Shown in pieces: positions 1-33,704 of a stretch of 33,704 nucleotides of DNA. This DNA is from Candidatus Omnitrophota bacterium. Lineage in GTDB: Bacteria; Omnitrophota; Gorgyraeia; Zapsychrales; Fredricksoniimonadaceae. The stretch is taken from positions 1 through 33,704 of the forward strand of contig CAIUQE010000032.1 in the NCBI GenBank assembly GCA_903901225.1. Direction: 5' to 3'. Each line of letters opens with the position of its first letter. The stretch's first letter is position 1. Below the pieces are notes generated by a model. The model saw only the letters and a program-made list of their open reading frames with translations, made no database searches and was not told where the DNA came from. Position numbers and translations under genes: made by a program.

Positions 1-11
1 ATTTGGTTCAT
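1..11 (-). CDS. 5' end of an unidentified gene (partial)
   Basis: An ATG at 11-9 on the minus strand opens the codons for Met-Asn-Gln and runs off the left edge of the window. A GGAGG ribosome binding site lies at 25-21, nine bases upstream, which is why I call a gene start here. Nothing can be said about its product. It is divergent from the parvulin gene at 156. Confidence 0.4.
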
Positions 12-25
12 GATTTTTCGCCTCC

Positions 26-155
26 TTGAGGAACAGAATAAACGTTTCTTTGGGGGGAGACAAGCGTAATAATCAGAACTGTCTGAAAAGACAGAAGATA
101 AGAAAATCAAAAGCTAAAACTTTTGACAGAACGCATAAAAAAATAAGGAGATCGT
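26..155. other. Divergent intergenic region with a small GAAA-loop hairpin
   Basis: This gap separates the partial minus-strand gene from the plus-strand parvulin gene and must hold the promoters of both. A perfect 6-bp stem (CTGTCT and AGACAG) closed by GAAA lies at 79-94, about 60 bases before the parvulin start. It could sit in the parvulin leader. I do not see a convincing -35/-10 pair. Confidence 0.3.
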
Positions 156-437
156 ATGGCAGTCATGGCTCAAGCGCGTCACATTTTGGTCCCGACCGAG
201 AAAGAGTGTTTGTCCCTGAAACAGCAGATCGACGCCGGCGCGAAATTTGAAGATGTGGCCAAAAAGCATTCCAAGTGCCCTTCGGGCAACGAAGGCGGGA
301 ATTTGGGGACGTTCTCCAAGGGGCAAATGGTCCCCGAATTCGATACCGTGGTATTTAGCGCGGACGTGAACAAGGTCCATGGCCCCGTGAAGACCCAGTT
401 CGGCTACCATCTCATCGAGATCACCAAGCGCGGCTGA
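156..437 (+). CDS. Small parvulin-type peptidyl-prolyl cis-trans isomerase (PpiC-like)
   Basis: A stand-alone 93-residue parvulin domain with no signal peptide or membrane segment, so probably cytoplasmic. Parvulins catalyse cis-trans isomerisation of X-Pro peptide bonds. Family signatures visible in order are an N-terminal ARHILV strand, the CPSGNEGGNLGTFSKGQMVPEFD block (the GG-LG-F and M-P-F residues line the active site), and the C-terminal GPVKTQFGYHLIEI strand with the conserved His. The length matches E. coli PpiC (about 93 residues). The start is supported by AAGGAG seven bases upstream. It is one of only two clear plus-strand genes and ends at a convergent terminator shared with the EamA gene. 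Confidence 0.93.
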   Translation: MAVMAQARHILVPTEKECLSLKQQIDAGAKFEDVAKKHSKCPSGNEGGNLGTFSKGQMVPEFDTVVFSADVNKVHGPVKTQFGYHLIEITKRG

Positions 438-461
438 TCGTTCGGGCCGCGCGTGAATGAA

Positions 462-492
462 AAGCCCTCGCTTCTGCGGGGGCTTTTTATTT
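462..492. terminator. Bidirectional intrinsic terminator
   Basis: A GC-rich hairpin with arms AAAAGCCC and GGGGCTTTT and inner CGC/GCG pairs is flanked by A-runs and T-runs on both sides. It lies between the convergent parvulin (plus) and EamA (minus) genes and overlaps the last codons of the latter. It can end both transcripts. Confidence 0.75.
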
Positions 493-909
493 CAAAATAA
501 CAATGAATGTCCCGGCCACGATCAACCCCGCGCCGAGCCACTGGAAGATGTTCAGGTGTTCGCCGAGGAACGCGACCGACAAAAGGATCGCGACAGCCAG
601 GCTCATCTTATCGATCGGCGCGACGATGGAGGCCGGCCCGCCCTGCAACGCGCGGTAATAACAAAGCCAGGAAAGCCCCGTGGTAATGCCGGACAGGATG
701 AGGAATACCAGGCAGCGCTTGTCAAGCAGCCAGGGCGCCTTCCATTCATGGCGCATCCCGACGAGTAAACACAAAAAAACCAGGATAACAATGGTCCTGA
801 TCAGCGTCGCCAGGTTGGAAGGGATATCCTTCACGCCCACCTTGGCCAGCACCGCCGTTAATCCGGCAAAAAGAGCTGATCCGATAGCGAAAATTTTCCA
901 GTCCGGCAT
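487..909 (-). CDS. EamA-domain (DMT superfamily) small membrane transporter
   Basis: 140 residues with about five hydrophobic segments, covering a single EamA repeat. Typical DMT exporters of about 300 residues have two such repeats; single-repeat members of this size are known and probably dimerise. Family hallmarks are the N-terminal Ala/Gly-rich helix, the RTIVILVFL segment, the GLSWLCYYRAL motif with the following GPASIVAPI loop, and the terminal FLGEHLNIFQWLGAGLIVAG stretch. The substrate is unknown. AAGGAAAATAGG precedes the start. It is the last gene of the run beginning at the promoter at 5094, 20 bases after the alcohol dehydrogenase stop. Confidence 0.88.
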   Translation of the reverse strand: MPDWKIFAIGSALFAGLTAVLAKVGVKDIPSNLATLIRTIVILVFLCLLVGMRHEWKAPWLLDKRCLVFLILSGITTGLSWLCYYRALQGGPASIVAPIDKMSLAVAILLSVAFLGEHLNIFQWLGAGLIVAGTFIVILK

Positions 910-929
910 CCTATTTTCCTTATTCCACG

Positions 930-1985
930 TCAGGCCTTCAGTGACGCCATATCGATCACAAAACGGTATTTCACGTCGCTTTTCAACATCCGCTCATACG
1001 CTTCATTGATGTCCTGTATCCTGATCACTTCAACATCCGAGGTGATCCCGTGTTTGCCGCAGAAATCGAGCATGGCCTGCGTTTCCGCGATGCCGCCGAT
1101 CACGGAACCTGCCACCGACTTGCGCCCCATGATCAGCGAAACGGTATTCAGGACCGGCTCAAGCCCGCCTAAATACCCGACCAGCACCAGCGTCCCGTTA
1201 AGCGACAAGGTCGGCAGATACGGATTAAGGTCGTGGACATAAGGCACGGTATCGATGATCAGGTCAAACTTGCCTTTAACCGCGGCCATCTGCTTTTCAT
1301 CCGTGGAAAGCACAACATACTTCGCGCCCAGACGGCGGGCGTCCTTTTCCTTGCCCGGTGAACGGGTGAACAGCGTGACATCCGCGCCCATCGCCTTAGC
1401 CAGTTTCAACGCCATATGGCCAAGTCCGCCGAGACCGACCACCGCGACCTTGCTCTTTTTCCCGACGTTCCAGTGGCGCAAGGGCGAGTATGTCGTGATC
1501 CCGGCGCACAGCAAAGGCGCGGCGGCCTTCAGGTCCAGCCCCTCGGGTATCTTCACGACAAATTTATCCGACACGACGATCTTGTCTGAATAACCGCCGA
1601 ACATCGGCATTTTATCATGACGATCAGCCGCGTTGTACGTGAATGTCGGGAATTCCTCGCAATACTGTTCAAGGCCCTGTTCGCAGGCCGCGCAATGCTG
1701 ACAGGAATCGACCATGCACCCGACGCCGACATGATCCCCCTTCCTGAAGCGTTTGACCTTCGGCCCGACGCTTGCGACGCGGCCTATGATCTCATGCCCC
1801 GGCACCATCGGATACGCGCTGTTCCCCCAGTCGTTGCGGGCCTGATGCAGGTCCGAATGGCATACGCCGCAATAAAGGATCTCGATGAGCACGTCATCCT
1901 CGCGCGGATCGCGACGCGTGAAGCTGAACGGCCCCAAATTGTCCTTCGCGGACTTCGTCGCGTAACCGGATACATTCATCGCCAT
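930..1985 (-). CDS. Zinc-dependent NAD(P) alcohol dehydrogenase, cinnamyl-alcohol/YahK-type
   Basis: A 351-residue medium-chain dehydrogenase that interconverts aldehydes and alcohols with NAD(P)H. Catalytic zinc ligands are visible at Cys42 (CGVCHSD) and His64-Glu65 (PGHE). The structural zinc lobe is CQHCAACEQGLEQYC, with Cys95, 98, 101 and 109. The Rossmann motif GLGGLGH follows around residue 185. The CHSD plus GHEIIGRV pattern points to the CAD/YahK/YjgB group, usually NADP-linked aldehyde reductases; the physiological substrate is not readable. GGAGG eight bases upstream decides the start at 1985 over a longer upstream frame. It follows the P-type ATPase by 25 bases and shares its operon. 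Coupling to a metal pump suggests reactive-aldehyde detoxification under stress, which is inference. Confidence 0.92.
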   Translation of the reverse strand: MAMNVSGYATKSAKDNLGPFSFTRRDPREDDVLIEILYCGVCHSDLHQARNDWGNSAYPMVPGHEIIGRVASVGPKVKRFRKGDHVGVGCMVDSCQHCAACEQGLEQYCEEFPTFTYNAADRHDKMPMFGGYSDKIVVSDKFVVKIPEGLDLKAAAPLLCAGITTYSPLRHWNVGKKSKVAVVGLGGLGHMALKLAKAMGADVTLFTRSPGKEKDARRLGAKYVVLSTDEKQMAAVKGKFDLIIDTVPYVHDLNPYLPTLSLNGTLVLVGYLGGLEPVLNTVSLIMGRKSVAGSVIGGIAETQAMLDFCGKHGITSDVEVIRIQDINEAYERMLKSDVKYRFVIDMASLKA

Positions 1986-2010
1986 TGTCTTTTCCTCCGT
2001 TTTTAAGAAC

Positions 2011-4185
2011 TTACCCCACCGCCGCGGCAAGGCCCTCCGTGACCGGGACCTTCCAGGAAAGAGGCGCCACCTTGACCTTCATCTTCCTTGCCAAAGAAGA
2101 TCTTCGGGCGGCCGGCCGGACCGAATTCAACGTTGCCAGCACGGATGCCCCGTCGCTGAACGCGCTGGATAATGTCGGCGAAAGGGCTCCGAAAGCGGCT
2201 GCCGTAAAAACACCGCCATTGATCAGATAAAGGATATTCCGGTTGGCCTTGATAATGCCGATGGTATTCGCGGCGAACTGGAACGCTTCCTCGATCTTCC
2301 ATAAATTTTCTTCCAATAGTATAACATCGGCCGCCTGCTTGGCCAGTTCAACGCCATTCATGACGGTGATCCCCACATCGGCGACCACCAGCGCGGGCGA
2401 ATCGTTGATCCCGTCACCGACCACGACGACCGTGTGCCCCTGGGCCTGAAGTTCCTTGATATAATCCACTTTCATTTCCGGCAGGGCTGAGGCGACATAA
2501 GCATCAACGCCGGCTTCGCGGGCGATCGCGCGCGCGACTTTCGCGTTATCGCCGGTCAGCATGACGATCTTCTTTATGCCCCGGTCGCGCAACGCCTTCA
2601 CCACGGCCCTGGCTTCGGGGCGCAGAACATCAAGATAAGATATCAAGCCGGCGAGCTTGCCATTGACCGCGAGAAAAAGTGCCGCCTTCCCCGCGTCGGA
2701 CCACACGGCGATCGTCGGCAGCGCCGCGGTCACATCAACGCCGTTATCGGCCATGAATTTCTCCGAACCAATCATCACCTTCTTGCCGCCGACCCGCGCT
2801 TCAACCCCGTGGCCAATGTGATATTTTATTTCATGGGCTTCCGGCACGGCTATCCCAAGCTCTTTAACCCTGTGGCTTATTCCCGCCGCTACCGGATGGG
2901 TGAATTTGCATTCCGCGGCCGCCGCGAACGCCAGGACTTCATCCGGCGTGAAGTTCTTGTCCAGTGCCATGTGATCATGGACAAGCGGACGGCCTTCGGT
3001 CAACGTCCCGGTCTTGTCAAAAACCACCGTATCCGCTTTATTCAACTTTTCAAAGCTCTTGCCACCCTTGATCAGGATGCCTGAACGGGCGGCCTGTATC
3101 ATCTGCGCCAGGAACGCTGTCGGCGCTGAAACACGCATCCCGGTCCCGAAATCAACGATGATCATGGACGTGAAACGGCTTAATGACCCGGAGATCATGG
3201 CCACGGCCGCGCTGATCCCCAATGCCGGCAGGACCAGGCTGTCGCCGAACTTGCGCGCGTAATCATCGATCTCGGTCCTCGACTCGGCGCCTTCAGTGAC
3301 GATCCTCACGATCTCGGCCACACTTGTCTTATTGCCGACCCGCTCGGCCAGGACTTTTAGCACCCCGTCGATAACCGCGGTCCCGGCGTAAACCTTGTCT
3401 TTTTCGGCCTTCAAGGCCGGCATGCTTTCTCCGGTGAGCGACTTCTGGTCGACCGACGAAACCCCGCTGGTCACTTCACCATCGACAGGGATCACCTCCC
3501 CGGCATAAACAAAGACCTGATCGCCAACCTTGATCTGCAATACAGGCAGCCTGACCTTCTCCCCGTCACGCTCGACCCAGGCCTCGCGTTTCTCAAACGA
3601 CAGCATGTCGCTCATGATCTTTTTAGCCTCGGCCGAGGTTTTGGTGCGGATAAGGTTGGCCACATTCAGGATCACCGACATGAACGCGACGGCTGAATAG
3701 TTGCCCTGCAACTGCGCCGTGATGTGGGCGAGCGCGTCGAGAAAATCCACGCTCAACCTTTTGTCCTGCACCAGGGCGCTGTACGCCCGCGCGTAAACAG
3801 GCCATGACAGCAGGATAAGGAGCATGTTGATCGCCGCGGCAGGAAGCGTCCCGTACACGGTCAACAGGAGCGTCACGACGGAAATACCAAGGCTGGTTTT
3901 GGGATATTGGTCGAGGTTGAAACGGCCGGCCGGCATAAAACCCGCGGGATCCGGAAAAAGCTCGATCGCCGGAACGGAAAGGTCATTCACGTAGGCCCTT
4001 ACCGCCGACTCGCTCATGACCGAGCCGTCAAATTTTACGAGGACATGTTTTCCCAGCATGCTCACCGCGGCCACGCCATCCGTCCCCGACAGCACGGCCT
4101 TGAGCTTATGCAGGCGCAAACGGCCGCGCCCGGCATGCGGCAATCGCAATAACAAGCTTTCCGTCGGGCGGGCTTCATCGTTCAT
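2011..4185 (-). CDS. P1B-type heavy-metal-like P-type ATPase with noncanonical membrane metal site
   Basis: A 724-residue cation-pumping ATPase of the inner membrane. The actuator TGES motif is at 251-254, the phosphorylated Asp390 is in DKTGT, the P1B-specific His-Pro dipeptide is at 430-431, and the hinge GDGIND is at 590-595. The N-terminal 80 residues resemble a degenerate HMA domain (HMA_2-like) with no CxxC. The helix before the phosphorylation domain, which normally carries CPC, SPC or a similar metal site, instead reads GTGMRVSAPTA (347-357). No Cys is present there, so the substrate cannot be assigned by the usual P1B subclass rules. The penultimate helix contains SDGASVLATLNSVR. AAGG lies five bases before the ATG. 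It starts 10 bases after a 52-residue single-helix protein, reminiscent of the small membrane partners of mycobacterial CtpC-type pumps. Confidence 0.93.
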   Translation of the reverse strand: MNDEARPTESLLLRLPHAGRGRLRLHKLKAVLSGTDGVAAVSMLGKHVLVKFDGSVMSESAVRAYVNDLSVPAIELFPDPAGFMPAGRFNLDQYPKTSLGISVVTLLLTVYGTLPAAAINMLLILLSWPVYARAYSALVQDKRLSVDFLDALAHITAQLQGNYSAVAFMSVILNVANLIRTKTSAEAKKIMSDMLSFEKREAWVERDGEKVRLPVLQIKVGDQVFVYAGEVIPVDGEVTSGVSSVDQKSLTGESMPALKAEKDKVYAGTAVIDGVLKVLAERVGNKTSVAEIVRIVTEGAESRTEIDDYARKFGDSLVLPALGISAAVAMISGSLSRFTSMIIVDFGTGMRVSAPTAFLAQMIQAARSGILIKGGKSFEKLNKADTVVFDKTGTLTEGRPLVHDHMALDKNFTPDEVLAFAAAAECKFTHPVAAGISHRVKELGIAVPEAHEIKYHIGHGVEARVGGKKVMIGSEKFMADNGVDVTAALPTIAVWSDAGKAALFLAVNGKLAGLISYLDVLRPEARAVVKALRDRGIKKIVMLTGDNAKVARAIAREAGVDAYVASALPEMKVDYIKELQAQGHTVVVVGDGINDSPALVVADVGITVMNGVELAKQAADVILLEENLWKIEEAFQFAANTIGIIKANRNILYLINGGVFTAAAFGALSPTLSSAFSDGASVLATLNSVRPAARRSSLARKMKVKVAPLSWKVPVTEGLAAAVG

Positions 4186-4195
4186 GGCCGCCTTG

Positions 4196-4354
4196 TCAAA
4201 CCTTGCCGGTTACGCTTTTGGCCTTAACGGCTTTACGGCGCGCTTCCATATGTTCCACAAGTTTTGTCGCGCCATGCTCACCGAATATCCATCCGAACGC
4301 CAGCAGCGCGCCGGCTCCGACGAGCCTGGCCGCCACGATCGCAAGATTTACCAT
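4196..4354 (-). CDS. Small single-span membrane protein upstream of the P-type ATPase
   Basis: 52 residues: a hydrophobic helix (about 4-26), then a short Lys/Arg-rich tail with HMEARRKAVKAK. GGAGG seven bases before the second of two adjacent ATGs sets the start at 4354. The open frame extends further upstream, but that part overlaps the preceding gene. It ends 10 bases before the ATPase. Small one-helix proteins next to metal ATPases are known in mycobacteria (PacL proteins with CtpC, CtpG and CtpV), where they assist the pump. Similarity here is of arrangement, not clear sequence homology. I do not recognise a family. Confidence 0.7.
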   Translation of the reverse strand: MVNLAIVAARLVGAGALLAFGWIFGEHGATKLVEHMEARRKAVKAKSVTGKV

Positions 4355-4394
4355 AAACATACCTCCAGGAGATCTATCTTTTCGGCCGCCCGGT

Positions 4395-4913
4395 TCACGC
4401 CATGGCCAGCTTACGCGCCACGGACGTCCTGCCTCTGGCCGTGCCTTTTCTTGCGCCCGAAGCAACCCTGCCGCGCTTTCTTCGTCCGGCGACGGCAGGT
4501 TCTGCGATGAGGGCCCTCTTGGGGCCACCCACGGGGCCATCCCAGAGGCGTTTGAGCAAATATGTCGCCGTAATAGCGGCGGTAACCGGAAGGACCGAAG
4601 GCGCTATGAACAATAATCCCGTCCGGGCCACGGCATTGCCGGCCACAATGCCGATCATGGTGCAGATCCCCATTTTTCCCGACTCATTGACCGTATCCGC
4701 GATAGCTTCTCCGGCGGTCTTCCGGTGTTTCATATAATCGATCCTGTTGGTGACCGCGTTCAGGGCAATGTTCACGGCGAACGCGATAAGCCCGGTAAAG
4801 AACGGGTTTGCCATTCCCGCCTGCAAATATACCCGGCCTTCCTGCGGCAACTCCATGATCCAGGGAGTCGCGTGCTGCGCGGCCACGATGGGCACTGGTC
4901 TGGGTGTGATCAT
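4395..4913 (-). CDS. Membrane protein of unknown function with Arg/Lys-rich C-terminal tail
   Basis: 172 residues. Two hydrophobic regions (about 36-52 and 82-116) flank a soluble loop containing DYMKHRKTAGEAIADT. The last 40 residues are strongly basic (RRKRGRVASGARKG). AAGGAGG six bases upstream of the ATG at 4913 fixes the start. It is the first gene after the dyad promoter at 5094-5048, with a leader of about 130 bases, and is followed by the 52-residue protein and the ATPase. I do not recognise the family. The two-helix layout with a charged loop loosely recalls MamC-like proteins, but I would not assign that. The basic tail could contact nucleic acid, peptidoglycan or phospholipid head groups. 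Confidence 0.75.
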   Translation of the reverse strand: MITPRPVPIVAAQHATPWIMELPQEGRVYLQAGMANPFFTGLIAFAVNIALNAVTNRIDYMKHRKTAGEAIADTVNESGKMGICTMIGIVAGNAVARTGLLFIAPSVLPVTAAITATYLLKRLWDGPVGGPKRALIAEPAVAGRRKRGRVASGARKGTARGRTSVARKLAMA

Positions 4914-5047
4914 ATCCCGCCTCCTTAAATAAATGAACGCCGCGTTAACTCCGTGCGACATTAACGCCGATCCATGACCGTTACCGGAGCTCTGCGCGTC
5001 TCTCCGGAGGTTTTATCGCCTGGATTACATTACTTATGCGTAATAGT
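4914..5047 (-). other. Leader of the ATPase operon with a strong hairpin
   Basis: The roughly 130-base region between the inferred start site of the 5094-5048 promoter and the first ATG holds a hairpin with arms CCGGAG and CTCCGG (about 4984-5007) and no apparent gene. It may protect or regulate the leader. Confidence 0.3.
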
Positions 5048-5094
5048 ATTTTAAGATGGGGGGGGAACGAATCAATTGTACCAAGGTACAATTG
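5048..5094 (-). promoter_or_regulatory. Dyad-controlled promoter P1 (copy 1 of a four-copy motif)
   Basis: A perfect 22-bp palindrome occupies 5073-5094: arms CAATTGTACC and GGTACAATTG around a 2-bp centre. Its downstream end merges into a -35 TTGATT (5075-5070), followed after 16 bases by -10 TAAAAT (5053-5048). The dyad centre is about 42 bases upstream of the inferred start. It drives the minus-strand run 4913-487. The same layout recurs at 8952, 17195 and 26271. This copy begins only eight bases past the cupin stop codon. Confidence 0.75.
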
Positions 5095-5102
5095 CGCTGC
5101 GG

Positions 5103-5462
5103 TCAATGGACGGCTTCATCTTCTTGCCGCCAGCCCGGATCAACGATGCAGACGAACACCAGGTCCTCAACGGCCCCACTCTCGATCCACTGGAGGGCCA
5201 TCGGCGGGATATCGACCATATCACCGGGCCGTACGGCGGCAACCTCATCATTGATGTGCATCCGCCCTTCCCCCCGCAGGATGTAGTAGACCTCGGAGGT
5301 GCGCAGGCTGTGCGGCTTTGTGCGCTGCCCGGCGGGAACAATGGCATGCGCCAGGCTGTAACGGAACGCCCGCGGCTGGGTCGCCGCGTTGGCCAATTCC
5401 CTGAGGGTGCACCCGTCTCCCGCCGTGAAAGGAACGCAATCATTCAAACGTGTGATGTTCAT
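5103..5462 (-). CDS. Small cupin-domain protein
   Basis: A 119-residue single cupin barrel. The first conserved motif is recognisable as PAGQRTKPHSLRTSEVYYILRGEG and the second as PGDMVDIPPMALQWIES. The usual HxH pair is reduced to one His (residue about 51) with the following Glu, and the His of motif 2 is replaced by Gln, so metal binding is weakened or altered. Function cannot be assigned: stand-alone cupins range from sugar isomerases to sensors. It lies between the terminator at 5562-5594 and promoter P1, so it is probably a separate transcript. AAAGG five bases upstream is a weak ribosome site. A TATTAT -10-like sequence lies in the gap upstream. Confidence 0.85.
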   Translation of the reverse strand: MNITRLNDCVPFTAGDGCTLRELANAATQPRAFRYSLAHAIVPAGQRTKPHSLRTSEVYYILRGEGRMHINDEVAAVRPGDMVDIPPMALQWIESGAVEDLVFVCIVDPGWRQEDEAVH

Positions 5463-5561
5463 ACATGCCTTTGGGTAGAAATTACGGTAGCACTCTTGGC
5501 CAATTTATTCATAATACCACAAAGTATTATCTGTTCAGCTCCCGTAGAAAGACGGCCTCAA

Positions 5562-5594
5562 AAGAAAAACCCCCATGCGTTGCGCATGAGGGCC
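5562..5594 (-). terminator. Intrinsic terminator of the decarboxylase/dehydrogenase operon
   Basis: On the minus strand a stem with arms CCCTCATGCG and CGCATGGGGG and a CAA loop runs straight into TTTTTC. It lies about 35 bases after the stop of the 61-residue membrane protein and ends the operon that starts at 8952. Confidence 0.85.
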
Positions 5595-5628
5595 GCCTCC
5601 GGAAAACCGGGCTGAACAGCGATCTTAG

Positions 5629-5814
5629 TTACGCCTGGGCATACCCCTCGTAAAATGATTCCTTCGCGTCATCAATGGCCAAACCCACCTTTTCACCCGT
5701 CCTGGCGATCGCGCCCTTGACGCCCCGGATGACCCCCGGCGCCTGCTTCTTCAAAATTTTGTACCCGACCACGCCGACAAAAACCACGCCCACGACTGTC
5801 AATAGCGCTTTCAT
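5629..5814 (-). CDS. Small membrane protein (YtxH-like layout)
   Basis: 61 residues: an N-terminal hydrophobic helix (3-18, LLTVVGVVFVGVVGY), then an amphipathic, Lys- and Ala-rich helix with VKGAIARTGEKVG. AGGAGG five bases before the ATG supports the start. It is the last gene before the terminator at 5562 and follows the 62-residue membrane protein by 13 bases. One helix plus a charged coil is typical of YtxH-like or phage-shock-like stress proteins, but no diagnostic motif is visible, so the family stays open. Confidence 0.75.
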   Translation of the reverse strand: MKALLTVVGVVFVGVVGYKILKKQAPGVIRGVKGAIARTGEKVGLAIDDAKESFYEGYAQA

Positions 5815-5827
5815 AACCGCCTCCTGT

Positions 5828-6016
5828 TCATTCTTTTTTACCGACGATCAGGTCATTGATATCTTTTTCCTTGCCTTCATCGATGGAAACTGAGGTTGTC
5901 TCCTCCGAAGGCGTGCCGCAACACGACTTCTTTTTCCCAAAGAGATTGGACAGCACCGCGCCCGCCCCCATCGACACCAGAATAATTGCCACCGTTGTCA
6001 GTGAAATCGGTTCCAT
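5828..6016 (-). CDS. Small membrane protein with Cys-Cys-Gly motif
   Basis: 62 residues: one N-terminal transmembrane helix (about 6-26), then FGKKKSCCGTPSE and an acidic tail. The adjacent cysteines directly after the membrane could bind a metal or form a disulfide. AAGGAGG lies upstream of the ATG. It sits between the Zn alcohol dehydrogenase and the 61-residue protein in one operon. The family is not recognised. Being cotranscribed with a decarboxylase and dehydrogenase suggests a membrane-associated stress role, which is inference. Confidence 0.75.
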   Translation of the reverse strand: MEPISLTTVAIILVSMGAGAVLSNLFGKKKSCCGTPSEETTSVSIDEGKEKDINDLIVGKKE

Positions 6017-6038
6017 GTTCCTGTCCTCCTTTGATGGT

Positions 6039-7148
6039 TCAGACCATTCCAGGATGAATTATTTTTTCGCGCGCGGTCGTGATCGTCACCTTTAACGCGT
6101 GTTCCTTTGCGGCATTCGCAAAGGTGTCGTACGCTTTCAGGATCTCCGACAACCTGAACCGGTGGCTCACGAGCTTCTTTGAGTCAAGGCTTCCGCGCTC
6201 AACCATCCCGAGCAGCATTGACGTTGTGCCCGCATCGACCAGGCGCGTCGTCAGCGTGATATTCGAAGCCCAGAGCTTTTCAAGGTTAAGCGTGACCGGC
6301 TTGCCGTGAACGCCGACATTGGCCATGCGCCCGCCTGGCGCGATGATCAGCTGGCAGATATCAAAGGTCGCCGGGATGCCGACAGCTTCAATGGCCACAT
6401 CAACCCCTTCGGCGCGCGTCAGCGCCATGACCCGCTCCGCTGCCTTTCCGTCAGAACTGTTCACGGCCTTTGTGGCGCCGAATGAACGGGCGACCTCCAG
6501 CCGGTTATCATCAAGATCGATCATGATGATCTCCGCCGGAGAGTAAAGTTTGACGGCAAGCAAGGCCGCAAGGCCCACCGGACCGGCGCCGACGATCGCG
6601 ACAATGTCCCCGGGCTTCACCTGCCCGCACAACGCGCCGCATTCCATCCCGGTCGGAAGGATACAGCTCAGCATGACCGCCGCTTCATCATCGATCTCAG
6701 GCGTCAAGAGCCGCAGGCCGGTATCCGCGTAAGGGACCCTGACATATTCGGCCTGCGTGCCATCGATGCTGTTGCCCAGAAGCCAACCGCCGGTTCGGCA
6801 GTGCGAATACATCGCTTTCCTGCAAAAGCTGCACCGTCCGCACGCCGTGATCAAAGAAATAAGGACCTTGTCACCCTTTTTAAAATTCAGGACGTTCGTT
6901 CCCATCTCTTCAACAACCCCGACACCTTCATGACCGAGAATACGCCCGTCAACGACCGTCGGTACGTCGCCCTTTAGAATGTGCAGATCGGTCCCGCAGA
7001 TCGTTGTTGTCGTGATCCGCACGACGGCATCCGTTGGCTGCAGGATCACCGGCTTTGGCCTGTCCTCCAACACCAGCTTATGGGGCCCGTGAAAAACAAG
7101 GGCCTTCATCATGGCCATGCTCTTGCCATTATCAGCAGGTTTTGCCAT
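6039..7148 (-). CDS. Zinc-dependent alcohol dehydrogenase (medium-chain family)
   Basis: 369 residues. The catalytic zinc is bound by Cys51 (CGTDLH) and His73-Glu74 (GHEG). The structural zinc lobe has Cys103, 106, 109 and 117. The NAD-binding motif GAGPVG appears near residue 187, followed by an acidic residue typical of NAD preference (IIMIDLDDNR). This belongs to the large Adh/threonine-dehydrogenase-like group that reduces aldehydes to alcohols. It follows the 2-keto acid decarboxylase by only 12 bases, so the two probably act in sequence: decarboxylation to an aldehyde, then reduction to an alcohol with NADH oxidation. GGAAAG seven bases upstream supports the first ATG; an internal Met pair at 13-14 is an alternative. 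Confidence 0.92.
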   Translation of the reverse strand: MAKPADNGKSMAMMKALVFHGPHKLVLEDRPKPVILQPTDAVVRITTTTICGTDLHILKGDVPTVVDGRILGHEGVGVVEEMGTNVLNFKKGDKVLISLITACGRCSFCRKAMYSHCRTGGWLLGNSIDGTQAEYVRVPYADTGLRLLTPEIDDEAAVMLSCILPTGMECGALCGQVKPGDIVAIVGAGPVGLAALLAVKLYSPAEIIMIDLDDNRLEVARSFGATKAVNSSDGKAAERVMALTRAEGVDVAIEAVGIPATFDICQLIIAPGGRMANVGVHGKPVTLNLEKLWASNITLTTRLVDAGTTSMLLGMVERGSLDSKKLVSHRFRLSEILKAYDTFANAAKEHALKVTITTAREKIIHPGMV

Positions 7149-7160
7149 TGTCTTTCCTTT

Positions 7161-8858
7161 TTAAAGAATAGCGCCGGATGGCGCGTCTTCCTGATCAAGT
7201 TGATTAGTCCTGGCCATGGAGCGGCCCGCGCTGCGAAGGGTCTCGGGACAGTCCATCCGCGCGGTATGAACTTCGATGAAAACCAGGCCGTCCGCCGTGG
7301 CCGCCTTGTCCAGCGCTTCTTCCAACTCCCCTTCCGAATGAACATCAAGGCCCGGACTTCCTCCGAACACCTCCACGAGCTTGTGATAGTGCCAGGGCTG
7401 AATATCGTTGTAAAGGCGATCGACGATCACGCGCTCGATCGTATACCCGTCATTATTGATAAGAAAAATGATGGGCTTGAGGCCATAGCGGATCATCGTC
7501 GAGAGGTCCTGGCACGTTACCTGAAAAGAGCCATCCCCCACAAACAGGATGACGCGCCGGTCCCGCGCGGCCATGGCGGCGCCCAGAGTTGCCCCGACCG
7601 TATACCCGATCGACCCATAAAAAGTCTGCCCAATGAAGGTCGTGCCCGCCGGCATGAGCATTTCCACGGCGCTAAAGAGAGATACGCCTGTTTCAGCAAT
7701 GACGATCGAATTATCCTTTATAAAATGGCTCATACGATCAAAGAAACGCCCGATGGTAAGAGGCTGCTGCGTCTTTGGCTGATACGGTGCCGTATGCCGG
7801 TGCACACAGCCATCGGCCGCGCATTGGATCTTAAAGGCGGCAGGGTCCCGCCGGGAAAGCTTTTCCGTAAGCCCGATGATAAAATCATGAAGATACACGT
7901 TCTCATAGTAATGATGCTGGATCTTCACGGAACGGAGATTGGCGCTGATCGTCTTTATGTCATCAAGGCGCGTGGTAAACCCGCCTGTGTTAAAATCGGT
8001 CATCAGCCCCCCCAGCTGCAGGATACAGTCAGACGAACCCACACGGTCCCGCACATAGCCGCGGCTGCGGTCCCCCGCAAAAAGGCCGATGAATTGCGGA
8101 TGATGTTCTGAAAGAACGGTCTTGCCCAGCATCATGGCAACGAACGGGAATCCTGTCGTGTCGATCAGAGAAGCAAATTCCTTTTGAAGTTTAAACCGTA
8201 TCAGTTCCACATCGCCGATCACGATCGGGTTGCGCGCCTTATCCAGCATTTCCAGCGCTTCCGTGAGTGCTTCCTTGAGCGCGCCTTGATCGCTGGGGGC
8301 GGGCCTGGGAAAAAGGAATGGGGCAGGCCATTTGCATGTCATCATCACCACATCGGACGGGAAACTGATATAAACCGGTTGCTGACGGGAAAGGCACGCC
8401 GTCAACACCCGGTCGATCTCGGCCGGAGCCGTGTCAGCGGAAACAAGCTGGGTTGAGGCAACCGTCACTTTCTCATACATCTTTAAAGGGATCTGATAAT
8501 CACCCAGGGTGTGATGCAGCAGCGGCCGCGTGCGAAAATTGATCGTCGCGGGCGACCCGGTGATCACCACCACCGGAACTCTTTCGGCGAAAGCTCCTGC
8601 CACGCCGTTGATAGCGCTCAGTTCTCCGACGCCATAGGTCGAGGCGAACGCCCCTATACCCCGGATCCGCGCGTAGCCGTCGGCCGCGTAGGCCGCGTTG
8701 AGCTCATTGCAGGTGCCGACATACTTCAGGTCGCTCTTCAATACCTGATTCAGAAAACCAAGGACAAAATCCCCCGGCACGCCAAAAAGATGATCGACCC
8801 CGATCTCTTTCAACCGCATGAGAAGGTATTGCGCAACCGTGACTTCTGAACTCATCAT
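7161..8858 (-). CDS. Thiamine-diphosphate 2-keto acid decarboxylase (pyruvate/indolepyruvate decarboxylase family)
   Basis: A 565-residue ThDP enzyme of the Pdc/IpdC family, the usual length. The catalytic Glu52 lies in CNELNAAYAADGYAR. The His-His pair characteristic of 2-keto acid decarboxylases is at 115-116 (LLHHTLGD), which separates it from acetolactate synthase. The cofactor motif runs from GDGSFQ (441) to NNDGY (469). Likely products are acetaldehyde or an aromatic/branched aldehyde plus CO2. With the alcohol dehydrogenase next to it, this forms a two-step route to an alcohol that regenerates NAD. It is the first gene after dyad promoter P2. No good Shine-Dalgarno is visible before the ATG pair at 8858/8855, which is odd for this window. 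Confidence 0.93.
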   Translation of the reverse strand: MMSSEVTVAQYLLMRLKEIGVDHLFGVPGDFVLGFLNQVLKSDLKYVGTCNELNAAYAADGYARIRGIGAFASTYGVGELSAINGVAGAFAERVPVVVITGSPATINFRTRPLLHHTLGDYQIPLKMYEKVTVASTQLVSADTAPAEIDRVLTACLSRQQPVYISFPSDVVMMTCKWPAPFLFPRPAPSDQGALKEALTEALEMLDKARNPIVIGDVELIRFKLQKEFASLIDTTGFPFVAMMLGKTVLSEHHPQFIGLFAGDRSRGYVRDRVGSSDCILQLGGLMTDFNTGGFTTRLDDIKTISANLRSVKIQHHYYENVYLHDFIIGLTEKLSRRDPAAFKIQCAADGCVHRHTAPYQPKTQQPLTIGRFFDRMSHFIKDNSIVIAETGVSLFSAVEMLMPAGTTFIGQTFYGSIGYTVGATLGAAMAARDRRVILFVGDGSFQVTCQDLSTMIRYGLKPIIFLINNDGYTIERVIVDRLYNDIQPWHYHKLVEVFGGSPGLDVHSEGELEEALDKAATADGLVFIEVHTARMDCPETLRSAGRSMARTNQLDQEDAPSGAIL

Positions 8859-8905
8859 ATTGGAAGGCCATTGGGTGACTGTCGAGAAACGTTCCCTATG
8901 CGGCT

Positions 8906-8952
8906 ATTTTAAGGAAGGAGGGAAATGCATCAATTGTACCGCGGTATAACCG
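8906..8952 (-). promoter_or_regulatory. Dyad-controlled promoter P2 (copy 2)
   Basis: Dyad arms CAATTGTACC (8931-8940) and GGTATAACCG (8943-8952) surround GC. The -35 TTGATG (8933-8928) overlaps the arm, and -10 TAAAAT (8911-8906) follows after 16 bases. The dyad centre is about 42 bases upstream of the inferred start. It drives the decarboxylase, dehydrogenase and two small membrane genes. Confidence 0.75.
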
Positions 8953-8956
8953 GTGG

Positions 8957-8987
8957 ACGGGGCAAGCTTACCCTTGTTTTCTGCCCC
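8957..8987 (-). other. Hairpin after arsP, possible weak terminator
   Basis: Arms CGGGGCA and TGCCCCG form a strong stem directly after the ArsP stop codon, but no T-run follows on either strand. It may stabilise the 3' end of the arsenic operon or terminate weakly just before promoter P2. Confidence 0.35.
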
Positions 8988-8993
8988 GCGTAA

Positions 8994-9956
8994 CTATCGG
9001 ACAAGGACCACTTGAAGTATGTTGAACAAATAACCCGTTATGATGATGGCTATTGTTGTGATCGTAAAAAATATCGCGATGAGCGGCAGCGTCATTGCCC
9101 GCCTGAGCATAATGGCCTCGGGCAGGCTTAGCGCCGAAACTGCCATCATGAATGACAACGCCGTTCCCAAAGGGATACCTTTCTCAAAGAGAACAACAGC
9201 GATAGGAACGATCGCGGCGCAGCTCCCGTACATCGGCACCCCGATCAACGTGGCAACCGGGACTGAAAAAATGCCTGTCTTGCTCAACACCCCCTGGATC
9301 ATCGTTTCCGGGACATAATTGTGGATGGCGGCGCCGAAACCAACACCGACCAGGACCCACACCCACAGTTTTTGGACGATACTCACCGCCTCATTCCAAC
9401 CGTATCTGAAACGATCCTGAAAAGTGTAGTTTTTATCTTTATGCTCATCCGCTTGCGGGCCGGAATATATATCCGCGATCAGGTGTTTCTCCAGTTTCAT
9501 CTTCCCAAGAACAAGCCCGGCGAAGATCCCTATCGCCAGCCCGCTGAGCACATACATGAGCGCGATCTTCCAGCCAAAAGTCCCCAACATCAGGACCACG
9601 AGGTATTCATTGATAACGGGTGACGTGATCAGGAAAGAAAATGTCACGCCCAGAGGAATACCCGCCTTAAGGAAACTCAGGAAGATCGGAATGGACGAAC
9701 ATGAACAAAAAGGCGTGATCGCCCCAAAAAGCGCCGCCATGAAATTCCCCATGACGCCCCGCGCCATCAGCCATTTCTTAAGCCGCTCCTGCGGCAGCCA
9801 GGTCCTTAACACCCCGATGACAAAGATCATCGCGAACAGCAGGAGCAGGATCTTGATCGCGTCATAAACGAAAAAATTCAGCGCCTGAGGGAATTGCGCC
9901 TTAGGATCAAGTTTCAGTAAACCGTAAACGAACCAATCCACGAATTGGGAAAGCAT
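8994..9956 (-). CDS. arsP: ArsP-type permease (DUF318 family)
   Basis: About 320 residues with eight or more transmembrane helices. The family signature [15 protein letters not shown], with paired cysteines, is in the first half, and its counterpart [15 protein letters not shown] with a third Cys is in the second. A charged cytoplasmic linker (about 170-200) splits two similar halves. ArsP homologues export trivalent organoarsenicals; other DUF318 members have unknown substrates. Position directly after acr3 and arsC supports arsenic resistance. The ATG at 9956 is preferred over an upstream in-frame start because CAGGGG lies just before it and it begins two bases after the arsC stop. It is the last gene of the operon. 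Confidence 0.88.
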
Positions 9957-9958
9957 GA

Positions 9959-10396
9959 CTACCCCTGATCTTTCTGACAATTTAAGAACTCTTTGATCTT
10001 CGCCTCGATCTGAGCGCGCACCACCCTGGTTTGCAGCAACTTTTCATCCCATGTTCCCTGAAACTTTGACGGGTCCGTAAAACCCCAATGAAGCCGCCGG
10101 GCAATCCCGGGGAATACCGGACAACGCTCCGCGCTGGTTTCGTCGCATACCGTGATCACATAGTTGTAAAGCCTGCCCTGCTTCAAAAGATCCATGACCG
10201 CCTGGGTCTTCTTGCCGGAAATATCGATCCCGATCTCCTTGAGGACTTCGACCACAACAGGATTGAGCTGCCCCGGCTCGATCCCGGCGCTTTCAACCTC
10301 GAACCTGTCGCCCGCCAGTTTCCGGAGAAGCTCCTCGGCCATCTGGCTCCTGGCTGAATTATGGATACAAACGAACAAGACTTTTTGCTTCGACAT
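9959..10396 (-). CDS. arsC: Arsenate reductase, low-molecular-weight phosphatase type
   Basis: 145 residues, cytoplasmic. The phosphatase loop CIHNSAR (CX5R) near the N-terminus binds arsenate. [18 protein letters not shown] supplies the two further cysteines used in the relay that passes the disulfide to thioredoxin. The [15 protein letters not shown] segment carries the general-acid Asp-Pro. This is the thioredoxin-coupled class (Staphylococcus pI258 type). AGGAAGG six bases before the ATG at 10396 favours that start over a GTG two codons upstream. It lies 15 bases after acr3 and two bases before arsP, so it is in one operon. It yields arsenite for Acr3 to expel. Confidence 0.94.
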
Positions 10397-10411
10397 AGAC
10401 ACCCTTCCTTG

Positions 10412-11455
10412 TTAGCAACACTGTTTGACAAACCAGACATTCTTCTCAAGCCTCCGGGCCACATTGACCAGGGCGATCATGACCGGGACCTCGATCAGAG
10501 GACCGATGACCGCGGCAAAGGCCACGCCCGAATTGATCCCGAAGACAGCGATCGCGACCGCTATGGCCAGTTCAAAATTGTTGCTCGCCGCCGTGAACGA
10601 CAGCGTGACCGTCTTGCCATGGTCAGCGCCCGCCTTGCGGCTCATGAAGAACGACACGAAGAACATCACGATGAAATACACCAGAAGAGGGATCGCGATC
10701 CGCGCGACATCCAGCGGTATCTTCACGATGTATTCGCCCTTGAGCGAGAACATCACGAATATCGTGAAGAGCAGGGCGACCAACGTGATCGGGCTGACGC
10801 GCGGAATGAAGACCTTCTCATACCACTCCTTGCCCTTCAACCGGAGCAGGGCGCATCTCGAGATCATCCCCGCCAGGAACGGTATACCGAGATAAATGAA
10901 CACGCTTTTGGCGATCTGCAGGATCGTAATATTGACCACAGCCCCTTTAAGGCCGAACCACGCGGGCAGGATCGTGATGAACACCCAGGCGTACACGGAA
11001 AAGAACAGGACCTGAAAGACAGCGTTGAACGCCACGAGACCCGCGCAATATTCCGTGTCGCCGTCGGCAAGGTCGTTCCAGACAATGACCATCGCGATGC
11101 ACCGGGCCAGCCCGATCAGGATCAGTCCGACCATGTACTCCGGATACCCGCGCAGGAAGACGATCGCCAGGACGAACATCAATATCGGCCCGATGATCCA
11201 GTTCTGAACAAGCGACAGAAGGAGTATCTTATAATCTTTGAATACATCGTGAAGCTCTTCGTATTTAACCTTCGCCAGCGGCGGATACATCATCAGGATC
11301 AGCCCGACCGCGATCGGGACATTCGTTGTCCCCGCATTGAACTGGTTCCAGAACCCGACAGTCCCCGGAACAAAAAACCCGACGCCGACACCAAGCGCCA
11401 TCGCCAGAAAGATCCACAATGTCAAATACCGGTCAAGGAACGCCAATTTCTTCAT
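10412..11455 (-). CDS. acr3: Arsenite efflux transporter Acr3
   Basis: 347 residues with about ten transmembrane helices (BASS superfamily). Family hallmarks are the [15 protein letters not shown] helix with the conserved essential Cys, followed by [19 protein letters not shown], and the [20 protein letters not shown] segment that forms the discontinuous helix. The protein ends with a Cys-Cys pair. It exports arsenite driven by the proton gradient. Its ATG overlaps the stop of the upstream UPF0251 gene (ATGA at 11455-11452), so translation is coupled to the regulator. A longer in-frame start lies inside that upstream gene and is not needed. Confidence 0.94.
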
Positions 11456-11757
11456 TTTGTCCGTCCTGTCTTGATGCGGCAACATCCGCCTTCTATCCTG
11501 ATCGCCTTGATGTTGACCAGGCCGTCCGCGACCTTCTTGTGCGCCAATGAGAGTATCCGCGTAAATGTCGGCCGGGAAACCTTCATGAGCTTCGCCGCCC
11601 GTGCGTGGGTCATTTCTTCAAGGTCGGCCAAACGGATCGCCTCAAATTCGTCGATCGTCACCTCAACGCCTTCCAGGACGCCCGGCTTTTTGCACAGAGG
11701 ATGAAAACATCTCTCCCCCGGCAGGCACTTCACCCATCTGGTCTTTTTGGGCCTCAT
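11452..11757 (-). CDS. UPF0251 (DUF134) DNA-binding protein, likely arsenic operon regulator
   Basis: 101 residues. The DUF134 core with a helix-turn-helix is seen at about 47-80 ([22 protein letters not shown]). Flanking it are five cysteines: Cys11, 17 and 22 in the N-terminal arm and Cys92-93 at the end. Such clustered cysteines could bind As(III). No ArsR is present, and this gene is first in the acr3-arsC-arsP operon, with an ATGA overlap to acr3. I infer that it senses arsenite and represses its own operon by binding the dyad over the -10 at 11771-11790. Family membership is secure; the arsenic-sensing role is inference. AAAGGAG precedes the ATG. Confidence 0.85.
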
Positions 11758-11770
11758 CGCGGCTCCTTTG

Positions 11771-11814
11771 TTATGAACTATGGTTCATAATATCATACGG
11801 CCCGTTCCTGTCAA
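11771..11814 (-). promoter_or_regulatory. Promoter and operator of the arsenic operon
   Basis: A consensus-grade promoter reads TTGACA (11814-11809), a 16-base spacer and TATTAT (11792-11787). A perfect 8-bp inverted repeat, TTATGAAC and GTTCATAA with a 4-base centre (11771-11790), covers the -10 and start site, the classical position for a repressor. The transposase element at 11821 begins six bases upstream of the -35. Confidence 0.8.
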
Positions 11815-11820
11815 GAAAAG

Positions 11821-11884
11821 GTAAATCTTTAGCAAATCGAGAGGATGATTATTGTGGGCGTAGGGGCGGACCTTGTGTCCGCCC
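11821..11884 (+). repeat. Left 64-bp inverted repeat of the RAYT element
   Basis: 63 of 64 bases match the reverse complement of 12571-12634. The inner part folds into a REP-type hairpin (GGGCGGAC/GTCCGCCC). The transposase stop codon lies inside it. Confidence 0.9.
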
Positions 11885-12415
11885 GGTGGGGCGACGACGA
11901 TTTCGACCCGGATTCTCCTCATCAAGAGACCATGACAAAGGATTGTTTTGAATATATTCCTGGACCCGGAACAAGTCGTTACCATTGCGGATCACATGAT
12001 CATAGAATGACCTTTGCCACAGAGTGCCGTCAAACTTTCCCCATCCAAGCTGCTTCACGCCGCGAATGTATTCATTCGTACTTACAGACTTGAACGCTTG
12101 TATCACGCGGGATAATGTGATGCCTTTTTCAAGATCAATTATTCCATGGATATGATTCGGCATAACTACAAATGAATCAAGGCCAACTTGTTTGAAGCGC
12201 TGTGGCAGGAGCAGCCATTCAGTTCCGATCATTTCACCAACGTCGTTCAACTGCATCTCATCGTCAACGATCTCTCCGAATCGACACACCTTGTCTTGAA
12301 GACATATCGTTACAAAATAAAATCCTGTGTTGGCATAATCATATTCCGCAAGACGTGGGCTTTTGCGAAAAGGATACTTGGTGTTTTTATGCCGGGATTG
12401 CGATGCATTTACCAT
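11849..12415 (-). CDS. REP-associated tyrosine transposase (IS200/IS605-like Y1)
   Basis: About 188 residues from the ATG at 12415; the frame extends upstream to 12610 but that part is REP sequence. The HUH metal site is MPNHIHGII. The C-terminal FYDHVIRNGNDLFRVQEYIQNNPLSW block carries the catalytic tyrosine and the conserved EYI-NNP motif of the RAYT (TnpA_REP) family. These enzymes cut and join single-stranded REP hairpins. The last 20 or so codons run into the left inverted repeat. No strong Shine-Dalgarno is seen, so the exact start is uncertain. Confidence 0.87.
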   Translation of the reverse strand: MVNASQSRHKNTKYPFRKSPRLAEYDYANTGFYFVTICLQDKVCRFGEIVDDEMQLNDVGEMIGTEWLLLPQRFKQVGLDSFVVMPNHIHGIIDLEKGITLSRVIQAFKSVSTNEYIRGVKQLGWGKFDGTLWQRSFYDHVIRNGNDLFRVQEYIQNNPLSWSLDEENPGRNRRRPTGRTQGPPLRPQ

Positions 12416-12570
12416 GTCAGTAATGATAATTCCAATGTCAAACCGAAACAAGGGCGTTTTGGCAACCGCTCTGATCGCGGCGCTAAAGCGCACGGATTGA
12501 TGATGTCGCATATTCAAACAATGAGACTGCTCACGCCTCGCGCCAATCCTATTGCCAAACAAAAAATACT

Positions 12571-12634
12571 GGGCGGACACAAGGTCCGCCCCTACGCCCA
12601 CAATAAACATCCTCTCGATTTGCTAAAGATTTAC
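12571..12634 (-). repeat. Right 64-bp inverted repeat of the RAYT element
   Basis: Reverse complement of the left end with one mismatch. It contains the same REP-like palindrome at 12571-12591. Confidence 0.9.
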
Positions 12635-12884
12635 GAAAAGTCCTTTGTCCCGCGCTTGCCGCGCGTCATCTTCCTGGACTAATATAACTGTTCGTGCTCA
12701 TTGCCAGAATTCAAAATATGAGTTCAGGACCCGTAAAAGAACTTAAAGAAAAGTGGTTGAACTTACCAACGCGTAATATAATCGCAAATGGTTTGATTCA
12801 ACGCTTCTGAACTTGAGTCCTTTTAAATTTTATAAAATCCGCTTCAGCGGTACTAACTAATTGTTCATTGAACAGAGGGGGCGT
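12635..12884 (+). other. Intergenic region with a possible 30-codon frame
   Basis: A short open frame at 12718-12810 would encode 30 residues beginning MSSGPVKELKEKWL, but no ribosome binding site precedes it and I cannot call it a gene. An AT-rich tract with TAAAAT-like sequences (about 12824-12836) and a small CCGCT/AGCGG hairpin (12839-12850) precede the two-CW gene and probably hold its promoter. Confidence 0.25.
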
Positions 12885-13184
12885 ATGGCAAAATTAAATT
12901 GTTGGGAATTTAAGCAATGCGGCCGTGAACCTGGCGGGCAACATGAGTCGGACTTGGGGCCTTGTCCCGCGGCGAAGCCAAATTCCCAAGCACATGGTAG
13001 CAACAGTGGGAAAAATGGTGGCCGTATCTGCTGGAAAATATCCGGGACATTCTGCGGCGGCAAGCCTCAGGGGACATTTGCTGAAAAACAGCTTAGTTGC
13101 ATGACATGTAAATTCTTTCAACTTGTAGAATCTGAAGAAGGCGCTGATTTTCGTTTGGAGGGATTCACAGGATCAAATATATAA
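12885..13184 (+). CDS. Two-CW domain protein
   Basis: 99 residues of the small Cys/Trp-rich family with two similar CW units. The first is NCWEFKQCGREPGG, followed by LGPCPA; the second is GGRICWKISGTFCGG, followed by QGTFA and a closing SCMTCKFF with EEG. Cysteine spacing suggests one or two metal or iron-sulfur sites; the function is unknown. AGAGGGGG just before the ATG sets the start at 12885. It is one of two plus-strand genes and convergent with the VOC gene. It lies next to the transposon and a gene remnant, so this is a patchwork stretch. Confidence 0.85.
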   Translation: MAKLNCWEFKQCGREPGGQHESDLGPCPAAKPNSQAHGSNSGKNGGRICWKISGTFCGGKPQGTFAEKQLSCMTCKFFQLVESEEGADFRLEGFTGSNI

Positions 13185-13207
13185 CCTTATAAACCGCCCA
13201 TTTATCA

Positions 13208-13242
13208 AAGGGGAAGCTCACTACCAGAAAAACTTCCCCCAG
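13208..13242. terminator. Hairpin between convergent genes, probable terminator
   Basis: Arms GGGGAAG and CTTCCCC flank a 16-base loop. On the minus strand a short TTT follows; on plus there is no T-run. It lies between the two-CW gene and the VOC gene remnant and may serve both weakly. Confidence 0.4.
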
Positions 13243-13284
13243 CAGCTCATCACTATGCTTCGTTCCCCTGCTGAACCGCTTTAA

Positions 13285-13367
13285 AATATAGTCCCCCAAG
13301 CAACTGGTCGCAATACGGCAGACATCCGGGCGACGTTTTTCCCTTGATCAAAAACCCGGCACCTGCT
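13285..13367 (-). pseudogene. Remnant of a PNPOx-family gene
   Basis: Directly after the VOC stop codon, the minus strand reads AGAGFLIKGK, matching residues of the intact PNPOx protein at 32519-32890. At DNA level about 28 of 30 bases agree between about 13337-13366 and about 32631-32660. Similarity fades beyond this and no start codon belongs to it, so it is a 3'-part relic, perhaps from a recombination that brought the neighbouring VOC gene. Confidence 0.5.
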
Positions 13368-13766
13368 TTACGCTACGGAAAGAAATACGGGCTGATGTAA
13401 ACCAACCCGATTTCCTTCGCTATCTTCGAAATGAGCGATAAAACCATATTCCCCTATACTCATTTTTTCTTTAAGCGTCTTTCCACCATTAGCATTAACT
13501 CTGCCTAGTACCGGCTGAATATCTTTGACCGTAAAATACACTAACGTGCCGTCATGCGATGGCTTGATCCCATCCACCTTGATCAAAGAGCCTCCGGCGC
13601 CGACGGGATTCTTTGGCTTGGACCACATCGCCATTGGCACCGCCCCCTTCATCTGAACACTCATTGGCATACCGAATGCCGCTTCGTAAAACGCCTTCGC
13701 CCGGTCCATATTAACAACCGGGATCTCAAACCAATTTACGCCTTCATTATTCTCCGTGCGTGACAT
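13368..13766 (-). CDS. VOC-family (glyoxalase/bleomycin-resistance fold) protein
   Basis: 132 residues in two beta-alpha-beta-beta-beta modules: VNWFEIPVVNMDRAKAFYEAAFG opens the first and TLVYFTVKDIQPVLGRV the second, closing with FEDSEGNRVGLHQP. The fold often binds a divalent metal and small electrophiles or antibiotics; the substrate is unknown. The start at 13766 is chosen for GGAGG five bases upstream. It follows the Old Yellow Enzyme gene by 59 bases in one operon. The C-terminal VFLSVA extends past the usual family end and runs into a PNPOx remnant, so the 3' end may be a recombination junction. Confidence 0.88.
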   Translation of the reverse strand: MSRTENNEGVNWFEIPVVNMDRAKAFYEAAFGMPMSVQMKGAVPMAMWSKPKNPVGAGGSLIKVDGIKPSHDGTLVYFTVKDIQPVLGRVNANGGKTLKEKMSIGEYGFIAHFEDSEGNRVGLHQPVFLSVA

Positions 13767-13825
13767 CGCACCCTCCTGTTGCCTGCTGATCAGCCTTACT
13801 GCCTCGCGGTCAGTATGGCAATTTA

Positions 13826-14881
13826 TCAAGATCTAAGGAACGGATAATCCGTATACCCTTTAGGCCCTGATCCATAGAAAGTTTCCGGGACAGGCGCGTT
13901 AAGAGCTGCCTTCGCCGCCAACCGGGCCGGCAAGTCGGGGTTCGCGATAAAAAGTTTTCCAAAAGCCACGGCATCGGCCTGGCCTGATCCAATTTCAGCT
14001 TCGGCTGATCTTTGATCAAAACCTTCATTGGCAATGAGGGCCCCCGCGAATATTTTCTTCAAGGCAGGGCTGAGGCGCTTTGCCCCCAGCGATTCCCGCG
14101 TGCAAATAAAAGCTATGCGCCGCCGGCCTAATTGTTCTGCCACGTGCCCGAACGTTGCCCCTGGATCAGCGTCCTTCATGTCATGGGCATCCCCCCGGGG
14201 CGCTAAATGCATGCCTACCCGTCCAGATGGCCACACTGAAATTACCGCGTCAGTAACCTCGAGCATAAGTCGCGCTCGATTTTCAATTGAGCCGCCGTAA
14301 CAGTCCGTTCTTTTATTGGTCCCATCCTGCAAAAACTGGTCAAGCAAATACCCATTGGCGCCATGGATCTCAACGCCATCGAAACCCGCGGCCTTTGCGT
14401 TTTCCGCGCCCTTGCGATACGCCTCGATGATCGCCGGGATCTCATTGAGATCAAGGGCCCTTGGCGTGACAAAATTTTTTAGAGGGCGTATGTGGCTCAC
14501 ATGACCTGCCGCCGCGATCGCGCTGGGCGCCACCGGAAGCTGCCCATTGAGATAGATCGGATCAGAGATCCTTCCCACATGCCAGAGTTGAAGAAATATC
14601 CGGCCGCCCGCGGCATGGACAGCCTGCGTTACCAATTTCCAACCCTCAACCTGTTCCTGAGACCAGATCCCCGGCGTATCTGGATAGCCCACTCCCATCG
14701 GTGTCACTGCTGTTGCTTCACTTAAAATAAGGCCCGCCGCAGACCTCTGGGAATAATACTCCGCCATCATCGCGTTAGGAACACGCCCCTGAGAGGCCCG
14801 GCAACGCGTCAAAGGTGCCATAATGATGCGATTAGGAAGGCTTAAGTCCCCTATTTTGACGGGATCAAATAAATTGGACAT
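13826..14881 (-). CDS. Old Yellow Enzyme family NADH:flavin oxidoreductase
   Basis: A 351-residue FMN enzyme with a TIM barrel. MAPLTRCRA near residue 21 is the FMN-binding start. HVGRISDP and HGANGYLLDQFLQDGTNKRTDCYGGSIENRARL are the classical OYE/NemA signature, with the His-x-x-Asn pair replaced here by His-Gly-Ala-Asn and the catalytic Tyr in YGGSIENR. The family reduces alkenes conjugated to carbonyls, nitro compounds and other electrophiles with NAD(P)H. AAGGG lies before the ATG. It lies 52 bases after the double-receiver gene and before the VOC gene. This suits an electrophile-detoxification output of the kinase operon, which is inference. Confidence 0.93.
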   Translation of the reverse strand: MSNLFDPVKIGDLSLPNRIIMAPLTRCRASQGRVPNAMMAEYYSQRSAAGLILSEATAVTPMGVGYPDTPGIWSQEQVEGWKLVTQAVHAAGGRIFLQLWHVGRISDPIYLNGQLPVAPSAIAAAGHVSHIRPLKNFVTPRALDLNEIPAIIEAYRKGAENAKAAGFDGVEIHGANGYLLDQFLQDGTNKRTDCYGGSIENRARLMLEVTDAVISVWPSGRVGMHLAPRGDAHDMKDADPGATFGHVAEQLGRRRIAFICTRESLGAKRLSPALKKIFAGALIANEGFDQRSAEAEIGSGQADAVAFGKLFIANPDLPARLAAKAALNAPVPETFYGSGPKGYTDYPFLRS

Positions 14882-14933
14882 TTGTTCATCCCTTGCTTTT
14901 CCTTGTTTTCAAGCTCACCATGTCAGCCATTCT

Positions 14934-15713
14934 TTACGCCAACGCCGCTTCAACTGCGCGGACCAGATCCAATGTTGTGGCGTATTCTACCAGATCCGTT
15001 ACGCCTGTCTTCCCCCTCATCCGCTCCCTCACTGGCGTGAGCCGGCTGGAGTCGCCCTTTTCGTAAACTATAAACTTCACTGCCGAAGTCTTGGCCATAT
15101 GATGTGCGCGCTGAACAACAAGGTCCCCGGACACATCCACAAGCCCCAGCTTGATCAGGCCCAGGACCGGAGGATCGATCATCATCAGTTCCAGTACGGC
15201 GGAACCACTTTTGGCGCATGCCACGCGGTAACCGGCGTCCAGAAGTGCCACCGCGATCGGCCCTGACTCGGCAGGATCATTCTCCGCCAAGTACACGTTT
15301 TTTAATAGCTGGCCTATTTTCTGTTCAGGCCCTTCGACAACACATTCTCGTTTCTTGAGAATGATCTCCACTTCACGGACAAAGTCATCAAGGTCAAATG
15401 GCTTGACGATAAAACCATCGATGCTAAACTCCCTGAAAAGATGCTCCAGATCAGATCTTGCGGTCGAAAAAAGCACCGGATAGCGAGGTTTGTCGCCAAA
15501 ATATATCTTGTGATAGAATTCGATCCCTCCCATGTTCGGCATGTTGATATCAAGAACGATCAATGCCGGATTGTACGTCTCCAGCTTCTTTAACCCCTGC
15601 AGCCCGTCTTCTGCCGCCTCAACCTCATATCCCTTCATCTTGAGGATGCGCACAATATTCCCACGAAGGATCTTATCGTCATCAACGATCAAGATCTTTG
15701 CCTTCTGCTCCAT
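14934..15713 (-). CDS. Double receiver-domain response regulator with a degenerate second receiver
   Basis: 259 residues, no DNA-binding output. Receiver 1 (about 1-123) is complete: acidic pocket DDD near residue 11, phosphoacceptor Asp55 in VLDINMP, Ser/Thr in FSTARS and Lys104 in VKPF. Receiver 2 (about 140-259) keeps the fold but the phosphoacceptor position is Lys188 (GLIKLGLVDVSG), so it cannot be phosphorylated. It may act as a docking or constitutively switched module. GGAGG five bases before the ATG at 15713 is preferred over a GTG two codons earlier. It follows the hybrid kinase by 34 bases and is probably its partner. Confidence 0.9.
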   Translation of the reverse strand: MEQKAKILIVDDDKILRGNIVRILKMKGYEVEAAEDGLQGLKKLETYNPALIVLDINMPNMGGIEFYHKIYFGDKPRYPVLFSTARSDLEHLFREFSIDGFIVKPFDLDDFVREVEIILKKRECVVEGPEQKIGQLLKNVYLAENDPAESGPIAVALLDAGYRVACAKSGSAVLELMMIDPPVLGLIKLGLVDVSGDLVVQRAHHMAKTSAVKFIVYEKGDSSRLTPVRERMRGKTGVTDLVEYATTLDLVRAVEAALA

Positions 15714-15747
15714 ATTCACCTCCAGACATTATCTCTCTCGGACCCGT

Positions 15748-16893
15748 TTAAATGTCGGCCACGGCGCCCTGGACCGGCAGAACTACGGTAAAAGTGCTCC
15801 CTTGCTCTGGTCCGCTTTCTGCCCATATTTTCCCCCCCTGCGCCTCGACGACCAACTTGCAAAAGGCAAGCCCCAGGCCGCTTCCCTTCCTTACTTTGGC
15901 ATCTTGAGTTTCCACCTGAATAAATTTATCAAAGATCCTCGTCAAATACCCCTGGGGGATCCCGCGCCCCGAATCTTTGACCCGGACACAAAAATCACTG
16001 TTCTCCTGCCCATAGGACACGTCGACGTCAACCGTACCGCCCGCTGGCACGGCCTGCAGCGCATTCCTGATCAGATCGGCAACAACCCGCCTGATCAGCC
16101 CCTTGTCCGCGGCAATGAACGGCATGGTCCCAGGCGTTCCTAACGTCAATTTCCTGTCTGCGGCATCGGGAGCGCCTCTTATCCCCTCAACTATTTCTGA
16201 CACCATCTGGCAAAGATCAAATTTCACGATCTTGAAGACCATGGCGCCTTCTTCCAGCTTGTTGACATCCAGAACATCGTTGATGATGCCCATGAGATTA
16301 ATGATACCCGTCTGGATATCCAGGGTGATCTCCTCCAGCTCACTCGCCTTGGCGTTCTCTTTGAGCAGTGCCCTGATCAACTGGGCGCCGCTCGCGATCC
16401 CCGAAATACAATTTCGCTGGTCGTGGATGATCATGTGAACAAGCGCCTTCTTTAATCTTTCCGCTTCCTTTAACTGCGCGTAGCTCTTCTCGATCTCATC
16501 ATGATACAGCTTGATCCTCAGCAGCGATTTGACCGTGGCTAAAAGCTCGATCTTATCGAAAGGCTTGGAAATAAACTCATCACACCCCGCATCAAGGGCT
16601 TCGACCCTGTTCTCAACGCCCTGGAGCGAGGTGAGAATAACAACGGGGATGCTCATGAAGGCTTTCTCGGCGCGCAGCTTCCGCAGCACCTCCAATCCCG
16701 ACATCCTGGGCATCATGATGTCCAGAAGGATAATATCCGGTTTTTGGTCTACGACAGCCTCCAACGCCGCCGGCCCGTTCTCCACAAGGATCATTTCATA
16801 GCCCAGGGGGCTTAGTATCGCATCCAGAAGTTCCAGATTCTTTTGCTCATCGTCGACACACAGAACCCTGTATTTATTGGTCTTTTCTGCCAT
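15748..16893 (-). CDS. Receiver-histidine kinase hybrid, cytoplasmic
   Basis: 381 residues without membrane segments. An N-terminal receiver (1-125) has DD14-15, phosphoacceptor Asp58, Thr88 and Lys110. A coiled linker (130-150) leads to the dimerisation helix with His157 in IIHDQRN (more often HDLRN), then an HATPase domain with the N box RNALQAVPAGG, DSGRGIP and GKGSGLGLAF-type G2 box. Since it has no sensor domain, the receiver must take its input from another kinase or partner, placing this protein in a phosphorelay. AGGAGGG precedes the ATG. It is the first gene after dyad promoter P3, about 250 bases downstream of it, followed by the double receiver gene. Confidence 0.93.
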   Translation of the reverse strand: MAEKTNKYRVLCVDDEQKNLELLDAILSPLGYEMILVENGPAALEAVVDQKPDIILLDIMMPRMSGLEVLRKLRAEKAFMSIPVVILTSLQGVENRVEALDAGCDEFISKPFDKIELLATVKSLLRIKLYHDEIEKSYAQLKEAERLKKALVHMIIHDQRNCISGIASGAQLIRALLKENAKASELEEITLDIQTGIINLMGIINDVLDVNKLEEGAMVFKIVKFDLCQMVSEIVEGIRGAPDAADRKLTLGTPGTMPFIAADKGLIRRVVADLIRNALQAVPAGGTVDVDVSYGQENSDFCVRVKDSGRGIPQGYLTRIFDKFIQVETQDAKVRKGSGLGLAFCKLVVEAQGGKIWAESGPEQGSTFTVVLPVQGAVADI

Positions 16894-17147
16894 CCGCCCT
16901 CCTCCATCTCTTGATCTCTTCAGCCTTGTTCAAAACAATCCCTGTGCTCCAAAGATCCTGCACCTTGACGCGCCTTTGTCTTGGGGGGTAAAACACGCCC
17001 GGAGGATCGATCATCTGTCAGAAATACCGTATCCCTCGAGGTTTTTCATGAACTCAAGAGGTTACTGATCACTTATTGCTCCGATATGGCCACAACACGA
17101 AACCATCCATCATCAGGCGACTGTCCTGCCGCTAACCTGACAGCAAT
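16894..17147 (-). other. Long leader of the kinase operon
   Basis: About 250 bases separate the inferred P3 start from the kinase ATG. I see no gene here and no known riboswitch. The length would allow post-transcriptional control. Confidence 0.3.
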
Positions 17148-17195
17148 ATTTTATGGAGGACCATGAAACGAATCAATTGTACCGGGGTATAACAG
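17148..17195 (-). promoter_or_regulatory. Dyad-controlled promoter P3 (copy 3)
   Basis: Dyad arms CAATTGTACC (17174-17183) and GGTATAACAG (17186-17195) surround GG. The -35 TTGATT (17176-17171) overlaps it and the -10 TAAAAT (17153-17148) follows after 17 bases. The dyad centre lies about 43 bases upstream of the inferred start. It drives the kinase, double receiver, Old Yellow Enzyme and VOC genes. Confidence 0.78.
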
Positions 17196-17237
17196 CGGGG
17201 TTAGGAGGTCCTGATGAAAAACACGACCTTCCACAAA

Positions 17238-17334
17238 TAAAAAACCCTTCAGCTTTTGGGCCAAAGGGCATTCTATTCAAAATCGTGTCCGGCAAGGGTC
17301 TTTAAATGGCCCCGGGAACGATCGCTTCCGGGAC
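17238..17334 (-). ncRNA. Conserved structured 3'-UTR RNA element, copy A
   Basis: On the minus strand: a variable GC-rich hairpin (17332-17311, CCCGGAA with TTCCCGGG), a middle stem formed by ATTTAAA (17307-17301) and TTTTGAAT (17282-17275), and a terminator hairpin CCCTT/AAGGG (17268-17245) running into TTTTTT. The core is about 75-80% identical to 24385-24495. It lies downstream of the BrnTA genes and could be their 3' UTR or a separate small RNA. No known family was recognised. Confidence 0.55.
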
Positions 17335-17472
17335 ATATTTCTTTTTCTCATAGCTTTGGCAAAAACAAAAAAACGGAAGGCTTGCCTGCTTCATTAGACG
17401 CGCCGCGTAAGGATTCTTGCGACCTTTCATTTTTGAAAAATTATACTTTGATCTCATTATCAGCACACAGCC
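17335..17472 (-). other. BrnA 3' untranslated stretch
   Basis: About 140 AT-rich bases link the BrnA stop codon to RNA element A. No gene is visible. A promoter for a separate small RNA could lie here but none is convincing. Confidence 0.25.
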
Positions 17473-17748
17473 TTAATGAACCGTCAACTCTTGCTTCAAA
17501 CGATCCGCCAAGAATGTCTTCAACAATGATTGATAAGGCACGTCCCGCTTATTAGCCAGAACACGCATCTGATCTACCATGGAAACAGGGAGCCTTAGAG
17601 AAATACTCTTGCAGGTCGGTTTTAAATTCGGAAACATAACCCTCTTGGCCTTAGACCAATCAACATACTCAGTTGAATCATGGGTCATCCAAAACTTGCG
17701 CTCTTCTCGCTCGCTCTTAAATCTAGGAATTGTTTTTAAATTTTTCAT
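17473..17748 (-). CDS. brnA: BrnA-type antitoxin with ribbon-helix-helix end
   Basis: 91 residues. The N-terminal half (FKSEREERKFWMTHDSTEYVDWSKAK) is the BrnA/CopG-type toxin-binding part. The C-terminal SISLRLPVSMVDQMRVLANKRDVPYQSLLKTFLADRL is a ribbon-helix-helix DNA-binding domain. It neutralises BrnT and represses the operon. Its start overlaps the end of brnT by 26 bases, the usual toxin-first BrnTA order. Confidence 0.88.
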   Translation of the reverse strand: MKNLKTIPRFKSEREERKFWMTHDSTEYVDWSKAKRVMFPNLKPTCKSISLRLPVSMVDQMRVLANKRDVPYQSLLKTFLADRLKQELTVH

Positions 17749-18037
17749 GATCGACCCTCTCTTTCTTATTCATATCTCTGGCCGAAATAATCCGAACCAA
17801 ATTCTTTCGCACTGTAAAAACGATAAATAACACTCTCCCTGCATCCGTATAACCTAATGCCCGATATCTCGCTTCTTCCTGGGAATGCCCGATATCCATA
17901 ACCAGTAAAAGAGGCTGGTTTGAAAACACCTGTTCAGCTTCCCCCTCAGACACATGATGCTTCAGCCAACTTTTAAGGCTGTTGCCTTTGTCCCATTGAA
18001 AACCTTCACAACTGTTTAAAATCTGCCCGATATCCAT
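17723..18037 (-). CDS. brnT: BrnT-type ribonuclease toxin
   Basis: 104 residues, slightly longer than typical BrnT (about 90-95). The RelE-like fold is indicated by WDKGNSLKSWLKHHVS (compare the family WDxxKxxxNxxKHxV), the central EARYRALGYTDAGRVLFIVFTVR and the closing VRIISARDMNKKERV, where the conserved ISAR motif contributes catalytic Arg. It cleaves mRNA under stress. There is no Shine-Dalgarno before the ATG at 18037, and the promoter predicts a start site only one to three bases upstream, so translation is probably leaderless. Confidence 0.88.
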   Translation of the reverse strand: MDIGQILNSCEGFQWDKGNSLKSWLKHHVSEGEAEQVFSNQPLLLVMDIGHSQEEARYRALGYTDAGRVLFIVFTVRKNLVRIISARDMNKKERVDHEKFKNNS

Positions 18038-18045
18038 GCGCTATA

Positions 18046-18074
18046 TGTATATCACCATAGTATACAGATGTCAA
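18046..18074 (-). promoter_or_regulatory. Promoter and operator of brnTA
   Basis: TTGACA (18074-18069), 17 bases and TATACA (18051-18046) form a near-consensus promoter. An inverted repeat TGTATA/TATACA with a 9-base centre (18046-18066) spans the spacer and -10, the likely BrnA operator. The predicted transcription start falls at about 18039, next to the ATG at 18037. Confidence 0.75.
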
Positions 18075-18130
18075 CCCGACCGCTGAGTTCAAGGAGGAAA
18101 TTCCAACCCATAGCGCCTTCTTGAAAGACA

Positions 18131-18985
18131 TCACTGCCGAACACATTCTAATTTGATAAAAACGCCCCACCGCTCCGCCCAGCCGTTCAAATGATCCGCG
18201 CCATCAACCTCGGTTAAGCTCTGCCGGGAATCATCGCCTTCTGCGTCCAGAAACGCTTCCGTAACGGCCCTGGTCACAACCGCGTCCCGCCGGCCGATAA
18301 AATGCCGCTGGGGAATACCCTTAACTGCCAGTGCGACGGCCATAGGATCAAGCGAACCTGTCAATGGACTTAAATGATGCAGGCGCGTGAACACCTCCGG
18401 CGCGAGATTGCCGGCCACAGTCCTTAAAGCGATAACATCATTCCTGCGCGCTGCCACCAACACGGCCACGGCCGCGCCACCCGAATATCCGACCAAAGAT
18501 ACTTTGCCGGCACCCGACGAGAGTTTAACCTGATCGATCGCCGCGTTCGTGGACTGGATCACTTCTTCGCTATATCGTTTCGATGTCCAATATGCCTGAT
18601 CAACCTGCGGGCTTGCGTCCGCAAGAAACTGCCCCGGGCGGGCCAGATATAAAACATGGGGAGACTGGTCCTCACTGGCCAGAAAGAACGCCAGCGGATG
18701 CCTGGGCGTCGGGTCATCTGAAGGCATCGTGCGCGAAGACCAGGCATAGCCATCACCTTCAATGTACACCACCAAAGTGTCCGATGCTCCTGCCGACTTA
18801 TGATAGGCGGTCAAAACAAAAGGCGGCGCGAAGAGGTATTGTTTCTTAAAACCCTCCCGCACCGCCGCCTGAAACATATCATCCCGACTGACCACCGGCA
18901 TCTCAACCGTGGCACAGCCAGTCAACGCGATCACCGCCATAACCCCGGCGATGAACTTTAATGTTTTAGAACTTGTACGCCACAT
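18131..18985 (-). CDS. Lipoprotein alpha/beta hydrolase
   Basis: 284 residues. The signal peptide ends in the lipobox LTGC with lipidated Cys24, so it is anchored in an envelope membrane. The hydrolase triad is readable: nucleophile Ser168 in GYSGG, Asp234 in GRRDAVV and His265 in GADHLNGW. YIEGDGYAW (about 74-82) probably forms the oxyanion region. The substrate is unknown; esterase or lipase-like activity is likely. Its start overlaps the autotransporter stop by 20 bases, so the two are cotranscribed and possibly coupled. Confidence 0.88.
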   Translation of the reverse strand: MWRTSSKTLKFIAGVMAVIALTGCATVEMPVVSRDDMFQAAVREGFKKQYLFAPPFVLTAYHKSAGASDTLVVYIEGDGYAWSSRTMPSDDPTPRHPLAFFLASEDQSPHVLYLARPGQFLADASPQVDQAYWTSKRYSEEVIQSTNAAIDQVKLSSGAGKVSLVGYSGGAAVAVLVAARRNDVIALRTVAGNLAPEVFTRLHHLSPLTGSLDPMAVALAVKGIPQRHFIGRRDAVVTRAVTEAFLDAEGDDSRQSLTEVDGADHLNGWAERWGVFIKLECVRQ

Positions 18986-21900
18986 TCAAGAATCCTGTAT
19001 GCGCATAATAATCCTGACGAACCTCAAGGTCATACCGCAAGGACAAGGTCACGTTCTTTTTAGTGGCCAGGGTCAGGGATGTACCCACATTGGCGCCGGA
19101 CCGGGCAGGCTTATATCCCTCAACAGCAAAGGCCGTACCGCCGCCCGCGAATGAAGCGACCATGCCCTGCCTGTCAGCGATAATATCATACAAATACTTC
19201 GCGTGGATCTCGGGTGTTATTTTCCCAAACGAGCACTCTTTGCCGGTCTCAAGCTTTCCGCCGAAACCAGAGCGCAGATTGTCATAATCCTGCGCGTTAA
19301 CATTAAGATCCAACGCGCCGGCATCCGCCTCGGAATACTTCGGCACATGCAAGCGGCTGTACGATAACGACGCCAGCGGCATCAAGACCGCCTTCTTGCC
19401 CAGCCTGATCCCGTAGCCCGTCTCCAGCGACGCGCCGAACAGATGCCCGCGGTAACGCGCGTTGGCGATGCGGTTATCCGAAGAACTGATATGGATCTCG
19501 CGCGAACCGCCATAGATGCTGTAGTTATAAGACAACGCGCCGTTCCAATACCACGGGCTTGTCACCGGCTTGTACCCGCCGTACAAAGACGCCTGCGTCG
19601 TATCGATATTCGTGCGGGACGCATTGTCCTTGCCGCGCACCCAGCTCTGCGAATTGCCCAACGCCAAACCGGCCTTAAAACTATCAGACAGGTCTTTTTC
19701 AATCCCAATTGCCCCGCCGCCGTTGGAGATGTTATACCCCTGGCTGGTGCCTCTGGGGCCCTGATGCGCGGATGTGCCAAACGCCTTGAACCATGTGGCA
19801 TACGGGTTAGGCTGGTCGCCGGCAGACATGCCGGTTTGCGGCGCGGCATGGCCCAGCGCCACCTCCGATACGCCGCCCAGATGATCCATCTGCACGCCAA
19901 CGAACTGCTCCAGCAAGGTCACCGGGACCTGCGGATTAAAACCACTGATGTCAGGGAGCATGGTGTTGAGCGCGGCTGCGGTTTGCGCGCTGGTAAGGCC
20001 GTCAAGGATGTTAAGCACCGTTGTCATATCGCTTGACGGATTTGTGATATTATCCAAAACCGTTGCGATCGCTTTGGAGTCCGGGGTCGTCGCGGCCGGC
20101 GCGTATCCCGTTGATTCACGGTTCGCGGTCACAACAAGATCATTGTTCAAAACTGACGCCAGAAAACTCACTTTAGAATTGCTCGAATTGACCGTCGGCG
20201 ATGTTCCGGCTCCCGCCAGCGTTATGCCTGCCGACCCGGTGTCGATGATCTTCAAAACCGCGTTGCTCGGGATAAAGCCTCCGACAGTCACATAAACGCT
20301 GCTGCCGGAATTCACCACCGCGACACCCGGCGTTGTTATCTTGCCGTGATCGGTGGAAGAATTCGCGGTCAGCTTTAGTGTTGAACCGGAATTCTGCGTG
20401 TAAACGCCACCGATCGTCGTATTGGTTGTCCCAAGGTCAACGGTGGCGCTGTTGGTCACCGGGCCGGAACCAAACGCATTGGCATTCCCGACCAGGACCG
20501 TCCCCGCGTTGATCATCGTCGTCCCGGCATAAACATTCGCCGCGGCAAGCTCAAGTATCCCGCTGCCGGCTTTAGTAAATCCGCCGGTCCCCAGGGCTCC
20601 CGTTTGAAACGCATTCGCAAAAGTCACATTATTCGCCTGGATATCCAGTGACGCCGTAACACCGTCATCTATCTTGATACGGCCGGATAGATCCTGAACA
20701 TTCCCCGTGGCCCATTGCAGGGTCGAATTAGCCTTAAATTCAACCACGCCGCTGCTTCCAAGAGAACCATTGGCAAAGCTTAACGAACCAGCGTTAAGGG
20801 CCGTCCCCCCCGAATAACTGTTGGTCCCGCTCAAGGACAACGCGCCTGAGCCTGCCTTGCTCAGCGCAAGCACTTTGCCGGAACCTCCGTCCTGCAGCGT
20901 CCCCCAGAAGGCCGACGACAAGTTATCCGCGCCCGCTGTTAACGTGGCTGTTCCCGTCGCGTTATTCGTGACAGTTCCCGCGGTTCCGATAAGTGAACCT
21001 ATTGTTTCATGATGAGCGTTCATATCCAGGATGCCGCCATTAAGCGTCACCTTGCCACCATCCCATAGTTGTTTGTCGTCGGTCCCGTTCAATTTGACCG
21101 TGCCGGCGTTAACGATCAGGTCCGCAAGCGCGTTGATCGTAGTTTTTTCAAGGGAGAGCGTCCCGGCGTCCACTGTGGCCGACAGAGCATAATTGTCCGC
21201 GTTGCCGCTCAGGATAAGGGTCCCGGCGCCGGTCTTGTCGATCAAATTATTAGGATACCCGGGGCCGCACGTAATGGCTCCCGAAAGCGTAAGGGATGTT
21301 GCCACATTGACCGTACTGGTCCCGGTCACGTCAATGGCACCGGAAATGCTGTTAGTGCCGGCACTCGACGAAAGGGCACTGCCATCAGCCAGCGTGACCG
21401 CCTCATTACCAACGTCAAAAGTCCCGTTCAAGTCCAGGGTCGCGCCATTCGCCACAGAAACACCGCCCGCCGTTGTTCCAAGCCCCGTCGCGGATGTGAT
21501 CGTCAGCTTGCCGGCATTGATACTCGTGGCTCCCGCGTAGCTGTTATTACCGGCAAGTGTCAGCGTACCTGTCCCGCTCTTGGTCAGGCCGCCATTGCTC
21601 ACAACTCCGTCAAATTCCGCATCACTGGCTGTCGTCAGGATACGGGTCGCGCCACCGAGGTTCGTAGCCGCGCTGAAGGTCAACTTGCCAGTATTAGTCG
21701 CATCGCCCAAAGCAACATTCCCGCCGAAAGTGACGGCATTCAAGATCGTCCGGGCCGTGGCGCTGTCCGAGGAGATCGTTCCTCCGTTGAGAGCCAAAGC
21801 GCCTGTACCGACAGCACTGCTTGTAACCGAACCAACAGCGCCAACACTATTCACGCCGATCTGCAGTGTCCCGGTGTTCAGCGTTGTCGTCCCGCTATAG

Positions 21901-24194
21901 GTATTCGGGCCGGAAAGTTTCAAAATGCCCGTACCGGTTTTAGTAAGAGACCCGTTACTGATAATACCCGAGATCGCCGTATTCCCGGTCCCGTCCACCG
22001 TCAAGAGGAGCGCCCCGTTATTCACATTCCCGGCAACCGTCAAGAGATTGCTGCTGTTGTTCAACCATGTCTGTGCTCCGCCCAGCAAAACATTGCTGTT
22101 GAGCGTCAGCATGCCGGCGCCGCTGTTCATCGTGATGCCGCTGGCACCGTTGATCGTCAGCGTATTCCCGCTGATACTGACAGCGTTATTGGCCGTGCCG
22201 CCATCCATGGTCAGGCTGTTGATCGTAAAGTCCTGACCCATATTCGTTGCGAAAGCTCCCGCTCCGGTAGCATAAAAATGAACATCCGTGATCACACCGG
22301 GGATCAAGCCGGTATCGACACCGCCGCCGGATGTCGTCGTCCAGTTGGTACTGCCGGCAACATTGGTGTTCCACAGTTCTGAACCCTGAGTATCTTTCCA
22401 ATACGCCGTGGCCGGGGCACCCACCGCGGCCGTATAAGTCAACTGAAGGTTATTGCCGGAAGTCGTGATACCAAAAACTCCCGGTGATACGGATCCACTA
22501 ATACTGTTATTGTTGGTGAAGGCCGAACTATCCAGTGTAAACTTGTTGGCCGCGAAACCCGTGATCCCCGCTGTTGCGCTGGCTATCGTCCAGGTATAGG
22601 GCAAATATTTATTAAAATTCGGAACAACTCCCACAGCATTGAGAAGCGTCAAACCCGTCATATCGATCGCAAATCGACTGCCCGACGTCGCGGTGATATC
22701 CAGGGCACCCGTAATAACCAGAGCATCCCAATTGGTTCCCTGGGCTCCCGTGGCATTATTGATCTCCCAGATATAGGCGCCACCCGGGGCAAAAGTCACT
22801 GTCCCAACACTTGAGAGAGTTCCCGGACTATTGCCTGGCGAAAGATTACCATTAACGGTTAACGCGCCAGTAGTTCCGGTGCCTTTGATAGTAGCGCCGG
22901 ATTGAACGGTGGTAAGAGAACTGGTGCGAATATCCCCATTAACAGCGAGGATACCCGAACTAACGGTCGTAGCCCCTGCATAAGTTTCAGTGTTAGAAAG
23001 CGTAAGGGCCCCCGTACCGGTTTTAGTCAAGGAACCTCCCGGGCTCGTCAGTCCGGTGGCCCAGGCCACATTCTGACCGTTTGTGTCCACATTGTATTGC
23101 TGGCTGGCCGCCGTACTGAAACGCCCGGAATAATCATTTTGGTTCGAGGCAGAGTATTGCAATATGCCACCATTGAGGACAATAGAACCAGGATTAGCCG
23201 CCACTGATTGTCCAAGCGGCCCGGAAGTGCCCGCAACCTCCGCCACACCAAGATTTAACGTGCCGGCATTGAGCATGGTAACCCCGGTGTAGGCGTTAGC
23301 TTGACCAAGCGTAAGTGTATTGGCGCCGAGTTTGGTCAGGCCAAGGGCGGGGCCAAAGTTCGCCGTCGTGAAGGCGACCCATTGCGTAAGGCCGCCGTTC
23401 GTGGTATCAAGGGCGAGAGCGCCGCTCGTCATGGTGGCATTCGTCAAAAGAGTATCCACTTCACCCGTGGTCCATCCGCCACCGCCCACCCGCACACCGA
23501 CAGTGCCTCCGCTAAAAACTACTTTTCCGGCGCTGCCATAACCCGGCAGGGCTGCCGCCTTGGTCGTCAGTAAAGTCCCGGCCGTGATTGTCGTCGTGCC
23601 AGTGTAGGTGTTCGTGCCGGAAAGCGTCAACGTCCCCGCGTCCGTCTTGGCCAGATCGCCAGCTCCACCCCCAAGAACACCGTTGAGCGCAGTGTCACCC
23701 GAGCCGGCCACTGTCAGCAAATTAGCGCCGTTGGCAATATTATTAACTATCGTCAGGATGTTCGAGGAATTGTTCGTCCAGGCCTGCGCGCCGGCAAGTG
23801 TGATGTTCAAAGGTTGGTCCGACCAGCCGATGGTCACCGCGCCCGCGCCGGCATCCACCGTGATACCGCCTGTGCCAATCGACAAGTTCCGCGTGGGCGA
23901 ACTGTTAGAGTCGATCAGTGTCGTCCCTGTGTTCTTGATGGTCATCCCCGCGACGGCATAATTTCCCCAAAGTTGAGGGCCCGTCCAACCGTTCACAGCG
24001 GATTGATTGAAAACCGCCATGTCTGCCACATCTGGAAAACCCGCGCCCGCGCCACCTGAGACTGGATTGAAGGACCAACCCGTTTCCCAGTGTATCGTGC
24101 TGGCGGTATTCCAGTAATAGGTTGCTGCAAATGCAGGCGTAACGGGTGAAAAGATAAGCGCTAAGATCGCAAGAATAGGAATAATTTTCTTCAC
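18966..24194 (-). CDS. Type V autotransporter with PATR beta-helix repeats
   Basis: About 1742 residues. The start is set at GTG 24194 because TAGGAG lies seven bases upstream; an ATG ten codons earlier lacks one. A signal peptide (VKKIIPILAILALIFSPVTPAFA) precedes a passenger of about 1400 residues. The passenger is built from repeats of the type LTKTGTGTLTLSGTNTYTG followed by TTTINAGTL, the passenger-associated transport repeat (PATR), predicting a long beta-helix exported to the surface. The last 280 residues form the outer-membrane barrel, ending in Phe (NVAYKF). There are no protease motifs. The DNA repeats make this the most repetitive part of the window. Function is likely adhesive or structural, which is inference. 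Confidence 0.93.
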   Translation of the reverse strand: MKKIIPILAILALIFSPVTPAFAATYYWNTASTIHWETGWSFNPVSGGAGAGFPDVADMAVFNQSAVNGWTGPQLWGNYAVAGMTIKNTGTTLIDSNSSPTRNLSIGTGGITVDAGAGAVTIGWSDQPLNITLAGAQAWTNNSSNILTIVNNIANGANLLTVAGSGDTALNGVLGGGAGDLAKTDAGTLTLSGTNTYTGTTTITAGTLLTTKAAALPGYGSAGKVVFSGGTVGVRVGGGGWTTGEVDTLLTNATMTSGALALDTTNGGLTQWVAFTTANFGPALGLTKLGANTLTLGQANAYTGVTMLNAGTLNLGVAEVAGTSGPLGQSVAANPGSIVLNGGILQYSASNQNDYSGRFSTAASQQYNVDTNGQNVAWATGLTSPGGSLTKTGTGALTLSNTETYAGATTVSSGILAVNGDIRTSSLTTVQSGATIKGTGTTGALTVNGNLSPGNSPGTLSSVGTVTFAPGGAYIWEINNATGAQGTNWDALVITGALDITATSGSRFAIDMTGLTLLNAVGVVPNFNKYLPYTWTIASATAGITGFAANKFTLDSSAFTNNNSISGSVSPGVFGITTSGNNLQLTYTAAVGAPATAYWKDTQGSELWNTNVAGSTNWTTTSGGGVDTGLIPGVITDVHFYATGAGAFATNMGQDFTINSLTMDGGTANNAVSISGNTLTINGASGITMNSGAGMLTLNSNVLLGGAQTWLNNSSNLLTVAGNVNNGALLLTVDGTGNTAISGIISNGSLTKTGTGILKLSGPNTYSGTTTLNTGTLQIGVNSVGAVGSVTSSAVGTGALALNGGTISSDSATARTILNAVTFGGNVALGDATNTGKLTFSAATNLGGATRILTTASDAEFDGVVSNGGLTKSGTGTLTLAGNNSYAGATSINAGKLTITSATGLGTTAGGVSVANGATLDLNGTFDVGNEAVTLADGSALSSSAGTNSISGAIDVTGTSTVNVATSLTLSGAITCGPGYPNNLIDKTGAGTLILSGNADNYALSATVDAGTLSLEKTTINALADLIVNAGTVKLNGTDDKQLWDGGKVTLNGGILDMNAHHETIGSLIGTAGTVTNNATGTATLTAGADNLSSAFWGTLQDGGSGKVLALSKAGSGALSLSGTNSYSGGTALNAGSLSFANGSLGSSGVVEFKANSTLQWATGNVQDLSGRIKIDDGVTASLDIQANNVTFANAFQTGALGTGGFTKAGSGILELAAANVYAGTTMINAGTVLVGNANAFGSGPVTNSATVDLGTTNTTIGGVYTQNSGSTLKLTANSSTDHGKITTPGVAVVNSGSSVYVTVGGFIPSNAVLKIIDTGSAGITLAGAGTSPTVNSSNSKVSFLASVLNNDLVVTANRESTGYAPAATTPDSKAIATVLDNITNPSSDMTTVLNILDGLTSAQTAAALNTMLPDISGFNPQVPVTLLEQFVGVQMDHLGGVSEVALGHAAPQTGMSAGDQPNPYATWFKAFGTSAHQGPRGTSQGYNISNGGGAIGIEKDLSDSFKAGLALGNSQSWVRGKDNASRTNIDTTQASLYGGYKPVTSPWYWNGALSYNYSIYGGSREIHISSSDNRIANARYRGHLFGASLETGYGIRLGKKAVLMPLASLSYSRLHVPKYSEADAGALDLNVNAQDYDNLRSGFGGKLETGKECSFGKITPEIHAKYLYDIIADRQGMVASFAGGGTAFAVEGYKPARSGANVGTSLTLATKKNVTLSLRYDLEVRQDYYAHTGFLNVAYKF

Positions 24195-24224
24195 GGGATT
24201 TCTCCTATTAGACAACAGGCTCAC

Positions 24225-24384
24225 TATTTAATTTTTGTACATTTAGCTTAACAGGTAAGTCGCCATGTTATTGGGCATATCTTTTGTCACCTTTTATTTA
24301 TTCAATAAAATCCCTGCTCCTGTTGCGCATCCGGCCTTGCCTTATCCAACCCGCCAAAACTGACGCACCTGCATACACGACAAC
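24225..24384 (-). other. Autotransporter upstream region
   Basis: About 160 bases between the terminator of RNA element B and the autotransporter. A minute frame of ten codons (ATG at about 24283, MPNNMATYLLS-like) with AAAGG upstream ends shortly before the gene and might be a leader peptide. No strong -35/-10 pair is visible. Confidence 0.25.
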
Positions 24385-24495
24385 AAGAAAGCCCTTCGGC
24401 TTTTGGGCTAAAGGGCCTTCCATTTAAAGTCATTGTCCTTCAAGGATCTTTTAAATTGCCCCGCGCTGCAAACAAAATATATTGCAGCGGGGCAA
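24385..24495 (-). ncRNA. Conserved structured 3'-UTR RNA element, copy B
   Basis: On the minus strand: a strong hairpin (TTGCCCCGCTGCAA with TTGCAGC-GGGGCAA, 24495-24456), a middle stem of ATTTAAA (24456-24450) and TTTAAAT (24428-24422) enclosing TCCTTGAAGGA, and a terminator GCCCTT/AAGGGC (24416-24391) followed by TTTCTT. Sequence and stem order match 17238-17334 while the first hairpin differs. It lies 55 bases after the UppS-like gene and ends that operon. Confidence 0.6.
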
Positions 24496-24549
24496 GGAAC
24501 CCGGTCGCGCTCTGTAATTGTTGTAGTGACCAGCGATCAATTCTCCCCA

Positions 24550-25233
24550 TCAACCGCCCAAAGTGATGTCTTGTTCCTGATACCAGCTTAGTGCCTGGTA
24601 AAAGTGCTCCGGCTTGAAGTCCGGCCAATAATCATCAAGCACATAAAAATCAGCGTAGATCGACTGTACGGGCAAAAAGCCGCTCAATCTTCTGCACCCT
24701 CCCCACCGGATGATCAGATCAATCCTGGAAACCTCTGCGGACTTTATATTATTGATAATGTTCTTTTGAGCGGAATCAGCCGTTTTCAATGAATTCAAGT
24801 CCCATTCCCAGCCATAGTTGACCAGAAAATTGACTTTGATCCCCCCTTTCCCAAAAGTTCTTCGTTTGGTAAAAGGGATCAATTCTTTCGGGAATGACGG
24901 TGAATCGGTATTGCCCAAGACCAGCAAGGAAGCATCTTCTGCAGAAAGTATTTCTACGGCCTTGATGCAGGCATCCGTAAAAGCTCTTTTTTGTTCAGCG
25001 GGCCTTTTGGTGTTATCCGTGGTAAACCCGTAATAAGTGACTTCCTTGATACCTGTCTGCTGGCATAATCTTAAAAGAGTCAGGCCGGGATCAATTCCTT
25101 TTTCATACCCTTTTTCTTTGGGCATTCCATTTTGCTCGGACCATCTTCTATTGCCATCCGGAATGATCCCAATATGCTCTGGCAATCTTGTGATGACAGC
25201 TTCAGCATTGCGCTCCAGCATTTGCATTTGCAT
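24550..25233 (-). CDS. UppS-like cis-prenyltransferase (divergent)
   Basis: 227 residues. Isoprenyl diphosphate synthase signatures: HIGIIPDGNRRWS (usual HIAIIMDGNGRWA, with the Mg-binding Asp retained), YYGFTTDNTKRP (usual FSSENWxRP) and DLIIRWGGCRRLSGFLPVQSIYADFYV (usual RTGGExRLSNFLLWQxxYxE). Deviations are Met to Pro before DGN, Glu to Cys in the RTGGE box and Glu to Asp in YxE. It probably condenses isopentenyl diphosphate units to a cis-polyprenyl lipid carrier. Its location at the end of a stress operon suggests a second copy distinct from the housekeeping enzyme. AAGGGGG precedes the ATG. Confidence 0.88.
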   Translation of the reverse strand: MQMQMLERNAEAVITRLPEHIGIIPDGNRRWSEQNGMPKEKGYEKGIDPGLTLLRLCQQTGIKEVTYYGFTTDNTKRPAEQKRAFTDACIKAVEILSAEDASLLVLGNTDSPSFPKELIPFTKRRTFGKGGIKVNFLVNYGWEWDLNSLKTADSAQKNIINNIKSAEVSRIDLIIRWGGCRRLSGFLPVQSIYADFYVLDDYWPDFKPEHFYQALSWYQEQDITLGG

Positions 25234-25314
25234 CTTGCCCCCTTTCTCAGCGTTCAGCTCTCTGTATACTTCCCAAAAGAAGGATCAAGGCGTCTCCTTT
25301 AAGGTTGATGGCGA

Positions 25315-25464
25315 TCAAAGCTTTTTACGGCCGCTAATGACCCGCAAAATAATAACAATAACGGCAATAACGAGCAGGACGTGAATAAACCCGCCCATTG
25401 TGTACGACGAAACCAACCCTAACAGCCAAAGTATCACCAATACAACAGCAATTGTGTACAACAT
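25315..25464 (-). CDS. lmo0937-family small membrane protein
   Basis: 49 residues: MLYTIAVVLVILWLLGLVSS then YTMGGFIHVLLVIAVIVIIL and a basic end RVISGRKKL. Two hydrophobic helices joined by a Gly-rich turn with the family motif GGFIHxLLVIA. Homologues are common stress-associated membrane proteins of unknown function. AAGGAG before the ATG at 25464 supports the start. Confidence 0.88.
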   Translation of the reverse strand: MLYTIAVVLVILWLLGLVSSYTMGGFIHVLLVIAVIVIILRVISGRKKL

Positions 25465-25563
25465 GGCAAATCTCCTTGAAAAATTTTCATCAAAAATTTT
25501 TTAACTCCCGAACGCCACGACAGCCCCGCAGGCTAACGGGCGGCAGGAAGTGTCCTTTTCAAA

Positions 25564-25803
25564 CTATCGAACTGCGCGCTTTACGGCATCCCCAACATCA
25601 TGGCCCGCTGCTCTCAAATCATCTCCTACTGAGCTCCTGAAAAGCGGCCGACCTCCGGCAATGGCCCAAACAAGAAAAATGACCAGCAACAGTGACAAAA
25701 CACCTGTTGGCGCATACCCCCAGGACCTGCTGTGTGGCCACGCCGGCCAGGCCCCAATAACAAATACAAGCACGACAAATAATATGATCGTTTCAGTAGA
25801 CAT
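25564..25803 (-). CDS. DUF3309-family membrane protein with extended C-terminus
   Basis: 79 residues. The N-terminal 50 residues match the DUF3309 pattern: a hydrophobic helix, then PAWPHSRSWGYAPTG, then a second hydrophobic helix. The remaining 25 residues (RSSVGDDLRAAGHDVGDAVKRAVR) are an amphipathic extension not typical of the usual 50-residue family members. The function is unknown. GGAAC lies upstream. It follows the DUF2934 gene by 18 bases. Confidence 0.85.
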   Translation of the reverse strand: MSTETIILFVVLVFVIGAWPAWPHSRSWGYAPTGVLSLLLVIFLVWAIAGGRPLFRSSVGDDLRAAGHDVGDAVKRAVR

Positions 25804-25821
25804 AAAATTGTTCCTTCTTTC

Positions 25822-25995
25822 TTAATGGTTGTTCTTTACTGTTTGCTCGGCTTCCAGCCAGTTATCCAAGGCGGGCCCGCCTTTTTTCTGATAGATCTGA
25901 TACGCCAAAAGTTGTATAGAACCATCATCCACGACGACATCTGATTCGTTGGCGTGATGATGGTGATGCCTGTGATGATGCTGTTGTGCTGACAT
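25822..25995 (-). CDS. DUF2934-family protein with His-rich N-terminus
   Basis: 57 residues. After MSAQQ comes a tract with eight His in nine positions (HHHRHHHHH), then a linker and the DUF2934 core IQLLAYQIYQKKGG followed by ALDNWLEAEQTV, matching the family pattern of a helix, Gly-rich turn and DNWLxAE. The His tract could bind nickel, zinc or copper. The function of DUF2934 is unknown. GGAG seven bases before the ATG supports the start. It is the first gene after dyad promoter P4. Confidence 0.82.
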   Translation of the reverse strand: MSAQQHHHRHHHHHANESDVVVDDGSIQLLAYQIYQKKGGPALDNWLEAEQTVKNNH

Positions 25996-26219
25996 TGTTG
26001 TCTCCTGTATTTAATTCGGTTTCTCGGTTACCCGCATCCACAATTTTTATCTGTAAATTATGTATTTTTCAGCCCATATTTCGGAACTTGCCAAGTCTTA
26101 TCTTCATATTTCGGCTGATCCGATATTCTTTCTTTTTTTGAACTTTTGTCGCCGGGCTGTTTCTTCTGTGATATTTGCTTCATTGAAGTCTCCCCATTAC
26201 GCCATTGTTCTGATCGTAT
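25996..26219 (-). other. AT-rich leader of the stress operon
   Basis: About 220 AT-rich bases between promoter P4 and the DUF2934 ATG. No gene is supported; an open frame on the plus strand here has no ribosome site. Confidence 0.3.
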
Positions 26220-26271
26220 ATTTTATCCTAGGGAAAACCGAAAAAGAATCAATTGTACTGCGGTATAACAG
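26220..26271 (-). promoter_or_regulatory. Dyad-controlled promoter P4 (copy 4, long spacer)
   Basis: Dyad arms CAATTGTACT (26250-26259) and GGTATAACAG (26262-26271) surround GC. A TTGATT -35 (26252-26247) is followed by TAAAAT (26225-26220), but the spacer is 21 bases rather than 16-17, so this copy may be weaker or use another -10. It begins six bases after the terminator of the Sel1/MORN operon. Confidence 0.65.
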
Positions 26272-26276
26272 GAGGC

Positions 26277-26316
26277 AAAAAAACCCCACCACGACCATTG
26301 GTCAGGATGAGGTTTT
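26277..26316 (-). terminator. Intrinsic terminator of the secreted-protein operon
   Basis: On the minus strand AAAACC...GACC pairs with GGTC...GGGGTTTT and continues into a run of T. It separates the Sel1/MORN gene from promoter P4 and is the 3' part of RNA element C. Confidence 0.75.
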
Positions 26317-26400
26317 GGCTCCAGGCGCCCTCGTTTCGACTGGGCGTCCTATATAAGGTGGCTGGGGGGGTGAAGTTAGAACTCGTTTAACGAGCTACCC
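26277..26400 (-). ncRNA. Conserved 3'-UTR element, copy C
   Basis: Just after the Sel1/MORN gene, the minus strand has hairpin CTCGTT-A-AACGAG (26394-26382), then GTTCTAACTTCACC, CCAGCCACC, a second small stem and the terminator at 26277-26316. The order and core sequence match 32422-32528. No known RNA family was recognised. Confidence 0.5.
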
Positions 26401-26447
26401 AATCAGGTCGACGCCGCGATTGAGCGCCGCCAACCTTGCTCATGATC

Positions 26448-28064
26448 CTATTTGGCCTCAAGATCTCCTTTGATATCACAAGCTTTACATTCGACCAAAG
26501 TCCCGTCTTTGAAGTTCTCGACTAACCGAATAACCCCGTTCTCATCATATGTTGTTGATATCCCATCGAGCACGTCGTCCTTATAAAACCCCTCCTGCTT
26601 CAAACGACCGTTTGCAAAATAGATCTTATACGGGCCGTCTTCCTTCCCTTGCTTATATATGCCCTCTGCCGCCAGATAGCCACTCTCGTCATAATGCTTA
26701 TAAGGCCCTTGAGGGGCATTATCCTTATACGTTTGCTCCAACATCAAAGCTCCGCTTGGATAATATTTCTTGTTAGGCCCATTGATACTAAAGTCGGTAA
26801 AGATTCCCTCTTCTTTAAGATGACCGTCCACAGCATATATCCTATACGGACCATCCTGCCGATCATCTTTGTAAACACCTTCCATCAAAACACCATCTCT
26901 GTAATACTCTTTAGAAGGGCCTTCTTTCTTACCATCCTTATAAGTAAATTCTTCGTGTAATTTTCCGTTCTCAAAATAATGTTTGTACACCCCTTGGATA
27001 ATTCCGTTGACATACACGCCTTCTTCTTTCAAGACGCCATTCTTATAATAATGCTTATGCGGCCCTTGACGCTCGCCATCCACATACATCCACTCGGCCA
27101 CCTCTCCCAGCTCATCGTAATATTTATACAGGCCATCCTGAACACCTTCTAAATAAACACCCTCGTCTTTTATCTTGCCGTCGAGATAGTAATTCTTGTA
27201 CGGCCCGTTGGTGATCAGCGCGGCCAGACGCTTGCGTGCTTTAGCGTGTCCTTGACGTGCCGCCTGGCAATACAGGTCGGCAGCTTTCTTCAGATCCATT
27301 TCAACGCCATGGCCCTCTTCATACAAACCTCCAAGGGCATATTGCGAGTCAGCGTCACCCTGTTCCACCGCCAGGCCGAACCATACGGCAGCTTCCTTAT
27401 AATCTTGCGGCACGCCGCGACCATTTTCATAAAGAATGCCCATGTTATGCTGAGCATCCGCCCGGCCATACGCCACAGCTTTGTAAGTCCATTCTGCCGC
27501 TTCTTTATCATTCTTCTCAACGCCTTGCCCGAGCATATAAAGCACGCCCATATTATATTGAGCGTCGATCTCGCCCTGCTCTGCGGCCTTTAAGCACCAG
27601 GCGGCAGCGGCAACATCATCCTTCGTAACACCGATCCCTTTGGTATAACAAACGCTCAGGCAAAGTTGAGCGGTGGCATAACCCTGCTGTGCCGACTCAA
27701 GAAACCACCGAACAGCCTGCGCGTCATCCCAGGGAACTCCATGCCCATTCGCGTAAAGGATGGCCAGATTATACTGAGCCATCGCATTGCCCTGGTCCGC
27801 CGCCTTCTGATACCACAGCGCGGCCTTTGCATAATCGCGCTCGACGCCTAAACCATCATTGCAAAGCGCGCCAAGATTGTTTTGAGCGGTAACATGCCCC
27901 TGAAGGGCGGCCTTTAGCCACCATTCTTCTGCCAACTGATAATTGCGCTCAACCTCGTCTCCCGCTTTATAACAGGCTCCCAAATCAAATTGGGCTTGAG
28001 CATCGCCGGCATTAGCATTCTTAACCGTCGAGATGATATCGAACAAAATGTCGTCATTGAACAT
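26448..28064 (-). CDS. Sel1-repeat / MORN-like (YwqK-type) repeat protein
   Basis: 538 residues, no signal peptide. Residues 10-290 hold about seven Sel1 repeats of 36 residues (pattern AQYNLGxLYxxGxGVxxDxxxAAxWxxKAAxQG), an alpha-solenoid for protein binding. Residues 290-525 hold about ten 23-residue repeats of the type GPYKxYYxNGxLKEEGxYKDGxxx, the MORN_2/YwqK family, predicting a beta-sheet ladder. Joining the two in one chain is uncommon. The protein ends with a Cys-x-x-Cys-like ECKACD. AAGG lies eight bases before the ATG. It is the last of six genes and follows the 108-residue gene by five bases. Confidence 0.9.
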   Translation of the reverse strand: MFNDDILFDIISTVKNANAGDAQAQFDLGACYKAGDEVERNYQLAEEWWLKAALQGHVTAQNNLGALCNDGLGVERDYAKAALWYQKAADQGNAMAQYNLAILYANGHGVPWDDAQAVRWFLESAQQGYATAQLCLSVCYTKGIGVTKDDVAAAAWCLKAAEQGEIDAQYNMGVLYMLGQGVEKNDKEAAEWTYKAVAYGRADAQHNMGILYENGRGVPQDYKEAAVWFGLAVEQGDADSQYALGGLYEEGHGVEMDLKKAADLYCQAARQGHAKARKRLAALITNGPYKNYYLDGKIKDEGVYLEGVQDGLYKYYDELGEVAEWMYVDGERQGPHKHYYKNGVLKEEGVYVNGIIQGVYKHYFENGKLHEEFTYKDGKKEGPSKEYYRDGVLMEGVYKDDRQDGPYRIYAVDGHLKEEGIFTDFSINGPNKKYYPSGALMLEQTYKDNAPQGPYKHYDESGYLAAEGIYKQGKEDGPYKIYFANGRLKQEGFYKDDVLDGISTTYDENGVIRLVENFKDGTLVECKACDIKGDLEAK

Positions 28065-28069
28065 AGTTG

Positions 28070-28396
28070 TTACCTTGTCGCGTTAGGAGCGGGTTCTGTA
28101 TTTCCTGCTTGCGAGCGGATATTGGCGATAACGGCCTGTAATTCCTTGACCAGATCCTCGAGCGCGCTGATCTTGCCCTGGGCCGCCTTCTCCAGGCTGG
28201 CGTACTCGCCTTTCAAATACTGCGCTTCAGCCTCAAGTTCTTTGATCCTCTTGTCCTTTTCATCACGAATGCCCGCAGGAGCTGAAACTTTTTCCTTAGT
28301 CTTCATATCCTCCGGGCCTCTGGTTTGAGCAAAACATATTTGCCCTGAGAAAATTACGACGACCAGCAGCATACTTAACATTCTTTTAGAGATCAT
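28070..28396 (-). CDS. Small secreted coiled-coil protein
   Basis: 108 residues. A signal peptide (MISKRMLSMLLVVVIFSGQICFA) is followed by a Lys/Glu-rich segment and a heptad-patterned helix (about 45-92, KDKRIKELEAEAQYLKGEY onward), so a periplasmic coiled coil. Its start overlaps the preceding gene by 11 bases, indicating translational coupling. I do not recognise a family. Confidence 0.8.
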   Translation of the reverse strand: MISKRMLSMLLVVVIFSGQICFAQTRGPEDMKTKEKVSAPAGIRDEKDKRIKELEAEAQYLKGEYASLEKAAQGKISALEDLVKELQAVIANIRSQAGNTEPAPNATR

Positions 28397-28682
28397 TCTT
28401 AGCTCCAGGTTTAACAGGTATTTTTAGGATTGTATCATCCTCCTTACCCGACACGTTGCTGTCAGCATGATCCGTATCTGAGGACTGTATGACCGGATCA
28501 AGAGCTTGTGCGCGCACCTCAAGCATGATCCTTTTGACTTCTTCCACAGTGATAAGGCTCCCGACGCCGCTGTCCGGGATCCCGACTGAATTGGAACCAA
28601 CGGCTTTATCGGCCACGGCTATTACAATGATGAGCACACACAGCCATAGTTGAAATGTTCTCATCGTGCCTGCGCAACACAT
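28386..28682 (-). CDS. Small secreted or membrane-anchored protein of unknown function
   Basis: 98 residues from the first ATG, whose A is shared with the stop codon of the upstream gene (TAATG). An alternative ATG six codons later has CAGG before it and would give a cleaner signal peptide (MRTFQLWLCVLIIVIAVADKAVG). The rest is polar and acidic, without motifs. The family is not recognised. Confidence 0.7.
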   Translation of the reverse strand: MCCAGTMRTFQLWLCVLIIVIAVADKAVGSNSVGIPDSGVGSLITVEEVKRIMLEVRAQALDPVIQSSDTDHADSNVSGKEDDTILKIPVKPGAKNDL

Positions 28683-29662
28683 TATTTGTCCATATCGACA
28701 GGCGAAACAAAAAAATACTGCCCGTTCTTAAAGAAATCCGCAGGGCTATAATCTATACCTATGGCAGACTTTATTTTATCACCTGAAGGTGAGATCTTAT
28801 CGGCCTTCGCCATATTGAGCAGCGCCCAATCCGCTTCCGAGCAAACCACATTGTCCTTACCCCATGCCCCGTAATTAGTCCCCAGGTATCCACCGGCCCC
28901 CAGAGACTTGCGGTTCTTCGCAGCCATCTCCACCGCCGCCCCGTAAAGAGCTTTGGCTTCTTTCTCATTCAAAGGTTGCGCCAGCCTCGCGACTTCTGCG
29001 CCGCGGGAACTATACCTTTTAAGAACCTCATCTTCAAAAATGATCCGCGGGCCTTCACCCGGGATGTTCTCCAAGAAATGCTTTACTCCCTTAACTTCCT
29101 TTAGATACAGCACAGTATGCGACGCACCGGATGCGCTGTCCCACGACAGAAGGTTGTCAGCCTTATTTATGATCTTACTGAACCCTTTCGCATTGATCAG
29201 CAAAACATCACCCGACTGGAGCTCATCGAACTTTTTAGGCGGCAACGGCGGGACCTCTGTCTTCAGGAAGGCATAGATCGCAGCCGCCCATTTATTGGGC
29301 GCCTCAATGCGCTGCTCAATAAGCCGCTTCTCGCCAGCCATCGAGGCGTAATCCATCTCAGGCGCCTCAACGTTCAATAAACTACTGTTAAAATCGTTAA
29401 CAGCGGCAATATAACTTTCCCTCTGCTTCTGTAAGGCCTCATACTCCTCATCCGTTTGATCTTCAGCGGCCTTCGCGGAAAAAGCGTCGGCCGCGTCCTT
29501 AAAGCTCTGGAACAGGTTATCCAGCAAAGCGGCTTTCTCGTCAAACGTGATCTTGTTTACGGAATTAAGCGTAACAGGAACATCATTCCGGGCGGGTATC
29601 TTGTCATCAGCATAAGTGACGACACTAAAGAACGTAAGGATCATGACCAGAAACATTTTCAT
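28682..29662 (-). CDS. Secreted YiiX/NlpC-P60-like permuted papain-fold enzyme
   Basis: 326 residues. Signal peptide 1-18, a helical region (40-135), then a domain beginning ELQSGDVLLINAKG (about 147-160) with SHTVLYL carrying His182 and, far downstream, NVVCSEADW with Cys274. His before Cys in this spacing, with GDVLL at the start and a YS-PADFF element near the end, is the permuted layout of the YiiX/YaeF (DUF830) group. These act as amidases or thioesterases on peptide or lipid substrates in the envelope; the exact substrate is unknown. AGGGG precedes the ATG. Confidence 0.82.
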   Translation of the reverse strand: MKMFLVMILTFFSVVTYADDKIPARNDVPVTLNSVNKITFDEKAALLDNLFQSFKDAADAFSAKAAEDQTDEEYEALQKQRESYIAAVNDFNSSLLNVEAPEMDYASMAGEKRLIEQRIEAPNKWAAAIYAFLKTEVPPLPPKKFDELQSGDVLLINAKGFSKIINKADNLLSWDSASGASHTVLYLKEVKGVKHFLENIPGEGPRIIFEDEVLKRYSSRGAEVARLAQPLNEKEAKALYGAAVEMAAKNRKSLGAGGYLGTNYGAWGKDNVVCSEADWALLNMAKADKISPSGDKIKSAIGIDYSPADFFKNGQYFFVSPVDMDK

Positions 29663-29703
29663 AAAATATTCCCCTGTTATTACTCGACAACTGTTGATGG
29701 CCT

Positions 29704-31158
29704 CTACTTGCCTGACAATTCTGACGCGAAACGCCGCAGCTCTTCCATCGTCTTGCCACCCCCGGTAATTTGCAAAACCCCATCGTTAAGCGGATCACGC
29801 ATAACAGCGACACACACAAGCCTGCCGTTTAAAATAAACCCCGCTTCATACCCTGAATTCTGCTCTGAGAATTCTTTTAACGCCTGCTTCGCATCGTCTT
29901 GGAAAGTTATCCTGACACCCGGGAAGGAAGGATCATAGAAAACATCAGCACTTTTTATCTTACCGGTAATATCAAACACACGTTCTGACGCCAGAATGAC
30001 CTGCCGCCCCTGGTAAGCATATTCCTTTCCCGCAGGAACTGCTTCGCTCTCACCCGCGATCGTCTTATCCTCTTCTTGACTGCGCAATACGCGTAACTGA
30101 TCAACCTCGCGCATCATCATCTCATGAATAATGGCTTGCGCCATAACCAGCACGTCGGCGGTATCACGGAGCATATCAAAAAGTTCCTGGGAATTCTTGC
30201 CATCCAAAAAAGATCTGAGATAGACCGATAAACCAAGAAAAGGTGCCGCCTTAAGCGGGCAAATGTGCGTCCGGTCACTCTCATCAAGCTTGGCCAACCA
30301 ATCATCATAGGCATCCGCGGGAATAGTGTACCGTCCAGGAACCATAGGTCTCCCGTTTTCAATGGCATGTTGCGCCCACTGACCGGGAACGGCTTCCTTA
30401 ATAAGCTCACGGGTCTTTGTCGCAGCTTCAATATCATTATTCCTGACATAAGCTTCTACGATCGAAAGATATGGCCAGCTTGTATCGTCAGTTGACACCA
30501 GAAGGCCCGTCGTTTGTCGCGCGCCGGCAATATCACCCATTCCCGCCTGAGCCTCAACAATATGGATCAGCGCGTTTCTTTTATATTCTCCCCTGAGAAA
30601 GTTATTCGCGATCTTTATGGCCAGCTCACTATGGCCTGATTCAGCCCATAATCTGGCCGCGTCGCATAAGTTCTTTCCCTTTTTATCCCTCGTCAAAATA
30701 TCACCCTGATAACTCAGCTCCTCGCCCTGCCCCGTACCCAGGCTGCTGAATATTTGACCAGCCGCCTCTTCAAGCAATTCAAGCAAGCGTGAAATGTTGG
30801 CTTGATCTTTCACATATAAATTCTCCATCAACGCAAGAACAGCATCCCGCGTTGTCAAAGGAGCATCGACGGCAGACGCAAGATACGCACCCAACCAGGC
30901 CATGGCCCGCAACTCATGTCCGGGGACCCTGGATTCTGCCAGACCTAAATTGTAATAAATATCCGGCTCTCCGGCGACAATAGCCCGCGCTTGCTCAAAA
31001 TACCGGATCGCCAGCGGGTAATCACCATTCCTTGCCGCGGCTATACCTTGATTCATGACTGGCTGAACCTCAGAAGGAACCCTCGCCGATACAGGCGTCG
31101 CAAGTATCAAAAATAAGAAACAAAGACCTGGTTTAAACATGGCACGTATTTTCTTCAT
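29704..31158 (-). CDS. Secreted TPR-containing protein
   Basis: 484 residues. Signal peptide 1-25 (LCFLFLILATPVSA). TPR-like repeats start at 28-60 (GIAAARNGDYPLAIRYFEQARAI, then PDIYYNLGLAESRV) and more helical pairs occur at about 165-270 (HSELAIKIANNFLRGEYKRNALIHIVEAQAGMGD). The C-terminal 110 residues look like a separate alpha/beta domain. The start codon overlaps the stop of the upstream gene as ATGA (31158-31155). It probably acts as a periplasmic scaffold with its operon partners. No specific family is recognised. Confidence 0.85.
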   Translation of the reverse strand: MKKIRAMFKPGLCFLFLILATPVSARVPSEVQPVMNQGIAAARNGDYPLAIRYFEQARAIVAGEPDIYYNLGLAESRVPGHELRAMAWLGAYLASAVDAPLTTRDAVLALMENLYVKDQANISRLLELLEEAAGQIFSSLGTGQGEELSYQGDILTRDKKGKNLCDAARLWAESGHSELAIKIANNFLRGEYKRNALIHIVEAQAGMGDIAGARQTTGLLVSTDDTSWPYLSIVEAYVRNNDIEAATKTRELIKEAVPGQWAQHAIENGRPMVPGRYTIPADAYDDWLAKLDESDRTHICPLKAAPFLGLSVYLRSFLDGKNSQELFDMLRDTADVLVMAQAIIHEMMMREVDQLRVLRSQEEDKTIAGESEAVPAGKEYAYQGRQVILASERVFDITGKIKSADVFYDPSFPGVRITFQDDAKQALKEFSEQNSGYEAGFILNGRLVCVAVMRDPLNDGVLQITGGGKTMEELRRFASELSGK

Positions 31159-32252
31159 TGGATTTTCTTTGTCTTTGCGGATATTTCAGTGCTGATGGTG
31201 CGATGTAATTTCTGGTTTTCTTCTTTCTTCTTAACGATCTCAACATCCTTTTGCCCTTTTATTTCGATCTTTTGATCGATCTTTACGGTCAATGCCTTGG
31301 TCATTCCCGGGTCTTTGGCCGCGCTTCTTTCACGGATCAGTTTTTCGATCTCGGCATCAATCGTGGCACGCTCGCCGGTTAATTGTGTGAGCTGTGCCTC
31401 CGCTTCGATCATGCGAGGATCGGCATCAGAGCCAACAACATCAGGCGCAACAGCAACCGCCTCTGAAGCGATCGGGCTTCCGTCCTTATCAAACATTTGA
31501 CGTGCCTTCTCGCTCCTTGTTTCCAGAGCATTAGGGTCGCCGAATTCCAGTACCGTCACATCCGCCGTGCGCGTGTCCATACCGCCAGGTATAGGAGTCG
31601 CTAAATGCTCAACAATGGCCTTGCCTGATCCTGTTGAGGATATGTCCAAGGTATCGGCAAATGCACGGATACGCGCATTGATCTTTTTCGCGGCCGCAAG
31701 CGCTTCTTTTTCCCGCACACGCGCATTCGCTTCAGCGGCTTTACGCGCACGCGCTTCCCGCGCCGGACGTTCACGCTCTGCTTTTTCAGCAGCCTCAACA
31801 CTTTCCACATGACGGAGATTCTCATCTGTAAAAGCCTTGGGCTCCATCCTGATCGCATGGCGTAATTCAGCGGCTGTTTTAGCATCCGTCCAGGTGATCA
31901 CTGCTTTCGCTGACGAGATCCATCTGCGCAGAGTGGGGCTATCAGCAACTTTTTGCCGCTCCAGGCAAAGCCGTAAATATTCACGGAAATCTTTTCTAGC
32001 CCACACCGCTTGCACCTGTTCATCAAAAGCCTTCGCGCGCGCATTTAAATCAGCAGCCTGCTCCGGTGAAACCTCCCACTTTGTTTCTCTGCGCTGACGC
32101 GGCTCATTATTAACAGGAGACGGGCTGTCATTACCGCAATCCATGCAAACACCCGTCGGATTCTGCCAATCGTTCGCTTGAACAGGAACAGAAGAAAAAA
32201 ACAGCACGTTTGCAGCAACCAAAATCACACTACCTAATAGTTTTATTTTCAT
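31155..32252 (-). CDS. Secreted coiled-coil protein of unknown function
   Basis: 365 residues. Signal peptide 1-26 ending VQANDW, then a short GVCMDCGND motif. The middle (about 55-215) is Ala/Glu/Arg-rich helix with long charged stretches, and the C-terminus (about 280-365) is a further coiled coil rich in Lys and Glu. No enzymatic motif. First gene of the six-gene operon; GGGATaaacg precedes the ATG. A perfect -10 lies about 110 bases upstream. Confidence 0.8.
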   Translation of the reverse strand: MKIKLLGSVILVAANVLFFSSVPVQANDWQNPTGVCMDCGNDSPSPVNNEPRQRRETKWEVSPEQAADLNARAKAFDEQVQAVWARKDFREYLRLCLERQKVADSPTLRRWISSAKAVITWTDAKTAAELRHAIRMEPKAFTDENLRHVESVEAAEKAERERPAREARARKAAEANARVREKEALAAAKKINARIRAFADTLDISSTGSGKAIVEHLATPIPGGMDTRTADVTVLEFGDPNALETRSEKARQMFDKDGSPIASEAVAVAPDVVGSDADPRMIEAEAQLTQLTGERATIDAEIEKLIRERSAAKDPGMTKALTVKIDQKIEIKGQKDVEIVKKKEENQKLHRTISTEISAKTKKIQ

Positions 32253-32359
32253 CGTTTATCCCAGAATAATTTTAACCCAGCACAACCTTGTTGAACCTGC
32301 CCGCCGGTTCCGCATCTTGAAAGGATCAGACGCACAAACATAAGCTGTACGCTCGTGCA

Positions 32360-32365
32360 ATTATA
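32360..32365 (-). promoter_or_regulatory. Possible -10 of the secreted-protein operon
   Basis: A perfect TATAAT on the minus strand, about 108 bases before the 365-residue gene. No good -35 lies 17 bases upstream, so an activator may be needed or the match may be fortuitous. Confidence 0.35.
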
Positions 32366-32421
32366 GTACATTTCCATCCAGGGATAGCTCTTATTTCCCC
32401 TCAGCATTCGCACTTTCTCTT

Positions 32422-32460
32422 AAAAAAAAGACAGAACCTCAATTAAGAAGTTCTGTCTTT
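32422..32460 (-). terminator. Strong intrinsic terminator after the PNPOx gene
   Basis: Perfect 11-bp arms AAAGACAGAAC and GTTCTGTCTTT, on the minus strand followed by a run of eight T (32429-32422). It separates the PNPOx gene from the secreted-protein operon. Confidence 0.9.
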
Positions 32461-32528
32461 AGCGCTAAATGGGGCGGCTGGGCCCTCCCGCGGGAGGCGA
32501 AGTTCGAACCTGTTTGCTTCACCAGGTT
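32422..32528 (-). ncRNA. Conserved 3'-UTR element, copy D
   Basis: On the minus strand: hairpin AACCTG/CAGGTT (32528-32507) that includes the PNPOx stop codon, then GTTCGAACTTCGCC, a palindromic CCTCCCGCGGGAGG (32497-32484), CCAGCCGCC and the terminator. The first hairpin, core and terminator parallel 26277-26400 although the stem sequences differ. Confidence 0.5.
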
Positions 32529-32890
32529 TGAACAGCAGAGTCGATAGTAACAGCTATATTGGCTCGCAACCAACTGTACGTTGCTTTCAAAAAGTCATAA
32601 TCAGGTCCGGACGTAATAAAGGTCGCTTTTCCCTTAATCAAGAACCCGGCACCTGCCCCATGCAAGCCCTTAACCTTGCTGCTTCCCATCGTTATCAGCA
32701 CATTGGGATTGTGGGCAATGTTAGCCTCGGTCTTGTGCATATAACCGGCAGGAATGAACAACCGCCCATCCTCTGACACTTTGATGTAACTGTTCCAGGT
32801 GTTGACCATATGCGGCCCTTCATTTCCCAATGTCGCAATAGCGGCAACTCCATCTTGTTTCATAATTTCCAGTAACTTTTCGGGTAACAT
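32519..32890 (-). CDS. Pyridoxamine 5'-phosphate oxidase-family (FMN split-barrel) protein
   Basis: 123 residues. Split-barrel features: ILEIMKQDGVAAIATLGNEGPHMVNTW at the start, RLFIPAGYMHKTEANIAHNPNVLITMGS (FMN phosphate contact) and GFLIKGKATFITSGPDYDFLKATY. The family covers flavin reductases, heme-binding and F420-type proteins; the substrate is unknown. A homologous fragment remains at 13285-13367. It follows the SDR gene by 30 bases and ends inside RNA element D. Confidence 0.87.
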   Translation of the reverse strand: MLPEKLLEIMKQDGVAAIATLGNEGPHMVNTWNSYIKVSEDGRLFIPAGYMHKTEANIAHNPNVLITMGSSKVKGLHGAGAGFLIKGKATFITSGPDYDFLKATYSWLRANIAVTIDSAVQTW

Positions 32891-32920
32891 CGTAAGTATC
32901 TCCTGTTGTTTCCTTCGTTT

Positions 32921-33567
32921 CTATGGCTTCGGAGCGAGTTCGCCGTACCAATAGGCCGCCGTTACTCCACCATCCATAAGAAAATCACTGCCAGTGATAA
33001 ATGTGCCGTCGCCACCCATCAGAAGCGCACCCACAGCGCCAACCTCGTCGGGAGTACCAGCCCGTCCAGCCGGGCACACTTCAATCATGCGTCGATAGCC
33101 CGGACCACGTGGTCCGCTTAATTCATCCTTCGCAAGTGGCGTGATAATGATACCGGGACTGATAGCATTGACCCGAGCCCCACGCTTTCCCCAGCGCACT
33201 GCTTCTGCCATCACCCGCAGCGAATTGGCGCGTTTTGAAATCTGATAAGCACGAAGAGAATCGGTCACCTGATCAGTCTGGAGCATCGGTAGTTTAAGCA
33301 GTTCTTCAACAGGTGTCGTTGCAAGGAGCTTATTCTGCTCAGCCGTGAGCGGCGGCAGGCGATGCCCGGACTGTGACGAGATTACAACACCAGAGCCTCC
33401 CCGTGCGATGACATTGCCGAATTCCTCAAGTACAAGTGCTGTCCCGTAAAGGTCGACCTTCAAAATCGTCTCAGGTGATGCTTGAGTAGGGGAAACACCG
33501 GCAGCATGGATGACACCGGAAATTTCGCCAAGGGATATGGCCGTCTTAACCAGAGTCTGAACAGTGC
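32921..33567 (-). pseudogene. SDR-family oxidoreductase, 5' truncated
   Basis: The C-terminal two thirds of a short-chain dehydrogenase: GVIHAAGVSP (about the NAG position), the catalytic YxxxK as YQISKRANSLRV, the loop ARVNAISPGIIITPL and the end FITGSDFLMDGGVTAAYW. The N-terminal Rossmann strand with GxxxGIG is missing. Upstream codons in the same frame come from the 22-bp repeats at 33572-33690 (residues such as DRNDWSYLTGKGG), not from an SDR. I infer truncation by a mobile-element end, leaving a non-functional gene, although an open frame persists to 33682. Confidence 0.75.
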
Positions 33568-33704
33568 GTATTTCGGTCAAGTATGACCACCCTTTCCGGT
33601 CAGGCATGACCAGCAATTCCGGTAAGGTGTGACCACCTTTTCCGGTCAGGTATGACCAGTCATTCCGGTCAAGTGTGACCACCCACCCTGGGAAGTTCTC
33701 AATC
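33565..33704. mobile_element. End of an IS21-like element (partial)
   Basis: Five degenerate copies of a 22-23 bp unit (TTCCGGTCAGGTATGACCAS type) start near 33572, 33594, 33617, 33640 and 33663. Multiple short direct repeats of TGACC/GGTCA type close to a terminus beginning TG are characteristic of IS21-family ends. A TG at 33565 adjoins the truncated SDR gene. The rest of the element would lie beyond the window; no transposase is visible here. Confidence 0.55.

Follow-up and report, generated by a model that had tools for sequence, protein, structure and literature searches.

What does a compact set of six genes do in a 33,704-nucleotide contig (the window) of a Candidatus Omnitrophota bacterium, when most of its products appear to be secreted and are largely uncharacterized? 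The earlier note had proposed an envelope unit in which one YiiX-like enzyme, surrounded by repeat and coiled-coil proteins, acts on peptidoglycan or lipid. The six ORFs have the lengths given there, all lie on the minus strand running from 32252 to 26448, and are transcribed in the order 365, 484, 326, 98, 108, and 538 aa. The junctions are, in order, a 4-nt overlap, a 41-nt gap, a 1-nt overlap, an 11-nt overlap, and a 5-nt gap, so that the tight packing described for them stands but the range of 4 to 41 bases is slightly off, one overlap being a single nucleotide. The operon is real, and a strong terminator sets it apart from the upstream PNPOx gene. An Rfam search gave no match, and insertion marks in the form of flanking repeats or IS ends were looked for around the operon and not found.

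32427..32460, minus strand: intrinsic terminator of 14 pairs with a T tail, lying upstream of the operon and separating it from the PNPOx gene
31155..32252, minus strand: 365-aa putatively exported coiled-coil protein, with an N-terminal CxxC after the signal peptide
29704..31158, minus strand: 484-aa putatively exported TPR partner protein
28682..29662, minus strand: 326-aa putatively exported permuted NlpC/P60 (YaeF/YiiX-like) enzyme
28386..28682, minus strand: 98-aa small, putatively exported protein
28070..28396, minus strand: 108-aa small, putatively exported coiled-coil protein
26448..28064, minus strand: 538-aa Sel1 plus MORN_2 repeat protein, without a signal peptide

The first five proteins start with basic residues and then run into a strongly hydrophobic stretch (maximum Kyte-Doolittle 2.6-3.6), a feature that the Sel1/MORN protein does not have (maximum 1.1). 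The measure is a heuristic, combining N-terminal charge with the Kyte-Doolittle maximum over 11 residues, and it agrees with the earlier division into five signal-peptide proteins and one cytoplasmic-looking protein; five of the six thus have Sec-type N-termini and would be exported. The 538-aa protein matches Sel1 repeats at 2.9e-62 and MORN_2 repeats at 5.3e-30, as had been read from its sequence, and the operon does not match the PADLOC models of anti-phage defense systems beyond a marginal PtuA N-terminal hit on the Sel1 residues. Relatives of the 365-, 98-, and 108-aa proteins were searched for and none were detected. The idea that the 365-aa protein is a detached version of the Cys-rich, coiled "adaptor" region of other enzymes was tried with profile A5, which did not match, and is not claimed because the resemblance is a loose one of CxxC plus coil.

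Residues and modeled fold place a permuted NlpC/P60 (YaeF/YiiX-like) domain in the 326-aa protein, and all four positions of the His/acid/Tyr/Cys signature are present, located as follows.

29117..29119, minus strand: codon of His182, predicted catalytic; His in 17 of 17 homologues
29069..29071, minus strand: codon of Glu198, predicted third catalytic residue; Glu or Asp in 17 of 17
28871..28873, minus strand: codon of Tyr264, the NlpC/P60 signature tyrosine, with its role per PMC3142127; Tyr in 15 of 17, Phe in two
28841..28843, minus strand: codon of Cys274, predicted nucleophile; Cys in 16 of 17, Ala in L045

The residue order is that of the permuted group, with His in the N-terminal half and Cys in the C-terminal half. 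The enzyme is matched by no model of Pfam or NCBIfam; Peptidase_C92 (PF05708) has no match at E<=10 to 8 members of the family and is not found in the window's genome, and PDB sequence searches with the family profile and with the single domain gave nothing meaningful. A full-length structure prediction from 8 homologues was poor (pLDDT 42.7) and was replaced by a domain-only prediction from 17, itself a weak model with mean pLDDT 59, a TM of 0.42-0.46, and much uncertainty around the Cys helix, the part that bears on a hydrophobic acyl-binding S1 pocket. The top five matches in a fold search with this domain are to 3KW0 (permuted NlpC/P60; 1.9e-4, prob 1.00) and YiiX 2IF6 (1.5e-3, prob 0.99) only, and the sixth-ranked match drops to prob 0.10. 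An hhalign comparison with Escherichia coli YiiX (prob 79, E 1.6e-5) brings the GD, SH, and CSE motifs into register. The YiiX-like label holds up, 3KW0 and 2IF6 being the only confident fold matches. Relative to the YaeF/YiiX-like enzymes (MEROPS/Pfam C92, PF05708; YiiX 2IF6, BcPPNE 3KW0), the family shares the His-acid-Tyr-Cys order, the motifs, the fold, and predicted export, but is larger, escapes the PF05708 model, has a SPAD-type motif near its C-terminus and long coiled-coil regions on the N-terminal side, and is almost always clustered with repeat proteins.

As to chemistry, the "peptidoglycan or lipid" of the earlier note can be narrowed. Known permuted NlpC/P60 members bind fatty acid and have a hydrophobic pocket that is ill suited to peptides (PMC3142127), and one of them, Tox-Act1, has demonstrated phospholipase activity (PMC12994826); because of that pocket and that phospholipase, lipid acyl chemistry fits better than peptidoglycan, and the probable role of the enzyme is to remove fatty-acid groups in the cell envelope or to transfer them. 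A peptidoglycan amidase or endopeptidase with scaffold proteins is rather improbable: canonical members of the NlpC/P60 superfamily do cut peptidoglycan, and such hydrolases are under the control of exported TPR proteins (PMC6050968), but the His-before-Cys order and the fold match place the enzyme with the permuted group and its hydrophobic pocket. Another permuted member, LnsA of Staphylococcus aureus, serves lipoprotein N-acylation together with a second gene product at the envelope (PMC7387801), which raises the thought of an LnsA-like acyltransferase in place of Lnt. LnsB, however, is a CPBP-family membrane protein and no such domain is encoded in the operon, where the partner is a TPR protein; Lnt occurs in most carriers, and Lnt-poor genomes are found among carriers and non-carriers alike. 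With two Lnt proteins above cut-off in the window's genome, this substitution was dropped as very improbable.

The second question is whether the enzyme has a partner. The exact six-gene set has no second instance in our searches. The gene order of the full set is not conserved even in close relatives, which is what the earlier note had named as its refutation: the four same-genus genomes are without the set, and none of them has the enzyme, the 484-aa, or the 365-aa gene; at the same-genus locus L091 the flanking genes are kept but rearranged, and the operon is missing. Enzyme relatives at 53-70% identity are sporadic, in metagenome-assembled genomes labeled Omnitrophota, Desulfobacteraceae, Syntrophus, Lentisphaerae, and "Clostridiales", with 7 carriers among 384 Omnitrophota genomes and 5 among 395 in the phylum of locus L018. 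What recurs in these distantly related bacteria is the enzyme and TPR pair, a neighboring gene for an exported TPR-module protein being present at 13 of 16 related enzyme loci (L042, L044, and L045 have no separate one). The envelope unit envisaged earlier thus survives for the pair and not for the six-gene set.

The partner proteins consist of one conserved TPR module of about 95 aa and an exchangeable domain, which may be Lcl_C, FGE-sulfatase, MORN, PDZ, thioredoxin, or ankyrin; complete modules score 99-150 bits, and the truncated one of L003 scores 52. Profile and alignment scores place the 484-aa protein in this family as a divergent member, with the following parts.

30820..31083, minus strand: conserved TPR module, residues 26-113, as in a divergent partner-family member
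29728..30009, minus strand: C-terminal domain (residues 384-477) of SecDF P1-head-like type, which is the variable part in this partner

Its TPR is weak in a domain search, yet present; a module model built without it finds it at 30.5 bits (4.6e-9), and tblastn to L079 gives 31% over residues 1-148 (3.7e-8). It is far more diverged than the partners of other loci, and its gene is upstream of the enzyme, an arrangement shared only with L039, the others being downstream. The SecDF_P1_head-like end had been missed by the earlier note; it matches PF22599 just above threshold (2.2e-6, 27.9 bits with a cut-off of 27) and also NCBIfam secD (2.4e-6).

Could the TPR neighbors be incidental, with six unrelated genes gathered in a variable region? 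The single instance of the six-gene order and the rearranged flanks in the sister genome would fit, as would the mirror-tree comparison, in which enzyme and partner distances among 17 enzyme and 13 TPR-module sequences are not significantly correlated (r 0.20, Mantel p 0.17, n=13). We consider it improbable, as the same exported module adjoins the enzyme far more often than chance would give. Carrier genomes hold 22 strong module matches, about 15 of them in enzyme loci, and 13 non-carrier genomes have none of that strength; the module occurs also away from the enzyme.

An antagonism cassette, with a secreted membrane-damaging phospholipase toxin and exported TPR, ankyrin, and MORN proteins as its immunity or activation partners, is unlikely but to be taken seriously. 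The sporadic distribution suits it, as do the variable N-termini ahead of the conserved C-terminal enzyme part and, in L013, L015, and L003, the presence next to the enzyme of ankyrin-TPR proteins whose N-terminus is lipoprotein-like. There are precedents in the Tle6 phospholipase with its exported ankyrin lipoprotein Tli (PMC10294624, PMC11470151) and in Tox-Act1, which with TseH belongs to the same catalytic class. Those permuted effectors are T6SS-delivered, however, and Tle6 has an unrelated lipase fold with a Ser triad, whereas the 326-aa enzyme carries a Sec-type signal of its own, and we saw no trafficking domain in it. FGE-sulfatase, Lcl_C, PDZ, and thioredoxin domains are untypical of immunity proteins, and the conserved part of the partner is a module that also lives apart from the enzyme. 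A T6SS effector in the window's genome was considered and rejected, the VipB sheath being absent there and found in 3 of 15 carriers. That the fold class also contains toxins counts against our best explanation, as do the weak structure model, the lack of a significant correlation between enzyme and partner distances, the three loci without a separate TPR partner, and the strong divergence and upstream position of the 484-aa partner. Viral contigs, plasmids, and phages were searched for enzyme relatives with none found, and the family is therefore not evidently phage- or plasmid-borne.

Our best explanation, to which we give somewhat less than an even chance, is a two-component envelope unit in which a lipid-acting cysteine enzyme is held or aimed by its TPR partner. 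The gene layout, the conserved residues, the fold at family level, and the recurring pair are observations; export, an acyl substrate, contact between the two proteins, and the part played by the variable domain are predictions from them. Cys274, activated by His182 and Glu198, would attack a fatty-acyl ester or amide of a phospholipid or lipoprotein, and the acyl group, carried as a thioester on the enzyme, would pass to water or another acceptor. We infer that the adjacent TPR protein, lipoprotein-like in some relatives, docks the enzyme, and that its exchangeable C-terminal domain, here SecDF-P1-head-like, may set the place or target of action; the 365-, 98-, and 108-aa proteins and the Sel1/MORN protein would be lineage-specific accessories. 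The exported TPR lipoproteins of LbcA-CtpA and NlpI-Prc recruit and activate envelope enzymes in a like manner (PMC6050968), but those enzymes are carboxy-terminal processing proteases and not acyl enzymes. A wider version, conceivable though doubtful, is a horizontally spread and previously undescribed modular system in which the conserved acyl enzyme and TPR partners with lineage-swapped sensor or ligand domains would make the local modification of lipids or lipoproteins reprogrammable; it would also take in other cargoes carried on similar Cys-rich/coiled-coil "adaptor" N-termini.

Little is understood of what bacterial YiiX-like enzymes do. The family defined here, outside all Pfam and NCBIfam models, combines a clear catalytic signature with a conserved partner, and its hosts are poorly understood, largely uncultured bacteria. 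The enzyme and TPR two-gene unit is rarely seen, with partner domains swapped between distant bacteria, and an open-access literature search found no description of it. A partner gene that recurs offers direct biochemical access to YiiX-like enzymes and, if the exchangeable domain of the partner does aim the enzyme, lipids or lipoproteins of the envelope would be modified here in a modular way.

The window is the entire contig (C32) of a 2.38-Mb genome, and the named relatives of this genome are Candidatus Omnitrophota MAGs. The compact six-gene operon recognized in an earlier note is sound, because the ORF set, the tight junctions, the N-termini and a terminator all agree.

32252 to 26448, minus strand: six ORFs, in transcription order 365, 484, 326, 98, 108 and 538 aa
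32460-32427: terminator of 14 pairs, between the operon and the upstream PNPOx-family gene

The successive junctions are a 4-nt overlap, a 41-nt gap, a 1-nt overlap, an 11-nt overlap and a 5-nt gap, and a basic and hydrophobic export-type N-terminus is found on proteins 1-5 and is absent from the sixth. Pfam finds Sel1 in 7 stretches and MORN_2 in 7 stretches of the 538-aa protein; in the 484-aa protein it finds weak TPR and a SecDF_P1_head-like C-terminus (2.2e-6, barely above the cut-off), in agreement with a SecD-like NCBIfam match (2.4e-6). The 326-aa enzyme has no domain match in Pfam or NCBIfam, and PADLOC returned nothing useful. The 365-aa protein has no relative among 55 related genomes, nor do the 98- and 108-aa proteins within the fetched loci.

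Relatives of the enzyme were gathered from whole genomes and genome contigs, giving an alignment (A3) of 17 domains, with residues counted from the start Met of the 326-aa protein. His182 and a Glu/Asp at 198 are present in 17/17, Tyr264 in 15/17 with Phe in the other two, and Cys274 in 16/17. This His-acid-Tyr-Cys order is the one described for permuted NlpC/P60 enzymes (PMC3142127). Although the mean pLDDT of the domain model is 59, it matches two PDB entries with confidence, 3KW0 and E. coli YiiX 2IF6, and no others; hhalign to YiiX aligns the GD, SH and CSE motifs (probability 79, E = 1.6e-5). Signature, fold matches and alignment together confirm the YiiX-like naming of the enzyme, and since PF05708 is not matched, it is a separate subfamily of the permuted NlpC/P60 fold group. 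The exceptional copy, L045, has Ala at the position of Cys274 and is presumably catalytically dead. In this paralogue (L045:10146-12128) VASD replaces VCSE, and a MORN protein comes next; the paralogue has probably been retained in a non-catalytic role.

At 13/16 related loci, the gene next to the enzyme specifies an exported protein that combines a conserved TPR module of ~95 aa, scoring 99-150 bits where complete (52 bits at L003, clipped by the contig end), with a differing second domain, assigned by Pfam for nine proteins and by reading the sequence for the remainder.

Second domains of the TPR partners, by locus
Lcl_C with MORN: L037, L040, L041
Lcl_C: L038
FGE-sulfatase: L014, L016, L043
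PDZ and MORN: L017
PDZ and thioredoxin: L018
Ankyrin: L013, L015, L003
Unassigned N-terminal part: L039 and a second L018 gene

At L043 and L018, other cluster genes stand between the enzyme and the TPR gene. The exceptions are L042, where a TPR stretch lies within the enzyme's own N-terminus with an ankyrin protein nearby, L045, where the MORN protein adjoins the enzyme, and L044, where the enzyme is alone. With a module model from which it was left out, the window's 484-aa protein gives 30.5 bits (4.6e-9), and by tblastn its residues 1-148 align with L079 (31%, 3.7e-8). Among 28 genomes the module has 22 strong copies (above 118 bits), all in enzyme carriers and about 15 inside enzyme loci, and 13 non-carrier genomes have none at >118 bits, a contrast that is somewhat circular because the model was made from carriers. 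The module reaches beyond the enzyme: in G398, G497 and, in a weaker version, G022 it accompanies other exported proteins without the enzyme. In G398, a Syntrophus MAG, loci L078-L080 hold clusters of exported proteins in which the same module is joined to many different, small C-terminal domains; exported ankyrin and other unassigned proteins lie alongside, and these clusters have no YiiX-like enzyme.

Exported proteins at L081:3448-5001, L018:13813-15315 and L083:7024-7788 share N-terminal regions of Cys-rich, coiled-coil and 'LKG..LGLK' style with the enzymes, have other C-terminal parts and adjoin TPR-module genes; this region is possibly a common adaptor. We do not claim the 365-aa protein as the missing adaptor, because it does not match the profile (A5) of these Cys-rich/coiled-coil N-termini.

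The enzyme domain is rare, with 7/384 Omnitrophota genomes and 5/395 genomes of the phylum to which L018, a Desulfobacteraceae MAG, belongs carrying it. It is also in MAGs labelled Syntrophus, Lentisphaerae and Clostridiales, some labels possibly being wrong, and was not found in the viral contigs, plasmids and phages searched, nor in four same-genus genomes, two of these only 64-68% complete. In G003, of the same genus, locus L091 has the operon's neighbors, the PNPOx, UppS-like and autotransporter genes, in another order and the operon is missing. In a 17-sequence tree the window groups, with 100/99 support, with other Omnitrophota and a single 'Clostridiales' MAG, and additional Omnitrophota copies fall elsewhere. 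This distribution and tree fit horizontal spread or repeated loss. Enzyme and partner distances are not significantly correlated (r 0.20, p 0.17, n=13), a result compatible with partner swapping or with no specific pairing.

The PNPOx-family gene (32519-32890) also adjoins the enzyme unit, on the opposite side, in another genus (G007, L014:3099-3500), and its 97% identity in a third (G015), where the enzyme is missing, suggests transfer. The autotransporter (18966-24224, 1752 aa, PATR repeats and beta-domain) lies close to the operon, and a same-genus genome with a rearranged locus conserves it at 92% DNA identity. The UppS-like cis-prenyltransferase (24550-25233, 227 aa), near the autotransporter and PNPOx in the sister genome too, may be a second copy. 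At the contig edge, tandem 23-nt repeats (TTTCCGGTCAGGTATGACCA..) at 33570-33684 fill the 5' end of an SDR gene (32921-33682), whose relative at L090 has an intact and different N-terminus; the break looks mobile-element or repeat-driven.

The operon and the enzyme type of the proposed six-gene system thus stand, and the unit is both smaller and broader: the conserved system is a recurring two-gene unit, enzyme and TPR partner, with lineage-specific accessories. None of the open-access papers searched describes it, an absence that is weak evidence. Replacement of Lnt was dropped as a role because Lnt is present in the window's genome and most carriers, as was a T6SS effector because a sheath gene is missing here and in 12/15 carriers. 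It is possible that the enzyme is a toxin and the partner its immunity protein, since one phospholipase toxin is known to pair with ankyrin-type lipoproteins (PMC10294624, PMC11470151).

The pocket of permuted NlpC/P60 enzymes is hydrophobic, and the YiiX crystal contained a fatty acid (PMC3142127); Tox-Act1 cleaves phospholipids (PMC12994826). LnsA acts with a second protein in lipoprotein N-acylation (PMC7387801), and in the established LbcA-CtpA and NlpI-Prc systems exported TPR lipoproteins recruit envelope enzymes (PMC6050968). By analogy with these precedents, we propose as the likeliest reading that the two-gene unit consists of an exported acyl-thioester enzyme and an exported TPR partner, which carries an exchangeable domain and would hold or aim the enzyme.
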